Of a stretch of 64,000 bases of DNA, positions 1 to 64,000 are shown in pieces. The notes under the pieces are model-generated. The model worked only from the letters and a program-made list of their open reading frames with translations. It did no database searches and was not told where the DNA came from. The position numbers were made by a program, and so were the translations under genes. Every line of letters begins with the position of its first letter. The first letter of the stretch is position 1. This stretch comes from Algoriphagus aquaeductus (lineage in GTDB: Bacteria > Bacteroidota > Bacteroidia > Cytophagales > Cyclobacteriaceae): NCBI RefSeq assembly GCF_003253485.1, contig NZ_QKTX01000001.1:408799-472798 (forward strand), read 5' to 3'.

Positions 1-54
1 ACGCTACACCCCGAAACTTATAATCAAGAAATTTATTCAACTGCCATTTGCAGT

Positions 55-125
55 TTGAGGGATTCGGACCAAGACCTTCCCGATACCAATCGGGACACTG
101 TTCCGAGCTACACCAATTCCCTCAA
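55..125 (-). tRNA. tRNA-like element, probably degenerate
   Basis: On the minus strand an 8-bp stem (TTGAGGGA with TCCCTCAA, top-strand 118-125 and 55-62) closes a 71-nt unit of tRNA size. Inside it are a D-arm-like GGTGTAGCTCGGAACA, a strong hairpin of CCCGA and TCGGG around a loop containing TTGG, a variable-like AGGTC, and a T-loop-like GGTCCGAATC. The anticodon loop would have 6 or 8 bases rather than 7, and the T stem does not pair properly. A tRNA relic or a structured RNA that mimics one is therefore likelier than a working tRNA. If it were functional, the anticodon region would suggest TGG (Pro) or TTG (Gln). The rest of 1-302 shows no gene. Confidence 0.35.
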
Positions 126-302
126 TTCTTTTTCTCCCTTTCGGATTAAGTGGTGCAAACTTAGGGAAAATTCAGAATTTCAAGCGTGAAAGGGAATAAA
201 TATTCCTTGATTTTAGGTGTTGACATGGCCTTTTTAGGTCAATTGCTTGATTTCAAATGAATTGATATTCCACTTTTTTTTCAATATTCATGGATCAAAT
301 CA

Positions 303-728
303 ATGAAAATGAAAAAAAGGGTCACCGGTATCGGAGGTATATTTTTCAAAGTGGAAAATCCCGATCAAACCAAACAATGGTATGCAAAGCATTTAGGACT
401 TCAGGTAGATAACTATGGGACTGCATTCGAATGGAGGAGTAGCAATGATCCTTCCAAGAAAGGCTTTTCTCAATGGTCGCCAATGAAGGACGATACTTCC
501 TATTTCAACCCCTCCAAAAAAGACTTTATGGTCAATTTCCGAGTTGAAAATTTGGAAGTACTCGTAGAAGAACTGAAAAAGGAGGGGGTTCAGATTCTCG
601 ATGAAATCGAGACATTTGAATATGGGAAATTTGTCCATATTCTCGATCCGGATGGACATAGTATAGAGCTTTGGGAGCCCAATGATTCTGTTTATGACCA
701 AATTGTAGTGGCCAGGACAGTGAGCTAA
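303..728 (+). CDS. VOC (glyoxalase/bleomycin resistance) family protein
   Basis: This is a 141-residue single-domain protein of the vicinal oxygen chelate superfamily. The opening beta strand GGIFFKVENPDQTKQWY is followed by the usual helix and YAKHLGLQV. The C-terminal strand pair ends in DPDGHSIELWEP, where the Glu is the typical last metal ligand position. Members are metal-dependent lyases, isomerases or dioxygenases, or antibiotic-binding proteins, and the substrate cannot be told from sequence. An ATG two codons downstream (309) is an equally plausible start. It stands alone and converges with the small membrane protein at 743-994. The predicted location is cytoplasmic. Confidence 0.85.
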   Translation: MKMKKRVTGIGGIFFKVENPDQTKQWYAKHLGLQVDNYGTAFEWRSSNDPSKKGFSQWSPMKDDTSYFNPSKKDFMVNFRVENLEVLVEELKKEGVQILDEIETFEYGKFVHILDPDGHSIELWEPNDSVYDQIVVARTVS

Positions 729-742
729 TATAGAGTTTGATC

Positions 743-994
743 TTATTCTAAGAATAAAAAGATCAAAAACAGAACTAAAACAATCAGTAAAGCTCCAAGG
801 ACTATGCTGCCGGTTTGTATTCGTCTAGATTGTTGGATTCTATGCTGGATGGAATCGGATAAATCTTCCGGATTGGCATTTTCTCTGCTCAAAGCTGATT
901 TTGGAAGTTTCCCTTTTGGCCTGATTTGACCTAGAGAATGATTATCCTTAAAAGTCTGAGAAGCTTGCTTGCTGAATCCTGCACCACCTGTCAT
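743..994 (-). CDS. small hypothetical membrane protein (83 aa)
   Basis: The protein has a soluble, basic and polar N-terminal half (residues 1-60, rich in Gln, Ser, Arg) and one strongly hydrophobic C-terminal helix, GSIVLGALLIVLVLFLIFLFLE, with the chain ending right after the membrane. This is the topology of a tail-anchored or single-pass protein. No family is recognised. It is transcribed divergently from the acetyltransferase at 1030, with only about 35 bp between the start codons, so the two probably share a promoter region. The clear amino-acid bias and the transmembrane segment support a real gene, but the function is unknown. Confidence 0.6.
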   Translation of the reverse strand: MTGGAGFSKQASQTFKDNHSLGQIRPKGKLPKSALSRENANPEDLSDSIQHRIQQSRRIQTGSIVLGALLIVLVLFLIFLFLE

Positions 995-1029
995 AGCAAT
1001 TGTTTTTTAACTTTTTCCAAATCAATATA

Positions 1030-1437
1030 ATGATAGTTTACCAACTTGAAACTCAAATTTCGCTGGAAGAATATAGCATCATTTTGACTGAATCAGGTCT
1101 TGGGGTTCGCAGGCCTATGGAAGACCTGGTGCTTTTACAAAAGATGATCGATGGTTCAAACTTGTTGGTTACTGCTCGACAGGATCAACAACTTATCGGA
1201 CTCCTTCGTGGTTTGTCAGATTTTTGCTACCGAAGTTTTGTTGCCGATTTGGCAGTGTCTATGGGTTTTCAAAGGATGGGAATTGGGAGAAATTTGATTC
1301 ATTTCGCCAAAGACCTAGCTCCCAATGCCCGTATTTTTCTTTTTTCTGCTGAGGATGCTGAAGGATTTTATCAAAAGTTGGGTTTTCAATTACATGAGCG
1401 ATGCTATCAGTTGAAGCCGGAACAACAGCTTTTATGA
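1030..1437 (+). CDS. GNAT family N-acetyltransferase
   Basis: This 135-residue GNAT-fold protein carries the acetyl-CoA pyrophosphate-binding motif as GFQRMGIGRNLI, preceded by the beta-4 strand FVADLAV. The C-terminal GFYQKLGFQ is the usual GNAT ending. I chose the ATG at 1030 rather than an in-frame TTG at 1000, because the extra Phe-rich residues resemble nothing in the family and run into the divergent promoter. The acceptor (amine, amino acid or protein) is unknown. Its neighbours suggest no pathway. Confidence 0.85.
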   Translation: MIVYQLETQISLEEYSIILTESGLGVRRPMEDLVLLQKMIDGSNLLVTARQDQQLIGLLRGLSDFCYRSFVADLAVSMGFQRMGIGRNLIHFAKDLAPNARIFLFSAEDAEGFYQKLGFQLHERCYQLKPEQQLL

Positions 1438-1483
1438 ATATTCTTTTATCTTTCTTCTTAAAACCACCAATACCTGATCTTTT

Positions 1484-2761
1484 ATGAACAAAATTTGCCT
1501 CACGGGCTTGGCCCTTCTGGTTTCACTGGGAGTCCATGCTCAAAAAACGTATATCCATGCCGGCAGACTGATCGACGTCAAGGCCAAAAAGGTTTTAACC
1601 GAGCAAACCATCCTGGTTGAGGGAGACAAAATTATTTCTGTAAGTTCAGGTTACAGTTCTCCTGCCGAAGGAGATCAAATTGTCGATTTAAAAAACTCCA
1701 CCGTAATGCCAGGTTTGATGGATATGCATGTACATATTGAAAGTCAAACCAGCCCAACCCGCTACGTGGATGGATTTCGGGACAATGAGGCTGATGTCGC
1801 CTTCAAAGCGCTCCCTTATGCACAAATCACCTTGATGTCTGGCTTTACGACCGTTCGTGATATGGGTGGGTCAGGTGTCAATATTGCGCTCAGAAATGCC
1901 ATTAATAATGGACTTGTGGTCGGTCCGAGAATCTATACCGCGGGCAAATCCATCGCTCCAACAGGAGGACATGCCGACCCTACCAACGGGGTCAAACGAG
2001 AATTGATGGGTGATCCCGGACCTGACCAAGGAGTGATTAATGGTCCTTACGACGCACGCAAAGCTGTGAGGCAGGCAGTAAAGTACGGCTCAGACGTGAT
2101 CAAAGTGACTGCTACAGGAGGTGTGTTGTCCGTGGCCCGGGATGGCTCTGCACCCCAATTCCAACAAGATGAGCTCGAGGCAGTCGTAGAAACAGCCCGC
2201 GATTTTGGAATCCATGTAGCGGCTCATGCACATGGAGATGAGGGTATGAAAAGAGCAGTCAAAGCAGGAATTCACTCCATCGAGCACGGAACCCTGATGA
2301 CAGAAGAAACGATGGATATGATGGTGAAGTCGGGTACTTGGTTGGTGCCTACGGTGACTGCGGGGATGTCCGCTGCCGAGTATGCCAAGATTCCCGGCTA
2401 TTATCCGCCAGTGGTCAGGGACAAAGCCATGCAGATCGGAGCTCAGATTCAGCAGACCTTTGCCAAGGCCTATAAAAAGGGAGTCAAAATTGCCTTTGGC
2501 ACCGATGCAGGTGTCTTTCCACATGGAGAAAATTACCGGGAGTTTGTTTATATGACAGAGGTAGGAATGCCCAATTTGGAGGCAATTCAATCAGCTACGC
2601 TCAATGCCGCAATTTTGATGGGGATTGAGGATAAACTAGGTACTTTGGAAGCAGGAAAAATTGCTGATATCATCGCTGTCAACGGAAACCCTGATCAAGA
2701 TATATTGGCAATGAAAGAAGTAATATTCGTCATGAAGGATGGAAAAGTATTCAAGCAGTAG
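1484..2761 (+). CDS. secreted amidohydrolase family protein (Xaa-Pro dipeptidase/imidazolonepropionase-like)
   Basis: This 425-residue metal-dependent hydrolase has a signal peptide (residues 1-20, cleavage after VHAQ). The amidohydrolase metal ligands are visible: MHVHIES (His82, His84), the Lys in VIKVTATGG, which is usually carboxylated, His in HVAAHAHG, His in SIEHGT, and Asp in AFGTDAGV. The C-terminal composite beta domain with GKIADIIAVNGNP is typical. Relatives cleave cyclic amides or dipeptides such as Xaa-Pro in the periplasm, and the exact substrate is unknown. The gene is followed by a copy of the dispersed repeat (2775-2935) and then an S10 peptidase, which fits periplasmic peptide turnover. 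Confidence 0.9.
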   Translation: MNKICLTGLALLVSLGVHAQKTYIHAGRLIDVKAKKVLTEQTILVEGDKIISVSSGYSSPAEGDQIVDLKNSTVMPGLMDMHVHIESQTSPTRYVDGFRDNEADVAFKALPYAQITLMSGFTTVRDMGGSGVNIALRNAINNGLVVGPRIYTAGKSIAPTGGHADPTNGVKRELMGDPGPDQGVINGPYDARKAVRQAVKYGSDVIKVTATGGVLSVARDGSAPQFQQDELEAVVETARDFGIHVAAHAHGDEGMKRAVKAGIHSIEHGTLMTEETMDMMVKSGTWLVPTVTAGMSAAEYAKIPGYYPPVVRDKAMQIGAQIQQTFAKAYKKGVKIAFGTDAGVFPHGENYREFVYMTEVGMPNLEAIQSATLNAAILMGIEDKLGTLEAGKIADIIAVNGNPDQDILAMKEVIFVMKDGKVFKQ

Positions 2762-2774
2762 GTGAAATATAATT

Positions 2775-2935
2775 AAACTTACTGATTATACGCCGTTCTG
2801 CCAGTTGACGAATATTCCCCTGATTTTGGGCTGGAAGACCGATGACCGAAGACCGAAGATTCCCAAAAACATGGTGTTAACTTGGTCTTCTGACCTTTAG
2901 AAATGCTACTGGCAAGATTCCGTATATTCATTTTA
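2775..2935 (+). repeat. dispersed intergenic repeat, copy A
   Basis: This copy fills the gap between the amidohydrolase and the S10 peptidase. A 23-bp core at 2807-2829 is identical to 56820-56842 and, on the other strand, to 49405-49427. The right end (CTACTGGCAAGATTCCGTATATTCAT) matches the right ends of the other copies with few changes. The middle part (GATGACCGAAGACCGAAGATTC) also matches the diverged copy at 5608-5758. No open reading frame is present. Boundaries are approximate. Confidence 0.75.
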
Positions 2936-2967
2936 AACTTATAGATTAAATAACTTTAAATAAATCA

Positions 2968-4470
2968 ATGAAAATAAGACTAGTATTCATATTGTTTTTT
3001 CTCTATGGATTTACCATAGCACAAGAGAAAAGCCATCAGGATCAACTTCCTAAAGCCCAGGTCTTTGAATCCAAGCAATCGGTGACCATTGATGGAAAGG
3101 TCATTAACCTCAACGCAAAGGCAGGAACGATGGAATTGCGGGATGAGAATAACCGTCCCATCGCTCTCTATGGATTTACAGCCTATTTTAAAGAGAATCC
3201 GGAGAAAAACAGGCCGATTGTTTTTGCCTATAATGGTGGTCCCGGATCCTCTTCTTATTGGTTGCATATGGGTATTATGGGTCCGAAAAGGATCGTGGTG
3301 AATGATCCCAATTACAATCAGGCTGCACCTTATGAACTGGCCAACAATGAATTTTCAATTCTCGATATAGCTGATGTGGTGATGATGGATCCAGTCGGAA
3401 CTGGATTGAGTGTCCCGATCGGAGAATCCAAAGGGGCAGACTTTTGGGGCGTGGATCAGGATATTCGGAGTACCAGTCTCTTTATCATGCAGTTTTTGAA
3501 GCAGCATAATCGTCTCAATTCCCCAAAATATATTTTGGGAGAAAGCTATGGGACGTTCAGAAATGCCGGTGTGATGAATTATCTATTGGAAAAAGGTTAT
3601 GCGCTGAATGGAGTCATTATGGTGTCAGCAGTTTTTGACCTACGGACCTTGTTTTTCGCACCCAATGAGGATCTTCCCTATGTGGTGTACTTGCCTACCA
3701 TTGCAGCGACGAGTTGGTATCACCAGAAAGTGGCGGATCGGGGACCCGATTTACCAACTTTTGTCCAGCAGGTGAGGGAGTTTACCGAGAATGAATACGC
3801 TCCAGCCTTATTCAAGGGAAACAGAATATCCGCGTCTGAAAAAACTGCCATTGCCAAAAAATTGGAAGGATTTACCGGAATTGCGGCAGAGGTTTGGGAG
3901 AGATCGGATCTGAAATTGACTGCCAATGAATACTATCAAGAATTGCTCCGTGACGAAAGAATGACCGTGGGCAGATTGGATTCCCGCTATAAAGGAATCA
4001 ATATCGACCCCATGTCCATGTCAGCTTTTACGGACCCTCAGAGTGATGCGATTTCTCCTGCCTACACCATGGGATTTTTGGATTACTACCACGGCAGTCT
4101 AGGGGTGAGCAAGGATCTGCTGTATGCCACGTCAGCTTATTCCAAGGAAGGATTTAGATGGGACTGGAAGCATCAGGGAAATAACTTTTGGGGGGCTGAT
4201 GCCGCAGTGACTACCTTACCTGATATGACTGAAGCTTTAAGTAAAGATCCACACGTTAAGGTGTTGATTATGAATGGATATTATGACTTAGCGACAGTGT
4301 TTCATGGCGTAGAACATTCGATTTCTCATATCGAATTGCCCAAATCTGCTACCGATCGAATCATCATGACCTATTATGAAGCGGGGCATATGATGTATAC
4401 CCATCTACCGTCCGCTAAGCTGTTTAGAGCAGATTTAAAAAAATTCATCCAAGACACCTTGAGAAAATAA
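2968..4470 (+). CDS. S10 family serine carboxypeptidase-like protein
   Basis: This 500-residue secreted protein has a signal peptide (1-18, ending TIAQ). Family S10 motifs are present: the oxyanion region NGGPGSSSYW (89-98), the nucleophile in GESYG (Ser193), an Asp in NGYYDLATVF and a His in EAGHMMY near the C-terminus. S10 enzymes remove C-terminal residues at acidic pH in fungi and plants. Bacterial members are predicted periplasmic peptidases with little characterisation. The next gene, a beta-lactamase-fold protein, starts 3 bp after the stop, so the two are co-transcribed. Copies of the dispersed repeat lie on both sides of this pair. Confidence 0.92.
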   Translation: MKIRLVFILFFLYGFTIAQEKSHQDQLPKAQVFESKQSVTIDGKVINLNAKAGTMELRDENNRPIALYGFTAYFKENPEKNRPIVFAYNGGPGSSSYWLHMGIMGPKRIVVNDPNYNQAAPYELANNEFSILDIADVVMMDPVGTGLSVPIGESKGADFWGVDQDIRSTSLFIMQFLKQHNRLNSPKYILGESYGTFRNAGVMNYLLEKGYALNGVIMVSAVFDLRTLFFAPNEDLPYVVYLPTIAATSWYHQKVADRGPDLPTFVQQVREFTENEYAPALFKGNRISASEKTAIAKKLEGFTGIAAEVWERSDLKLTANEYYQELLRDERMTVGRLDSRYKGINIDPMSMSAFTDPQSDAISPAYTMGFLDYYHGSLGVSKDLLYATSAYSKEGFRWDWKHQGNNFWGADAAVTTLPDMTEALSKDPHVKVLIMNGYYDLATVFHGVEHSISHIELPKSATDRIIMTYYEAGHMMYTHLPSAKLFRADLKKFIQDTLRK

Positions 4471-4473
4471 CTT

Positions 4474-5604
4474 ATGAGGGCCCAATTTCAATCTTTTTTC
4501 TTTTTCAACTGGACCAAGTTTCTCTGGGGAAGTTGGGCCTTCCTGATTTTCCAAGGTGCCATAGCCCAAAAAAGCAGTACTTCATCTGTCCAAGGACTCT
4601 ATTTTCCTCCGGTGGGGTCTTCAGAATGGGAAAAGACTCCATTGCAAGAACTTGGATGGAATCAGGCAGCATTGGCTGAATTGTTGGCTTGGCTTCCTAC
4701 CCAAGATACCAGGGGATTCATTGTGTTAAAAGGAGGGAGGATCGTGTTGGAAGAATACTGGGGTTCTAAATTGACCGGGTTAGGAGAAATGGATCAGCAG
4801 TCGCTCTGGTATTGGGATGCGGCAAGTTTTACTCTTACTGCTGCACTTACCGGAATTGCCCAGCAGGAGGGTTTTTTGAGCCTTAAAGACCGAACTCAGA
4901 AGTACCTAGGCATAGGATGGTCGGCTATGCCGGATGCACAGGAAAAAAACATCCAACTGATTCACCATTTAACTTTCACCACTGGGATCAACGATAAGGT
5001 ATCAAATCTTGGGGATACTTCTACTTCGAACTTAACCTTTCTTGCAAAACCCGGTAGTCGGTGGAGTTATTATCCTGCATCTCATTTCCTGGTGGAGAGA
5101 GTTCTGGAAAATGCTACAGGAAAGAGCTATGAATCCTACTGGAAGGAAAAGATAGGCGATAAAATAGGTATGAAAGGACTTTGGCAAAAATCCGGACAAC
5201 CTACCATGCTATATTCCGATACCAGATCTTTTGCAAGGTTTGGTTTATTGATGTTAGCTGAAGGGAATTGGGCAGGAAATTCGATTTGGTCAGGAAAGTA
5301 CTTCAAATCCATCACCCAAACCTCCCAAAAACTAAACAAAAGTTATGGTTTTTTTACTTGGCTAAATGGTCAGGAATCCTATCTCCTTCCCGGAATGCAG
5401 CAGCCAATGAATGGTTCGGTGATTCCTTCCGGACCCGAGGACATGTTTTTTGCTGTGGGGAAAAATGGACAATTTTTAATGGTGATTCCTTCCAAACAGT
5501 TGGTCATTGTAAGAATGGGAGGGGCTCCGGGGGATTTGCCGGTTCCGTACTTATTGATGCGGCAATTTTGGGATAGGATGTCGGAAGTGTTACAGGGGAA
5601 TTAA
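4474..5604 (+). CDS. beta-lactamase/PBP-fold protein lacking the catalytic SxxK (probable pseudoenzyme)
   Basis: This 376-residue protein has an N-terminal signal segment (about 17-31, ending GAIAQ) and an overall class C serine hydrolase layout: GFIVLKGGRIVLEEYW, a helix LTAALTGIAQQEG, LIHHLTFTTGI, and a C-terminal GKNGQFLMVIPSKQLVIVRMG strand. Where relatives carry S-A-G-K followed by TLTA, this protein reads A-A-S-F (116-119), so both the nucleophile and the general base are replaced. The second motif is also atypical (SYYPAS). The reading frame is intact, so this is not a broken gene but probably a binding or regulatory relative. It is translationally close to the S10 peptidase. The homologue at 42172-43392 keeps SVAK. 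Confidence 0.85.
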   Translation: MRAQFQSFFFFNWTKFLWGSWAFLIFQGAIAQKSSTSSVQGLYFPPVGSSEWEKTPLQELGWNQAALAELLAWLPTQDTRGFIVLKGGRIVLEEYWGSKLTGLGEMDQQSLWYWDAASFTLTAALTGIAQQEGFLSLKDRTQKYLGIGWSAMPDAQEKNIQLIHHLTFTTGINDKVSNLGDTSTSNLTFLAKPGSRWSYYPASHFLVERVLENATGKSYESYWKEKIGDKIGMKGLWQKSGQPTMLYSDTRSFARFGLLMLAEGNWAGNSIWSGKYFKSITQTSQKLNKSYGFFTWLNGQESYLLPGMQQPMNGSVIPSGPEDMFFAVGKNGQFLMVIPSKQLVIVRMGGAPGDLPVPYLLMRQFWDRMSEVLQGN

Positions 5605-5607
5605 AAA

Positions 5608-5758
5608 GTCTGTATATCCGCTTTCATACCAGTAGGCTTAGCTAGCTTAAGAAATTTCTCAAAAAGGCAGAAATCAAGAATCCTTCGGTCTACGGTCATC
5701 GTTCTTCCGACCCATTAAACAAAGAGAATTTGGCAGGTGGTGCAATAGCGGGCAACCA
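5608..5758 (-). repeat. dispersed intergenic repeat, diverged copy D
   Basis: Read on the minus strand, this gap matches copy A in three ordered blocks: CACCTGCCAAATTC (for GTTGACGAATATTC), GATGACCGTAGACCGAAGGATTC, and CTACTGGTATG...GGATATACAGA. The identity is lower than between the other copies and the assignment is less certain. The orientation is opposite to copy A, so A and D bracket the S10 peptidase and its neighbour as an inverted pair. Confidence 0.5.
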
Positions 5759-5760
5759 TA

Positions 5761-6144
5761 TTAAAAAGTATCCATTTGATTTTTAATCTTGTCGAGGGTA
5801 AGTGGTTTCTCTAAAAATCCTGACACGATTTGATATTCGCTGGCTCGCTGTCGGTCTTGAAAATCGATCGAACTGGAAAGTATAACGATTTTGTCTGTCC
5901 GGTTTGGAAAGTATTCCAAGTATTTGTTGAGAAATTCCCACCCATTTAAGACCGGCATGTTGATGTCTAAGAAAATGAGGAGGGTGTGGTCTGAGGAAAC
6001 TTCCTTTAAAACATCAAGTGCCTCTTCTCCTCCCAGAAATTCCCGTATTTGTTCACTGATACCAGTCTTACCCAATAGTCGTTTATTGATTAGATTATTG
6101 ATTGGATCGTCATCCACTAAAAAAATGGCGTCAAATTGGATCAT
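5761..6144 (-). CDS. single-domain response regulator (CheY-like)
   Basis: The 127 residues form one receiver domain. The acidic pair is in FLVDDDPINN, the phospho-acceptor Asp in LIFLDINMPVLNG, the Ser/Thr switch in VILSSSID, and the Lys in FLEKPL. The last motif is followed directly by the C-terminus, so there is no output domain. Such regulators of Bacteroidota receive phosphate from hybrid or orphan kinases and act by protein contact. No kinase is adjacent. The nearest histidine kinase in the window is at 31855-32961. The gene lies just downstream of groEL on the same strand, behind its terminator. Confidence 0.9.
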   Translation of the reverse strand: MIQFDAIFLVDDDPINNLINKRLLGKTGISEQIREFLGGEEALDVLKEVSSDHTLLIFLDINMPVLNGWEFLNKYLEYFPNRTDKIVILSSSIDFQDRQRASEYQIVSGFLEKPLTLDKIKNQMDTF

Positions 6145-6272
6145 TCAGGTAGCAAATCAAACATGGGATGGGTTGGTATGCCAAAATACAATTATTCCAT
6201 TTGCAAGAAAAAAGTTTGATCACCTTTTTATTTCAGATAGGATGCAAAGTCTTACTATCAAACAGATAAAAG

Positions 6273-6299
6273 AAAAGGAGGTCGATAAGACCTCCTTTT
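6273..6299 (-). terminator. rho-independent terminator of groES-groEL
   Basis: A perfect 11-bp stem, AAAAGGAGGTC with GACCTCCTTTT, around the loop GATAA. On the minus strand it is followed by CTTTTATC, and it lies 25 bp after the groEL stop. Confidence 0.85.
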
Positions 6300-6323
6300 A
6301 TAAAGTGTATTCTGAGCGTGATA

Positions 6324-7958
<1,635 letters not shown>

Positions 7959-7985
7959 TTAAATTTTCAGTTAGTTGTTGAATGA

Positions 7986-8264
7986 TTAAAGGATTGCGAA
8001 AATGTCTGATTCTCTCATGATGAGATAGTCGCTACCATCTACGCTGAGCTCTGTGCCGGAATACTTTCCGTACAAAACAGTGTCACCCACTTTTACAGTC
8101 AATGGCTCATCTTTTTTGCCGTTTCCCACTGCCACTACCGTTCCTCTTTGAGGTTTTTCTTTGGCGGTGTCCGGGATGTAAAGACCGGAAGCAGTTTTCT
8201 CTTCAGCAGCTGCAGGCTGTACCAAAACTCGGTCTGCAAGAGGTTTGATGTTCACGTTTGACAT
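7986..8264 (-). CDS. groES: co-chaperonin GroES (10 kDa)
   Basis: This 92-residue co-chaperonin has the family opening [27 protein letters not shown] (which includes the mobile loop) and ends [18 protein letters not shown]. It caps the GroEL ring. It is the first gene of the groES-groEL pair. The leader contains an inverted repeat resembling a stretched CIRCE element (8308-8344) and lies opposite a cluster of TGTCA sites in the divergent region. Confidence 0.98.
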
Positions 8265-8307
8265 AGATATGTATTGTTTAAGGTTAGATTAAAATGCTAT
8301 TCCCCAG

Positions 8308-8344
8308 TTAGCACTTCCTGTGCCAATGGATTGAGAAGTGCCAA
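8308..8344. promoter_or_regulatory. CIRCE-like inverted repeat upstream of groES
   Basis: TTAGCACTT (8308-8316) and AAGTGCCAA (8336-8344) form an imperfect 9-bp inverted repeat 44 bp upstream of groES. The arms resemble the CIRCE half sites TTAGCACTC and GAGTGCTAA, but the spacer is 19 bp rather than the usual 9. Binding by HrcA is therefore doubtful. It may be a relic or a different operator. Confidence 0.3.
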
Positions 8345-8347
8345 TGC

Positions 8348-8467
8348 TGACAAATCGGCTGTAAAAGTGAGGTTTTTCCGTTAGCGATCCTTCTTTTTTT
8401 GACATGTGGCACTGTCAAAATTTCTCCGATGTCAGCAAAAAATGTCAGAATTCCGTAATTTATGACA
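8348..8467. promoter_or_regulatory. cluster of TGTCA/TGACA sites in the groES / 8476 divergent region
   Basis: Six copies of the 5-mer TGTCA or its complement TGACA start at 8348, 8400, 8413, 8430, 8443 and 8463. Two of them form the inverted repeat TTGACA-N8-TGTCAA (8399-8418). By chance about 0.2 copies would be expected in 120 bp. The cluster sits just upstream of the gene at 8476, which suggests an operator array for an unidentified DNA-binding protein. Confidence 0.45.
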
Positions 8468-8475
8468 TACCATTG

Positions 8476-9201
8476 ATGACCTATTTCACTATGAGAACAT
8501 TGCCAAAAAATTGGATTACTGAAGGTCTGATCGATTTTGAATACAAAAAGTATCAGCTTCTGGCTTATCTGCAATCCGCTGAGAAGGAATTTAAAGCAGT
8601 AAAACTTTACCCGACCCTCAGCGATCTGATCGAACATCACCGAACACTCGAGGAGTTGGAATCAGGTAAAACCGAACTGAAAAACCTTTTTCCAAAATCT
8701 CTGAACGGGATCGACTTACAGCAGGCACAGCTACACTATGAGCCAAAGGTTCAAGATGGATGTGTCATGGAGGAGATCGCGCAAATCACGGCATTTGCCC
8801 TCCCCAAGATCCAACATCAAATAGCCGAAGGCAAAGTGATTTATGATTTTGTAGAGGATCAGGTGGAGTTTGAGCCGGTAGGTCTGCTTCCCATCTACAA
8901 TCGGGAAGGATATATTTTTCTGACTCGGGAGAGGCAATCTGAAGTCCATGCATTTCGATACAAGAGTAATTTCATCCAATTGGCAGGTGAAAAATTCCGA
9001 AGTGTCGCCTTTTGGCTGGTTGGGATCTTTCAGCGGTCAATTGTCCTTACTTTAGAAAAGCTAAAACTTCATCTGATCCAAGAAATCAAAGAATTGCCCA
9101 ATCCTGCCACTTGGCGAATGCACAGTCCCCATCAGTTTCCGATTGAGGAGACGTTGATCCCGGTAGGAAAGCGGCTGTTGCTTCAGCAAGTCAATGAATG
9201 A
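8476..9201 (+). CDS. conserved hypothetical protein (about 241 aa)
   Basis: A soluble protein with no signal peptide. It opens MTYFTMRTLPKNWITEGLIDFEYKKYQLLAYLQSAEKEF and has further conserved-looking segments YPTLSDLIEHH and PIYNREGYIFLTRERQSEVHAFRYK. The ATG at 8476 or 8491 is preferred over a start at 8404, because the extra residues would run through the TGTCA cluster and look non-coding. I do not recognise the family. The position opposite groES and the array of repeated sites hint at stress-responsive or dedicated regulation, but this is inference. It is not in an operon. Confidence 0.75.
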   Translation: MTYFTMRTLPKNWITEGLIDFEYKKYQLLAYLQSAEKEFKAVKLYPTLSDLIEHHRTLEELESGKTELKNLFPKSLNGIDLQQAQLHYEPKVQDGCVMEEIAQITAFALPKIQHQIAEGKVIYDFVEDQVEFEPVGLLPIYNREGYIFLTRERQSEVHAFRYKSNFIQLAGEKFRSVAFWLVGIFQRSIVLTLEKLKLHLIQEIKELPNPATWRMHSPHQFPIEETLIPVGKRLLLQQVNE

Positions 9202-9281
9202 TTTGGCTGGAACTTCGATTATTCCGGGATCACGGCATTTATTCCAACATTTGTTGAAAGTGGAATCCTTGCTTCCTAGGG

Positions 9282-9317
9282 AAAAAAAAGAGCCCGTTTG
9301 ATTGCTCAAACGGGCTC
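9282..9317 (-). terminator. terminator of the miaB-secG operon
   Basis: A perfect 11-bp stem, GAGCCCGTTTG (9290-9300) with CAAACGGGCTC (9307-9317), loop ATTGCT. On the minus strand it is followed by a run of eight T. It lies 20 bp after the secG stop. Confidence 0.9.
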
Positions 9318-9336
9318 CTTTGGGATAGAGAATCTA

Positions 9337-9690
9337 TTATTGATTGGAAGTAGAATCTGCGGGTGTTTCCACTGCCGGTAGTGCGTTTTGGGTATCACCA
9401 AATGCCGGTGTTACCACTTGCTGCTTTGCACTTTCGATATTTGGAGAAGAAAACTGGTTGGGCTGACTGGTCGTGTAGAAGGCGGAAGAAGCCAGGGAAA
9501 GAACCAGGATCGCAATGGCTAAAACCCAAGTCGCTTTTTCAAGAACATTTCCGGTTCGGGTCACACCCATGATTTGAGAGGCACTGCCTCCGAAAGCCGC
9601 TCCGGCTCCACCTTTTGAATTTTGGCCAAGGATCACCAGGATAAGCAATACTGCCAAAACCAAAATAATACTGATTAATAAGGTAAACAT
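9337..9690 (-). CDS. secG: preprotein translocase subunit SecG
   Basis: This 117-residue inner membrane protein has two transmembrane helices (about 2-22 and 55-75) joined by the SecG signature loop GQNSKGGAGAAFGGSASQIMG. The tail is polar, rich in Ser and Gln, as in other Bacteroidota. SecG assists SecYE and SecA in protein export. It is the last gene of the minus-strand operon and starts 10 bp after the upstream hypothetical gene. Confidence 0.95.
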   Translation of the reverse strand: MFTLLISIILVLAVLLILVILGQNSKGGAGAAFGGSASQIMGVTRTGNVLEKATWVLAIAILVLSLASSAFYTTSQPNQFSSPNIESAKQQVVTPAFGDTQNALPAVETPADSTSNQ

Positions 9691-9700
9691 ATAAGTAAGG

Positions 9701-10459
9701 TTAATCTTTCAATTTTTGAATTAAGTCCGCAAAGTAAGTCCTTTTATCGGGAAACTTCAAAGAGAGTTTCTCATAAATTTCCCTAGCCATTTCTTTTTTA
9801 CCCTGCTTTGTCAAAATTTTCGCAAAGGTCTCGGATATCAGATGTTCATTTAATTTGGTGCTGCTGTCAGCGAGATTTTCGGTATTTTGATTGGCTTCAA
9901 TTTCTTTGATCGTGGCTAATTTGATGTCTTTTTTGCTAAAAGCCTTGATCAGATCAATCTGTTCCTTTTTTTTCGAGTCCAGAATTTCCCGCTTTTCTTT
10001 CCGCTTGATAGTCTCGATCAGGTCATCCTTGGGAGGCTTTCTTCTTTTGGATTTAGGGGCTGTTTTTTCCTCTTCCTCCACAGTTCCCCCTTTCAGTTGT
10101 TCTCCTAGCTTTTTGAGCGAGGCGGTTCTTTTTTGAGGGTTAGTGTCTGATTGGTTATCCTCTGGTAACAAATCTTCTTTGGCAGGCAAGGGTTGGACCT
10201 CTGCTACTGGTTTTTCAATCCATTGTTTTAGCCAGATACGATCTGGGCTGGTCAATGCTGCCAAAGCTAAAGAAGGGCCTGCTTTGCCTTCATTTCTCAA
10301 AAATTCATAGCGGGCAGCAAGACTGTGAGCCAAATGGAAATAGGGAAAGTTTTCCTGAACCTTTTTCAGATGGAGGAAGTCAGCTTTATCCAGCTGATCC
10401 GATTTTTTGAGGAGTTCCAGAAATTGAATCGAGTTCACACTTTTGGGTTTTGATTCCAA
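9701..10459 (-). CDS. hypothetical protein with Lys/Glu-rich middle (252 aa)
   Basis: A soluble protein whose N-terminal 90 residues look helical (VNSIQFLELLKKSDQLDKADFLHLKKVQENFPYFHLAHSLAARYEF). A charged linker of about 100 residues rich in Lys, Glu and Asp follows. The C-terminal helical pair, TFAKILTKQGKKEMAREIYEKLSLKFPDKRTYFADLIQKL, resembles a single TPR-like hairpin. It sits between lptE and secG. By position, and because this arrangement seems usual in the group, a role linked to envelope biogenesis is possible but unproven. Confidence 0.75.
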   Translation of the reverse strand: MESKPKSVNSIQFLELLKKSDQLDKADFLHLKKVQENFPYFHLAHSLAARYEFLRNEGKAGPSLALAALTSPDRIWLKQWIEKPVAEVQPLPAKEDLLPEDNQSDTNPQKRTASLKKLGEQLKGGTVEEEEKTAPKSKRRKPPKDDLIETIKRKEKREILDSKKKEQIDLIKAFSKKDIKLATIKEIEANQNTENLADSSTKLNEHLISETFAKILTKQGKKEMAREIYEKLSLKFPDKRTYFADLIQKLKD

Positions 10460-10469
10460 TATAGGGATT

Positions 10470-11006
10470 TTACCAGTTGGCTACAGTAGCAGTGAAAATA
10501 TCCTGGATGATCGTTTCAAATATTTCTTCCACCAGCTGACTTTCCACATCCAACAAGGTCACACTTCGTGGATCATAGTCTTTGAAAAAGGAAAAAGATT
10601 GCTTTTTATTTTCTTCCTCATTGGTAAGATTGACGTATTCCACATCGACGGTGATGGTCAATCTCATTTGTCCAGCCCGATCCGGGAGATTGGGGTCACC
10701 GCTGGACACGACAGCTTGAGGGGAAAGGGAATACCTGGAAATGGCTCCGGCAAACTGCAGATCGCCGTTGGTTCGGACCAGCTCGAGTTGGGTGTTTCTC
10801 TGGTAATATTCTTTTAGGGATTCTGTAAAGAGTTGTTCCATGTTGGCCGGACCACCACCGGAATCATTGAAAAAATTCTCCACCGAGAAAGTCTTGACCA
10901 ACTCGTAATTGATATTGGTGCCGGTAAAGCTGTATTTGATCGAACAACCGGAAAGGATGGACAATAATATGCTCGCCATCAAGACAATTCTTTTACTCAA
11001 TTTCAT
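10470..11006 (-). CDS. lptE: LptE family LPS-assembly lipoprotein
   Basis: A 178-residue lipoprotein starting [21 protein letters not shown], with lipobox LSGC (Cys21). The body (KTFSVENFFN, LFTESLKEYYQRNTQLELV, GDLQFAGAISRYSLSP) has the alternating strand and helix pattern of Bacteroidota LptE. LptE plugs the LptD barrel that delivers LPS to the outer leaflet. The start at 11006 is preferred because it places the signal peptide at the N-terminus. It overlaps the end of the sigma54-type activator by 14 bp, which indicates translational coupling. Confidence 0.85.
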   Translation of the reverse strand: MKLSKRIVLMASILLSILSGCSIKYSFTGTNINYELVKTFSVENFFNDSGGGPANMEQLFTESLKEYYQRNTQLELVRTNGDLQFAGAISRYSLSPQAVVSSGDPNLPDRAGQMRLTITVDVEYVNLTNEEENKKQSFSFFKDYDPRSVTLLDVESQLVEEIFETIIQDIFTATVANW

Positions 11007-12276
11007 ACTGCTTGATTTTACGGTATAGGGTGCGTTCAGAAATCCCCAAATCTCCCGCTGCATACTTTCTTTTATTGTTGTGTTTTCGCAGCGCTTTGAG
11101 GATCATTTCTTTTTCCTTTCGCTCCAGAGAAAGCGAGCTGTCATCTTCTTCATGCACAATGTCCTCAATGACATCCTCCTCATAATCTTCTTCAGCCGAT
11201 GCGGTAGATTTCTTGGAATCTATCACCAATGGCATGGCATAAGGCGAGGGTGTCTCTGCCGCCTCTTTGGAAATGATTCCAGAGTCGATGTCTTCGAAAA
11301 GGCCTTGATGCTTTTGCATGATGGAGGAGTTGATTCCCCCGTTTTGATAAGATTCCAATACTAGCTTTTTGAGATCATTCATGTCCTTTTTCATGTCAAA
11401 AAGGACTTTGTAAAGAATATCTCTTTCAGAAAAATCAATGCTTTCACTGCTTCCTGCGCCAATGGCCATGGGAAGACGGGAACTTTCTTGTGGCAAATAC
11501 CTGGATAGGATTTGGGCATTGACCTCTCGGGTTTCTTCCAAAAGGGAAATTTGCTCGGCAATATTTTTAAGCTGTCTGATATTTCCCGGAAAAGCGTATC
11601 TCATGAGCAGCTGTTGTGCTTCATGGTCCAGACTGATTGGCCTCACGTGGTATTTTTCGGAAAAGTCTCCGGTGAATTTCCGGAAAAGCAGTACCACATC
11701 TTCACCTCGCTCTCTTAGAGGAGGAACAAAAATCGGTACCGTATTGAGCCGGTAATAAAGGTCTTCCCGAAACTTTCCTTTTTCGACGGCTTTGATCAGA
11801 TTGACATTGGTGGCTGTGATGACACGTACATTGGTCTTTTGGACTTTGGAAGAACCTACTTTGATGAATTCTCCGTTTTCTAGCACGCGCAGAAGCCTTG
11901 CTTGAGTGCCAAGAGGCATCTCACCGATTTCATCCAGAAAAATTGATCCCCCGTCCGTGACTTCGAAATAGCCTTTTCGGGCTTCGTGTGCCCCTGTGAA
12001 AGAGCCTTTTTCATGTCCAAAGAGTTCTGAATCTATAGTGCCCTCAGGAATCGCCCCACAGTTGATCGCGATGAATTTACCATGCTTTCGAAGCGAGAGT
12101 GAATGGATTATTTTGGAAAAACTTTCCTTTCCGCTACCACTTTCTCCGGTGATCAGCACCGTCATATCTGTAGGTGAGGCCTGCATCGCCACCTGAATGG
12201 CATGATTGAGCAGAGGGCTGTTGCCGATGATCCCAAAGCGCTGTTTGACACTTTGAATTTCCTGTGGAGTGATCAT
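10993..12276 (-). CDS. sigma54-interacting transcriptional activator (AAA+ with Fis-type HTH)
   Basis: This 427-residue protein starts almost directly with the AAA+ domain: Walker [11 protein letters not shown] (about 44-53), the sigma54-contact loop GSFTGA (GAFTGA variant), Walker [14 protein letters not shown], and the arginine-finger region [15 protein letters not shown]. An acidic linker ([20 protein letters not shown]) leads to a Fis-like helix-turn-helix, [18 protein letters not shown]. There is no receiver, GAF or PAS sensor domain at the N-terminus, so control must come from another protein or from expression level. It overlaps miaB by ATGA and lptE by 14 bp. Targets are unknown. Confidence 0.92.
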
Positions 12277-13748
12277 GCTAAGGCTGGATTTATTTCCAAT
12301 ATTTCACCGAACAAGGTGGCAGGGGAACAGTCTGTGATTTTCACCTTGACATAATCGCCTTTCTTGGCTTTTCCGGCAGGGATAATGACCACTTTGTTTG
12401 CGGAATTTCTTCCTTTGAGCTGTTGATCCGATTTTTTGGCAGTTCCTTCGATCAGGATCAGCTGTTCTTTGCCCAAATCGAGTTTGTTTCGTTCATTGGA
12501 AAGCAGACTTTGCTTTTCGATGATTTCGGCCAATCTTCTTTTCTTTATCTCTAAAGGAATATCATCTTCAAATTTCTTCGCGGCCAAGGTGCCGGGTCTT
12601 TCCGAATAGTAAAACATGTAAGAAAAATCATATTGCACGATATCCATCAGTGAAAGCGTGTCTTGATGTTCTTCCTCAGTTTCGGTGCAGAATCCTGCAA
12701 TCATATCGGATGAAATCCCGCATTCCTCACCCAAGATCTCGCGAATAGCTCGGACTCTATCCAAGTACCATTCCCGGTCATAGGTACGGTTCATCAGTTC
12801 CAAAACCCGGCTGTTTCCGGATTGGACCGGAAGGTGGATGTACTTGCAGATGTTGTCGTACTTCTTCATGGTATGAAGTACTTCGTCAGTGATGTCTTTG
12901 GGATGGGAGGTGGAAAAACGAACCCGAAGGTAGGGGCTTACCTGTGCCACCATTTCCAATAGATGGGCAAAACTGACCACTTGGCTTACTTCTTCCTCTT
13001 TCTTGTTCAATCGCGCCTTGTTGTTTTCTTCAGGTGACCACTTGTAAGAGTCCACGTTTTGACCCAAAAGCGTCACTTCTCTGTAGCCTTTTTCAAACAA
13101 ATCTTTGGCTTCGGCCACAATAGAGTGCGGATCCCGACTTCGCTCACGACCTCGGGTAAAAGGCACCACACAGAAGGAACACATGTTGTCACAGCCGCGC
13201 ATGATGGAGATGAAAGCAGTAACTCCGTTGGAATTCAGACGAACCGGAGCGATGTCGGCGTAGGTCTCCTCACGGGACAGAAATGTATTTACCGCCTTTT
13301 GTCCCTCTTCTGCCACCGCTACCAGATTGGGAAGGTCACGATAGGCATCAGGTCCGACGACCACATCAACGATTTTTTCTTCGCTGAGGAGATTTTCTTT
13401 CAGGCGTTCAGCCATGCATCCCAATACCCCGATGGTCAGGTCCGGATTTTCTTTTTTGATCTGGTTGAATTGACTGAGCCGCTTACGGACAGTTTGCTCT
13501 GCTTTTTCCCGGATGGAGCAGGTGTTCAAGAAGATTACATCAGCCTTTTCAAAGTCAGAAGTGGTGTCGTAGCCGTTTTCTTTCATGATCGAGGCGACGA
13601 TCTCCGAGTCAGAGAAATTCATCTGACAGCCATAGCTTTCGATATAGAGTTTTTTGGTCTTACCGGTGTTTTCGTCCGGGGTAGTCTTATAGTCACAAGC
13701 CTGTGCCTCTTCGGCAGAGATGATATCGATATCTTTGATCAAGTCCAT
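12273..13748 (-). CDS. miaB: tRNA-2-methylthio-N6-dimethylallyladenosine synthase MiaB
   Basis: This 491-residue radical SAM methylthiotransferase modifies i6A37 of tRNAs reading UNN codons. The N-terminal UPF0004 cluster cysteines are in [20 protein letters not shown] and [10 protein letters not shown]. The radical SAM CxxxCxxC is in [21 protein letters not shown]-terminal TRAM domain ends the protein ([16 protein letters not shown]). It is the first gene of the five-gene operon leading to secG. Confidence 0.97.
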
Positions 13749-13885
13749 TGAATGGAAGTTGGGTTTAATTCGGGTAAACGGAATCCTCGGTTTGAGCTGG
13801 AATTCATCTAAAACTTATAAAGAATCCATAGGGTTGCAAAATTAGGAAAATGCGGACAAAATGGCAGAATCTGCTAGCTTTTAAT

Positions 13886-15013
13886 TCAGCCTTTTCCGTT
13901 GGAAATGTGAAATGGGATTTTAAGTTGCTCCCCAAAATACACTTGCTCTTCCGTGAGGTTCAGGTTGGAAATTCCAAGACCCAAAAGTCGGACAGGTTTC
14001 GGAATCTCTTCTTGCCGGAGTAGTTCCAAACCGACTTCCCAGAGTTGGTCCGCGTTGGGATATTGCTCCAGTGTTTTGCTTCGGGTTTGTTGAGAAAAAT
14101 CAGAGAACTTGATTTTAACCGTCACCGTACGTCCTTTGATTCCGCTTTTTTCGATACGACGGACTACTTCTTCAAAGATGGGATAGAAATGCGCTTCCAT
14201 TTCTTGCAAGGAAATGAGGTCCTTTTCGAAGGTGTTTTCCGCACTGAGACTTTTTCTTACCCGATGAGGTTGAACTTCTGATAGATGAATGCCTCTCACG
14301 ATGTTGTAATAATGCAATCCCGATTTCCCAAATTTCTTGGTCAAAAACTGAAGGGAATATTCCTTGAGGTCTTTGCCATTGTGGATGCCCAGTTTTTGCA
14401 TCTTTTCTGCAGTGACTTTTCCGATGCCGAAAAATTTCCCGATCGGCAACTTTTCCAAAAACGCTTCAGCCTCCTCCGGTAAAATCACGGCTTGCCCATT
14501 GGGCTTGTTCAAGTCTGAGGCTGTTTTCGCCAAAAACTTGTTGTAGCTCACCCCGGCTGAGGCATTGAGTCCGGTTTTTTCCTTGATTTTTGCCCGGATT
14601 TGACGGGCGATCAGGATAGCGGATTTCAACCCCACCTTGTTTTCAGTCACATCCAGAAATGCCTCATCCAGGGAAAGTGGCTCCACCAAATCCGTGTATT
14701 CATAGAAAATATCCCGGATTTGAAGCGAAATCTCTTTGTATCGCTCAAATCTCGGCCGAGCAAAAATCAAGTGTGGGCATTTTTTAGCTGCCAAAGCCGA
14801 AGACATAGCAGAGTGGATCCCGAATTTTCTTGCTTCATAGCTTGCAGCCGCGACCACTCCTCGAGCTTCGTTTCCGCCTACTACCAAGGGTTTTCCCCTC
14901 CATTCCGGATGGTCAAGCTGCTCCACCGATGCATAAAAAGCATCCATGTCCACATGAATGATTTTACGGGTAGGAGAGGAGTTGACCGGTTTAATTTCCA
15001 CGGAGTAGTTCAA
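13886..15013 (-). CDS. dinB: DNA polymerase IV (Y-family)
   Basis: This 375-residue translesion polymerase has the catalytic metal ligands in HVDMDAFYASVEQ and SLDEAFLDVTE, the finger motif AASYEARKFGIHSAMS, the thumb helix-hairpin-helix IGKFFGIGKVTAEKMQKLGI, and a little-finger domain at the C-terminus. The last residues lack an obvious beta-clamp motif of the QLxLF type (QLKIPFHISNGKG is the nearest). The start overlaps the end of pabB by 23 bp, so it is probably co-transcribed with that gene. Confidence 0.95.
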   Translation of the reverse strand: MNYSVEIKPVNSSPTRKIIHVDMDAFYASVEQLDHPEWRGKPLVVGGNEARGVVAAASYEARKFGIHSAMSSALAAKKCPHLIFARPRFERYKEISLQIRDIFYEYTDLVEPLSLDEAFLDVTENKVGLKSAILIARQIRAKIKEKTGLNASAGVSYNKFLAKTASDLNKPNGQAVILPEEAEAFLEKLPIGKFFGIGKVTAEKMQKLGIHNGKDLKEYSLQFLTKKFGKSGLHYYNIVRGIHLSEVQPHRVRKSLSAENTFEKDLISLQEMEAHFYPIFEEVVRRIEKSGIKGRTVTVKIKFSDFSQQTRSKTLEQYPNADQLWEVGLELLRQEEIPKPVRLLGLGISNLNLTEEQVYFGEQLKIPFHISNGKG

Positions 15014-16235
15014 AGATGGCTTGGGCTTTCAGTGCACATTCTTCATATTCCTGTTCTACAGAAGCATCAACTGTGATGGCACTGCCCACACCAAAATAGA
15101 GTTTTTTTGCCTCCATATCAGCAATTACAGATCGAATGATCACCGAAAAGTCGAAATCTCCTTCATCGTCGATCCATCCAAAAGCACCTGAAAACCATCC
15201 TCTTTTGAAGCTTTCCTCTCGGTCAATGATGTTTATCGTACTGATTTTTGGTGCCCCGGTCATACTTCCCATAGGGAATGTCGCTTCTATGATTTGTCGA
15301 AAGGAAACTTTCGGTTGCAGCCTTGAGTGAATGGTACTGATCATCTGAAAGACTCGCGGAAGAGGATAGATGCCAAAAAGTTCCTTGACTTGAACACTTC
15401 CGGTCTCTGATACTCTTGCCAGGTCATTTCGCATCAAGTCGGTAATCATCAGATTTTCGGCTTGTTCTTTTTCTGAATTTCTAAGCGATTCCGCGTTAAT
15501 TTTATCCTGAATGGGGTCACTCGATCTTTGGATGGTTCCTTTGATGGGCTGTGCGATCAATGTTTTTCCTTCTTTTTTCAAAAATCGCTCTGGAGATGCC
15601 GATACCAGCCACTTGTTACTTGCTTTGAAAAGAGCCGCAAAAGGCATGTTGGATAACTGGTTGAGGTGAAAAAAAGAAGCAATCGGATCCCAATTTTCAT
15701 ATGTTCCGAAATAGGCCTGACAGAAGTTTGCCTCATAGGTATTTCCTTCCAAAATCTCCTGCTGGATGGTCGCAATATGTTGAAGGTATTCCTCTTTTGA
15801 GATTTGGGGAAAAACCTCACAGGCAGTATGGAAATAGTGGGGAAGCTTAAAGTTTTTGATTTCGATAAGCCAATGTTCAGGAAATGGATGAGTGCTACTG
15901 AATCCGTCATTTTCAATTTTCAGATTCCACTCGGGTTCAAAAAAGCACACATCAGGAAGGTCAAAAAAAGCCGGGTTTTTACTTTGGAGATTTTCTATGC
16001 GGTTTTTAAGGTCATATCCGATAATGCCTACTTTCCAACCGGGCAAATCCCAGACCGAAGGTTCGGAAAGTTCGCTGTGGCCCAAAAAAAGGAAATTCCC
16101 AAAAGGCCCATTAAGGTAGGGGTGGCCATTGCCGGTCGTCCAGGCAAGGAACGGAAATTTTTCATTTGCCCAATAGAGTAGTTTTTTCTTCCAATCCGCA
16201 ATATCGAGCCGGTAAAAGGTCTTGTTCGCTTCCAT
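14991..16235 (-). CDS. pabB: aminodeoxychorismate synthase component I
   Basis: This 414-residue chorismate-binding enzyme has PIKGTIQRSSDP, and the Lys of PIKGT marks PabB-type aminodeoxychorismate synthases rather than anthranilate synthase (PIAGT). Other motifs are MITDLMRNDLARV, FPMGSMTGAPKISTINIID and the glycine-rich end YFGVGSAITVDASVEQEYEE. With a PabA amidotransferase it makes 4-amino-4-deoxychorismate for folate synthesis. No pabA or pabC lies in the window; the glutamine amidotransferase at 21263 is a different type. The end overlaps dinB. Confidence 0.9.
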   Translation of the reverse strand: MEANKTFYRLDIADWKKKLLYWANEKFPFLAWTTGNGHPYLNGPFGNFLFLGHSELSEPSVWDLPGWKVGIIGYDLKNRIENLQSKNPAFFDLPDVCFFEPEWNLKIENDGFSSTHPFPEHWLIEIKNFKLPHYFHTACEVFPQISKEEYLQHIATIQQEILEGNTYEANFCQAYFGTYENWDPIASFFHLNQLSNMPFAALFKASNKWLVSASPERFLKKEGKTLIAQPIKGTIQRSSDPIQDKINAESLRNSEKEQAENLMITDLMRNDLARVSETGSVQVKELFGIYPLPRVFQMISTIHSRLQPKVSFRQIIEATFPMGSMTGAPKISTINIIDREESFKRGWFSGAFGWIDDEGDFDFSVIIRSVIADMEAKKLYFGVGSAITVDASVEQEYEECALKAQAIFELLRGN

Positions 16236-16242
16236 TTTGACA

Positions 16243-16278
16243 CAAAAAAAGAGGAATTCTATTGAATTCCCCCTTTTT
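16243..16278 (-). terminator. terminator downstream of the YceI gene
   Basis: An inverted repeat, AAAAAGAGGAATTC with GAATTCCCCCTTTTT, loop TATT. On the minus strand the stem is followed by a run of T. It separates YceI from pabB. Confidence 0.7.
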
Positions 16279-16300
16279 AATCATTGTGGTAGTTGTGTTA

Positions 16301-17023
16301 TTACTTTGCAGTCACATCCAATACCAAAGAAACGGTATTGTAGATGAACTGATCTTTAGCTTTGTCAGTGGCGGCAGCTTCATCACCATACATCAATCCC
16401 CACTGGGTTCTGTCGATGTTGAAACCTGCCTTTGCAGCAACAGTTCCGTTTGCAATGCTAACTGCTGCAGGAAACTTAATGTTTTTGGTAGTACCTCTCA
16501 TGGTCAGGTTACCGCTGATCCAATGCGTTGGATTGGAGGGTGATAGAGAGCTGTCAGAGGAAGGAGTGAATTCAGAAGAGAATTCTTGCTTGTCAGCAAT
16601 CACATCTGAAGAAGAGAAAGGCGCTACACCAGTGATTTCGAATGTTGCAGTAGGGAAGTTGGCAGCATCAAAGAAGTCTGCTGATTGTAGGTGACCATAA
16701 AGTTTGCCATGGAATTCAGAACCTGCCTCCATGTCTTCGATCGTCAAACCCGGAATGTCAAAGGTGAACGAACCACCGGTGATTTGATCACCTGCCACAG
16801 TCAAGGTTCCTCCTGTAGAAGGGATTTTACCAAAATGCTTTCCTGCTGGCTTATACCCTGTCCAAGAAATGGTAGTAGATGCCAAATCAAGGTTGAGAGT
16901 TTGACCTTCGCCTGCAGCTACTTCCTGGGCGTCTGTAGTTTCTACCGTATCACCAGGTTTGCCACAAGCGAACGCGATCATGGTAGCGGCTAAGAAGAGG
17001 CCAATTTGCTTTGTAATTTTCAT
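16301..17023 (-). CDS. YceI family lipoprotein
   Basis: A 240-residue protein with a lipoprotein-type signal (MKITKQIGLFLAATMIAFAC, Cys20) and a Thr/Glu-rich linker, then the YceI beta-barrel domain: STTISWTGYKPAGKHFGKI, GGSFTFDIPGLTIED, SADFFDAANFPTATFEIT, NLTMRGTTKNIKFP and AKAGFNIDRTQWGL. YceI proteins are lipocalin-like and bind long amphiphiles such as polyisoprenoids. The gene is monocistronic, with its own terminator. Confidence 0.92.
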   Translation of the reverse strand: MKITKQIGLFLAATMIAFACGKPGDTVETTDAQEVAAGEGQTLNLDLASTTISWTGYKPAGKHFGKIPSTGGTLTVAGDQITGGSFTFDIPGLTIEDMEAGSEFHGKLYGHLQSADFFDAANFPTATFEITGVAPFSSSDVIADKQEFSSEFTPSSDSSLSPSNPTHWISGNLTMRGTTKNIKFPAAVSIANGTVAAKAGFNIDRTQWGLMYGDEAAATDKAKDQFIYNTVSLVLDVTAK

Positions 17024-17164
17024 AGTTAATTGTTTTGTTGGATTGGTTTCTACATTTAATGTATAGACACGTAAACTCTATTCAGGAAAAAAAGTTCAGG
17101 ACTGATTCAAAATTTTTAATTTTCCACCCAGAAAAAGATTCATTAGAGATCAAAACAAGATAAA

Positions 17165-17683
17165 ATGGCAATACTGATGGATGTAAAGGGCAAATCTCCT
17201 GAGTTTGGAGAGGGATGTTGGTTGGCCCCCAATGCTACTGTAGTCGGAGATGTCAAAATGGGGAAAAATTGCACGGTGTGGTTTAATGCAGTTGTCAGAG
17301 GAGATGTCCATGAGATTCGGATTGGAGATGATACCAATATTCAGGATGGAGTGGTGATTCATTGCACCTATCAAAAAGCTCCAACCTACATTGGAAATCA
17401 GGTTTCTATTGCCCACAATGCCGTGGTGCATGGCTGTACAATTCATGACCGGGTATTGATCGGTATGGGTGCCATCGTGATGGATGGTGCCATCGTTCAT
17501 TCTGATTCTGTGATTGCGGCCGGAGCGGTGGTTTTGGCCGGGACAGTAGTGGAATCCGGTACGATCTATGCAGGCATACCGGCAAAAAAGGTGAAGGAAA
17601 TCGGTCCTGAGATGCGAGAGGTGATAGAGCGTACCGCACGAAATTACCCCATGTATGCGGGGTGGTTTCAGGAAAAATTTTAG
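17165..17683 (+). CDS. gamma-class carbonic anhydrase family protein
   Basis: This 172-residue protein is a left-handed beta-helix made of hexapeptide repeats (for example VVRGDVHEIRIGDDTNIQDGVVIH) with a C-terminal helix. The three zinc-ligand histidines of the family fit VVIHCT, SIAHNAVV and VVHGCTI. Members hydrate CO2 or act as ferripyochelin-binding-like or YrdA-type proteins. The trimeric active site residues appear intact. It is divergent from YceI and followed by a likely terminator. Confidence 0.9.
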   Translation: MAILMDVKGKSPEFGEGCWLAPNATVVGDVKMGKNCTVWFNAVVRGDVHEIRIGDDTNIQDGVVIHCTYQKAPTYIGNQVSIAHNAVVHGCTIHDRVLIGMGAIVMDGAIVHSDSVIAAGAVVLAGTVVESGTIYAGIPAKKVKEIGPEMREVIERTARNYPMYAGWFQEKF

Positions 17684-17703
17684 TAAATCTCAATTTTTTG
17701 CAT

Positions 17704-17745
17704 CACCATTTTTGGATTGGAAATGGTGGGTTTTGTATTTTCAAG
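17704..17745 (+). terminator. probable terminator of the carbonic anhydrase gene
   Basis: The stem CACCATTT with AAATGGTG (17704-17711, 17721-17728) is followed by GGTTTTGTATTTT. The T tract is interrupted, hence the moderate confidence. Confidence 0.5.
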
Positions 17746-17758
17746 CAAATTTTTGACT

Positions 17759-18280
17759 ATGAACACACTTTTTGAATTCCTCAGCAAGGGAAAAAATCTT
17801 TTCCTATTGGCCCTTATTTTCATCGGTTTTAATCTTTTGCTGACCCATTTCATGCCCAAGGAATACGCTTTGGATTTGAAATTTGCCTATACCGTTGAGG
17901 AAGCCTATTTGTCTTTGGGGCATTTGGATCAAGGCCAGCGTGATCTTTATCGCTTGGGGGTTTGGTCTTTGGACATGCCCTATATGCTGGTATATACCCT
18001 TTTTTTCATGGGTGTTTTGTCTCGAATTTGGAACAGCTGGAAATATTCCTGGTTACCTATTGCCATTTCATTGATGGATTTTTTTGAAAATATTTTGATT
18101 CTCAGAATCCTTAAAATCTACCCAAGCCAAGATGTGACTTTGGTACGGTTTGCCTCATTTTTTTCAACTTCCAAATGGCTCCTTGTCGGAGTGCTCTTGG
18201 TCTTTGGCGTTGTTGGGTTGGGATATTGGTTAGTCCAAAGAGGATACTCCCAAGCCAATTCTACAGAGGCAAGGCTCTGA
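17759..18280 (+). CDS. hypothetical integral membrane protein (173 aa)
   Basis: The protein begins MNTLFEFLSKGKNLFLLALIFIGFNLLLTHF and has about four transmembrane helices (near 10-28, 75-95, 100-125, 140-165). Between the first and second helix is a soluble loop, YTVEEAYLSLGHLDQGQRDLYRLGVW. The ATG at 17759 is preferred to 17717, since the added residues (including part of the terminator hairpin) look non-coding. No family is recognised. It lies upstream of the amidoligase operon on the same strand but is separated from it by 91 bp, so it is probably not part of it. Confidence 0.75.
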   Translation: MNTLFEFLSKGKNLFLLALIFIGFNLLLTHFMPKEYALDLKFAYTVEEAYLSLGHLDQGQRDLYRLGVWSLDMPYMLVYTLFFMGVLSRIWNSWKYSWLPIAISLMDFFENILILRILKIYPSQDVTLVRFASFFSTSKWLLVGVLLVFGVVGLGYWLVQRGYSQANSTEARL

Positions 18281-18344
18281 CCCTTTCTGTTAGGCTCCCG
18301 ATTTTCTTTTTTTCTTTTCCCTGAATTTTGACTAGTATTTGAGA

Positions 18345-18361
18345 ATGGTTAGTCAAACCAT
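18345..18361. promoter_or_regulatory. small inverted repeat just upstream of the amidoligase operon
   Basis: ATGGTT and AACCAT flank a 5-bp spacer, AGTCA, ending 10 bp before the start codon at 18372. It could be an operator or an mRNA hairpin over the ribosome-binding region. The repeat is short and the call is tentative. Confidence 0.25.
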
Positions 18362-18371
18362 CTAATTTAAA

Positions 18372-19094
18372 ATGGAAGGAATGAAAGAAGAATATTTTAA
18401 GTGGTACTCCCCGCACCTCAATCGTGATGTAGAAATGCTGGTTTTCGGACATGCAGGCTATCCGGTGGTGATATTTCCCACATCCATGGGCTCATTTCAT
18501 GAGAATAAGGACATGGGATTGATCGCCTCAGCCCAGTGGTATGTGGAGCAAGGATTGATTCAGATTTTTTGTCCGGAGAGCAATGACAGGCAAAGCTTTT
18601 ACAATAAGTCTATTCATCCTCATGAGCGAATCCAAAATCATGTGGCCTATGACAAAATGATCTGTCATGAGCTAGTGGAAAGAATCCGACTCAACACCTC
18701 TGCGGCAAAGGTGGTCGTAGCAGGATGTAGCTTTGGGGGCTACCATGCCAGCAATTTTGCTTTCAGGCATCCGGGGTACGTAAGCCATCTTTTCAGTATG
18801 AGCGGAGCGTTTGACATCCGGAATTTTATGGATGAATACCAGCATGACGACATTTATTACAATTGTCCGCTTGAATATCTACCAGGGCTTCAAGATGGGG
18901 AATTGTGGAAAATGGGGATTGTCCTCGGTACCTCCAATTGGGACATTTGCTTTGATTCCAATATCAAGCTGCATCAGATATTGAAAAGCAAAAATATTCA
19001 GCATTGGTTTGATGTGCGGCAGGATCGTCAGCATGATTGGCCACTCTGGAAGGAAATGTTTCCACACTACCTGTCCACTATCAAATTTGATTAA
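18372..19094 (+). CDS. predicted esterase (alpha/beta hydrolase, COG4947-like), first gene of amidoligase operon
   Basis: This 240-residue cytoplasmic alpha/beta hydrolase has its nucleophile elbow as VAGCSFGGYHASNFA (Ser120) and the likely catalytic His in RQDRQHDWPLW (His221). The N-terminal strand pair, EMLVFGHAGYPVVIFPTSMG, contains a probable oxyanion region. There is no signal peptide. It leads a five-gene operon with spacings of 39, 11, 42 and 1 bp. In this setting it may release, trans-acylate or hydrolyse the product of the ligases. The substrate is unknown. An alternative start (18381) would remove three residues. Confidence 0.85.
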   Translation: MEGMKEEYFKWYSPHLNRDVEMLVFGHAGYPVVIFPTSMGSFHENKDMGLIASAQWYVEQGLIQIFCPESNDRQSFYNKSIHPHERIQNHVAYDKMICHELVERIRLNTSAAKVVVAGCSFGGYHASNFAFRHPGYVSHLFSMSGAFDIRNFMDEYQHDDIYYNCPLEYLPGLQDGELWKMGIVLGTSNWDICFDSNIKLHQILKSKNIQHWFDVRQDRQHDWPLWKEMFPHYLSTIKFD

Positions 19095-19133
19095 TAGAAT
19101 CCACTAGCAACCTAAATTATTTACCTAAGAATT

Positions 19134-20090
19134 ATGAAAAAAATCGGGATACTTTTCGGGATGGAGGACACCTTTCCTCATGCATTTGTAGAACGCGTAA
19201 ATCAAAAAGCAGAAAAAGGAATAGTAGCAGAGGCGGTCAAAATCGATAAAGTCATTCAAAATGAGCTGACCGAGTATGCGGTAATCATCGATCGGATTTC
19301 TCAGGATGTTCCGTTTTATCGGGCGTACCTGAAAAACGCTGCCCTGACCGGTACCGCTGTGATCAATAATCCCTTTTGGTGGAGTGCTGATGACAAGTTT
19401 TTCAACAACTGTCTTGCAGATACCCTTGGTGTTCCGCTACCAAAAACGGTGATTTTACCTTCAGCCAAACATCCGGATGATACCACTTCCAAGTCATTCC
19501 GAAACCTGGTAGCTCCATTGGATTGGGAGGGGATTTTTAATTACGTCGGCTTCCCCGCGTACATGAAGCCTTATGCAGGGGGTGGATGGAAAAATGTCTA
19601 TCGACTGGAGAATAAAGAAGAGTTTTTTCAAAAACATCCAGAAACAGGTCAGTTGGTCATGTTGCTACAGGAGGAGATCGTGTTCGATGAATACTTCAGA
19701 GTTTATTGCTTGGGTGGCAAGGCGGTAAGGATCATGGAATATGAGCCTCGAAATCCCCACCATCTTCGATACGTGGTGGATCGGGCACCTTCCTCCAAAA
19801 AACTTCTCGCCACAGTCAAAGACTACACCACGCGCCTGTGCACGGGATTGGGCTATGACTTCAATACGGTTGAATTTGCAGTCCGTGACGGGATTCCTTA
19901 TGCCATTGATTTTGGCAATCCGGCTCCGGATGCGGATGTCAATTCGGTCGGACAGGAGAATTTTGAATGGGTTGTCGAGGAAGCCGCAAAAATGGCCATC
20001 GCCTATGCCAAAGCCCATAAGCCAGGTAAAATGAATTTGACTTGGGGAACCTTTGTAAAGAATTCAGTAGAAATGGCCAAGAGATTTTAA
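19134..20090 (+). CDS. ATP-grasp ligase (RimK/glutathione synthase-like)
   Basis: This 318-residue ATP-grasp enzyme has a pre-ATP-grasp domain (1-110), the ATP-binding Lys in GFPAYMKPYAGGGWKNVYRL (Lys145) with its glycine-rich loop, the nucleotide-hinge strand LVMLLQEEIVFDEYFRVYCLGG, and magnesium ligands in FNTVEFAVRDG and YAIDFGNPAPDADV (Asp259, Asn262). Such enzymes join a carboxylate to an amine or thiol through an acyl phosphate. It is the second gene of the operon, and the next gene, another type of amidoligase, starts 11 bp after its stop. The substrates are unknown. Confidence 0.88.
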   Translation: MKKIGILFGMEDTFPHAFVERVNQKAEKGIVAEAVKIDKVIQNELTEYAVIIDRISQDVPFYRAYLKNAALTGTAVINNPFWWSADDKFFNNCLADTLGVPLPKTVILPSAKHPDDTTSKSFRNLVAPLDWEGIFNYVGFPAYMKPYAGGGWKNVYRLENKEEFFQKHPETGQLVMLLQEEIVFDEYFRVYCLGGKAVRIMEYEPRNPHHLRYVVDRAPSSKKLLATVKDYTTRLCTGLGYDFNTVEFAVRDGIPYAIDFGNPAPDADVNSVGQENFEWVVEEAAKMAIAYAKAHKPGKMNLTWGTFVKNSVEMAKRF

Positions 20091-20101
20091 TCCTCATCAC
20101 G

Positions 20102-21220
20102 ATGTCTATTGCATTGAAAAAACTTCCCAAGTTTACCCTGGGAGTGGAAGAAGAGTACATGATCATCGATCCCAAAACCAGGGATCTTCGATCGCACATG
20201 TCCAAAATAGTGGAAGGAGGCAAGATTCAACTCCGGGAGCAAGTCAAGGCCGAAATGCACCAATCGGTGGTGGAGGTTGGAACCAATATTTGCCAAAATG
20301 TTGCAGAAGCCAGAAAAGAAGTTTCCTATCTCCGGAAGAAAATTTCAGAATTGGCCACGGCCCAAGGCTTAACCGTCGGGGCTTCCAGCACCCATCCTTT
20401 CGCCAAGTGGCAAGATCAGGAAATCACAGATGATCCACGGTATCACAACATCGTCAATGAGCTTAAAGATATCGCCCGATCCAATCTCATTTTTGGGCTG
20501 CATGTCCATGTGGGGATCGAAAGCAGGGATGTCGCGCTCCAGCTGATGAATCAGGCCTGTTATTTTCTGCCTCATATATACGCACTTACCACAAATTCCC
20601 CGTTTTGGGAAGGTAGAAATACGGGTTTTAAAGCCTTTAGAGCCAAGGTTTTTGCCAAGTTTCCAAGAACCGGTTTGCCGGAATACTTTGATTCGGTCCA
20701 GTCTTATGACAATTTTCTGGAAATTCTGGTCAAAACCAATTGCATCGACAATCCCAAAAAAATCTGGTGGGATCTCCGGATGCACCCCTTTTTCAGTACC
20801 ATCGAGTTTCGAATCTGCGATATGTGTCTGACCGTGGATGAGACCATTTGTATTGTGGCAATCATTCAAGCCGTGGTGGCCAAACTTTACAAGTTGCAGA
20901 TGAGCAACACCAGTTTCAATATTTACCGGATTGCCTTGATCCGGGAGAATAAATTCAGAGCTGCCAGAAATGGGATTGAGGGATTGCTGATTGACTTTGG
21001 GAAAAAGGTCGAAGTGCCTACCAAAGAATTGATCATGGAACTGCTTGAGTTTATAGATGACGTGGTGGATGATCTGGGAAGCAGAGAGGAAATCAATTAT
21101 GTACACAAAATCATGGAAAGAGGAACTGGAGCCGATCAGCAGCTGGAGGTTTTTGAGAAGACTGGCAGTCTGGAAGCTGTGGTTGATTTTATTACAGGAA
21201 AGTTTACCGAAGGGATTTAA
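20102..21220 (+). CDS. carboxylate-amine ligase of the GCS2 family (YbdK-like)
   Basis: This 372-residue protein of the glutamate-cysteine ligase type 2 family opens FTLGVEEEYMIIDPKTRDLRSH with the metal-binding Glu triplet (16-18). It then has GASSTHPFAKWQDQ, the His motif NLIFGLHVHVGIES, and WWDLRMHPFFSTIEFRICDMCLTVDE. GCS2 proteins form gamma-glutamyl or related amide bonds with ATP. The family fold is that of glutamine synthetase, so this is chemically parallel to but unrelated to the ATP-grasp genes around it. The start at 20102 avoids overlap with the preceding gene. It is the third gene of the operon. Confidence 0.9.
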   Translation: MSIALKKLPKFTLGVEEEYMIIDPKTRDLRSHMSKIVEGGKIQLREQVKAEMHQSVVEVGTNICQNVAEARKEVSYLRKKISELATAQGLTVGASSTHPFAKWQDQEITDDPRYHNIVNELKDIARSNLIFGLHVHVGIESRDVALQLMNQACYFLPHIYALTTNSPFWEGRNTGFKAFRAKVFAKFPRTGLPEYFDSVQSYDNFLEILVKTNCIDNPKKIWWDLRMHPFFSTIEFRICDMCLTVDETICIVAIIQAVVAKLYKLQMSNTSFNIYRIALIRENKFRAARNGIEGLLIDFGKKVEVPTKELIMELLEFIDDVVDDLGSREEINYVHKIMERGTGADQQLEVFEKTGSLEAVVDFITGKFTEGI

Positions 21221-21262
21221 CCTATTGCTTACCTTTGGTCCCAAGACTTAACGGAAGGAACT

Positions 21263-22093
21263 GTGCCTAGGAAAAAAACAAATCTTGCCATTTTGGACAT
21301 GTACAACGGCGAGCCCAATCAGGGGATGCGTTGTATCCATGATATTTTGGAGAGGTTTTCGGATCAGATCAGCTTCAGGGAATTTGACGTAAGGGGTAAA
21401 GGAGAGCTTCCTGATATTCGGGAATTTGATCTGTTTATTTCTACCGGAGGTCCCGGTAATCCTTTAGAGGGAGACGGGAATTGGGATTTGAAATACTACG
21501 ATTTCTTGGATCAGGTTTGGATTTGGAATCAAAATCACAGTCGAAAAAAACACCTGCTGTTGATTTGTCATTCGTTTCAGATGGCCTGCAAGCATTTTGG
21601 GTTGGGGGACATCACCCCGCGCAAATCCCAGTCTTTTGGTGTCATGACCGTACACAAAACCCCGGAAGGACTCTTTGATCCTATATTCCAAAACCTGAGT
21701 AATCCTTTTTGGGCGGTGGATTCCCGAGACTATCAAGTGGTCCAGCCTGATCATAGAAAGTTTAAAACGCTCGGAGCAAAAATCATTGCCCTAGAAAAAA
21801 TCCGTAACCACGTCGAATATGAAAGGGCGATCATGGGAGTCCGTTTTTCTGATGAAATCGTCGGGACACAGTTTCATCCCGAAGCAGATCCCATCAGTTT
21901 TTTGGAACATCTGAAAAAACCTATGGTGAAAGAAAAAATCATCGAGCTAAAAGGAAAAGCAAAGTATCGAACCATGTTGGAGAATTTGGTGGATGAGGAT
22001 AAAATCTATCGAACCAATGAAACTTTCATTCCCAATTTTCTTTCCCAAGCCCTTCAGAAAATCAAGTTATCCCAGTCCCCAACCTTAATCTGA
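21263..22093 (+). CDS. class I glutamine amidotransferase (GMP synthase GATase-like)
   Basis: This 276-residue protein starts at GTG. The triad is visible: nucleophile Cys102 in LLICHSFQMA, and His205 and Glu207 in GTQFHPEADP. The oxyanion strand is ISTGGPGNPLEGDG. The elbow reads ICHSFQ rather than the common GxCxGxQ, so activity should be tested rather than assumed. A C-terminal extension of about 65 residues follows the usual domain. It would supply ammonia to an acyl phosphate made by one of the ligases nearby. The next gene starts 1 bp after its stop. Confidence 0.88.
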   Translation: MPRKKTNLAILDMYNGEPNQGMRCIHDILERFSDQISFREFDVRGKGELPDIREFDLFISTGGPGNPLEGDGNWDLKYYDFLDQVWIWNQNHSRKKHLLLICHSFQMACKHFGLGDITPRKSQSFGVMTVHKTPEGLFDPIFQNLSNPFWAVDSRDYQVVQPDHRKFKTLGAKIIALEKIRNHVEYERAIMGVRFSDEIVGTQFHPEADPISFLEHLKKPMVKEKIIELKGKAKYRTMLENLVDEDKIYRTNETFIPNFLSQALQKIKLSQSPTLI

Positions 22094-22094
22094 T

Positions 22095-23285
22095 ATGATC
22101 CAAAAGCTTCGAGAGCAGTTTAATCAAGAATTTTCGGAGGATAAGTATAAGGAACTTCTTCGGGATATTGCTTCGGATTTTGGCTATGCGCCCACCTTTC
22201 GGATTGCGGAAACTCCCTTTTTTATCCCCAAAACCCTCGAAAAGCAGATCTTTGAAGCTTGTAGCCAAGTCATAGACTTTATCAAAAGGCCTGATTTCAA
22301 ACAATTGACTCAGCGGTCCATCGAGCTAAACACGGCTGTGCCCAATGAAGATGCCCATACGCAGTTTCTGGCGATTGACTTTGGAGTCTGCGAAGAAAAC
22401 GGGGCCATAGTTCCTAAATTGATAGAGGTTCAGGGATTTCCCTCCATCTTTAATTTTCAATTGAACCTGTTTCAAAAATTCAGGAAGCTGTACCCTTTTC
22501 TTGCTCAACTTAGCCCATACCCCAATGGAATCGATGAGGAGCAATACTTAAGCTTATTGAAGCAGGTGATTTTTGGCGGGTGGACTCAGGAAGAAGTGGT
22601 ATTATTGGAAATCGAGCCGGAGAAGCAAAACACCAAAATTGATTTTTATTATGCCAATCGGGATTTGGGTATCCCTGTGATCTGTGTGACGGAGGTGATC
22701 AAAGAGGGTCGTCAGCTGTTTTACACCAAGGCTTCGGGAGAAAAAATCAGAATTCGGAGAATTTACAACCGGGTGATCTTTGATGAACTCAATCTCCGAA
22801 AAGACTTAAAGTTGACTTTTAGCTTTGAAGAGGATTTGGATGTGGAGTGGGCAGGTCATCCCAATTGGTACACCCGAATTTCAAAATTCATTCTACCGTA
22901 TTTGAAAGGTCCCTACTTCATTGAGACCCAATTGCTGAGTGACTTGGAGGTTATTCCGGAAGATTTGGAAAATTACGTCTTAAAACCCTTGTTTTCTTTT
23001 TCAGGTTCGGGGGTGATTTTTCATGTCAAAAAGGAAGATATTGAATCCGTGAAGGAACGAGACCTGTATATCCTTCAGAAAAAAGTCCACTACCTGCCTG
23101 TGGTTCAATCACCGGATGGAGGAGTCAAAGTGGAGGTGAGGATTTTGTGCCTTTGGCCTGAAAAAGATGAAAGCCCGACTCTCGTGGGGAACCTCGTTCG
23201 GTTGAGCCGGGGCGAGATGATCGGCGTCAAATTCAATAAGGACAAAGATTGGGTAGGGGGATCAATAGGTCTGTTTGAAAAATGA
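22095..23285 (+). CDS. uncharacterised protein resembling a circularly permuted ATP-grasp, last gene of amidoligase operon
   Basis: The protein has 396 residues with no signal peptide. Segments that look like ligase motifs are AIVPKLIEVQGFPSIFNFQ (104-122), a basic patch, IRIRRIYNRVIFDEL (218-231), and NYVLKPLFSFSGSGVIFHVKKEDI (293-315), which resembles the Lys and glycine-rich loop of glutathionylspermidine synthase-type, circularly permuted ATP-grasp enzymes. The end reads WVGGSIGLFEK. I assign the fold by pattern, not by a match I can verify. Its 1-bp spacing to the amidotransferase gene argues for tight coupling. It ends at a strong terminator. Confidence 0.7.
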   Translation: MIQKLREQFNQEFSEDKYKELLRDIASDFGYAPTFRIAETPFFIPKTLEKQIFEACSQVIDFIKRPDFKQLTQRSIELNTAVPNEDAHTQFLAIDFGVCEENGAIVPKLIEVQGFPSIFNFQLNLFQKFRKLYPFLAQLSPYPNGIDEEQYLSLLKQVIFGGWTQEEVVLLEIEPEKQNTKIDFYYANRDLGIPVICVTEVIKEGRQLFYTKASGEKIRIRRIYNRVIFDELNLRKDLKLTFSFEEDLDVEWAGHPNWYTRISKFILPYLKGPYFIETQLLSDLEVIPEDLENYVLKPLFSFSGSGVIFHVKKEDIESVKERDLYILQKKVHYLPVVQSPDGGVKVEVRILCLWPEKDESPTLVGNLVRLSRGEMIGVKFNKDKDWVGGSIGLFEK

Positions 23286-23310
23286 AAGCCGGTAGGAAAC
23301 CGGCTTTTTT
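23285..23310 (+). terminator. terminator of the amidoligase operon
   Basis: AAAGCCGGT and ACCGGCTTT pair around a 5-base loop and are followed by TTT. The hairpin overlaps the last base of the operon stop codon and directly abuts the pyrE stop on the other strand, so it may serve both directions. Confidence 0.85.
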
Positions 23311-23958
23311 CTATTCTTGCATCCATTTACTGGGATTGACTCTCCATTCGGAGAGGGATTTTAAGGTGGATTCATTGATGTAGTGGCTCGCTACCGCCTG
23401 AGGAAGCAGTGCATCGTAATGACTCAAACAGACTAATTTTACTCCGGCATTTGAGAAATTCTGGTCTGCTACCTCAAATCCATAACTGAAAATGGCGACC
23501 ATCCCCAATACCTCAAATCCTGCGTGGCGCAAGTCTTCTACAGCCTTCAGCGAACTTCCTCCAGTAGAAACCAAGTCTTCCACAACGACTACTTTTTGAC
23601 CGGGGGTTACTTTTCCTTCGATCATATTTTCCATGCCATGGCCTTTGGGCTTGGACCTGACATAGACAAAGGGCAGGTTCAGTTCATTGGCAATGAGTGC
23701 TCCTTGAGGAATACCTGCAGTCGCCACTCCGGCGATAGCTTCTGTTTCCGGGAAAAAATGCCGGACTGATTTTACCAATTCATCCCGGACAAGATTTCTA
23801 ACTTCAGGAAAGGAAAGCGAAAGTCTGTTGTCGCAATAAATCGGGGATTTCCAGCCAGAAGCCCAAGTAAAGGGCTTTTCAGGTTGCAGTCGGATGGCTT
23901 GAATTTCGAGTAGTTTTTGGGCTACTTCAGCTGCTGTGATGGGGTTGAGAATTTCCAT
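23311..23958 (-). CDS. pyrE: orotate phosphoribosyltransferase
   Basis: This 215-residue enzyme of de novo pyrimidine synthesis converts orotate and PRPP to OMP. The PRPP-binding signature is KVVVVEDLVSTGGSSLKAVEDL. Substrate regions are FTWASGWKSPIYCDNRLSLSFPEVR and AGVATAGIPQGALIAN. The ATG at 23958 (MEILNPITAAEVA) is chosen, since longer versions add an unrelated hydrophobic stretch. It is divergent from the NUDIX gene at 24054. Confidence 0.96.
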   Translation of the reverse strand: MEILNPITAAEVAQKLLEIQAIRLQPEKPFTWASGWKSPIYCDNRLSLSFPEVRNLVRDELVKSVRHFFPETEAIAGVATAGIPQGALIANELNLPFVYVRSKPKGHGMENMIEGKVTPGQKVVVVEDLVSTGGSSLKAVEDLRHAGFEVLGMVAIFSYGFEVADQNFSNAGVKLVCLSHYDALLPQAVASHYINESTLKSLSEWRVNPSKWMQE

Positions 23959-24053
23959 GGGGTCAAAAATAAGGGAATATAAAGCTATGAAATTGTGACA
24001 GCTGATTTTTTTATGCATTTTTGACCACACCACCATCTTTTACACAGACCCAC

Positions 24054-24740
24054 ATGAAGATCTTTGTGAATGACAAGCCTTTGGAGATTCTCAACTATGA
24101 AGAGCTTGATTCTTCCAAGTCGTTTGAGCATAGTTACCAGAATTTGGATGAAATTCCCGAAGATGTAGAATGGGATGAAGATGTGATTTTTCATGAGCCC
24201 AGTCAGGATTTGGTGATCCGTCTGCTGTACTTGATGCGGACCCGGAAAATGAAAAAACTGGACTCGGTAACTTTGGTGACCCACGATAAAAAGGCACTAA
24301 AAGAGTTTGTGAAAAGCAGGTTTTTGATCATCAAGGCAGCAGGAGGGATTGTGTCCAAAAAAGACAAAATCCTGATGATTTACCGCTTGGGGAAATGGGA
24401 TTTTCCGAAAGGGAAATTTGACAAAGGGGAGACCCCGGAGGAATGTGCCAAAAGGGAAGTGGAAGAGGAATGTAATGTCAAAGTGAAAATCGATTCCCAT
24501 ATCTGCAATACTTGGCACACCTACACCCAAAACAGAAGAAGCATCCTCAAAAAGACCTATTGGTATGCGATGGACTGCATCAATGATTCGGGAATGAAGC
24601 CGCAGGTAGAAGAGGGGATAGATGAGATTTTGTGGCTTTCTGAAGGAGATGCCAAGACTGCCTTGATCAATTCCTATCCCTCAATGAGATATCTCTTCAA
24701 GCAATACTTACTCAATCACCTGAAATCTCAGATTTTGTAA
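24054..24740 (+). CDS. NUDIX hydrolase with N-terminal extension
   Basis: The protein has 228 residues. The Nudix box lies in the second half as GKFDKGETPEECAKREVEEECNV, preceded by MIYRLGKWDFPK. The first 90 residues (MKIFVNDKPLEILNYEELDSS ... VTLVTHDKKALKEFVKSRF) form a separate alpha/beta region. Such enzymes hydrolyse a nucleoside diphosphate linked to another group, and the substrate is unknown. The ATG at 24054 is favoured over an upstream TTG. The 3' end overlaps the convergent coaD by 13 bp. Confidence 0.88.
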   Translation: MKIFVNDKPLEILNYEELDSSKSFEHSYQNLDEIPEDVEWDEDVIFHEPSQDLVIRLLYLMRTRKMKKLDSVTLVTHDKKALKEFVKSRFLIIKAAGGIVSKKDKILMIYRLGKWDFPKGKFDKGETPEECAKREVEEECNVKVKIDSHICNTWHTYTQNRRSILKKTYWYAMDCINDSGMKPQVEEGIDEILWLSEGDAKTALINSYPSMRYLFKQYLLNHLKSQIL

Positions 24741-25183
24741 GGGAGAAATTCGCTGACATCTCCACCATAGCGATGCACTTCTCTGATCACGGTGGAGCTG
24801 ATGGCAGCAAAAGGTGGGGATGTAATCAAAAACACGGTTTCCAATTCCTCATTGAGGTATCGGTTCATTTGACTGATGGTGTTTTCGTATTCAAAATCGG
24901 TGGTATTTCTCAATCCCCGAATTAAAAATTTCGCCTCCAGTTTTTTGGCCAAAGTAGAAGTCAGCTCGTTGTAAACCACCACTTTAACCCGATCGGTGTT
25001 GAGGTACACACTTTGGATTTTTTCAACCATCACATCGATTTCGAAATAGCGGTTTTTTTTGGTGGAGTTGTAGCCGATCCCGATGATGACCTCATCAAAA
25101 AGCTCTAGACTTCTCAAGACTATGTCGTGATGCCCCATCGTGTATGGATCAAAGGATCCCGGGAAAATGGCGATTTTCTTCAT
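24728..25183 (-). CDS. coaD: phosphopantetheine adenylyltransferase
   Basis: This 151-residue enzyme catalyses the penultimate step of coenzyme A synthesis. The nucleotidyltransferase motif is FPGSFDPYTMGHHDIVLRSL (T/HxGH type). The substrate motif RGLRNTTDFEYE and the C-terminal SSTVIREVHRYGGDVSEFLP are also visible. It lies 3 bp downstream of the DUF3822 gene, a pairing seen widely in Bacteroidota. Confidence 0.97.
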   Translation of the reverse strand: MKKIAIFPGSFDPYTMGHHDIVLRSLELFDEVIIGIGYNSTKKNRYFEIDVMVEKIQSVYLNTDRVKVVVYNELTSTLAKKLEAKFLIRGLRNTTDFEYENTISQMNRYLNEELETVFLITSPPFAAISSTVIREVHRYGGDVSEFLPYKI

Positions 25184-25186
25184 GGA

Positions 25187-26005
25187 TCAGTCATATTGCC
25201 AATAGGTCTCAAAGATGTGCTCCGACTTCAGATGTTTAAACCCATGCGAATAATTTTGATTGGCGTGGGGTTTAAGAATTCTGAAATGGGTGAAGTAAAA
25301 AGAGCCCCAAGCTTCGTTGATGTCAGATTTTTCAGGTACTCCAAAGAGATTGATCCTCACATGATTTCGGTCATACCGGAGTGTTTCGATCATAATGAGG
25401 ATGTATTTGAGCATATCTTCTTTAGAACTGATTTCAAATCTATTGAAAACGGAAAGATCCTGATCAGTAAAGGCAGCTAGGTAAATATGTGTTTGCTGGT
25501 AGTCTACCAATATTTCCTGGCCGATAAGATTAAATCTTTCTTTGAAAAGGTAAGAAAGAAATGAGCTCGCGCCATGGATAATTTGATTTTCAGAAAATCT
25601 CGCGTCCAGATTCTTTTTTATTTTCTGAGAAAGAAAGGAGACGATCTGTAGATTGTTGCTATCCAGTGGAGAATTGAAAAAATGGGCGTTTTCGGGAACT
25701 TGCCCCGTAAGTTGAAGATAATCCCCTTCTTTTCCAGTCTGAAAAAGAACCCCCGGGATCAAATTGAACAATCCTTCATGGACATAGATTTTTGCCGGGA
25801 CGTCAATCTTGAGTAGAGGATCTGAATTAAACTCTTCCTCCATTTTGTTCCATTCAAATTTCAGATGATGGTGGACTGCAATGTTTGAATTGTTTTTGTC
25901 TTTGGCAAAGACAAACAGGGTATGGGGATAAAGAAAAAGTGATAAGCCCGCTGTGTCCTCCACATCAAACTTATCACTCTTATATACCTTGAGATTATTT
26001 TCCAA
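25187..26005 (-). CDS. DUF3822 family protein
   Basis: A 272-residue soluble protein with a duplicated actin-like (ASKHA-type) pattern: AGLSLFLYPHTLFVFAKD, then later EILVDYQQTHIYLAAFTDQDLSVFNRFEISSKEDMLKYILIMIETLR. DUF3822 is found next to coaD (often with rsmD) in Bacteroidota and its role is unknown. The spacing to coaD is 3 bp, and 12 bp separate it from the upstream hypothetical gene. Confidence 0.85.
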   Translation of the reverse strand: MENNLKVYKSDKFDVEDTAGLSLFLYPHTLFVFAKDKNNSNIAVHHHLKFEWNKMEEEFNSDPLLKIDVPAKIYVHEGLFNLIPGVLFQTGKEGDYLQLTGQVPENAHFFNSPLDSNNLQIVSFLSQKIKKNLDARFSENQIIHGASSFLSYLFKERFNLIGQEILVDYQQTHIYLAAFTDQDLSVFNRFEISSKEDMLKYILIMIETLRYDRNHVRINLFGVPEKSDINEAWGSFYFTHFRILKPHANQNYSHGFKHLKSEHIFETYWQYD

Positions 26006-26017
26006 GATCAGTAGCTG

Positions 26018-26602
26018 TTATTTCCAGTTACCTTCCGTAGAAGCATCAGTTCTAGAACCTACTCTCAACGCTTTTTCATTGTTGTTTGCTCTTCTTTTTG
26101 GGTTGATTGGAGAAGGGTCACGGATTTCGAATACGTTGACCATGTAGCCTCCGGTCTTTTCTACCTTGTCTGCAAAAAACTCAAATTGCTTTCCACCGGA
26201 ACCTGGTACTACAGGAAGAAGGTCGATATTGAAATCAGGGAATTTGCGAGCGTTGAATAAAGAGTCCATTACAGGCACAGAACCCAAGGTGTCATACGAA
26301 ACATTGATTTCCTCAGCTCCATAATCAAGGAGTTTGGTGGTTTCTGTTCTTTGTACGATCCAGATGGTACCCTCTTCAATAAACATTCTCAAAGAATCCC
26401 AGGTGCTCGCATACTTTCCATTGGAGGCTTGGTAGGCCAACTGAGCATCGCGTAGCATGGTCAGTTTTTCGATAGCAGCAGCTTCCAATAAAGCTATTCT
26501 TTTTTCTTCCTCTACAACGTCATTTACGCCTTTCCATAGCAGGTAGCCAAGGAATGCGGCAACGGCAAAGAATACTAATGAGAGAACTTTTGTAAGATTC
26601 AT
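26018..26602 (-). CDS. hypothetical membrane-anchored protein (194 aa)
   Basis: The protein has an N-terminal transmembrane helix (5-24, VLSLVFFAVAAFLGYLLW), then a helix IEKLTMLRDAQLAYQASNGKYASTWDSLRMFIEEG. The latter is reminiscent of the long N-terminal helix plus short domain of pseudopilin-like proteins. The remainder is periplasmic and ends with a polar tail. A true type IV pilin cleavage site is not visible. It is co-transcribed with DUF3822 and coaD. The function is unknown. Confidence 0.75.
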   Translation of the reverse strand: MNLTKVLSLVFFAVAAFLGYLLWKGVNDVVEEEKRIALLEAAAIEKLTMLRDAQLAYQASNGKYASTWDSLRMFIEEGTIWIVQRTETTKLLDYGAEEINVSYDTLGSVPVMDSLFNARKFPDFNIDLLPVVPGSGGKQFEFFADKVEKTGGYMVNVFEIRDPSPINPKRRANNNEKALRVGSRTDASTEGNWK

Positions 26603-26651
26603 TTGATTAAGATTTAGAAATCGGATTAAGGTTGAAGGTTTTTAAAACGTG

Positions 26652-27161
26652 CTATTTTATAGAAATATTTCCAAAATTAAAATATCCTTTACACAATCCC
26701 AGCTCCGAAAGAGATTTAATTCCCCAAAATACTCCATGAAGGGAATTCTTTTCAAGTGAACTGATCTCTTCAAATGACATCCATTTGATTTCGTTCAGGA
26801 TTTGGTTTTCCCCTGAAAGCTCGGGGTCTTTTCCCAGTACTGCAATACCGTTGATCCTTTTTACCAAGAAAAAATGTTCTATGGCGTGTAAAGGAGGATT
26901 TAAAAATTCATTGACAAAGAGAAAATCGCTGACTTCGATTTCGAGACCGGTTTCTTCCAAAAACTCCCTTTTCAGGTTATCCATGGCATTGGCGCCAAAT
27001 TTCATTCCTCCTCCGGGGGTAGACCAGAAAAATTTGCCTTCTCCCATCAGGTGTTTGACCATGAGGATTTTATTGTCTTCAATCAGGATCCCATTTACCC
27101 TTGTTCGGAGTCGATGACCAAATTTTGCCTCAATTTCTTTGCTGATCTTATCCGTTGACAT
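26652..27161 (-). CDS. NUDIX domain-containing hydrolase
   Basis: This 169-residue protein has a Nudix box starting STPGGGMKFGANAMDNLKREFLEETGLEI. The REFLEETG core is intact, although the usual first Glu after GGG is replaced. NRVNGILIEDNKILMVKHLMGEGKFFW is the typical first strand. The substrate is unknown. The start codon lies only 16 bp from the start of the divergent helicase gene, so the two promoters must overlap the coding ends. Confidence 0.88.
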   Translation of the reverse strand: MSTDKISKEIEAKFGHRLRTRVNGILIEDNKILMVKHLMGEGKFFWSTPGGGMKFGANAMDNLKREFLEETGLEIEVSDFLFVNEFLNPPLHAIEHFFLVKRINGIAVLGKDPELSGENQILNEIKWMSFEEISSLEKNSLHGVFWGIKSLSELGLCKGYFNFGNISIK

Positions 27162-27177
27162 TTACATTCGCTTATTC

Positions 27178-28623
27178 ATGGATAAAAATAACCAGGCCAA
27201 TCCAAAGCCTTCTGACTTACTCTTAAAATATTTTCCTTTTCGGCCAACAGAAGGACAGGCAAGGTTTTTTGGCAAGATGGATGCTTTTTTCAAAAAGAAG
27301 GCCGAAGAAAAGCCCGTATTTATTTTAAAGGGATATGCGGGAACGGGTAAAACCTCTCTTATTTCAGCTTTAGTCAAGGTATTGCCACGAATGGATATGC
27401 GCTCCCTGCTGCTGGCTCCTACCGGACGTGCTGCCAAAGTGATGAGTAACTACTCCGGTCGTGGGGCTTTCACCATCCATAAAATAATCTACAAACCCAA
27501 GGGCGATCCGGGGACCATGGGAGGCGGATTTATTCTGCAGAAAAACTACTTCAAGGACACGTTATTTATCATTGATGAATCTTCGATGCTTGCAGATGAT
27601 GGAGGAATGTCCGGAAATTTGCTTTGGGATCTGATTACCTACGTGTTTTCAGGATCAGGTAACCGATTGATTTTTATTGGTGATACGGCGCAGTTGCCAC
27701 CTGTGGGCAGTACGTATAGTCCGGCATTGGAAAGTGGATACCTGCAGAGGCACTATCGCTTGGAAGCAGATCAGATTGAGCTTTCCGAGGTCATGCGGCA
27801 AAAACTTGAGTCCGGAATTTTGTTTAACGCTACCGGATTAAGACAAGAATTGGAATCAGAACACCCCACGATCAGAATTCAGACCCATTTGTTTAAAGAT
27901 ATTTTCAAAATGACCTCTGAGCGGTTGGAGGATGGTCTAAGGTATGCATATGGCAAATTCGGCACAGAACATACGACAATTGTCACTCGATCCAACAAGG
28001 CGGCTGTACAATACAATCTGTATATCCGGAGAGTGATTCACTTTTTTGAAGATGAGATCAGCGCCGGAGATTTGTTGATGATTGTCAAAAACAACTACAC
28101 CTATATGGCAGAATCTGAAAAGGTGAATTTTCTGGCCAATGGGGATATGGCGGAGGTGATGAAAATCAGAGGTTTTGAGGAGCTCTATGGTTTAAGATTT
28201 GCCACGTTGGAATTAAGACTGTTGGATTATCCTGAGGAGCCACATTTCGAAGCCAAAGTGATTTTAGATACCCTTTATTCCTCCAGCCCTTCTCTGACAA
28301 GGGAACAATACCGGAGCCTTTATGAGCAAGTGGCCGAGGACTATGCAGATGTGGCCAATAAAACGGAGCGGATGGAATTGATCCGCAAAGATCCGTATCT
28401 CAATGCCCTTCAGGTAAAGTTTGCCTATGCACTTACTTGTCATAAAGCGCAAGGGGGGCAATGGAAGGCGGTATTTGTGGACCAGGGATACCTGGTGGAA
28501 GATCAGGTAGACAGGGATTTTGTACGCTGGCTATACACGGCCGTGACCCGGGCCACAGAGGAATTATACCTGGTCAACTTTACCCCGTCTTTTTTTGTCA
28601 AAGGTCTGGTCGACAACGATTGA
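27178..28623 (+). CDS. AAA ATP-dependent helicase (RecD/Pif1-like)
   Basis: This 481-residue superfamily 1 helicase has Walker A in LKGYAGTGKTSLISAL, motif Ia LLLAPTGRAAKVM, Walker B LFIIDESSMLAD, motif III FIGDTAQLPPVGS and a C-terminal UvrD_C_2 segment FAYALTCHKAQGGQWKAVFVD with YTAVTRATEELYLV. It lacks the N-terminal domain of full RecD2 proteins. It probably works in DNA repair or recombination. The ATG at 27178 gives a natural N-terminus, MDKNNQANPKPSDLLLKYFPF. Confidence 0.92.
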   Translation: MDKNNQANPKPSDLLLKYFPFRPTEGQARFFGKMDAFFKKKAEEKPVFILKGYAGTGKTSLISALVKVLPRMDMRSLLLAPTGRAAKVMSNYSGRGAFTIHKIIYKPKGDPGTMGGGFILQKNYFKDTLFIIDESSMLADDGGMSGNLLWDLITYVFSGSGNRLIFIGDTAQLPPVGSTYSPALESGYLQRHYRLEADQIELSEVMRQKLESGILFNATGLRQELESEHPTIRIQTHLFKDIFKMTSERLEDGLRYAYGKFGTEHTTIVTRSNKAAVQYNLYIRRVIHFFEDEISAGDLLMIVKNNYTYMAESEKVNFLANGDMAEVMKIRGFEELYGLRFATLELRLLDYPEEPHFEAKVILDTLYSSSPSLTREQYRSLYEQVAEDYADVANKTERMELIRKDPYLNALQVKFAYALTCHKAQGGQWKAVFVDQGYLVEDQVDRDFVRWLYTAVTRATEELYLVNFTPSFFVKGLVDND

Positions 28624-28763
28624 TCAAAGATTCACACTTTTTAACTTTTGTCAAATGTAATTCTGGCACCATATTTTCAATTTTGGAATTAATTCAAATC
28701 CGAACCAGTTATTTGGAAGGATTGGATCAAATTTCAATATTTGGATATTAATCATACTTAAAC

Positions 28764-29162
28764 ATGAAAAAGCTAGCTATTCTCTTCAGTTTCTTTGCTT
28801 TCGCATTGGTCATGCACGCTCACGCTCAAGAGGCGGGATCAGGAGCTGTGATCTCTTTCAAAGAAACCTCTGTTGACTTTGGAGATATTGTACAAGGTCA
28901 GAAAGTGGAGCACACTTTTGTGTTGACCAATACTGGAAAAGAACCTTTGATCATCTCCAATGTAGCGGCCACTTGCGGATGTACAGTTCCGAGCTGGCCT
29001 AAAGAGCCTATCGCTCCGGGAAAATCCGGTGAAATCAAGGTTTCTTTTAACTCCACAGGAAAAATGGGAAAACAAAATTCCATTGTTCGGATTTATTCAA
29101 ACGCTACAGAGCCTATTGAAAAGGTCTCCTTGATCTCCAATGTGCTTCCAAAAACACACTAA
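28764..29162 (+). CDS. DUF1573 domain-containing secreted protein
   Basis: The protein has 132 residues with a signal peptide (1-21, ending HAHAQ) and one DUF1573 immunoglobulin-like domain: ISFKETSVDFGDIVQGQKVEHTFVLTNTGKEPLIISNVAATCGCTVPSWPKEPIAPGKSGEIKV. The CGC pair is typical of the family. The function is unknown in general; it is a common periplasmic or surface protein of Bacteroidota. It is monocistronic with a terminator. Confidence 0.92.
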   Translation: MKKLAILFSFFAFALVMHAHAQEAGSGAVISFKETSVDFGDIVQGQKVEHTFVLTNTGKEPLIISNVAATCGCTVPSWPKEPIAPGKSGEIKVSFNSTGKMGKQNSIVRIYSNATEPIEKVSLISNVLPKTH

Positions 29163-29184
29163 GAGTTTAACCTATACCTAAAGA

Positions 29185-29212
29185 AAGCCTGCTCCATCGG
29201 ACAGGCTTTTTT
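29185..29212 (+). terminator. terminator of the DUF1573 gene
   Basis: AAAGCCTG-C-TCC pairs with GGA-CAGGCTTT around ATC, with a run of six T. It lies 22 bp after the stop. Confidence 0.85.
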
Positions 29213-29328
29213 GATTTAAAGTGGTTTTCATTTCTGAAATTAACCCTGAACCGAAATAATGGCAGGAATATTTTAAGTCGTGGAACCCATTGGAAGATTC
29301 CAAGGTTTGTCTATCCAAATCTCTACCC

Positions 29329-31074
29329 ATGGCAACTACCAAAGAACGGCGCGTGACGATGCGTCAGGTTTTTTCAACCATCATTTGGCCTAGAAGAAAA
29401 CATCTATTTCTTGGACTTTTTTTAATTATCATCAGTAGACTTGCCGGGCTTGTTCTTCCTGGGGCTAGTAAGTACCTGATTGACGAAGTCATTCCAAGCA
29501 ATGATCTGAATCTTCTCAAGTGGCTGATATTAATTGTCGTTTTTTCCATAGTAATCCAATCGATCACTTCTTACTCACTGACTCAGATCCTGAGTGTAGA
29601 GGCACAGCACCTGATTGCCAAACTTAGGTCTCAAGTGCAGCAGCATATTATCAAGTTGCCAATCCGATTTTTTGACAATGCCAAGACCGGTGAATTGGTG
29701 TCGCGAATCATGACCGATGTAGAAGGAGTGAGAAATCTGGTAGGAACAGGATTTGCCCAAATGGTTGGAGGGGTATTGACGGCTGTGATCTCCTTGATTT
29801 TGTTGATTTCTATCAGCCCGATGATGACGCTGCTGGTATTGTTGCCAGTCGCTATTTTCGGATTGGTATCGCTCAAAGCTTTTGGCAAAATACGGCCCAT
29901 TTTTAGAGAACGCGGGAAGATCAATGCCCAAGTGACGGGTCGGTTGACGGAGACCTTGGGGGGAATCCGAGTGATCAAAGGATTCAATGCCGAAGCTCAG
30001 GAGATCAAAACTTTTGAAAAAGGTGTGGAAGATCTTTTTCAAAATGTAAAAGCAAGCCTGACAGCAACCAGTTTTGTGACTTCTGCAGGAGCTCTTCTGC
30101 TAGGTCTGGCCTCTGCGGGGATCATGGGGATCGGTGGCTATATGATTATGGAAGGGAAAATGACATTTGGAGACTTTTTGGCCTTTACACTCTACTTGGG
30201 TTTCATGATCGCTCCGATCGTTCAAATGTCCAATATCGGAAGCCAACTGACGGAAGCTTTTGCAGGGCTCGATCGTACGGAAGAGATTATGAATATGCCG
30301 TTGGAGTCTGATGACCGGAAAAGAACCATTCGTTTGAATACGATCCAGGGTGCGATGAAATTTGATCAAGTCTCCTTTGCTTATGAATCTGGGAAAGAGG
30401 TGGTAAAAGGAATCAGTTTTGAAGCACCAGCAGGTTCGGTGACGGCCTTGGTAGGAACCTCTGGTTCGGGAAAAACAACCATTGCCGGATTGGCGGCTAC
30501 GTTTTTAAATCCTGATTCCGGGACGATTTATTTGGATGGTCAGGACCTTCAAACTGTTACCTTGGAGTCTTTCAGATCACATCTGGGAGTGGTCCTTCAG
30601 GATGATTTTTTGTTTGAAGGCACGATCAGGGAAAATATCCTATTCCCAAGGCCAAATGCCACTGAAGATGAATTGCTGAAAGCTGTGAAGGCTGCGCATG
30701 TCCAAGAATTTACCGATCGGTTTGATCAGGGATTGGATACCTTGATCGGGGAGCGTGGAGTCAAACTTTCGGGAGGTCAACGGCAGCGGATTGCCATTGC
30801 AAGAGCGATTTTGGCAGATCCTAAAATTTTGATTTTGGATGAAGCTACTTCCAATTTGGATACGGAATCAGAGACTCTGATTCAGGCAAGCCTAAAAGAA
30901 CTGATGCGTGGAAGGACGACCTTTGTTATTGCTCACCGACTGAGTACCATCCGGCAAGCGGATCAAATTCTGGTGATTGAGCAGGGAAAAATTGTAGAAA
31001 GTGGACAGCACGACGAATTGATTCTGAAAGAGGGTAGGTATTTCCAACTTTACACCTATCAGGCAAGAATTTAA
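29329..31074 (+). CDS. ABC transporter, fused permease and ATPase (exporter type)
   Basis: This 581-residue half-transporter has six transmembrane helices (about 25-310), then a nucleotide-binding domain with Walker A GTSGSGKTTI, Q-loop VVLQDDFLFEGTIRENI, signature LSGGQRQRIAIARAIL, Walker B ILILDEATSNLD and the switch His in IAHRLSTI. It resembles MsbA and multidrug-type homodimeric exporters. The substrate is unknown. The ATG at 29329 (MATTKERRVTMRQVF) is preferred over an upstream TTG. It is a single gene. Confidence 0.94.
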   Translation: MATTKERRVTMRQVFSTIIWPRRKHLFLGLFLIIISRLAGLVLPGASKYLIDEVIPSNDLNLLKWLILIVVFSIVIQSITSYSLTQILSVEAQHLIAKLRSQVQQHIIKLPIRFFDNAKTGELVSRIMTDVEGVRNLVGTGFAQMVGGVLTAVISLILLISISPMMTLLVLLPVAIFGLVSLKAFGKIRPIFRERGKINAQVTGRLTETLGGIRVIKGFNAEAQEIKTFEKGVEDLFQNVKASLTATSFVTSAGALLLGLASAGIMGIGGYMIMEGKMTFGDFLAFTLYLGFMIAPIVQMSNIGSQLTEAFAGLDRTEEIMNMPLESDDRKRTIRLNTIQGAMKFDQVSFAYESGKEVVKGISFEAPAGSVTALVGTSGSGKTTIAGLAATFLNPDSGTIYLDGQDLQTVTLESFRSHLGVVLQDDFLFEGTIRENILFPRPNATEDELLKAVKAAHVQEFTDRFDQGLDTLIGERGVKLSGGQRQRIAIARAILADPKILILDEATSNLDTESETLIQASLKELMRGRTTFVIAHRLSTIRQADQILVIEQGKIVESGQHDELILKEGRYFQLYTYQARI

Positions 31075-31249
31075 ATTGCTTTTTCGCTATTTCTTTTTCT
31101 GAGAAAGATTAATGATTTTGACAAAATTAACTTTATCTTAAGTGGATATAACCTATTTCCAACTTAAACAGCTTATTGACTGCCCAAATAACAGCCGCTT
31201 AATTACCCCAAATCATCATTCAAATTATTTTTTGATTTAGCAATTCGTT

Positions 31250-31852
31250 ATGGATTTGATCATAGTAGGTGCAAATAAAATTGGTGAAACCATTGTCCAT
31301 GCTTTTCCGCAATTTGGCCTGAGACATCGTATCCGGGGGTTTGTAGACGACAATCCTGACTTGAAGGGGAAGAAATTTGCAGGATATCCTGTATTGGGGA
31401 CAGTTGACGAAATTCTCCTCAAAGAAAAGGTGGCGGTGGTGTTGGCTATTCAGTCTTCCTATGAAAAGAACGGCCTGGTTAGAAAATTGGCAAGTAATAA
31501 CCATCTTGAATTTCCCAATCTTTTCTCCTCAGGCTCCTGGATATCCCGGGACTGTATTTTTGGAAAAGGGAACATCATCTTGGAAGGCAGCCTGATCAAC
31601 TTTGGAACGATGGTAGGAAACTTTAATTTTTTTGGAACCAAATGCTCCATCGGCCATGAGTCTGTGATAGGGGATTACAACTGCGTGGAGGATGAAGTCA
31701 ACTTTGGGGGCTTCTCGATTTTGGAAGGGCAGATTACCGTGAAAAAGGGCGCTTGGATCAATCAGGGTATTCGCATCGGCAAAGAGTCGGTCATCGAAAA
31801 ATTTGCAGAAGTAAAAGAGGATATTCACCCGAATTCATCCGTTAGAAAGTGA
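31250..31852 (+). CDS. NeuD/PglD-like sugar O- or N-acyltransferase
   Basis: A 200-residue protein. The N-terminal Rossmann-like half (MDLIIVGANKIGETIVHAF, RIRGFVDDNPDLKGKKFAGYPVLG) is followed by a left-handed beta-helix of hexapeptide repeats (CIFGKGNIILEGSLINFGTMVGNFNFFG, CSIGHESVIGDYNCVEDEVNFGG). This is the layout of PglD and NeuD, which acetylate nucleotide sugars. No sugar-pathway genes are adjacent, so the substrate is unknown. The stop lies 2 bp from the stop of the convergent histidine kinase. Confidence 0.88.
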   Translation: MDLIIVGANKIGETIVHAFPQFGLRHRIRGFVDDNPDLKGKKFAGYPVLGTVDEILLKEKVAVVLAIQSSYEKNGLVRKLASNNHLEFPNLFSSGSWISRDCIFGKGNIILEGSLINFGTMVGNFNFFGTKCSIGHESVIGDYNCVEDEVNFGGFSILEGQITVKKGAWINQGIRIGKESVIEKFAEVKEDIHPNSSVRK

Positions 31853-31854
31853 GT

Positions 31855-32961
31855 TCATTTGACGGGGAAGGATACAAAAAATTCCGAGCCCATTCCCTCT
31901 TTACTTTTAAACCAGATTTCTCCCTTTAGTTTTTTGGTAAGCTCTTGGACAATATTAAGTCCAAGCCCGGTACCCTTGATGTTTCCAACATTTTTGGCGC
32001 GATAAAATGACCCAAAGATGTTTTCATGTTCCTCTCTTGGAATTCCAATTCCATAATCTTTGATCCGGATCTCCACAAAATTTCCGATAATACTCAAATG
32101 AACTTCGGGATCAGAGGATTCGGGAGAGTAATTCAGTGCGTTTTGAATAAGGTTTCGGATGATATGGACCAGCATCGACTCGTCGGTGAGAATCTGTTTG
32201 TCTGATTGTGGCTGGAAAAAACGAACGGTTCTTCTGTTCAGATTTTCTTCATTGATGTCGTGGATGAGGCTTTCCAAAAATTTCCCGATTGAAATTTTTT
32301 TCAGATTCAACTTCATGTCTTGTTGAATGCTTTTTTCCAATAAAAGCACGTCACTCATGATGGACGTCAGCCGGTTGCTTTGATTGATGATCTTATCAAT
32401 ATGGCCAAGAAGCTTGACTTTGATCTCATCCGAGAAATCTTTGTCAAGCAACATTTGCATAATCATCACACTGCTCACGATGGTTGCGATGGGGGTTTTG
32501 AACTCATGGGAAGCCATAGATACGAACCTTGACTTCATCTGATTCAATTCTTTTTCTTTGAAAGCGATATCTTTGAATTTTTTCAGCACCAATTCCCGCT
32601 CGGTCACATCTCTTCCGATCGCAAAAATGAACCTTCCCGGCCTATCCTTGACTTGGATAGGTTTGAACTGAAATTCCAGCATCAGACTCTTTTTGAGCTC
32701 TTTGAGTACCACCGGGATGACCATTTTTTGATTGGGCTTCATCAGCGGCAAGGATGGAAAATTGATCAATACCTCATTGAATTTGCGTCCCAAGGTCTCT
32801 TCAAGAGGTTTTTGAAAAACCTTTTCAAATGAAGGAGAGAGAAAAACAGTCTCCATTTCTTCGTTCAGAATTACCATGATATCATCGGAGTTTTCCAGGA
32901 AAAACCGAAGCATTTCTTCATTTGAGAAATTAATCATGAAACCCTGGTTTAAATGGGACAT
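31855..32961 (-). CDS. PAS-domain sensor histidine kinase
   Basis: This 368-residue kinase without transmembrane segments has a PAS domain (about 10-125, FLENSDDIMVILNEEMETVFLSPSFEKVF), HisKA with phospho-acceptor His in MASHEFKTPIATI, and HATPase_c with N box HIIRNLIQNALNYS, G1 IKDYGIGIP and G2 GTGLGLNIVQEL. It senses a cytoplasmic signal. It is divergent from two response regulators (33352 and 34147), which are its likely partners by position. An internal Met (residue 9, MINFSNEEML) is an alternative start. Confidence 0.92.
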   Translation of the reverse strand: MSHLNQGFMINFSNEEMLRFFLENSDDIMVILNEEMETVFLSPSFEKVFQKPLEETLGRKFNEVLINFPSLPLMKPNQKMVIPVVLKELKKSLMLEFQFKPIQVKDRPGRFIFAIGRDVTERELVLKKFKDIAFKEKELNQMKSRFVSMASHEFKTPIATIVSSVMIMQMLLDKDFSDEIKVKLLGHIDKIINQSNRLTSIMSDVLLLEKSIQQDMKLNLKKISIGKFLESLIHDINEENLNRRTVRFFQPQSDKQILTDESMLVHIIRNLIQNALNYSPESSDPEVHLSIIGNFVEIRIKDYGIGIPREEHENIFGSFYRAKNVGNIKGTGLGLNIVQELTKKLKGEIWFKSKEGMGSEFFVSFPVK

Positions 32962-33351
32962 ATAAGGCTTAACTTAAAGGAGAGTAAAAATGAACTCCCA
33001 AGGCAATAATGGAATTGAGAGTCGAAATTAAGCCGAATGATCTGGCTCATCAAGACTAGAGGCTGCTATACATTTACAATTAGTTGCAAATTGATAAGAA
33101 TCCCCACAGGAAGTCCTTTTTTGGGCTTATGATTACCATAGAATGTTTTTAATTTAAGGACATTATTCAAAATAAAACAACTCACTTAGGAGAATATTCA
33201 GGCAGGAATTGCTTTCAATTCGCGACTGTTTTCAGTTTTCTCGGGAAGGATTTCAATCAGTAAAATTCTTTTATGAAAAAAACAGGTGAGTTTTTTGCTT
33301 TGCCTTTAGTTATCCTTAGGAATCATATAAACAGAGATAATAGAAATTATA
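32962..33351. promoter_or_regulatory. 390-bp divergent intergenic region between kinase and regulator
   Basis: No conserved gene is visible. The region is AT-rich and must hold promoters for both the kinase and the LytTR regulator. A short frame at 33273-33380 (35 codons) overlaps the regulator start in another frame and is not called. Confidence 0.4.
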
Positions 33352-34056
33352 ATGAAAAAGATTCTAATCGTCGAAGATGAGGAGGAACTAGCATCCAATA
33401 TTGCCGAGATATTGACAGGTCTGGAATATCAGGTTGCCGCTATCGTGGACAATGCCTATTCGGCCCTAGAATATTTGGAAGGCAATTTGGTGGATTTGGT
33501 CTTGATGGATATCCTGATCAAAGGAGATGTAGATGGGATTGATTTGGCCTATAAGATTCGGGAAAAATATGATTTGCCCATCGTGTTCAGTACAGCATAT
33601 TCTGGAACGGAATTTCTGGAAAGAATTTCTTCTGATATCCACGAAGGATATTTATTGAAACCATTCACTTTGGATTCCTTGAAGGCCGCGGTATTTTTTG
33701 GATTGAAGAGGCATTCCGAAAGGCCAGCTAGACCTGAAAAATCCCGAGGTTCTCTGAAAGTGATGGATAAGGGGTTTTTGGTGCCCATCCCTTTTAATGA
33801 AATTTTATATTTAAAGGCGGATGGACTGTACACCAAAGTTTTCACCAAAGTAAAATCCTACTTGGTGAGAGATATTTTGAAAGGTTTTGAAGACAAGCTG
33901 CCTGAAGAACAGTTTATTCGAGTACATAAGTCATTCTTGGTCAATGTCAATCACGTAAGCTCATTCAATGCCAAGAAAATAAACCTGGGAGAAGTATCTC
34001 TTCCTATCCGAAGAGGATTGTATAAAGAACTGATTGAAAAGCTCCAGGTAGAATAG
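33352..34056 (+). CDS. LytTR family response regulator
   Basis: The protein has 234 residues. The receiver domain has the acidic pair in IVEDEEELASN, the phospho-acceptor in LVLMDILIKGDVDGIDLA, STAYSG and LLKPFT. The C-terminal LytTR DNA-binding domain includes IPFNEILYLKADGLYTKVFT and QFIRVHKSFLVNVNHVSSF. LytTR regulators bind direct repeats upstream of target promoters. It is probably paired with the divergent PAS kinase. A CheY-like gene follows 90 bp downstream. Confidence 0.93.
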   Translation: MKKILIVEDEEELASNIAEILTGLEYQVAAIVDNAYSALEYLEGNLVDLVLMDILIKGDVDGIDLAYKIREKYDLPIVFSTAYSGTEFLERISSDIHEGYLLKPFTLDSLKAAVFFGLKRHSERPARPEKSRGSLKVMDKGFLVPIPFNEILYLKADGLYTKVFTKVKSYLVRDILKGFEDKLPEEQFIRVHKSFLVNVNHVSSFNAKKINLGEVSLPIRRGLYKELIEKLQVE

Positions 34057-34146
34057 CTTATTTACTTGGGCGAAAGCTCGTATGATTATGGCAATTTGCT
34101 CTGAAAGAGCAAGAGCCAAAAATTAAATTTAACTAGATTCACTCAA

Positions 34147-34563
34147 ATGAAGAGAATAAAAGTTTTGTTGATTGAAGATAATCCAGGCGATGTATTGCTT
34201 ACTTCCGAGGCATTGAGCGAAAGTAAGTTTTTGGTTGATTTGGAAGTGGTCAATAATGGAAGGGAGGGAGTGGATTACCTGTTTTCAAGAGGAGAGTTTA
34301 TAGATAAGACAAAGCCGGATGTGGTGCTTCTTGATATCAATCTTCCCCTGAAAACGGGACATGAGGTTTTGATGGAAGTGAAGGACAATTCGATTACGAA
34401 GGACATTCCGATCATTATGCTGACCACCTCCTCTGTCCAAGATGATATTTTGAAAAGCTATCAGGAACAAGCGAGTTGCTATATCGTGAAGCCTGTGGAG
34501 GTTGAACAGTTTGATGATTTCATCAAAGTGTTTGATCGCTTTTGCGATACGATTGATGTATAG
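34147..34563 (+). CDS. single-domain response regulator (Rcp1-like)
   Basis: A 138-residue receiver domain with LLIEDNPGDVLLTSEAL, phospho-acceptor Asp in VVLLDINLPLKTGHEVL, IIMLTTSS and CYIVKPVEVEQFDDF. The insertion VDYLFSRGEFID is typical of the Rcp1 type that partners PAS/phytochrome-like kinases. This is compatible with the neighbouring PAS kinase at 31855. It has no output domain. Confidence 0.92.
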   Translation: MKRIKVLLIEDNPGDVLLTSEALSESKFLVDLEVVNNGREGVDYLFSRGEFIDKTKPDVVLLDINLPLKTGHEVLMEVKDNSITKDIPIIMLTTSSVQDDILKSYQEQASCYIVKPVEVEQFDDFIKVFDRFCDTIDV

Positions 34564-34595
34564 ATCTATTCCGTTTTTTAGTGTAGGGGAGCCTG

Positions 34596-35504
34596 TTACT
34601 TTTTCTCTTTGGACAATGTAAGTACGACTACGGTCAGTAAGATCAGCAGCGTACCGATCCAATCCATCGCGAAAAAAGATACGTTGAGCCAAAACACGGC
34701 AGTCAAAGCCGCTGCTAGTGGTTCGACACTGCAAAGCAGACTTGCGAACGTAGCTCCAATGATCGTTACGGATTTTAGAAAAAAATAAAAGGCGATCACA
34801 GTACCAAAGATTACAATGTAAGCGAAAGCTGAAATGGTCCCGCTATCCCAAGAACCTGAAAGTTCCCAAGGTTGGGTGAAAAGTGAAAAAAACACACCTC
34901 CAACCAGCATTCCCCAACCGGTAACCGCAGCAGGAGAAAACGTTCTCAACAGCCCCACAGGTTGAATCGTGTAGAATGCCAAAGCGAGAGCAGAAAGTAT
35001 CCCCCAAAAAATTGCTTTTTCTGAAATAACCAATTCTTCCAAAGAGCCGTGGGTGACAAGAAGGAAAGTTCCGGTCAGTGCCAGGGTCAAGGCAGCATAT
35101 TCTGCCAGTATGGGCCATTTTTTATTTTTGAAAGCATAGAAGGCAACAACGAAAACTGGTCCGATGTACTGAAGAATGGTCGCTGTGGCAGCATTGGAAA
35201 GAGAAATACTATAGAAATAAGTGAATTGGACAGCTACCATCCCAAGAAGCCCGAAGAGGACTAATTTGATGGCATTTTTGGGCTTTCTCCAGATTTCAAA
35301 AGCGATTTTTTTTTCACTGGCAATCGAGAAAATCACCAGAATTGCTCCAGCCAATATCATCCTCCAAGTGACAAGCCATGCCGGATCTACTTGTTTTTCC
35401 TCAAATAAATACTGGGCGCAAGTCCCGGAAATTCCCCAAAATATGGCTGAAGAGATGGCCATGATCAAGCCGGGTACTTTTTGATAGGAGGTAGGTAAGG
35501 TCAT
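34596..35504 (-). CDS. DMT superfamily EamA transporter
   Basis: This 302-residue inner membrane protein has ten transmembrane helices arranged as two EamA halves (first half starts LIMAISSAIFWGISGTCAQYLF, second half starts AIFWGILSALALAFYTIQPVG). Members export amino acids, purines or other small metabolites. The substrate is unknown. It is convergent with the regulator at 34147. Confidence 0.92.
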   Translation of the reverse strand: MTLPTSYQKVPGLIMAISSAIFWGISGTCAQYLFEEKQVDPAWLVTWRMILAGAILVIFSIASEKKIAFEIWRKPKNAIKLVLFGLLGMVAVQFTYFYSISLSNAATATILQYIGPVFVVAFYAFKNKKWPILAEYAALTLALTGTFLLVTHGSLEELVISEKAIFWGILSALALAFYTIQPVGLLRTFSPAAVTGWGMLVGGVFFSLFTQPWELSGSWDSGTISAFAYIVIFGTVIAFYFFLKSVTIIGATFASLLCSVEPLAAALTAVFWLNVSFFAMDWIGTLLILLTVVVLTLSKEKK

Positions 35505-36033
35505 GTAGCTTTGATGCGAAGCCGAAGATATTTAGGCTTTGTCAGATTAGGAAAAAATGTAAGTTTCTGTTTGGCTTCCAGAGGTGAAATCGCATTGGTT
35601 TCTGGAAAATCAACGTGACTTAAGTCTGCTCATGGTAAAAGTGAAGTTGATTTACAAAGCTCAATCTGATTCTGAAATTAAAAAGGTATCAACCGAAAAT
35701 CCCCGAATCCTTGAGCCGAAAATTTGGCTTCTGTTGAAATTCTGAAGTAACCTATAGTTATTCCACACTCTTGGAATAATTAAATTTTTCATTTGAAAAT
35801 TTCAGAAAAAAAATAGCCTTGGCGATTAATTTTTATTCTAGTGGCCTTTCGTCGGTTTGTACCTTGATTTTTTCACTTCATGTCATGTTTTTCATTTCAC
35901 ATCAAGAAAATGTTATCATTTGGGAATCAAAGGGGGTAAATTTTAAAGCTTTCGTAACGATTTGAGGTCAAGATTCTCTCATAAAGAGTTCTATTTTAGT
36001 CGGCAAAACAACAAACAAGCTAAACAACTTTCT
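35505..36033. other. 529-bp intergenic region upstream of the large secreted nuclease
   Basis: No gene, repeat or strong hairpin is seen. It is AT-rich, with an unusually long leader before the start codon at 36034, and probably carries the promoters of both the EamA gene and the large secreted protein. Confidence 0.4.
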
Positions 36034-39000
36034 ATGAGACAAACTTTACTCAGGCTATGGATGCTGAGTTGGGTTCTGATCTTTGGGATTCATCAAGTCC
36101 AAAGTCAGACCACCATTGCATCTTGGAACTTTGCCTCTGAGCCAGGCAACCAAGCTTTTACTGCAGGCACAGGGAGTACTCTGGTAACTGCCTCAAATTT
36201 CACAAGAGGTTCAGATCTTACCGCCGCATTAGCAGGTGGATCCATCAATTCTTCGGGCTGGTTGGGTACCGGAAACCGGTATTATTCTTTTGGTTTTACA
36301 GTTGATGAGGGATTCGTGGCGGATTTGGCTACGCTAAGAATCGGTACTCGTTCTTCGGGAACTGGCCCAGCCAATCTTGCTTTGAGGTATAGCGGAGATG
36401 GATTCAGTACAGATTTGGCTACCTGGACTCAATCCGGAACGGCAGATAATTTTCAAAGTATTGACCTTTCTTCTTTGCCTAATATCTCCGGCAATGTGGA
36501 GTTTCGAATTGTTTCTACGTCCAATCTCTCCGCTAATGGGGGGACCCTCGCGGGTGGTGGTACATTTCGTGTCCTAAATTTTAATTCAGAAGGAGTTGCC
36601 TTGACGGCCACTGTGACGGGAGGATCCACTGATCCAGAACCAGAACCAGAACCAGATGCCCCATTGGCCTTCTGGGATTTCCAAGGAGCACCAGGTGATC
36701 AGGTTTCTACGGCAGGAACTGGCTCTACTCAAGTTTCAGCCTTGGATTTCAAAAGAGGTCCCGGCCTTACTGCCACGGCAGCCGGCAACTCCATCAGTAG
36801 TGCAAGCTGGAGTACAGATGCTACGCAGGATTATTTTTCTTTTGGTTTGTCGGTGGCGGATGGATTCCAAGCCGACTTAAGTAATCTGGTCATTGCTACC
36901 CGATCTTCAGGTACAGGTCCGGGCAATTTGGCCTTGAGATCCAGCTTGGATGGATTCATCGGAAATCTGGCGACTTGGACGCAGTCCGGAACCAATTTCA
37001 ACAATCAGATTCTCGATCTCTCTACGCTGACCGGGTTGACCGGTGAAGTGGAATTCCGAATTGTCATGCTCAATACTACTTCGGCAGGAGGTGGAACGGT
37101 CGGCTCTGGAGGTACTTTGAGAGTGACAAATTACCTGAGCGGAGGAGAAGCCCTGACGGTTCAGTTCAATGGAACCGTGACTCCTTTGGTCCCCAAAGTT
37201 TTGGTGAATTACAATTTTGCTGGTGAGCCTGGAAGTCAGGCATCTACTTCCGCCAATGTAGTGGAATCAGGTCTAACTGCTTCGGTATTTACCCGAGGTT
37301 CTGGAATCTCTCCAAATGCAGGAACTAATTCTATCAATTCCAGTGGTTGGGATGCGGGTGAAAACAGATATTATACATTTGGTTTCACAGTTGCTTCGGG
37401 TAAGTTGGTGGATTTGACCACACTTGAATTTGGCAGCTTTTCTTCCGGAACAGGTCCGGCAAATTTTGCCCTGCGATACAACAAGGATGGATTCTCCTCG
37501 GATTTGGCTACTTGGACGAATACAAGTACCAGAATCGACCGTGTGATCGATTTGTCTTCTTTGAAAAACCTTTCCGGAGAAGTGGAATTCAGAATCGTTA
37601 TCACCAGTCAAACCAATGTTAATGGGGGAACGATTGCTTCAACAGGAACTTCCCGAATCACCAATTTCTTCCCGGCTAACTTAGGAGCCTCAATTAATGG
37701 CTTTATTAAAAACGGATCTGGCATAGCAGTTCCCGCCTTGACGCTGGATCCTACTTCGCTGGCGTTTGGTGATGTAAGGTTGAATCAGGATAATCCGGTA
37801 CTGACTTATCAATTGTCGGGTACCAATCTGACTGCTCCGGTATCGATATCCGTCGCTGCACCATTCAGCATTTCCAAAGACGGAGTGCTCTTTGCCAATG
37901 AGCTTCAGGTTACTGCCGTTGAATTGACTTCTCCTATTACCCTTTATGTGGGAGTTTCGAATGCTTCTTTGGGCAGTTTCTCAGGAAATGTCGTTCACCA
38001 GACCTCTGGCTCATCTCCGGTCTTGTTACCGGTAACCGCCCGGGTGTTTGATCCATTTACCTACGTTGAAAACTTCAACAACTCCTGTCCGGCTGGATTG
38101 CCAACTGGCTGGTCTGCTGTGAGTTTGGCAGGGGCACAGATATGGGCATGTACTACTTTTGGTCGTGCAGGAACCAGCCCAACCGCAAGTGCGGCCAGTG
38201 GCTTGCAGATCAATGGATTTGCAGGAGGCGCCCAACTCAATGAAGATTGGCTGATCACTCCTGCATTTGATTTGACAGACTATGATTTCCCGCTTCTTTC
38301 TTTCTGGAGCCGAGTGGCCTTTACCGGACCAAGATTGAAGCTCCTATTGTCTACCGATTACGTGTCCGGAGATCCAAATTCAGCCACCTGGGTTGAATTG
38401 GATGATCGTTTTGCAGATGCGGATGTTTGGACTTTCTCCCAAGAGCTAGATCTATCTGCTTATAAAACATCGGGAGTCCGTCTTGCATTTGTCTACACTT
38501 CTTCACCTGAAGCCAATGCGGCACGATGGACCTTGGATGATTTTAGTCTGATCAATTCGGAAACTCCTCCGGCACCTTTCCTGAGAACCAATATCGGTAA
38601 TGTGGATTACTTCCACTTTGGAATCACTCCTGTGGGAACGGTGGCTTCCACCATCAAGACTTTCACCGTGAAAGTGGACAATGCTACTGATCCATTGAAA
38701 ATAGTAGGAGGGGATGGTTTTGAGTTTTCTAAAAACGGAACAGATTTTCTTCCGGAACTGATTTTCTCCCCAGAAGAGGCGGCTTTGCTTTCCACGGTTT
38801 CGGTGAGATTCAATCCGGGTTCGGAGGGGGCTTTCAGCAGTCCGATCAGATTGGAAACAGGAAGTATTTCCCTCAGAAGGGGATACCTGACTGGAGCTAC
38901 CTTGGAGCGAAGTGAAACCTTGGATGTTGTCACCTGGAATATCGAATGGTTTGGTTCTCCGACCAATGGTCCATCCGATCTCAACAGACAATTGACTAAC

Positions 39001-40527
39001 GTGAAGGCCATCATCGAGGACTTGGATGCTGATATTTATGCTTTCCAGGAGATTACATCCCTTTCCAGATTCACGGCATTGGTAGAGGCATTGGGAGGAA
39101 AATACGGAATGGCGGTGTCCCCGGCTGTGTCTGCTCCCGGCGAGTTTACCGAGGAAGCCCAAAAGCTGACTTTCCTTTTCAAAACTGCCACCATCGATAC
39201 CTTGGAGACGAAGGTGCTGTTGAAAGGTGTGACACCGGAAATGCTCGTAGGCTATCCATCCTCTCCTGATCGTTTCTGGGCCAGCGGAAGGTTGCCTTAT
39301 TTGATGAGGGCAAAAGCCAAAATCGGTGGAGTAGAGCAAAAGATCAACCTGATCAATGTGCATACCCGATCAAATGGCGGTGGAGAAAGTGCGGCTAATC
39401 CTCGATATGCCATGAGGAGATATGATGTCGGTGTGCTTAAGGACACCCTGGATGCCCAATTCGCAGAAGTTCCTTTCATTCTTTTGGGTGATTACAATGA
39501 TGACTTGGATGAAACCGTTGCTGATCAAAATGCGGCTACGGTGGGTACCTCCGAAACATCATTTATCCGGTATATCAATGATGCCGAAGGGTATATTCCT
39601 GTGACTTTGAACCTGAGCAATGCCGGCTTGAGAACATTTATCACTTTCGAGAATGTGATTGACCATTTCATCATTTCCAATGAAATGGAAGACCTTTGGG
39701 TCAAAAATTCCGAGCGTGTAGTTGCTCCATTTGATGTGGTGCCTACTTATCAGGGGACCACTTCAGACCATTTGCCTGTGGAGACGAGATTCAGAGTTTT
39801 CTGCGACATCGAGTCCGCGCAAATCGTAGGAACCAGCTTGGTTTGTGGCGCAGAAGATACTATCAATTTGACACTGATTGGTGGCCAGTTTGAAGAAGTT
39901 TTGGGATGGGAAATTTCCCTTGATCAAGGTGAGACTTGGACCCTGATAGATGGCAGTACCAATCAAACTGCTTTGGAGTATACCGGTCTTACCGGCAAAG
40001 GGCTCTTTAGGGCTATTCTTGATTCCAAGCTCTGTACCTTGCCTTCAGCGTCTTTTGAGGTTACTGTTTCGCAACTCCCTGTTCCTGTGATCTATTTTGC
40101 TAATGGATTGCTGACCACCATCGAAGGTAATTATACCTACAAGTGGTTTAAGAATGGACAATTACTATCCACTTCTTCTCAAAATAGTATCCGAATCAAT
40201 GGGGCAGCGAATTACTCAGTGACCATTGTGGATGAATTTGGCTGCGAGTCTTCTTCCCAATCCTATCGATTCCCAAGCCAATTGGCAGGTCCGGAAATAA
40301 AGGTATTCCCTAATCCTGCCTCTAATTTGGTGACCATTACCGCCAAAAGAGGTGAGGGTATGATCAGAGTCCAATTGATGACCAGTATGGGTATGCTGAT
40401 TCAGGAGGAATTGACATCTGAAGGGTTTGCCCAGTTTGATGTCACCTCATTGGCTAAGGGAACCTATTTGGTGGTCGTCACTGACCGAGTAGGAGCTGTG
40501 ACCGTACAGCGATTGATAGTCAATTAA
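36034..40527 (+). CDS. secreted multidomain endonuclease/exonuclease/phosphatase-fold protein with T9SS sorting domain
   Basis: This 1497-residue protein begins with a signal peptide (MRQTLLRLWMLSWVLIFG...VQSQ). Three tandem repeats of about 155 residues follow (near residues 27-195, 208-380, 385-545), each starting like ASWNFASEPGNQ and containing SSGTGPANLALR and VEFRIV. Repeats 1 and 2 are joined by a PEPEPEP linker. A beta-sandwich with LAFGDVRLNQDNPVLTYQLSG and an anchor J-type domain (NEDWLITPAFDLTDYDFPLLSFW) come next. The catalytic domain shows VVTWNIEWFGS, DIYAFQEI, ILLGDYNDDLDE and TSDHLPVETRF. The C-terminal sorting domain, EIKVFPNPASNLVTI...LAKGTYLVVV, sends it through type IX secretion. 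It probably hydrolyses extracellular nucleic acids or phosphodiesters. The start at 36034 places the signal peptide first. Confidence 0.93.
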   Translation: MRQTLLRLWMLSWVLIFGIHQVQSQTTIASWNFASEPGNQAFTAGTGSTLVTASNFTRGSDLTAALAGGSINSSGWLGTGNRYYSFGFTVDEGFVADLATLRIGTRSSGTGPANLALRYSGDGFSTDLATWTQSGTADNFQSIDLSSLPNISGNVEFRIVSTSNLSANGGTLAGGGTFRVLNFNSEGVALTATVTGGSTDPEPEPEPDAPLAFWDFQGAPGDQVSTAGTGSTQVSALDFKRGPGLTATAAGNSISSASWSTDATQDYFSFGLSVADGFQADLSNLVIATRSSGTGPGNLALRSSLDGFIGNLATWTQSGTNFNNQILDLSTLTGLTGEVEFRIVMLNTTSAGGGTVGSGGTLRVTNYLSGGEALTVQFNGTVTPLVPKVLVNYNFAGEPGSQASTSANVVESGLTASVFTRGSGISPNAGTNSINSSGWDAGENRYYTFGFTVASGKLVDLTTLEFGSFSSGTGPANFALRYNKDGFSSDLATWTNTSTRIDRVIDLSSLKNLSGEVEFRIVITSQTNVNGGTIASTGTSRITNFFPANLGASINGFIKNGSGIAVPALTLDPTSLAFGDVRLNQDNPVLTYQLSGTNLTAPVSISVAAPFSISKDGVLFANELQVTAVELTSPITLYVGVSNASLGSFSGNVVHQTSGSSPVLLPVTARVFDPFTYVENFNNSCPAGLPTGWSAVSLAGAQIWACTTFGRAGTSPTASAASGLQINGFAGGAQLNEDWLITPAFDLTDYDFPLLSFWSRVAFTGPRLKLLLSTDYVSGDPNSATWVELDDRFADADVWTFSQELDLSAYKTSGVRLAFVYTSSPEANAARWTLDDFSLINSETPPAPFLRTNIGNVDYFHFGITPVGTVASTIKTFTVKVDNATDPLKIVGGDGFEFSKNGTDFLPELIFSPEEAALLSTVSVRFNPGSEGAFSSPIRLETGSISLRRGYLTGATLERSETLDVVTWNIEWFGSPTNGPSDLNRQLTNVKAIIEDLDADIYAFQEITSLSRFTALVEALGGKYGMAVSPAVSAPGEFTEEAQKLTFLFKTATIDTLETKVLLKGVTPEMLVGYPSSPDRFWASGRLPYLMRAKAKIGGVEQKINLINVHTRSNGGGESAANPRYAMRRYDVGVLKDTLDAQFAEVPFILLGDYNDDLDETVADQNAATVGTSETSFIRYINDAEGYIPVTLNLSNAGLRTFITFENVIDHFIISNEMEDLWVKNSERVVAPFDVVPTYQGTTSDHLPVETRFRVFCDIESAQIVGTSLVCGAEDTINLTLIGGQFEEVLGWEISLDQGETWTLIDGSTNQTALEYTGLTGKGLFRAILDSKLCTLPSASFEVTVSQLPVPVIYFANGLLTTIEGNYTYKWFKNGQLLSTSSQNSIRINGAANYSVTIVDEFGCESSSQSYRFPSQLAGPEIKVFPNPASNLVTITAKRGEGMIRVQLMTSMGMLIQEELTSEGFAQFDVTSLAKGTYLVVVTDRVGAVTVQRLIVN

Positions 40528-40544
40528 CCGATTGATTTTCTTTC

Positions 40545-40577
40545 AAAGCCATCCCGGAATACTGGGATGGCTTTTTT
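40545..40577 (+). terminator. terminator of the large secreted nuclease gene
   Basis: AAAGCCATCCC pairs perfectly with GGGATGGCTTT around an 8-base loop and is followed by a T run. It lies 18 bp after the stop. Confidence 0.92.
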
Positions 40578-40669
40578 GTTTTGGATAGGATGTGGCAAGA
40601 GTAAGTTTTACTTGGCTAGTTTATGGATCAATCTTTCAAAAAGCCGGATATTCGGCCATTCACTAGGCT

Positions 40670-41164
40670 ATGAATCCTGAAATATCTTTCCGTAAAGCCC
40701 AAAAAGAGGATAATGATTCTCTTTGGCAACTGATCCAACCTATCATCCGAAAAGGAGGAACTTACGTCTTTGACCCACAAATCAGTGAGGAGTCCATGAT
40801 GGAGTATTGGCTCAATTCTGATAAAAAGACCTTTGTTGCCGAATCGGATGGGGAAATTTTGGGGACTTTTTATATCAAGCCCAACCAGCCTGACCTCGGA
40901 AATCATGTCTGCAATGCGGGATTCATGGTTTCTCAAAAAGCCTCCGGAAAAGGACTTGGAAAAGCAATGGGGAAATTTGCTTTGGAAGAAGCCAGACGTT
41001 TGGGCTATTTGGGGATGCAGTTCAACTTTGTAATCAAAACCAATGAAAACGCAGTGAAGCTTTGGAAATCCCTGGGATTTGAGGTTATTGGTGAAATTCC
41101 CGAGGCTTACCGGCATCCACAATTGGGCTTAGTGCCGGCTTTGATTATGTACCAAAAGCTTTGA
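40670..41164 (+). CDS. GNAT family N-acetyltransferase
   Basis: This 164-residue GNAT protein has NAGFMVSQKASGKGLGKAMGKFALEEARRLGY as the acetyl-CoA binding strand, loop and helix (Q/KxxGxG), and VIKTNENAVKLWKSLGFEVIGEIPEAYRHP as the second half. The closing EVIGEIPEAYRHP is common in amino-group acetyltransferases of the phosphinothricin/Ard1-like type, but the substrate is unknown. The stop is 29 bp upstream of the metallophosphoesterase start. Confidence 0.9.
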   Translation: MNPEISFRKAQKEDNDSLWQLIQPIIRKGGTYVFDPQISEESMMEYWLNSDKKTFVAESDGEILGTFYIKPNQPDLGNHVCNAGFMVSQKASGKGLGKAMGKFALEEARRLGYLGMQFNFVIKTNENAVKLWKSLGFEVIGEIPEAYRHPQLGLVPALIMYQKL

Positions 41165-41193
41165 TTCTTGCGAATTTGAAAACTAATCATGCG

Positions 41194-42171
41194 ATGACAT
41201 TTGAATCCAACTCCAGAAGGAATTTTCTAAAAACCGCCTCAGTTTCGGTTTTTTCCATGGCATTGCCGGAGTCCATTATTTCTCTTTTTTCAACAAACCA
41301 AAAGGCAGTTTCTTTAGGTTTAATCACAGATCTGCATGTGGATATCATTCATGATGCGGAAATTCGGCTTACCACTTTTTTGGAAGAAATGAAAAGTGAG
41401 AAAGTGGACGCACTCGTTCAGTTGGGGGATTTTGCCATCCCCAAACCAGAAAATCTGCATTTTATCAAATCCTTCAATCAAGCTCATCAGCATACCTTTC
41501 ATGTTCTTGGCAATCACGACATGGATGAGGGATTTAGCGGAGAGGATGTGGTAGAGACTTATGGCATGCGAGGCAGATATTATTCCACTGAGGTGGATGG
41601 AATTCAGATCCTAGTCCTCGATGGCAATGAATCCGGATCTCCAAACTACAAATCAGGGTATCATTCTTATATTGGTCCTGAGCAACAGGCTTGGTTGAGA
41701 GGAGAGTTGGCCAAGGCAGAAAAGCCGGTTTTGATTGTCTCGCATCAACCCATTGCAGGGATTTACACCATTGACAACGCGCAACAAATTCAGGCATTGC
41801 TCAGCGAGTTTTCCGGTAAAATCCTACTTGCCATCAATGGTCATGCGCATGTGGATCAGTATGTTTTGGTCGGTGGAGTGAATTACCTTCATATCAATTC
41901 AGCCTCTTACTATTGGGTGGGAGAGAAGTTGGCTCATTTGAGCTTGCCGGAGGAGGTCCATACTCAATTTCCTTCTTTGCAGTTTACCTGTCCGTATTCT
42001 GCTCCTTTGTTTGGAATTTTGACGATTGATCCTGAGCAAAAGATGATTTCCCTGAAAGGAAAAAAGGCCCAATGGATCGGGCCTTCTCCTTTAGAGTTGG
42101 GGTATTCGATTGTTTCTCCCGAGATGCAGCAGCGACATGTGCTGCCACAGATTTCAGATCGGGAGATTTGA
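41194..42171 (+). CDS. metallophosphoesterase with twin-arginine signal
   Basis: This 325-residue calcineurin-like phosphoesterase has its metal-binding motifs in order: LITDLHVDI, LVQLGDFAIP, LGNHDMDEG, LIVSHQPIAG and INGHAHVD. The N-terminus NSRRNFLKTASVSVFSMALP is a twin-arginine export signal, so the folded metal enzyme is probably sent to the periplasm. The ATG at 41194 is chosen because it brings the RR motif near the start. The stop codon directly touches the stop of the convergent serine hydrolase. Confidence 0.92.
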   Translation: MTFESNSRRNFLKTASVSVFSMALPESIISLFSTNQKAVSLGLITDLHVDIIHDAEIRLTTFLEEMKSEKVDALVQLGDFAIPKPENLHFIKSFNQAHQHTFHVLGNHDMDEGFSGEDVVETYGMRGRYYSTEVDGIQILVLDGNESGSPNYKSGYHSYIGPEQQAWLRGELAKAEKPVLIVSHQPIAGIYTIDNAQQIQALLSEFSGKILLAINGHAHVDQYVLVGGVNYLHINSASYYWVGEKLAHLSLPEEVHTQFPSLQFTCPYSAPLFGILTIDPEQKMISLKGKKAQWIGPSPLELGYSIVSPEMQQRHVLPQISDREI

Positions 42172-43392
42172 TTATTTCCTAGGCAAGCTTTCTAAAATCA
42201 GCCGGACTAATTCAGCTTTGTCTCCGTTTGGAATCCAACGAGCCACGATCAAGAGATCATTTTCCTGATCTACATAGATCATGTTGGTGCCCGCGCCGAT
42301 ATGAAAAAAGGCGGTTTTGGGAGCGGAAGGCACTTCCTTCAAGTCATTGTTGAGGAAGTAATTCATAAACCCATAGCCCGGATTGGCCGATGTTGGAGTT
42401 CGGGATAGATCAATCCAGGATTTTGGGATCAATTGCTTTCCGTTCCAGTTGCCATTTCTCAGCGTGAGGTAGCCAAACCTAGCCTGATCCCAAGCGGAGA
42501 GCATCATGCCACCACCCCAGTGCGAACCGCCACTGACAGACTGGATGATCTGTCCATCGAGGTTGATGTAGGAGTTTTCATAGCCAGTCCATCTCCAAGT
42601 CGGGCTGGCCCCGATTGGATCCATGATTTTTTCTTTCAACACTACCGGAAGGGGCTTTCTCCACACATTCAACAGGGCCAAGGCAAGCACATTGACACGG
42701 GTGTCATTGTATTCGTAAACTGTTCCGGGCTCGTTTTGAGGTCGGGTACGTTTTTGTCTCACTCCTTCAGAAGGTCGGTCCCCCCAGTCGGGCTTTCCCC
42801 AAAGCGTTCCCTCCCAATCCGAGGTTTGTCTAAGCAAATGTTCCCAAGTGATCTTCCGGTTGTGCTCGGTGCCGAATAGTTCAAAAACATCCTCTTGATC
42901 TAAATGATCGGCTTTGTTCATCATCAATCGGTATGGATCGTATGGGTAGATCGGTGCCATGTAGGGATACACCAGGTCCTTTTCTGACTTGATGAGACCT
43001 TCGGCTACAGCAAGTCCGGCAGTGGTGGAGAGAAAGCTTTTGGCCACGCTAAAGGTCAAATCAACTCTGGCTGGATCACCCCATTGACCGACTACATAGC
43101 CTTTGTAGATGATCAGGCCGGTTGCAGGTCCTCTTTCCTTCATCGGCCCAACTGGAAATCCAAAAGGTTCTCTGCCAAAAGCACTTTCGTAATGAGCCAT
43201 TTTTAGATTCGGATTTTCTTTGCTTTCGTGAGTTTCTGCAAACAGAATCGCTTCCTGAAGTTTGGATGGGTTCATTCCTAATTCCTGTGGACTTTTGGTT
43301 TCCCAATTATTTTTTTCGGGGAAATAGGTTTGGGCTTTGATTCCCGCAATCAATAGGAAGAAAGTCAGGCCGGTCAAAATGTACTTTTTCAT
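42172..43392 (-). CDS. serine hydrolase (class C beta-lactamase-related)
   Basis: This 406-residue exported protein has a signal peptide (MKKYILTGLTFFLLIAGIKAQ) and the beta-lactamase/PBP fold. The nucleophile motif is SVAK in LTFSVAKSFLSTTAGLAVAEG, the second motif YND is in YEYNDTRVNVLALAL, and HIGAGTNMIYVDQENDLLIVARW occupies the third motif region. Such enzymes act as esterases, amidases or D-aminopeptidases. In contrast to the relative at 4474-5604, the catalytic residues are present. The start at 43392 gives a clean signal peptide. Confidence 0.9.
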   Translation of the reverse strand: MKKYILTGLTFFLLIAGIKAQTYFPEKNNWETKSPQELGMNPSKLQEAILFAETHESKENPNLKMAHYESAFGREPFGFPVGPMKERGPATGLIIYKGYVVGQWGDPARVDLTFSVAKSFLSTTAGLAVAEGLIKSEKDLVYPYMAPIYPYDPYRLMMNKADHLDQEDVFELFGTEHNRKITWEHLLRQTSDWEGTLWGKPDWGDRPSEGVRQKRTRPQNEPGTVYEYNDTRVNVLALALLNVWRKPLPVVLKEKIMDPIGASPTWRWTGYENSYINLDGQIIQSVSGGSHWGGGMMLSAWDQARFGYLTLRNGNWNGKQLIPKSWIDLSRTPTSANPGYGFMNYFLNNDLKEVPSAPKTAFFHIGAGTNMIYVDQENDLLIVARWIPNGDKAELVRLILESLPRK

Positions 43393-43585
43393 GGTCTTAG
43401 CATTTGGTGCGATTTTACTACAATGGGGATTGAAATATTGACCATTCGTCAAATCTTTTTTCTATCCTACCCAAAAACAAAACTCTTTTGGAGAAAGATG
43501 GTTAACGACCTACCCAGCTACTATTTTCCTTCATTTTTGCAGGAAAAAAATGGCTTTTTTTATTTTCGCCTGATAGACTTAGCAA

Positions 43586-44833
43586 ATGGAAGAAAAGAAG
43601 ATTTACATCATAGGAGCCGGGCTTTCTGGCCTTGTGGCTGCACTTGAGCTCGAAAAAGCCGGGCTTTCCCCTGTCATTTTAGAAGCCTCGGATCGGGTAG
43701 GCGGGAGGATGAAGACCGATGAAATCGATGGTTTTCGATTGGATCATGGTTTTCAAGTGCTGAATACAGCCTATCCTGAAGCCAAAAAATACCTGGATCT
43801 TCATGCCCTGCAATTGAAGACTTTTGATCCCGGGGCAGTGATTTTTGATGGTAAGGACTCTTATGTGATTACTGATCCCCTGAGAAATCCGCTCAAAATT
43901 GTGGGCATGGCTTTTTCTAAAGTAGGGACCTTTTTGGATAAGGTAAAGATGTTTTCCCTTACTCAAGAATTGAAGAAAAAATCAAACGAGGAGATATTTG
44001 CCGAACCTTCCATTCCTACGCATCAGTACCTGAAGCAATACGGTTTTTCGGACCAAATCATTTCCAATTTCTTCAAACCTTTTTTCAGAGGGATTTTCCT
44101 GGAAAAGCACCTGAATACCAGCTCCAGAATGTTTGAGTTTGTGTTTAAGATGTTTTCTTTGGGACATGCGGCTGTGCCGGCAAGAGGCATGGGAGAGATA
44201 CCTGAGATGATCAAAAGACAATTGTCCACTACCCAGATTTACTTCAACTCCCCGGTCAGGTCGGTCGAGGGAACCCGGATCACCTTGGAAAACGGAGACC
44301 AACTGCCGGCGGATCGGGTGATCATCGCGGTTCAGCCGGATCGGATTATGAAGCAACTTCAGGGACAGTTTGCTCCTGCCAGAACGGTGGTGAATCTGTA
44401 TTTCTCCACTCAAAAGTCTTTTCTTGCCAGACCAATGATTGGTTTACTTCCTTCAGGTCAACTGGTTAATAATCTGGTGTTTATGGATGATGTTTCGGAG
44501 GCCTATTCCAGCAATGGGAGGTCACTTTTGTCGGTGACAGTTTTGGAGTCACACCTGACTGAAAAAGAATTGGTCAAGGCAGTGCAAGCAGAGTTGGAAT
44601 CTATTTCAGGGATAAAGGCAGAGTATTTCAAGCCTGTCAAGCAGTACCATATTTCGTATGCTTTACCCCATGTAGATGATATGAAATATAGCATTCCACA
44701 CACGGAGTGTAAGATCGTTGATCAGGTGTATTTGGCCGGTGACTACTTGCTCAATGGCTCAATCAATGCGGCGATGACTTCGGGTAGAACAGCAGCAGAA
44801 GCTGTGATCCATTCCTTTATGCCGACGCATTAA
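43586..44833 (+). CDS. FAD-dependent amine oxidase-type oxidoreductase
   Basis: This 415-residue flavoprotein has an N-terminal dinucleotide motif, YIIGAGLSGLVAALELEKAGLSPVILEASDRVGGRMKTDEIDGFRLDHGFQV. The body matches protoporphyrinogen oxidase/phytoene desaturase-like proteins (FKPFFRGIFLEKHLNTSSRMFEFVFKMF). The C-terminal FAD motif is VYLAGDYLLNGSINAAMTSGRTAAEAV. No carotenoid or haem genes are adjacent, so the substrate is unknown. It ends in a bidirectional terminator. Confidence 0.9.
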   Translation: MEEKKIYIIGAGLSGLVAALELEKAGLSPVILEASDRVGGRMKTDEIDGFRLDHGFQVLNTAYPEAKKYLDLHALQLKTFDPGAVIFDGKDSYVITDPLRNPLKIVGMAFSKVGTFLDKVKMFSLTQELKKKSNEEIFAEPSIPTHQYLKQYGFSDQIISNFFKPFFRGIFLEKHLNTSSRMFEFVFKMFSLGHAAVPARGMGEIPEMIKRQLSTTQIYFNSPVRSVEGTRITLENGDQLPADRVIIAVQPDRIMKQLQGQFAPARTVVNLYFSTQKSFLARPMIGLLPSGQLVNNLVFMDDVSEAYSSNGRSLLSVTVLESHLTEKELVKAVQAELESISGIKAEYFKPVKQYHISYALPHVDDMKYSIPHTECKIVDQVYLAGDYLLNGSINAAMTSGRTAAEAVIHSFMPTH

Positions 44834-44870
44834 ACCAAAAAGGAAGGCTCATCGCCTTCCTTTTTGGTTT
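44832..44870. terminator. bidirectional terminator between convergent genes
   Basis: A perfect 17-bp stem (44832-44848 and 44854-44870) around TCATC, with A- and T-rich outer ends. It overlaps the stop codons of both the FAD oxidoreductase gene and the thioesterase gene. Confidence 0.92.
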
Positions 44871-45394
44871 TACTTTTCATCCAGATTGAAAATGGATTTC
44901 AATTCCACTGCATCTTCGGGTTTCATCCGCTTGGCCAATACCAATCGTAGCTGACGCCTTCTGAGCGCTCCGTCATACAATTCCTTTTCTTCTTCTGTTT
45001 CTGCTATCACCTCGGGTACTTCGATCGGCTTGCCGTTTTGGTCCACCGCTACAAAGGTGAAAAATGCCCGGTGAGTCATGATTTTTTTGCTGGCAGGGAT
45101 ATCTTCTGCTGTCACTTCTATGAATACTTCCATGGAGGAATTAAATGCTCTAGTCACCTGAGATCGAAGCGTGACCACATTCCCCAAATTGATAGGCTGC
45201 TTGAATGAAATGCTATCTGCAGAGGCAGTGACTACGATGCGGTTGGAGTGTTTTTGTGCAGCGATAGCAGCTACAATGTCCATCCAATGCATCAAACGTC
45301 CACCCATAAGGTTATTCAATGTGTTGGTATCGTTGGGCAAAACCATCTCGGTCATGATGGTCTGAGATTCTTTTGCAAACTTTTGCTTCGCCAT
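44870..45394 (-). CDS. acyl-CoA thioesterase (hotdog fold)
   Basis: This 174-residue protein has a hotdog domain: MVLPNDTNTLNNLMGGRLMHWMDIVAAIAAQKH, which contains the catalytic Asn region and helix, followed by VVTASADSISFKQPINLGNVVTLRSQV. The C-terminal tail is charged. It hydrolyses acyl-CoA thioesters; chain preference is not evident. It is a single gene with a shared terminator. Confidence 0.92.
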   Translation of the reverse strand: MAKQKFAKESQTIMTEMVLPNDTNTLNNLMGGRLMHWMDIVAAIAAQKHSNRIVVTASADSISFKQPINLGNVVTLRSQVTRAFNSSMEVFIEVTAEDIPASKKIMTHRAFFTFVAVDQNGKPIEVPEVIAETEEEKELYDGALRRRQLRLVLAKRMKPEDAVELKSIFNLDEK

Positions 45395-45499
45395 AAAAAC
45401 TGATTTTGGACAAAAATAGAAATAAAATTTCTCTCAGTAGATTTTTCGAGATAAATGAAGAAATTAAATTCTGAAAAAATAGAAAAAACGTTAAATATC

Positions 45500-46159
45500 C
45501 TAGCCTTTCCAGCCGTCCTTGCCCAAAAGTGGAACAAAAGCAAATCCATCAAATTCTTCTCTGACGGTTTCTTTGGATGATTTTTTGGTGATTTTGACCA
45601 TGGCTTGCCTTCTTCGGTCACCGACAGGGATGACCAAAATACCTCCGATTTTGAGTTGTTGGATCAGGGCATCCGGTACCACCGGAGCACCGGCGGTGAC
45701 GATGATTTTGTCATAAGGAGCATTCGCAGGGAGGCCGCCAGTTCCGTCTCCGTAGAAAAGATGCATCTTGATTCCCAATCGTTGCAGGAAGCGGGAGGTA
45801 TGGTCGAAGAGTTTTTTTTGGTATTCGATGGTAAATACTTCTGCTCCCAAGAGGTGTAAAATTGAGGCTTGATATCCCGATCCTGTACCGATTTCCAGGA
45901 TTTTATCGCCCGGCTTCACATCCAAAAGTTCTGTTTGGAAAGCAACGGTGTATGGTTGGGATATCGTCTGACCTTCTCCAATGGGAAAGGCTTTGTCTTC
46001 ATAGGCATGGGAGATCAATGCCGTGTCAAAAAAGAAATGCCTCGGAAGGGTATTGATAGCCTCCAAGACTCGCTCACTTTGGATACCTTTTTTTCGCAGT
46101 TCTGCTACGAGTGCACGGCGTTTGCCTTTGTGGAGGTAGGTATCTTCAAGTTTCAGCAT
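45500..46159 (-). CDS. pcm: protein-L-isoaspartate O-methyltransferase
   Basis: This 219-residue SAM-dependent repair methyltransferase has PRHFFFDTALISHAYEDKAFPIGEGQTISQPYTVAFQTELL, the SAM-binding motif DKILEIGTGSGYQASIL, and YDKIIVTAGAPVVPDALIQQLKIGGILVIPVGDR. It methylates L-isoaspartyl residues so that damaged proteins can revert. It is monocistronic, with 109 bp separating it from the divergent ribE. Confidence 0.95.
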   Translation of the reverse strand: MLKLEDTYLHKGKRRALVAELRKKGIQSERVLEAINTLPRHFFFDTALISHAYEDKAFPIGEGQTISQPYTVAFQTELLDVKPGDKILEIGTGSGYQASILHLLGAEVFTIEYQKKLFDHTSRFLQRLGIKMHLFYGDGTGGLPANAPYDKIIVTAGAPVVPDALIQQLKIGGILVIPVGDRRRQAMVKITKKSSKETVREEFDGFAFVPLLGKDGWKG

Positions 46160-46268
46160 TCGGGTTGGGGTTTGGTGTTCGAAGATAAATGAATATTTCC
46201 CTTACTTTGAACCCAAATAGGCATTTTTTGCTTATCCAGTTGATTCATCGAAGTTTAAAAATTCAAAC

Positions 46269-46862
46269 ATGTTTACGGGAATTATCGAGTCGTTTGGCAC
46301 CATCCGACAAATCACCAAAGAAGGAAGCAATGTACATTTTGACCTGAGTTCACCGATCAGTTCAGAGCTGAAAATCGACCAGTCTTTAGCCCATGACGGA
46401 GTTTGTTTGACAGTGGTGGAGGTCACTTCGGAACATTATCGCGTGACGGCCATTGATGAGACCTTGAAAAAAACCAATTTGAGCAACTGGGCTGTCGGTA
46501 AAAAAGTGAATTTGGAGCGATGCATGCCAGCCAACGGACGATTTGACGGACACATCGTTCAGGGTCATGTGGATCAAGTGGGCACTGTTCAACGCATTTC
46601 CGATCAGGATGGATCTTGGCTTTTTGACATTTCCTATGACCCCAATCTTGGGAATGTGACTGTGGAAAAAGGCTCCATCACGATCAATGGAACCAGTCTG
46701 ACTTGTTTTAATTCCGGACTTGGCAAATTTTCGGTGGCCATTATTCCCTACACTTACGAGTATACCAATTTTCACCAGCTTCAGGTCGGAGATCCCGTCA
46801 ACCTGGAATTCGATATCGTCGGAAAATATATCCAGCGGATGCTGAAGGGGTATACTAATTGA
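46269..46862 (+). CDS. ribE: riboflavin synthase, alpha chain
   Basis: This 197-residue enzyme disproportionates two molecules of dimethylribityllumazine to riboflavin. It has the tandem lumazine-binding repeats: MFTGIIESFGTIRQI with VTAIDETLKKTNLSNW, then CMPANGRFDGHIVQGHVDQVG with SITINGTSLTC. The trimer-forming C-terminal helix GDPVNLEFDIVGKYIQRML is complete. The 3' end overlaps the S9 peptidase by 8 bp. No FMN riboswitch is recognisable in the short leader. Confidence 0.96.
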   Translation: MFTGIIESFGTIRQITKEGSNVHFDLSSPISSELKIDQSLAHDGVCLTVVEVTSEHYRVTAIDETLKKTNLSNWAVGKKVNLERCMPANGRFDGHIVQGHVDQVGTVQRISDQDGSWLFDISYDPNLGNVTVEKGSITINGTSLTCFNSGLGKFSVAIIPYTYEYTNFHQLQVGDPVNLEFDIVGKYIQRMLKGYTN

Positions 46863-49143
46863 TTCCGGGGATTTGGTAGTGTCGAAGCGGCTTTTGCCCC
46901 AGTAAATGCTCGATGAAGTAATCCCATCGTTTTTTGGTGAAGTAGTCGCCGGGAGGTCTTCCAAAGCTATGCGCTCGGCTTGGCCAGATAAAAAGGTCAA
47001 AATCTTTTCCGGCTTTGATCAATTCTTCGGCAAATTTAAAAGTTGCCGATGGATTCACATTTTCATCGATCCCGCCATGGGCCAAAAGTAGATGTCCTTT
47101 CAGTTTGGAGGCATTGGTGATATTAGACTGCTCGTGGTAGTAATCCTCTACAGGATAACCCATGTACATTTCGGGCCACCAGGCTTTTTCCATCCGGAAA
47201 TCATGGTCCCCAGCCGATGCCACGCCCACTTTGTAGAAATCAGAGTGAAGCAACATCGCTCTTGCGGCATCATATCCACCCGCCGAATGGCCAAAAATCC
47301 CTACTCGCGTGATGTCAAGAAAGCGGTTTTTGGAAGCAAGCTGTGTAATAGCCAACACATGATCCGTGGTGCCGTCTCCGAGGTTGCGATAGGATACGTC
47401 CGCAAAAGCTTTGGATCGCCCAAATCCACCCAATCCATCCACGGTTACCACTACAAAGCCCAGCTCAGCCATGGGTTGCTGATGGCCCATAAGCCCGGCT
47501 TTGAAAGTTTTGGGCAGTGTGGACGTATGGGGTCCTGTGTAGGTGTAGTCGATGATGGGGTATTTCTTTTTGGGATCGAAAGTGGTGGGGAAAAAATACA
47601 CGGCGTGGATTTCTGTTTTTTGATCCTTTGCTATCGCGGTAAACGGTACAGGAAACTGGTATCCTTTTCTGGTCAGATTGGAAATGTCAGTCTGGGAAAT
47701 TTTTGCAAGCTGCTTTCCGCCAGAAAGGTCCAGTAAAACGGATTGGGTAGGCTGATTGACCTTGGAAAAATTATCCACGGCAAATCTTCCGTTGGGACTG
47801 ATTGATATCTCGTGAAAGGCATCTTCAGGAGTGAGGAGTTGAAGATCCGTCCCGTCCAGTTTGACTCGATACAGATGGTTGAAGTAAGGGTTTCTGCCGG
47901 GTTCTTTTCCGGAGGCTTCAAAGTAGAGGATGCCATTCACTTCATCCAAGTAGCTTAATTTGTTGACCACATACTCCCCGGTTGTGATGGGTTGGATTTC
48001 TTTTCCGGTTTTCCAGTCCATCAGATAAAGCTGATTCCACCCTGATTTTTCTGAACCTAAAATGAACTGATCGTTTCTGAGTTTTCTGAAGATATTCTCG
48101 CGATTGATATGGGTGGGAGAGGTTTCAGTGTAGATTTTCCGAATGGCCAACGTCTCAGCCCCTACCTCTAAGAGATGAAATTCTTTGTATCCTCTGGGAA
48201 AATGAAAGCCAGAAAGGCTTTGGCTGTCCTCAGACCAGCGGAGTTGAATGCCGATAAAATGTGGGGCACTCAGTGCCAGAATCCGTTTTTCCTCCTTTTT
48301 CTCCAGATCAAAAATCACCGGAATGTACATCACTACGGTACTGTCTCCCGGTGAACCTCGGTAATAGGAAAGCAAATCGGGTCGGAATTTTTCTTCTTTA
48401 CTGAAGTCCAGTAGGTACATTTTTTCGGCAAGCCGAAGGTCCACGATTTGGGTAAAGATCTTTTTTGAATCCGGGGACCATTGAACCATAAAACGATCCG
48501 GCCTTTCCCCATTTTCGCCTTCGATGAGATCACTCCAGCCGTAGTAGGAGGCGTATTCCAATCCTTTTTTGCCCTGTGTACTGAGTTGGATTTCTGCCCC
48601 AGTTTCCAGATTTAGAACATAGAGGTTGTAATTTCTGGTAAATGCCTTCCACTTTCGGTCCGGAGAAAAGGATTCCAGTTCATTTCTTGAGTTAATTGGA
48701 AGTGAGGAGAGCGTATTTTCCTTAGTATTCCAAACCCAATCCTGATTCCTCCATCTGAAAGTGACAATGTGGCTGTTTCGCACCCCGGTAAACTGGATCG
48801 GCAAGTCTTTGGAGTCCAGATTTTCTCCGGTTTTTTCCTTCAAAAGGTCTGATAATAATTCGGGATCGAAAGCTTCCTTTGTCTCAAAAGTCGTGGAGTG
48901 GGTGATGAAAAAACGTTTTCCTTTTTCGGTGAAGGCCGTATGGGCGAAGAGCTGCTCTCCTTCGATCCAGGTCGGAATTACCTCCAGATGGTACACTTCT
49001 TTTTGGATGTGGTCGGTCAAAAAGTAGGCAGCCCTTTCGTAGGTCGCTTCCGTGATTTGGCCAAATGAAAATGAAGTGATTCCGAGGGCAAAACAAATGG
49101 ACAGAAAATATATCGGAGAAGGAAGTATTCGGGAATGATTCAT
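46855..49143 (-). CDS. S9 family prolyl oligopeptidase (dipeptidyl-peptidase IV-like)
   Basis: This 762-residue secreted peptidase has a signal peptide (MNHSRILPSPIYFLSICFALGITSFSFGQ) and an N-terminal beta-propeller (DPPIV_N, about 90-480, with WSPDSKKIFTQIVDLR and LRWSEDSQSLSGFHFP). The alpha/beta hydrolase domain has its Ser in IFGHSAGGYDAARAM, Asp in HGGIDENVNPSATF and His in WPSRAHSFGRPPGDYF. It probably removes N-terminal dipeptides in the periplasm. The start at 49143 is selected because the signal peptide begins there. Confidence 0.93.
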   Translation of the reverse strand: MNHSRILPSPIYFLSICFALGITSFSFGQITEATYERAAYFLTDHIQKEVYHLEVIPTWIEGEQLFAHTAFTEKGKRFFITHSTTFETKEAFDPELLSDLLKEKTGENLDSKDLPIQFTGVRNSHIVTFRWRNQDWVWNTKENTLSSLPINSRNELESFSPDRKWKAFTRNYNLYVLNLETGAEIQLSTQGKKGLEYASYYGWSDLIEGENGERPDRFMVQWSPDSKKIFTQIVDLRLAEKMYLLDFSKEEKFRPDLLSYYRGSPGDSTVVMYIPVIFDLEKKEEKRILALSAPHFIGIQLRWSEDSQSLSGFHFPRGYKEFHLLEVGAETLAIRKIYTETSPTHINRENIFRKLRNDQFILGSEKSGWNQLYLMDWKTGKEIQPITTGEYVVNKLSYLDEVNGILYFEASGKEPGRNPYFNHLYRVKLDGTDLQLLTPEDAFHEISISPNGRFAVDNFSKVNQPTQSVLLDLSGGKQLAKISQTDISNLTRKGYQFPVPFTAIAKDQKTEIHAVYFFPTTFDPKKKYPIIDYTYTGPHTSTLPKTFKAGLMGHQQPMAELGFVVVTVDGLGGFGRSKAFADVSYRNLGDGTTDHVLAITQLASKNRFLDITRVGIFGHSAGGYDAARAMLLHSDFYKVGVASAGDHDFRMEKAWWPEMYMGYPVEDYYHEQSNITNASKLKGHLLLAHGGIDENVNPSATFKFAEELIKAGKDFDLFIWPSRAHSFGRPPGDYFTKKRWDYFIEHLLGQKPLRHYQIPGIN

Positions 49144-49182
49144 AGGACAATCCAAGGGTATGTAGGAAGTTAAGTAAAAACG

Positions 49183-49221
49183 AAAAGGATCAAGCCGCTT
49201 TTTCAACGATTTGATCCTTTT
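49183..49221 (-). terminator. terminator downstream of the nuclease-fold gene at 49467
   Basis: AAAAGGATCAA (49183-49193) pairs with TTGATCCTTTT (49211-49221). On the minus strand TTTTCGTTTTT follows. It lies beyond repeat copy B and 40 bp upstream of the S9 peptidase start. Confidence 0.65.
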
Positions 49222-49264
49222 TGGGATGAAGGGCAAAAAATACTTTTTCGCAGAATTGATTTTT

Positions 49265-49456
49265 ATGGATTTACGAGACTTTGCCGGTAACCTTCTTCAA
49301 AGGTTTAATGAACCAGAAAATGCAAATTCCTTGGTTTCCTCCGTCTAGCGTCGCTTTTTCAGAGCACCTTACCGACGAGAGTCAGGAGGTTCGGGGCTTC
49401 CAATCCAAAATCAGGGGAATATTCGTCTGCTGGCAGCATAGCGTACAATCAGATGG
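49265..49456 (-). repeat. dispersed intergenic repeat, copy B
   Basis: On the minus strand this region carries the 23-bp core (49405-49427), identical to copies A and C. A second 22-bp block (49362-49383) is identical to 56864-56885 in copy C. The end, CCGGCAAAGTCTCGTAAATCCAT, matches the ends of A and C. It has no coding capacity. It is separated from the nuclease-fold stop by about 10 bp. Confidence 0.8.
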
Positions 49457-49466
49457 ATTTTTTTTG

Positions 49467-50459
49467 CTAGACCTCGATTTCGGTGTAGATCGGGTAGTGG
49501 TCTGAGACAAGGATCAATTGATTTTTCAGGCTTTGGATAAGGGGATCATTTTTTTCCAGATAGGGATTCCAAACCTGGCCCTTCAAGACCTTGATTCCCC
49601 TGCTTACCATGATGTGATCGATCAGCACGTTGAAGAGGTCTCCTGTGATTCTATCCTTGTATCTACCGGAATAAGGAGTCCATCCGTGGGCGGTAAGTTT
49701 GGGTTTAGGTAGAACAGACCGAAGTACCCACTCTGGCTTCCAAAGGTCCCCAAGCAGGATCTCTACGGCACTTTTTGAAAATCTATTTTCATAGAAATCC
49801 AATTCAAAACCGTCATTGATATCACCCATGACGATTACTTCTTGTCCTTTGCTGAGGTAGCTGTCACATCTTTCACGGATATGCATGCATTCTCCAAATA
49901 GCCTCAATCGATCACGCTGAGAAAGTTGCTCAAATCGGGCGTAATCGACCTTGTCAAAGATTCCTTTGGATTTGGTGTGGGCGATGATGACTCGGGTAAG
50001 CATCCGGTCATCGGGTCCGAGAAGACTCAGCTCCAAAGGCGGACGGTAATGTTGGTATTGTTCCTTGATCATCCTGTTGGTAGTGTCCATCAGGAATGGC
50101 TGATTAAATCGCTCTCCATCCCGGGTTTCCGGGGTGAAAAGCACCTTTATTTTATCGGGTTTGTATAGCGCACACAGTTCCTGCTGACCCGCAGAGGGAA
50201 ATCCATGAATACCTTTGAACGTAAAATCGGGGAGGTAGTGGGCCGACCAGTCTTCGAGTTGTTGGGTGGAGGTCTTAGCCCCACTGACCAAGGTGTCTGG
50301 TCCTTCGGCGATTCCCAGAAAATCCGGATTCATGGCCCGGATAATGTCTGCAAGTTGCTTACTTCGGGTTTCTTCTTTCCCACTGGTTTTTGGAGTGCCA
50401 TTGGATTCAAAAAGGTCCCGCATCCAGGCAATGTTGTAAACTCCGATCTTGAGTTGCAT
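49467..50459 (-). CDS. endonuclease/exonuclease/phosphatase family protein
   Basis: This 330-residue cytoplasmic protein (no signal peptide) has the EEP fold motifs: KIGVYNIAWMRDLFE, NPDFLGIAEGP (catalytic Glu), VIVMGDINDGFELD, NVLIDHIMVSRG and LVSDHYPIYTEI. It is a Mg-dependent phosphodiesterase or nuclease of unknown substrate. It is unrelated in length and export to the large secreted EEP protein at 36034. Its start codon directly follows a terminator-like hairpin (50465-50517), so its expression may depend on read-through. Confidence 0.9.
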   Translation of the reverse strand: MQLKIGVYNIAWMRDLFESNGTPKTSGKEETRSKQLADIIRAMNPDFLGIAEGPDTLVSGAKTSTQQLEDWSAHYLPDFTFKGIHGFPSAGQQELCALYKPDKIKVLFTPETRDGERFNQPFLMDTTNRMIKEQYQHYRPPLELSLLGPDDRMLTRVIIAHTKSKGIFDKVDYARFEQLSQRDRLRLFGECMHIRERCDSYLSKGQEVIVMGDINDGFELDFYENRFSKSAVEILLGDLWKPEWVLRSVLPKPKLTAHGWTPYSGRYKDRITGDLFNVLIDHIMVSRGIKVLKGQVWNPYLEKNDPLIQSLKNQLILVSDHYPIYTEIEV

Positions 50460-50517
50460 AAAAAAAGGCTTTTAGTGAAACAGTAACTTGAATTTACCTA
50501 ATTGCACTAAAAGCCTT
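50458..50517 (-). terminator. terminator or attenuator directly before a start codon
   Basis: A perfect 13-bp stem, AAGGCTTTTAGTG (50465-50477) with CACTAAAAGCCTT (50505-50517). On the minus strand the stem is followed by a run of T that ends at the ATG of the EEP gene (50459). It lies 18 bp after the stop of the NagX-like gene. Confidence 0.75.
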
Positions 50518-50535
50518 AGTATCAGGAGGATATTT

Positions 50536-51681
50536 TTACACTTTGATGTAGATTTTTTTCTTGTCCATCCAGAGTCCGATCAGCCATATTAAAAGCATAT
50601 AGGCGATAGAAAAAAGAAAAGAAGCATTTTTAGGACCCAGCCAGCTCGTGAAGAAATTGGAATATATCCATCCCTTAAAGGTTGTTTCTCCTACAGGAAT
50701 GATCGAGAAAATAGTGATGACGACACCTGAACATACATACAGGATTAATGGATTTCTGCCAAAAGCCTGGAAGAAATAGGTCCATTTGGTAAGTTTCTGA
50801 AGCTCTACCAAGAATATCAATCCGCCCAAAAGAATCAAGTCCCAACCAACCGTAAGAAGTACATAAGAGCTTGTCCAGATTTTTTTGTTGATGGGGAAGC
50901 CCAAATCCCATAGGTAGGCCAAGGCCAAAAGCGCTACTCCTCCGATCACCAAGGTTTGCACAGTGGCGCTGGTGTTTCCTTTTTTCTGGATGAATTTTCC
51001 CACGATAAATCCGGCCAGCACATTGACCATGGAGGTAAGCGTACTTAGTATTCCCTCCGGATCAAAAGGGATTCCTTCTCCGATATACATCCGCTTTTCT
51101 CCAATGACGGCCAGATCCAGTTTGATTTGTGCATTTCCGGTCAGACTGTAGGGATCACCGGCATCGCCAAAGAAATACATGATCGGCCAGTAAGCGATCA
51201 ATGCAGCAATACTCACGATCCATGCGCCTCGCTCCCCTGTCCAATACACCACCAATGCGGCCAGTAAATAGGCCAAGGCTATCCGCTGAAGTACGCCTAG
51301 GAGACGAACCTCTGAAAGTTTAACCGCCACCATCTCACCGGCCTCATTGTAATCGAAGAAGGGGAAGTAGTTGAGAAGCCATCCGATCAGGAAAATCAAA
51401 GCCGCCCGCTTGAAGACTTTCTTATAGAAGTCATTGGGCTTCATTTCATTCAGCTTCTTCAGGGCGAAACTCATGGCGTTTCCAACCACAAAAAGAAAGG
51501 TAGGGAAAACCAAATCCGTCGGAGTGAATCCATGCCAATCAGCATGGGCGAGCGGGCCATAGAGATTACTCCAGCTTCCGGGAGTATTTACAATAATCAT
51601 AAAGGCAATCGTCATGCCTCGCAAGACATCCAGAGCCAAATAGCGGTTGGATAGAATTTTGGATTGGTGGTCGATGGTCAT
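50536..51681 (-). CDS. NagX/HGSNAT-like membrane acyltransferase (DUF5009-type)
   Basis: This 381-residue protein has about ten to eleven transmembrane helices. It starts with the signature LALDVLRGMTIAFMIIVNTPGSW, then HADWHGFTPTDLVFPTFLFVVGNAMSFAL. These motifs mark the heparan-alpha-glucosaminide N-acetyltransferase/NagX family, whose members transfer acetyl groups across the membrane to amino sugars or help take up GlcNAc compounds. The GH20 hexosaminidase lies 5 kb downstream on the other strand, which would fit amino-sugar handling. Confidence 0.88.
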   Translation of the reverse strand: MTIDHQSKILSNRYLALDVLRGMTIAFMIIVNTPGSWSNLYGPLAHADWHGFTPTDLVFPTFLFVVGNAMSFALKKLNEMKPNDFYKKVFKRAALIFLIGWLLNYFPFFDYNEAGEMVAVKLSEVRLLGVLQRIALAYLLAALVVYWTGERGAWIVSIAALIAYWPIMYFFGDAGDPYSLTGNAQIKLDLAVIGEKRMYIGEGIPFDPEGILSTLTSMVNVLAGFIVGKFIQKKGNTSATVQTLVIGGVALLALAYLWDLGFPINKKIWTSSYVLLTVGWDLILLGGLIFLVELQKLTKWTYFFQAFGRNPLILYVCSGVVITIFSIIPVGETTFKGWIYSNFFTSWLGPKNASFLFSIAYMLLIWLIGLWMDKKKIYIKV

Positions 51682-51885
51682 GGAATGAGGTGATAATGGC
51701 TATTTGTCCAAGCTTCTAGTTAACTTATTTTCAAAGGAATTTCCAAAATTTTCTCAGGTTATTTGATGAATTGCATTGTCATAAATCGGGTTAATTATTT
51801 TTTTTCGGAATAATGTATTTGCTAAAAAGAAAGATTGCTTACCTTTTCTAATGTCAATTGATTTTTAACCTGCAAATATTTTGTT

Positions 51886-53169
51886 ATGAAAAGACTTATT
51901 ATTGGTTTGATTGTATTGGTCGGGGCTGTTTTTGGATTGGATTGGATATTGGCCCCGAATTATTCCCAATTTGACCTCACAGAGGAAGGAGCCATTGAAG
52001 GACAGTTTATTGTCTTTCTAAAAGAAAAAGAAAAGTTTTCAAATCAGGAGAAGATTTACGCTTTTCTGGAAAGAAAGGGAGTCAGAATCAATAGAGAAAG
52101 AGTGTTTGCTGATGGCATTTTTGGATTCAGCGGTAAAATTACCAAGGAAGAATTAGATAGGATTGAAGGTTGGCCTTTGATCAGAAGAGTTTTCTCAAAC
52201 GTGGAATCCTACACTCAGGATTTTGTAGTCCAAACTACCCGGCCTAGAATGCAATCTGATCCAATTCCGCAGACGACCCGCCCAAGAATGCAAGCCGACT
52301 ATGATTCCTTGCTGCAGACTTCTAATGCGGTCAAGTTCGTTGGCGGGCCGATGTCAGTGGAGTCTTCTTCCAAAAAAGTATGGGTACTTGATACCGGAAT
52401 TGACGGAGATCACCAAGACCTTCAAGCCCATTTGGTCAGGAGCGGAAATCTGGCCAAATCCTTTATTCCGGATGAACTTGAACCTTATGTTGATCTTAAT
52501 GGCCATGGAACATTTTGTGCCGGACTTATCGGGGCCAAATCCACAGATCCCGAAAGTGAGTTTGTCAGAATGAATGGAGTCGCTCCCGGAGCCTCCTTGG
52601 TTTCAATTAAGGTGCTAAATGGAGAAGGTACAGGTGATTGGGGGACAGTGTTGTCGGGAATCTCCTATGCAATTGCAAGAGCAAATGCCGGAGACATTCT
52701 ATCCATCAGTCTCGGAAGCAAATACGAAAAGGCCTGTGATTTCTTTAATGATCCTTCTTTTGGAAGGTTGAGAAATAAGATCCGTCAACGGGGAATTTTT
52801 GTGGTGATGTCTGCCGGAAACCTGGGACTAGATGATAGTCCGGCCGCTCCACCTTCCTCTTTGACCAACTTTCCGGGATGTATGGATGGAGACAATTTTA
52901 TCACCGTAGGATCTTTGACTTTTGGTGAATCCATTCGAGTGTCAGACTTTTCTTATATCGGTATGCCTTCTATAGATTTTATGGCTCCGGGAGACAGGGT
53001 GTTTTCCACCTACAAAGGCAATCAATACAGTCTCCAAAGCGGAACATCTGCAGCTGCTGCAATCGTATCGGGCATTATCTATTTAAGAAGTAGTCCTCCG
53101 GCCGGAAATGAGACCGTCAGAGGAAATGCACCGGATCAGACTCAGTATCCCATCGCAAAAATTGATTAA
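51886..53169 (+). CDS. S8 subtilisin-like peptidase with repeated QTTRPRMQ linker
   Basis: The protein has 427 residues. It has an N-terminal hydrophobic signal/anchor (3-24), an inhibitor I9-like prodomain (about 38-105), and a linker with two copies of QTTRPRMQ (116-123 and 129-136). The subtilase domain has its Asp in VWVLDTGIDG, His in DLNGHGTFCAGLIG, Asn in VVMSAGNLG and Ser in SGTSAAAAIVSG. The triad is intact. The linker copies use different synonymous codons. A related subtilase follows 94 bp downstream after a terminator, so the two are adjacent paralogues rather than one operon. Confidence 0.92.
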   Translation: MKRLIIGLIVLVGAVFGLDWILAPNYSQFDLTEEGAIEGQFIVFLKEKEKFSNQEKIYAFLERKGVRINRERVFADGIFGFSGKITKEELDRIEGWPLIRRVFSNVESYTQDFVVQTTRPRMQSDPIPQTTRPRMQADYDSLLQTSNAVKFVGGPMSVESSSKKVWVLDTGIDGDHQDLQAHLVRSGNLAKSFIPDELEPYVDLNGHGTFCAGLIGAKSTDPESEFVRMNGVAPGASLVSIKVLNGEGTGDWGTVLSGISYAIARANAGDILSISLGSKYEKACDFFNDPSFGRLRNKIRQRGIFVVMSAGNLGLDDSPAAPPSSLTNFPGCMDGDNFITVGSLTFGESIRVSDFSYIGMPSIDFMAPGDRVFSTYKGNQYSLQSGTSAAAAIVSGIIYLRSSPPAGNETVRGNAPDQTQYPIAKID

Positions 53170-53176
53170 CAAAACG

Positions 53177-53206
53177 GCCCTTTTCAACTCTTTGAAAAGG
53201 GCTTTT
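53177..53206 (+). terminator. terminator of the first subtilase gene
   Basis: GCCCTTTTCAA pairs with TTGAAAAGGGC around CTCT, with TTTT following. It lies 8 bp after the stop. Confidence 0.88.
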
Positions 53207-53263
53207 CAATTATATCAATCCATTTGGAAAATACACTTTACGCAATTCCACAATTTACTAGAA

Positions 53264-54493
53264 ATGAAAAAAGTCCTACTCGCATCGTTATTCCTTGTGA
53301 TTTCTTCACTAGGATTTGCCCAGCAAAAGCAATATGTCATATTGATGAAGGAATCCTTTGAGTCTCCCTTGGGAAAAGGACGTATGGAGAACTCCAATCG
53401 GGAAAGGATGGAAAAAGACAATAGCCCGGCACGCGCTCAAAAGCTTCAAAAAGTTCAGGCCTTTGCTGACCAAAAGGGCGTAAAATCCATTCCGGGCCGT
53501 CAGTTTGTAGATGCCATGGTTGGATTTGTAGCTGAGCTCACAGAGGGTGAGGCCCTGACCTTGATGGAATCCCCTGAAGTGGAGGGCGTTTTCCCGGATT
53601 TCAAAATGCAAACCCGGCCTCGAATGCAAACCCGGCCCCGGATGCAGGGTGAATCTGTCACCGGAGAAGATTTTTACGATCCCGCCATCAAAGCCAGCTG
53701 TGCCGTTGGGTTGATGGGAGGACCTCAGGATAATTCCGGTAAAAAAGAGGTGATTTGGATCGTGGATTCCGGAATTGATGCCAAGCATCCCGATCTGAAT
53801 GTGACCAAAAGCAATCGCCTGGCCACTTCATTTGTCTTAGAAGAAACCAATCCTTTTGAAGATTTGGCGGGTCATGGTACCCATTGTGCGGGATTGGCTG
53901 CAGGAACGGGAAGAGGAAATCCCGGTGTGAGAGGCATGTCGGCAGGTGCCGAACTGATCCCGGTGAAAGTATTGGACAGAAATGGAGAAGGTACTTGGTC
54001 CCAACTGCTGATGGCCTTGGATCATATTGAAAAATTCGGACGAACCGGCGATGTGGTATTGATGAGTTTGGGAGAATATGGAATCCAGGGATGCTCTGAT
54101 TCCAATCCCGCCTTGATCGGAGCAATTCAGGATTTAGCTTCCAAAGGGCTTTTTATTGTAATGTCAGCGGGGAATGATTCCGGCGAATCATCTCAAAATC
54201 TACCCGGATGTATAGAAGGTCCCAATATTTTCACGGTAGGCTCGTATGATTTTGACTGTTCTGGATTTACGGGCTTTTCTGCTACTGGAAATCTTGGTAC
54301 TCCTGCAGTGGATTTTGTCGCTCCCGGTGAAAATGTTTTTTCTGCTTATCCCGGAGCTCGGTACATGGTTGCATCAGGTACTTCCATGTCAGCTGCTTTG
54401 GTGGCTGGTTTGATTCATTCCTTGGGGACAGTACCAAATTCTCTTCGCCAGGAATCCCATCAAGGGATTACTTATTCCTTTGCAGGGAGGTAG
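53264..54493 (+). CDS. S8 subtilisin-like peptidase with tandem TRPRMQ linker
   Basis: This 409-residue secreted protease has a signal peptide (MKKVLLASLFLVISSLGFAQ). Its I9-like prodomain contains an Arg/Lys-rich insertion (KGRMENSNRERMEKDNSPARAQK). The linker MQTRPRMQTRPRMQ (115-128) matches the motif in the upstream paralogue. The catalytic domain shows Asp in WIVDSGIDAKHPDL, His in DLAGHGTHCAGLAAG, Asn in VMSAGNDSG and Ser in SGTSMSAALVAGL. The start at 53264 places the signal peptide first. The 3' end overlaps the convergent cyclase gene by 26 bp. Confidence 0.92.
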   Translation: MKKVLLASLFLVISSLGFAQQKQYVILMKESFESPLGKGRMENSNRERMEKDNSPARAQKLQKVQAFADQKGVKSIPGRQFVDAMVGFVAELTEGEALTLMESPEVEGVFPDFKMQTRPRMQTRPRMQGESVTGEDFYDPAIKASCAVGLMGGPQDNSGKKEVIWIVDSGIDAKHPDLNVTKSNRLATSFVLEETNPFEDLAGHGTHCAGLAAGTGRGNPGVRGMSAGAELIPVKVLDRNGEGTWSQLLMALDHIEKFGRTGDVVLMSLGEYGIQGCSDSNPALIGAIQDLASKGLFIVMSAGNDSGESSQNLPGCIEGPNIFTVGSYDFDCSGFTGFSATGNLGTPAVDFVAPGENVFSAYPGARYMVASGTSMSAALVAGLIHSLGTVPNSLRQESHQGITYSFAGR

Positions 54494-56669
54494 ACTGAAT
54501 CTTGGAATTGATCTGATTGATGTCCTTTTCCAGGATGGAAATCAGCTTTTTCATTTCCTTGTCCACCAAAAGTTCTTTGAATGCGGGGTTTTGGGTTATT
54601 AAAAAACTTTCTTTCCATCCCCGTTCATAGGCGACGGTCAAATATCGAATGGCAGCGTCCCTGTTTCCCTGGATTGCGTAGCAGTTGGCCAGGTCTAGGG
54701 GAAGTACAAAATCTTCGTTTCCGCTTTCCATGGATTGCCTTCTGATATTGGATGAACCATCCAAGAGGAATGATGCCTCTGAAACTTGGCCTTTTCGGTT
54801 AAGAAGGTAAGCTAAATGGATGGGAGTGGAAATATATTCTGAAAACTCAGGCTGAGTATCGAAGGATTTTTGCAATAACTCTTCCGCCAATGCAGCCTCA
54901 CCCAAGTAAAGCTGAACAATACCTCTCGCTTTTTGTCCCCAAAAACCCGCTCCCCCGGGAAGCTGAAGGATTTGGTCCATAACTTCCTTTACCTCTGCAG
55001 ATCTTCCCATTTCTATTAGTAGTCTGGACTTCACTTCAAGTGTCTCTATTTGTTGGCTGAGGGAGAATGATTTGTCCAGGTATTCCAGTGCCAAATTGTG
55101 TTGGCCGAGTATAAAATAGATCCATCCAAGGTTTTGGTATGGCAGGTAATTGTTTGGACCGAGTTTAATGGATTGTAGCTGGTATTTCAGTGCATTTTCA
55201 AGATCGCCTTTGATAAAATACACAGTCCCTATATTCCCCAAGGCTTGGGACAGGTTTGGGTTTTGGACCAAGGCATTTTCGAAGGAGCTTTTGGCAAAAG
55301 TCAATTTCCCCATGTAGTAATAGGCAGATCCTTGTGCACTGAATCCTTCGGACAGATTGGGTTGTAGTGCCAAGGACTTTGCGCTTGCCTCCAAACTTGA
55401 ATCGTAATAGGCTTGGCCAAAGCTATAGCCGAGTTGGGAATAAGCATTTGCCAAATCCGCATAGGCCAGAGCATAATTCGGGTCAAGTTCAATGGCTTTT
55501 TTGTAAAGATTGACCGCCTGCTGAAAACTTGAATCGGTAAAAAAAGAATACAATCGATTTCCTTTGAGCCTGAATTCATAGGCTTGAAGATTTTCGGTTT
55601 CACCTTTTCCGATTTGGGAAGATTCTTCAATGCTGAGATTTGCATCAAAAATTCTGGCGATTTCTCTTGCTATTTCATTTTGTAGATTGGTGATGTCATG
55701 CCCTTCCCGTAGGTAGCGCACAGACCAGACATTTTTGTTTTTTTCCGCGTCGATGAGTTGCAGGGAAATCCGAACACCGGTACTCAGCCATTCCAATTCC
55801 CCTCTGAGTAACGCACTTACTCCCAGTACCCTTGAAATAGAATCTGCCGGAGATTCGATTCCTTTAAAACTCTTCATCGTCGAGTAGTTGATGGTCTTGA
55901 TCGCCTGAATTTTGGAAAGTTGGCCAATGACATTTTCTGTTAATCCATCGGAGAAATAATCAAATTCTTCAGAAGGGTTTAGATTGGTGAAGGGGATTAC
56001 TGCAATTGATTTTTCATTTTTCCAGACCGGATTATTAGCCAGCCACATATAGCCCAAGCTGAGCAATAGCAAAAGAATAACCCCTAATCCTGCCCAAGTT
56101 CGCCAGGAGGCTTTTTCCTGAAACTTGATATTTTGAAGAATATCCGATCTTTTGGGGATAGCAAGGGGCGGGTTGATGATGGCATGAAGCTCAACCTTGT
56201 GCGTTACATTTTTTAGAGAAAAGCCACCGAGCTTGGTTGTTGTGAATGAGTTTCCTTTGGGGAGTTGTTGAAAAAGCTGATCAGAGATCAACACGCTGGA
56301 GGGTATACCTACGCTTTGGATCCGGGAACTCTGATTGACGGCATCACCAAAAACATCTCCATGATCGAAAATGATATCTCCGCAATGCATGCCGACTCGG
56401 ATGGAGAATTTACCCAGGGCTTTGATTTCCTTTTGGATTTCTAGGGATGCCAAAATGGCGTTTTGGGGTAAATCGAAGACTCCTAAGATCCCGTCCCCCA
56501 GTTCTTTGATAATTTTCCCTTCGTATTGGTCAAAAAATTTTTGATGGATCGCCAGGTTGTTTTTCATCAGTTCAAAGGCTCCATCTTCATCTTTTCCCAT
56601 CAGCCGGGTATATCCCACAATGTCCGAGAAAAAAACCACGGCTTGTTTTCGAAGTAATTCTGCACTCAT
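54468..56669 (-). CDS. class III adenylate/guanylate cyclase with TolB-like and TPR domains
   Basis: The protein has 733 residues from MSAELLRKQAVVFFSD. The N-terminal cyclase domain has metal-binding Asp residues in FFSDIVGYTRLMG and ELGDGILGVF. One transmembrane helix follows (near 190-210, GLGVILLLLLSLGYMWLA). A TolB-N-like segment comes next (IAVIPFTNLNPSEEFDYFSDGLTENVIGQL), followed by roughly ten tetratricopeptide repeats (for example NLYKKAIELDPNYALAYADLANAY). The architecture is common in Bacteroidota and suggests cyclic nucleotide synthesis tied to an external or periplasmic protein scaffold. An alternative start, 15 codons upstream, is less likely. Confidence 0.9.
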   Translation of the reverse strand: MSAELLRKQAVVFFSDIVGYTRLMGKDEDGAFELMKNNLAIHQKFFDQYEGKIIKELGDGILGVFDLPQNAILASLEIQKEIKALGKFSIRVGMHCGDIIFDHGDVFGDAVNQSSRIQSVGIPSSVLISDQLFQQLPKGNSFTTTKLGGFSLKNVTHKVELHAIINPPLAIPKRSDILQNIKFQEKASWRTWAGLGVILLLLLSLGYMWLANNPVWKNEKSIAVIPFTNLNPSEEFDYFSDGLTENVIGQLSKIQAIKTINYSTMKSFKGIESPADSISRVLGVSALLRGELEWLSTGVRISLQLIDAEKNKNVWSVRYLREGHDITNLQNEIAREIARIFDANLSIEESSQIGKGETENLQAYEFRLKGNRLYSFFTDSSFQQAVNLYKKAIELDPNYALAYADLANAYSQLGYSFGQAYYDSSLEASAKSLALQPNLSEGFSAQGSAYYYMGKLTFAKSSFENALVQNPNLSQALGNIGTVYFIKGDLENALKYQLQSIKLGPNNYLPYQNLGWIYFILGQHNLALEYLDKSFSLSQQIETLEVKSRLLIEMGRSAEVKEVMDQILQLPGGAGFWGQKARGIVQLYLGEAALAEELLQKSFDTQPEFSEYISTPIHLAYLLNRKGQVSEASFLLDGSSNIRRQSMESGNEDFVLPLDLANCYAIQGNRDAAIRYLTVAYERGWKESFLITQNPAFKELLVDKEMKKLISILEKDINQINSKIQSTSLQRNK

Positions 56670-56786
56670 AAAAATAGGATCGGGTGGATACTTATATTCT
56701 TTGCCTCTTTCCAAGCTAGGGATTTTTGGGCTCTAAAAAAAGCCGTATTTTCAGCTAAATAATGTACTTCTTGATCAAAGCTTCAT

Positions 56787-56978
56787 TAACTTATCTGATA
56801 GTACGCTATGCTGCCGGTAGACGAATATTCCCCTGATTTTGGATGGGATGCTTCTAACTTCCCGACTCTCGTCGGTAAGGTGCTCAGCACAGGCGACCGA
56901 AGAAATTAAGGAATTGGCTTCTTCAGATTTAGTTAACCTCAGAAGAAAGCTGCTGGCAAAGTTCCGTATATCCATCTA
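56787..56978 (+). repeat. dispersed intergenic repeat, copy C
   Basis: The 23-bp core (56820-56842) is identical to copies A and B. A 22-bp block (56864-56885) is identical to copy B. The right end, GCTGGCAAAGTTCCGTATATCCATC, resembles A and B closely. It lies in the 344-bp gap between the cyclase and the GH20 gene and has no coding capacity. The orientation is opposite to copy B. Confidence 0.8.
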
Positions 56979-57013
56979 AAATTAATTTAGGTTCTTTAAA
57001 CCTTTTACCACCT

Positions 57014-59539
57014 ATGGCGAAACGTAAACTACTGGTATTGATTTGGATTTTGGTTATCACGCACCACTCGGGGTTTTCGCAAATAAATGCGGATTGGAAA
57101 CTTCTTGAAAATCGATTTTCCAATCCGGAATTTCATCAGGCCGAACTTTCCTTGATCAATTCGGGAACCACTACTATCCAAGAAGGATGGAAGCTCTATT
57201 TCAATACTATTTTTATTTCGGTAAATACAGTTTCTAAGGTTTCGGATACGCAAATCAGACATTTGCAGGGCGACTTTTTTGTATTCGAAGGACAGACTGC
57301 TGAGATCAAACCGGGAGGAAGGTTTTCAATTCCGTATCAAAGCCGAGGTCCTTTTTTGAAAAATTCCTATGCTCCTGAAGGCCTTATTTTAGTTCATGCC
57401 GACGGGAAAATAGAGGAAATCAACAAATACCAAACCCAGTCACTTTCCGAGGCTGAATTAGCCGAAATGGCCAAAGCAAGCCCTCTTCCGATCCCATCTG
57501 CTCAGGCGCGCTATGAAGAAAACCGAAAGTTAACTTTCCTGTCCGATGCTGAGATTCCTCCTTTTTTGCCATCACCCAAGAAGTGGAAGTATACCGGAGA
57601 ACCCATCAGGATACAAAATGCCGGGGCTGCGGTGGTAGGCTCTGAGGAATTTTCAGAAGCTACCAAGTTCCTGCTTTTATCACTTAGGAAAGGTTATAAA
57701 CCCCAAGTGGATAGAAGTCAGGCTCCAATCAATATTAAAATCACCAAGGTAGAAGGCATGGCCGAAGAAGGATATTCCCTGAAAATCTCCAATCGAAGAA
57801 TCGATATTCTCGCCTCCACACAGAAGGGAGCCTTTTATGGAGTTCAATCCTTTTTGGCTTTGATGAAGCCGGATTTTTGGGACCAACCCAGCAGTGAGAT
57901 CACACTTCCTCAGGTGGAAATCGAGGACGAACCTGCCTTTGGATACCGGGGATTTTTCCTGGATGTAGCCCGAAATTTCCAAAGCAAGGAGCAGGTCAAG
58001 AAGACCTTGGATCTGATGGCTTTTTACAAACTGAATGTGTTTCACTTCAATTTGGCCAATGATGAGGGTTGGAGGATAGAGATTCCGGGATTGCCCGAAT
58101 TGACAGAATATGGAAGTCGGCGCGGATTTTCTACGGACGAATCGGATTTTCTTTGGCCATACTATGGATCCGGGGCTTTACCTGAGAAAAGCAAAACCGG
58201 GACAGGTTACTACAGCGTCGCTGATTTTCAGGAGATTTTGGCCTATGCCAAGGAAAGGCAAATCGAGGTCATTCCTGAGTTGGGGGTTCCAGCCCATTCC
58301 CGTGCAGCGATTTTGGCGATGGAAAAAAGGTACCGAGAACTCATGAAGGCCGGCAAAACCGAACAGGCCCGGCAGTATCGCCTGGCAGATCCGGAGGACC
58401 AATCCAACTACCTCTCGGCTCAGAATTTTAAGGGAAATACCATCTGCGTCTGCCAAGAATCAACCTATGCCTTTTATGAAAAGCTAGTGGTAGAAATCCA
58501 AAAAATGTACACAGGGGCAGGTATGGAACTCAAAAACTGGCATACAGGTGGGGATGAGGTGCCTAGGGGAGTTTGGACTGAATCCCCGATTTGTAAGGGT
58601 TTTTTGGTTGAAAATCCAGAGCTAAAGGTGGAGGATTTGAATGACTACTTCAGGTATCGTGCGGATCAGATTCTGAAAAAACATGGCCTGGCAATGGGGG
58701 GATGGGAAGAAATCGGTCAAACCCATAGCGGAAACGAAGTAATTCCCAACCCGAAATTTGCCGACCAAAACTGGAGGCTCTATGCCTGGAATGCAGTAGC
58801 CGGATGGGGAGGAGAGGATATGGCCTATCGATTAGCCAATGCCGGCTATCCTGTGGTCATCTGCTCCAGTGCCAATTTTTATTTTGACTTGGCCTATGAT
58901 TGGGATCCGGATGAGCGTGGACACACATGGAGTGGGGTGGTGGATATGTATCAATCCTGGAAAACAGTACCCGGAAAACTTTACCTCTCTCATGATAAAA
59001 CCATCGAAGGGAACGCTTGGGATTGGTCAGAAGCTGAAAAGCGATTCACGCCACTAACTGAGTTAGGTAAAAGGAACATTTTGGGAGTTTCTGGTCAGCT
59101 CTGGACGGAAACGGTCAAGGGTCCGGAAATGATGGAATATTACCTTCTACCCAAAATGCTGGGCTATATCGAGCGGGCTTGGCAAGGAGATCCAGACTGG
59201 TCCAAGGCAGGTTCTGAGTCAGAAATGAAAGCCAAACGAGAAGTCGAATGGAATCAGTTTGTGAATTTGGTCGGGCAAAAAGAGCTGCCCCGATTGGAGT
59301 CAATTTTTGGGGGATTTAATTACAGATTACCCAGGCCGGGTGTGATGATTAAAGATGGCAGAGTTTTGGTCAATTCGGCGTTTCCTGGTCTTTTGATCCG
59401 ATACACTGACAATGGTTCTGAGCCAGATGAGAATTCTCCCATCTACCGGGAACCCATACCTTATTTCTCCGGGTATTCTCCTCGGTTTAAGCTGTTCACT
59501 CAAGGCGGAAGTAGTGGAAGAAGCGCGGGATTGGAATAG
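57014..59539 (+). CDS. GH20 beta-N-acetylhexosaminidase (chitobiase-like)
   Basis: This 841-residue secreted glycosidase has a signal peptide (1-22, ending GFSQ). It has an N-terminal carbohydrate-binding-like CHB_HEX domain (about 25-165), the GH20b domain, then the catalytic TIM barrel with FHFNLANDEGWRIEIPGLPEL, IEVIPELGVPAHSRAAI and the acid/base Asp-Glu pair in NWHTGGDEVPRG. The C-terminal chitobiase domain (GLLIRYTDNGSEPDENSPIY) is present but ends in a short tail. It removes terminal GlcNAc or GalNAc from chitin oligomers or glycans. It is not in an operon. Confidence 0.94.
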   Translation: MAKRKLLVLIWILVITHHSGFSQINADWKLLENRFSNPEFHQAELSLINSGTTTIQEGWKLYFNTIFISVNTVSKVSDTQIRHLQGDFFVFEGQTAEIKPGGRFSIPYQSRGPFLKNSYAPEGLILVHADGKIEEINKYQTQSLSEAELAEMAKASPLPIPSAQARYEENRKLTFLSDAEIPPFLPSPKKWKYTGEPIRIQNAGAAVVGSEEFSEATKFLLLSLRKGYKPQVDRSQAPINIKITKVEGMAEEGYSLKISNRRIDILASTQKGAFYGVQSFLALMKPDFWDQPSSEITLPQVEIEDEPAFGYRGFFLDVARNFQSKEQVKKTLDLMAFYKLNVFHFNLANDEGWRIEIPGLPELTEYGSRRGFSTDESDFLWPYYGSGALPEKSKTGTGYYSVADFQEILAYAKERQIEVIPELGVPAHSRAAILAMEKRYRELMKAGKTEQARQYRLADPEDQSNYLSAQNFKGNTICVCQESTYAFYEKLVVEIQKMYTGAGMELKNWHTGGDEVPRGVWTESPICKGFLVENPELKVEDLNDYFRYRADQILKKHGLAMGGWEEIGQTHSGNEVIPNPKFADQNWRLYAWNAVAGWGGEDMAYRLANAGYPVVICSSANFYFDLAYDWDPDERGHTWSGVVDMYQSWKTVPGKLYLSHDKTIEGNAWDWSEAEKRFTPLTELGKRNILGVSGQLWTETVKGPEMMEYYLLPKMLGYIERAWQGDPDWSKAGSESEMKAKREVEWNQFVNLVGQKELPRLESIFGGFNYRLPRPGVMIKDGRVLVNSAFPGLLIRYTDNGSEPDENSPIYREPIPYFSGYSPRFKLFTQGGSSGRSAGLE

Positions 59540-59583
59540 AGGAAGGAGATTTAGAGATTAAGCACTAGATCGATGGTATAGGT

Positions 59584-59616
59584 AACTTTTCCAAAGTTTG
59601 GAACTTTGGAAAAGTT
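59584..59616. repeat. perfect palindromic element
   Basis: AACTTTTCCAAAG (59584-59596) and CTTTGGAAAAGTT (59604-59616) are perfect 13-bp arms around the loop TTTGGAA. There is no T run on either side, so it does not look like a standard terminator. It is more consistent with a REP-like palindrome between the convergent GH20 and SIS genes. Confidence 0.6.
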
Positions 59617-59680
59617 CTTAATCCGATCCTAGAGGCTAAAATACAGAAGCGGACTGGTGGAAGAAGATGACTTCTTCAGT

Positions 59681-60421
59681 CTAAAGAATCTTAACCTCAT
59701 GCTTGTATTTGGAGAGAAGTGCTTCATTGTGAACTTCACCTGAGTCCGAATTGGAACTGATGAAAACTTCAGGTTTGATACCTTCTTCCAAAATCAGTCC
59801 CACCGCCTGCACCATAATGGCTTGAAGTAGCGCAGCGCCGATGACCGTGGAGGTGGCCCCTACTTTTCCTTCCAGCCCTTCGAATGCTATTGCGGCATCG
59901 CCGATGTCACCAAAATTGTCCAAAAAGAGATCGCAAACCTGGAAAAGCTTCATTCCGGAGGAGTGTCGAGAATCCACCGATTTGCTGTGCTGATAATTGG
60001 TGAGAACAATGACTTTTGCACCTTTTTCCTTCGCGATTTGCGCCATTTCGATACTTACCGGATTTCGGCCGGAATTGGATGATATGATAAATACATCATT
60101 TGGTCCGATGGGAAAAGGGGAAAGAAGTGTTTGGGCATAGCCTTCTCTTCGCTCCACTTCGGTGCTGCCGGAAGCGTCCTCATGCAGCATGAGTGCAGGG
60201 TCCAAAATGGGCTGAACTCTTGCAAATCCTCCTGCCCGATAGAATATTTCCTCCGCAAACATGTGCGAATGTCCTGTGCCGCTGGTGTAGATCCAGCCTT
60301 CTTTTTTTAGCGCATTAGCAATCCATTTTGCAGAAAGTAGGATTTCTTTTTCTTGTCGAAAAGCCTTTTGAAGTTTCTCAAATATGGCTTCCCGATATCG
60401 CTTGTAAGGTTCAGAATTCAT
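59681..60421 (-). CDS. SIS domain-containing protein (UPF0309-like)
   Basis: This 246-residue cytoplasmic protein has a sugar-isomerase SIS domain: IYTSGTGHSHMFAEEIFYRAGG, then DVFIISSNSGRNPVSIEMAQIAKEKGAKVIVLTNYQHSKSVDSRH. The C-terminal half binds a phosphosugar in relatives. It may handle an amino-sugar phosphate. It is the last gene of a minus-strand operon, 22 bp after the cytochrome gene, and lies beside the GH20 hexosaminidase. Confidence 0.9.
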   Translation of the reverse strand: MNSEPYKRYREAIFEKLQKAFRQEKEILLSAKWIANALKKEGWIYTSGTGHSHMFAEEIFYRAGGFARVQPILDPALMLHEDASGSTEVERREGYAQTLLSPFPIGPNDVFIISSNSGRNPVSIEMAQIAKEKGAKVIVLTNYQHSKSVDSRHSSGMKLFQVCDLFLDNFGDIGDAAIAFEGLEGKVGATSTVIGAALLQAIMVQAVGLILEEGIKPEVFISSNSDSGEVHNEALLSKYKHEVKIL

Positions 60422-60443
60422 CTTTAGATCTTTGGGTGATCAC

Positions 60444-62558
60444 TTAATATAGGACAATTTCATCAACAAACACCCAGCCTTTTGCCCCGGCTCCCGGATG
60501 CCATTTGGGTAAAGAGGCTATCGGTTTGAGACGGACTCTTAGTTGGTCAATTGATCCTTCCGGTAAGCTATAGGCAAGCAAACCAAACCTTACCTCCTCA
60601 ATTTTGGTAGGTGGAATAGGGGCTGGAATCTCAACCTTACTCCATTTTCCGGCTGATCCTGTCCAAATTTCAACCGACTCCGGAGGAAAAATATAGGCCC
60701 CTTCATGGAGCAACAGGCTCAATTCAACAGATTTTGGCTTTTGATTATTTTCAAGGAATATCTCGATCTCCATGGGAGAGTCAGTGAAGCCCAACCAATC
60801 TCCCGAGGTATGATTGGCTTTGCCCTTGACTCCATCAAAAAGGCTAGTGGCACCTTTCGCTTTGTATCGGTTATGCGGCTCATTTGCCAACTTGTAGGAT
60901 AGGGGTTTAAGGCCTTCCTTGAAAAGCAAGGTTTTGGATTCTTCGCTGCCTATCCATCCTTGGGCAAAGGCTTTGGCTCGGATTTGAGCCGTTTTGGTCA
61001 AGGCGATCGGCTGGGAATATACTGGAGACCTGATGCTATCGGGTTCGCTTCCATCGAGGGTATAGCGGATTTCGACAGTTCGTATAGGATGAGAGAGCTT
61101 GACCTCCGCCTTCTCCTTAAACATCACTTCCTCAAAATCAATCTTTGGAGGATTAAGCGGGTAAATGATGCCTTGGTCATCAAAGCCAAAATCGATTTGG
61201 GTGTTGGGCAAAGACTTTTTTAGGCCATTTTTGGCGTCCGCACTCAGTCCGGACTGCCAGAGGTAAAGTCTTTTGACTTGGGTTAGATTTTTCAATTCCT
61301 CCATGCCGGATTCTCCCAAAGGATTGCCAGAGACCGCCAGACTTCTTAGACTTTTGATTTTGCTCAGTCCTTTGAGATGCGCTGATGTAATTCCAGTGAA
61401 GTTGAGCTGAATTTCCTCAAGATTTTGAAAATCAGATAGAAATGAAAGGTCCACTTCTTCCAGAGGCATTCGGTTCAGGTTGATTTTCACGACTTGGTCT
61501 TTTACTTTTTTCAGATCAGATAGAGCGTTGGGATCAAAAGTTGACGAACCAAAATAAGCGACTTCCAGAGCCGGTGAACCGGGGAATACCGGTTTTACTT
61601 TTCTGAAGAAATTGTTCAGTTTTTCGATTTGGTCTGAGTCTGCAGCTTCGAAGGTGTAGGCTTTTTCTGTGGAAAAACGATTGGAAGCCAACTGGAAAAG
61701 AGGTTCTTCCTGTGAAAGCTCCAATACTTTTTGCTCGAAAGAAGCACCACTCGCTACCCAAAACCTAAGGATATCCAATTCATCATCGGTGAGCTGAAGT
61801 TTGTTTTTAGGAGGCATGTGTTCCTCGTTTTCCAAAGGCAGGTGTATCCGTTGGATAAGAAGAGACTGGTCTGGATTACCTGCAAGAATAAAGGGTCCGG
61901 ATTTGCCTCCTTTTTGAATTCCTTCCAGATGGTCCATACGGAGTTCACCTTTGATTTTACCCTCTTTGTGGCAGGAAATGCATTTGGTCTCGAAAATGGG
62001 CTGTACCAAATCCCGAAAGACTTCTGCATCTTCCAAGGCCACAGTTTTCACTTCTTTTGTCAAGAGTGGGGCTAGGAGGAAGTCCTCCCCATGGGTCAGA
62101 TTGGCTCCGAAATGCCCTGTCAGCAACAGCATGATGGCCAACAAAGAACCGATAAGTCGGAGGGAGTTTTGTAACTTTTTGATAAAAAAATAAATCAAAA
62201 CGGAGAAGCCCAGAGAGAGAACTCCCAGCCATTTGTGCCAGGAAAGCGCCTCGCCCTCATAATCTTCTGTAGCGAGAATCAAGCCTGCCACGACAGTAAT
62301 TCCGGCAAAATTGGCTCCTATAAGCAGGATTATCCGCCCCATTTTTTCCCATTGGTCTTCCCCAAGCCAGAGCAGTACTACGGCCATTATTAACAGGACG
62401 ATAGGGAAGTGCAAGATCAAGGGATGTAATCTTCCGGCTACCTGAAGCCAGGCAGGAACAGCTAAAGATTCCCCTCCGATTAATAAAATCAGGGTAAGGC
62501 CACACCAAAAGAAAAGCAGGTTTTCCAGCCAGGAAATACTCCGGGAAAATCGAGACAT
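60444..62558 (-). CDS. membrane-bound c-type cytochrome domain protein with leucine-rich and chitobiase C-type domains
   Basis: The protein has 704 residues. Its first about 165 residues contain four to five transmembrane helices with the DUF2231-like motif GRLHPLILHFPIVLLIMAVVL. The haem-binding motif CISCH is in FETKCISCHKEGKIKGELRMD, with a distal Met region EEHMPPKNKLQLTDDELDILRFWV as in planctomycete-type cytochromes. Leucine-rich-like strands (LEEIQLNFTGI, LRSLAVSGNPL) follow. A chitobiase C-type domain (EIRYTLDGSEPDSIRSPVYSQPI) and a carbohydrate-binding-like beta domain end it. It starts 9 bp after the DUF1501 gene, so these two are an operon. Function is unproven. Confidence 0.85.
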   Translation of the reverse strand: MSRFSRSISWLENLLFFWCGLTLILLIGGESLAVPAWLQVAGRLHPLILHFPIVLLIMAVVLLWLGEDQWEKMGRIILLIGANFAGITVVAGLILATEDYEGEALSWHKWLGVLSLGFSVLIYFFIKKLQNSLRLIGSLLAIMLLLTGHFGANLTHGEDFLLAPLLTKEVKTVALEDAEVFRDLVQPIFETKCISCHKEGKIKGELRMDHLEGIQKGGKSGPFILAGNPDQSLLIQRIHLPLENEEHMPPKNKLQLTDDELDILRFWVASGASFEQKVLELSQEEPLFQLASNRFSTEKAYTFEAADSDQIEKLNNFFRKVKPVFPGSPALEVAYFGSSTFDPNALSDLKKVKDQVVKINLNRMPLEEVDLSFLSDFQNLEEIQLNFTGITSAHLKGLSKIKSLRSLAVSGNPLGESGMEELKNLTQVKRLYLWQSGLSADAKNGLKKSLPNTQIDFGFDDQGIIYPLNPPKIDFEEVMFKEKAEVKLSHPIRTVEIRYTLDGSEPDSIRSPVYSQPIALTKTAQIRAKAFAQGWIGSEESKTLLFKEGLKPLSYKLANEPHNRYKAKGATSLFDGVKGKANHTSGDWLGFTDSPMEIEIFLENNQKPKSVELSLLLHEGAYIFPPESVEIWTGSAGKWSKVEIPAPIPPTKIEEVRFGLLAYSLPEGSIDQLRVRLKPIASLPKWHPGAGAKGWVFVDEIVLY

Positions 62559-62567
62559 AAATCGGAA

Positions 62568-64000
62568 TTAAGCGATGAGATCTTTGACTACGTGACCATG
62601 TACATCGGTCAGGCGATAGCGCCTACCCAAATGTTTGTAGGTGAGTTTTTCATGATCTATGCCCATGAGGTGCATGACTGTGGCTTGGAAATCGTGCACA
62701 TGAACCGGGTTTTCGGTAATGTTGTATCCAAAATCATCCGTTTCGCCATAGACCATCCCTGATTTGACCCCGCCTCCGGCCATAAAAATGGAAAAGGCCC
62801 TTGGGTGATGGTCTCGGCCATAGTTTTCCGGAGCGATTTTTCCCTGACAATAATTGGTTCGGCCAAACTCTCCTCCCCAAATGACCAAGGTTTCATCCAA
62901 GAGTCCTCGTTGCTTCAAATCAGTAATCAAGGCGGCAGAGGCTTGATCCACGTCTTTGGCCTGTCCGATCATCTGATTGGGCAGGTTGTCATGCGCATCC
63001 CATCCTTGATGATAGAGTTGGACAAATCGAACGCCATTTTCCGAGAGTTTCCTGGCCAGAAGGCAATTGGCAGCGTAGGTTCCCGGTACGAGACAATCCG
63101 GTCCATAGAGCTTGACTACACTATCGGGCTCCTTGGTGACATCAGTGATCTCGGGCACCGCAGTTTGCATTCGGAAGGCCATTTCGTATTGCTGCACTTT
63201 GGTAGTGATCTGAGGATCGTTGAATTCCCGGTAATTGAGGTCATTCATGGCAGCCAGTTGATCCAGCATTTTTCTTCGCTGGTCACGGGTCATCCCGTTT
63301 GGATCGGAGAGGTAAAGAACGGGGTCTTCTGAATTGGAAAACTGGACGCCTTGATGTTTGGCATCCAAAAAACCATTGGACCAAAGTTTGGAATAAACAC
63401 CCTGTCCGTTGCCTTTTCCTCGGCTCAATAGGACACAGAAAGCAGGAAGATTTTCATTTTCACTACCCAACCCATAGCTCAACCATGCTCCCATACTGGG
63501 CCGATTTCCGACCTGAGCTCCAGTTTGGAAAAAAGTGAGTGCAGGGTCATGATTGATGGCTTCGGTGTGCATGGACTTGACAATGCACAGGTCGTCGACC
63601 ACACTGGCGATATGCGGAAAAAGCGAAGAAATCCAGGCTCTGCTTTGCCCGTATTGGTTGAAATCAAAGTAGGAACCTACTAATGGGAAAGAACTTTGAC
63701 CTGCTGTCATCCCTGTGAGACGCTGTCCCATCCGAATAGAGTCGGGAAGTTCTTGGCCAAAGTTGGTTCTCAGGAGGGGTTTGTAATCGAATGTTTCCAA
63801 CTGGGAAGGAGCGCCATTTTGGAAAAGGTAAATAATCCGTTTCGCTTTTGGAGCAAAGTGAGGCAATGCCCGCATCAAAGAATCCTCCGCTTCTTTTTTT
63901 CCGGAAAATAAATCCGGGATAAGCAGCGAACCCAAGGCTACACTGCCAATGCCCAAGCTCAGTCGGGAAAGGAATTTTCTCCGGTTATGATTTAGTCCCT
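62568..64000 (-). CDS. DUF1501 domain-containing protein, 5' end beyond the window
   Basis: The frame stays open to the window edge, and the N-terminus is visible as NHNRRKFLSRLSLGIGSVALGSL. This is a twin-arginine export signal, so the start lies just outside 64000 and the protein exceeds 470 residues. The body has the DUF1501 pattern: RIIYLFQNGAPSQLETFDYKP, DDLCIVKSMHTEAINHDPALTFFQTG, WGGEFGRTNYC and GRDHHPRAFSIFMAGGGVKSG. Alkaline phosphatase-fold DUF1501 proteins are usually paired with planctomycete-type cytochrome genes, as here, and are probably sulfatase- or phosphatase-like. It is first in the operon leading to the SIS gene. Confidence 0.9.
   Translation of the reverse strand, partial: GLNHNRRKFLSRLSLGIGSVALGSLLIPDLFSGKKEAEDSLMRALPHFAPKAKRIIYLFQNGAPSQLETFDYKPLLRTNFGQELPDSIRMGQRLTGMTAGQSSFPLVGSYFDFNQYGQSRAWISSLFPHIASVVDDLCIVKSMHTEAINHDPALTFFQTGAQVGNRPSMGAWLSYGLGSENENLPAFCVLLSRGKGNGQGVYSKLWSNGFLDAKHQGVQFSNSEDPVLYLSDPNGMTRDQRRKMLDQLAAMNDLNYREFNDPQITTKVQQYEMAFRMQTAVPEITDVTKEPDSVVKLYGPDCLVPGTYAANCLLARKLSENGVRFVQLYHQGWDAHDNLPNQMIGQAKDVDQASAALITDLKQRGLLDETLVIWGGEFGRTNYCQGKIAPENYGRDHHPRAFSIFMAGGGVKSGMVYGETDDFGYNITENPVHVHDFQATVMHLMGIDHEKLTYKHLGRRYRLTDVHGHVVKDLIA

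Follow-up and report, generated by a model that had tools for sequence, protein, structure and literature searches.

Glutathione and homoglutathione synthesis pairs a GCS enzyme with a eukaryotic-type glutathione synthetase, whose characteristic motif reads E-x-N. The NAGGN osmolyte cluster and the Puu gamma-glutamylputrescine pathway each combine a ligase with a protein of amidotransferase fold, and NAGGN also includes a peptidase; neither is known to use the protein families of the operon considered here. Amidoligase operons are said to have been described by Iyer and colleagues in 2009 as mixtures of ATP-grasp ligases, GCS-like ligases and peptidases, and in this they resemble the present locus.

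Here we analyse an operon of five genes (g1 to g5) in a 64,000-nucleotide stretch of the Algoriphagus aquaeductus genome (the window). It encodes three amide-forming ligases of different folds, which bears out the three ligase types recognised in a preliminary description of the locus. At a probability of about one in two, we read the operon as a single intracellular pathway to a short peptide or peptidyl-amine, built independently of ribosome and NRPS and subsequently trimmed. The gene set is widely shared, yet we could find neither a name nor a product for it in the literature: the titles and abstract openings of the open-licence full texts listed hold no description of it, with the reservation that Iyer 2009 may include it, and the text of PMC4431377 contains 'amidotransferase' and 'COG2170' zero times each.

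Gene borders and protein families

The arrangement given in the preliminary description is confirmed. All five genes lie on the + strand, separated by 39, 11, 42 and 1 bp, with a terminator-like hairpin at the end, and neither an exporter nor a regulator lies among them. The hairpin (23284..23308) overlaps the 3′ end of g5 and has, on the + strand, a 10-pair stem with five G-C pairs and a T-rich tail; on the − strand a 9-pair form also scores as terminator-like and would serve the end of a convergent phosphoribosyltransferase gene (PF00156), which ends at 23311. As a class, terminator-like sites are not enriched (14, against a mean of 13.6 in shuffles). Upstream of g1, after a T-rich stretch, stands a possible promoter element, ATTTTGACTAGTATTTG (18325..18341, +), at which a sigma-70 scan found no site. 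By inspection of eight aligned relatives, ATTTTGACTAGTATTT also occurs upstream of g1 in L143, L145, L150 and L152, is degraded in L140 and L156, and was not seen in L144 or L118. An inverted repeat, TTTGACTA/TAGTCAAA, just 5′ of g1 was rejected as an operator, as it does not recur there in seven Algoriphagus-titled relatives and one Belliella. Rfam gave no match up to E 1 between 17000 and 24500.

The first gene, g1 (18381..19094, +), encodes a putative alpha/beta hydrolase that matches Esterase PF00756 at 1e-6. Residues S120 and H221 are present in 18 of 19 aligned sequences and D191 in all 19; we take these three to be catalytic. The start is probably at 18381 rather than at 18372, the ORF call: in five Algoriphagus-titled relatives the ORF opens with MKEE or MQEE, matching position 18381; two further relatives, L143 and L144, have an in-frame start upstream.

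The product of g2 (19134..20090, +) reaches family models only below threshold, the best being rimK_fam (TIGR00768, 26.4 bits against a curated cut-off of 143.4). Its predicted structure is that of an ordinary ATP-grasp ligase, probably nearest to RimK/LysX. The listed ORF of g3 opens farther upstream at a TTG, and it is the ATG at 20102 that yields the 11-bp gap. The protein (20102..21220, +) matches Pfam GCS2 PF04107 (glutamate-cysteine ligase family 2) and YbdK 1r8g at 7.9e-53, and exceeds the PRK13515 cut-off (523.3 bits against 371), which none of 14 control genomes did, five having matches below it. On these profile matches, g3 is a YbdK-like carboxylate-amine ligase.

For the protein encoded by g5 (22095..23285, +), neither Pfam nor NCBIfam gave a match above a cut-off: there was no Pfam family at E 0.1 (and hence no GSP_synth, presumably PF03738, at its cut-off), one sub-threshold NCBIfam match and a weak match to a YgiC sequence profile (0.029). 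Its predicted structure matches, over the whole chain, the circularly permuted ATP-grasp fold of the glutathione synthetase/GspS/YgiC superfamily. The permuted order can be read in the sequence, where E111-x-Q113 precedes K297-P298, all invariant in 48 of 48 rows; we take the former to be the acidic Mg motif and the latter the ATP-binding Lys-Pro. The earlier label 'ATP-grasp-like' thus stood as to the ATP-grasp and fell short as to 'like': by predicted structure g5 is an ATP-grasp, circularly permuted and of glutathione synthetase type. The structure searches thereby provided the ATP-grasp assignments proposed for g2 and g5, and the other family names given at the outset (Esterase PF00756, GCS2 PF04107, GATase PF00117) were right.

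Conservation of the gene set

The order g1-g2-g3-g4-g5 is kept in 32 of 80 loci, these being the best 80 of 585 fetched with g2 and so conditioned on g2. Both g3 and g5 are present in 54; on 23 loci g3 or g5 is lacking, and three more have g5 without g3, many of the 80 lying on short contigs. ORFs in these loci came from a simple longest-ORF script, and their lengths in high-GC loci may be overlong. Eighteen of the 80, counted by eye, are titled outside Bacteroidota, Ignavibacteria and Chlorobiota (15 from Verrucomicrobia groups and one each from Thermoanaerobaculum, Calditrichaeota and Cloacimonetes); all 18 are MAGs and may be misbinned. A divergent esterase gene on the opposite strand lies less than 1 kb from g1 or g2 in 41 of the 80 loci; since one representative finds nothing better than weak matches in the window's genome (1.8e-7 and 7.1e-6), we do not count it as part of the operon.

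Roughly one in three of the phylum's sampled genomes carries pathway ligases (of 198 genomes, 60 have g5 and 72 have g2). The two occur together in 58 genomes against 21.8 expected, although they lie within 5 kb of each other in only 35 of those 58; g3 is absent from some g5-bearing genomes. This linkage count left out g1, and for genome G066, whose g5 is split over two contigs, one of the two pieces was entered. In a plasmid collection, g2, g5 and g4 had no match at 1e-5. The neighbourhood is shared well beyond the window, and this conservation of the genes together supports the single pathway originally claimed.

Filtering by redundancy and length left 47 of 54 alignment rows for g5, 39 of 78 for g2, 31 of 40 for g4 and 9 of 10 for the M29-like protein described below; the g4 alignment also omits one kept row, L123, and the M29 alignment gained two rows from further genomes.

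An exchangeable slot and the proposed pathway

The fourth gene, g4 (21263..22093, +; GTG start), encodes a class I glutamine-amidotransferase-like protein (PF00117 at 2.7e-7, 30.9 bits against a cut-off of 22.8). Its slot is variable: among the 54 loci with g3 and g5 it holds the amidotransferase-like protein in 35, an M29 aminopeptidase-like protein in 10 and nothing in 9, and never both proteins. The M29-like protein matches PF02073 at 4.7e-15 over part of the profile only, NicX dioxygenase matching too, and E195, E267, H293, H313 and D315, presumably metal ligands, are invariant in 11 of 11 sequences. In another flavour of the operon it is g5 that is replaced, by a different permuted ATP-grasp (c8); hhalign gave no significant sequence relation between g5 and c8 (0.055) or between g5 and g2 (0.26).

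The preliminary description had cast g4 as an ammonia donor. A true amidotransferase, passing glutamine-derived ammonia to g5 or g2 for an amidated peptide, would account for the C102-H205-E207 triad, the GGPG motif and Q106, which do not vary in any of the 32 g4 rows, and for the near overlap of g4 with g5 (median gap 8 bp across loci). We nevertheless consider this role unlikely and, as claimed, unsupported. Replacement by an M29-like protein or by nothing means that a trimming hydrolase fits the slot better than an ammonia donor does; moreover, g4 has no match at 1e-5 in 21 of 60 g5-bearing genomes, and of the 39 that have both genes, just 27 place them no more than 5 kb apart. The protein is best read as a predicted peptidase, perhaps a gamma-glutamyl peptidase.

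The observations comprise the gene set and its conservation, the predicted folds of g2 and g5, the residues of catalytic type that are conserved, and the exchange in the slot. From these we infer a pathway, including each reaction and its place in the sequence, every substrate and the product, that would run as follows. The three ligases would activate carboxylates as acyl phosphates and then join amines: g3, of YbdK/GCS2 type, would most likely form a gamma-glutamyl amide, g2 would add an amino acid, and g5 would attach either a polyamine-like amine or one more amino acid, the third. The g4 protein or its M29 replacement would trim the product, most likely by taking off a residue that is either N-terminal or gamma-glutamyl. 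Hydrolysis by g1 would act on an ester, a thioester or an amide of the product. The proposal of a peptide-like or amidated small molecule with no known product, made by one pathway, is thus upheld.

A redox or detoxification role akin to glutathione or trypanothione metabolism seems still more doubtful than the ammonia donor. Here g3 would be a gamma-Glu-Cys-type ligase, g5 an analogue of glutathione or glutathionylspermidine synthetase, g1 an esterase like S-formylglutathione hydrolase and g4 a salvage enzyme, a scheme with which the whole-length match of g5 to glutathione synthetases and GspS and the families of g3 and g1 agree. However, g1 has no match to S-formylglutathione hydrolase models at E 0.1, g3 is missing beside g5 in some genomes, and of the 198 genomes, 196 have bshC (bacillithiol) at 1e-20 and 192 have it above the family cut-off, with or without the operon. 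The operon is therefore no simple thiol replacement, and we reject that idea.

Mixtures of ligases and peptidases have reportedly been predicted to tag proteins, and the VIA search places RimK first among the matches of g2, so a RimK-like g2 might extend a protein C-terminus with a tag built by the other ligases and removed by g4 or the M29-like protein. This is improbable: no recurring small acceptor gene was noticed beside the loci among listed ORFs of at least 70 or at least 80 aa, and those relatives of g3 and g5 whose substrates are known are small-molecule ligases. An anti-phage defence function was rejected, as none of the five proteins matched a PADLOC family at E 0.01. That the five genes are unrelated and adjacent by chance or synteny is scarcely credible: synteny can keep neighbours together inside a genus, since the flanking genes (17165-17683, 17756-18280 and 23311-24036) have matches at 1e-10 in seven of the 80 loci, all Algoriphagus-titled, but the five-gene order, unlike these flanks, extends across loci whose titles name several phyla, and the genes co-occur even when unlinked.

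Comparison with known systems

If the single-pathway reading holds, one speculative extension is that the product is an undescribed, abundant intracellular counterpart of glutathione or glutathionylspermidine. It might be an amine-capped gamma-glutamyl peptide, present alongside bacillithiol in many Bacteroidota and other phyla. The enzyme building it would represent a new branch within the eukaryotic-type glutathione synthetase fold, and cysteine or metal peptidases would stand in for one another in its maturation. With few enzymes, assayable reactions and alternative flavours (g4 or M29; g5 or the other permuted ATP-grasp), both the product and the trimming role are testable in culturable genera.

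E-64 biosynthesis also joins an ATP-grasp enzyme (Cp1B) with a second amide synthetase; unlike the present operon it is fungal, uses an ANL-type second ligase and starts from epoxysuccinate. The RimK and LysX-ArgX ligases are 12-18% identical to g2 in the predicted-structure search, and neither a LysW nor a ribosomal-protein partner was noticed in the locus ORF listings. The peptide-spermidine ligases glutathionylspermidine synthetase, YgiC and YjfC share 11-13% identity with g5. Glutathione and homoglutathione synthesis is similar in that a GCS-family g3 and a permuted g5 of glutathione synthetase fold stand in one operon. It differs in that g5 is 10-16% identical to the glutathione synthetases listed and carries E-x-Q in place of their motif, and in that the operon adds a RimK-like ligase, a trimming slot and an esterase to genomes in which bshC is already present.

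Layout and conservation of the operon

The five genes lie on a single strand at the positions originally described, with gaps of 39, 11, 42 and 1 bp, and encode an esterase (g1, PF00756), an ATP-grasp protein near RimK/LysX (g2), a GCS2/YbdK-like ligase (g3), a GATase-like protein (g4) and a circularly permuted ATP-grasp protein (g5). Comparison with five relatives indicates the second ATG, at 18381, as the likely start of g1. The terminator claimed for the operon end corresponds to a terminator-like hairpin (23284-23308), which the operon has in common with a convergent phosphoribosyltransferase gene. Bacteroidetes promoters take the form TAnnTTTG; a candidate box before g1 (ATTTTGACTAGTATTT, 18325-18341), common to four relatives, fits this form inexactly and may be a promoter element.

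An alignment of g2 was used to scan genome_contigs, which is described as covering 84,980 species, yielding at least 585 relatives, of which the best 80 were annotated. These 80 include Bacteroidota, Ignavibacteria and metagenome-assembled genomes (MAGs), the last titled as Verrucomicrobia groups (15), Thermoanaerobaculum, Calditrichaeota and Cloacimonetes. The order g1-g2-g3-g4-g5 is intact in 32 of them, and g1 lies on the opposite strand in one. The flanking genes (17165-17683, 17756-18280 and 23311-24036) have matches at 1e-10 in only seven of the 80, all titled Algoriphagus (L140, L143-L145, L150, L152, L156), and the operon proper therefore runs from g1 to g5. Pairwise divergences of g2, g3 and g5 are correlated (r 0.74 to 0.87, 52 loci).

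In an even sample of 198 genomes of the phylum, searched at 1e-5, g1 has a match in 85 (a count that includes relatives outside the operon), g2 in 72, g3 in 62, g4 in 50 and g5 in 60. Both g2 and g5 occur in 58 genomes, where 21.8 would be expected (p 6.9e-34, not corrected for kinship). Only 35 of these have the two genes on the same contig and no more than 5 kb apart, although draft contig breaks can hide links, so both are retained though unlinked in up to 23 genomes. The kept gene order and this co-occurrence uphold the proposal of a single pathway with a conserved neighbourhood: g1 to g5 form a real, conserved set. Plasmid searches with g2, g4 and g5 gave no hits.

Two further features were seen around these loci. 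A second, divergent PF00756-type esterase lies on the opposite strand less than 1 kb from g1 or g2 in 41 of the best 80; L032 has a comparable esterase, which matches PF00756, and the genome of the window gives only weak matches, to one representative. Downstream of the operon in L132 (14954-18334) and ten further loci, belonging to Mucilaginibacter, Pedobacter and a Sphingobacteriaceae MAG, lies a protein of ~1,130 residues, in which Pfam, run on L132, identifies GH18, polysaccharide deacetylase and glycosyltransferase 2 domains.

Substitutions within the gene set

The slot between g3 and g5, assessed in the 54 of the best 80 loci that have both genes, holds g4 in 35, an M29 aminopeptidase-like protein in 10 and nothing in nine, and never both proteins. 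At 1e-40, the M29 subfamily occurs in two of the 198 genomes, both with g5 and without g4; the remaining 19 g5 genomes without g4 also lack it. The best clue to the step of g4 is that an aminopeptidase-like protein, which also resembles the NicX dioxygenase, takes its place: this favours hydrolytic trimming over the ammonia supply proposed in the preliminary description. Gamma-glutamyl peptidases GGP1 and GGP3 trim glutathione conjugates in plants, according to PMC6243137. In one genome, an amidohydrolase (PF07969; L085:7140-8963) lies between g3 and g4, and its relatives adjoin g4 in L063 and g5 in L082.

A second flavour of the operon carries c8, a circularly permuted ATP-grasp type 2 protein (PF14403), between g2 and g4, often with another PF00756 esterase, c9, after g4. 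The order g2-c8-g4 is found in all eight fetched loci of this flavour (L052-L059), and the complete g1-g2-c8-g4-c9 in three (L052, L055, L058). At 1e-40, c8 occurs in 12 of the 198 genomes; eleven are exactly those with g4 and without g5, and the twelfth (G137), with a weaker c8 match, has g5. Sequence comparison of c8 with g5 detected no relation; c8 probably does the job of g5, since the permuted ATP-grasp class is common to both.

Other arrangements also occur. Some g5 genomes in the sample lack g3, and two Saprospiraceae loci (L157, L170) read g1-g2-g4-g5. Three loci, one titled Chitinophagaceae and one Sediminibacterium, have g2-g3 without g5 (L148:12305-14828, L147, L151); here g3 is followed by a gene encoding 178-179 aa, which Pfam identifies as an ECF sigma factor in L148, and then by two more genes. 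A further ATP-grasp protein of ~400 residues adjoins the cluster in three genomes (L053:10136-11311, L042:2396-3604, L059 near 3085). In one family (L065, L067, L079), g3 precedes a serine carboxypeptidase (PF00450 in L067), with which a 500-residue ORF of the window (2968-4470) clusters; in L067 and L079, g2 lies ~11 and 15 kb away, beside a gene that by inspection is ammonia-lyase-like.

Product and relation to known systems

Three ligases of three kinds together with hydrolases would assemble a small peptide or peptidyl-amine stepwise, for use inside the cell. The gene set fits such a reading, and with it the earlier suggestion of a peptide-like or amidated small molecule: the five families include no carrier protein, exporter or regulator, as had been noted for the latter two, and no known RNA element was found at the operon. 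Each gene is single-copy in the window's genome at the thresholds used; being also widely shared and diverging in step, the set points to a cellular metabolite rather than to a secreted compound of sporadic occurrence. The product is no simple substitute for bacillithiol, since the bacillithiol synthesis marker bshC is found in 196 of the 198 genomes at 1e-20 (192 above the cut-off).

PMC12568646 cites YgiC and YjfC as peptide-spermidine ligases and shows that Cp1B, from the E-64 pathway, is an amino-acid ligase; the fold of g5 is thus capable of ligating amino acids or polyamines. The last ligase, g5, itself falls short of every family model in the libraries that were searched. The operon belongs with the known multi-ligase peptide systems, as a new form.
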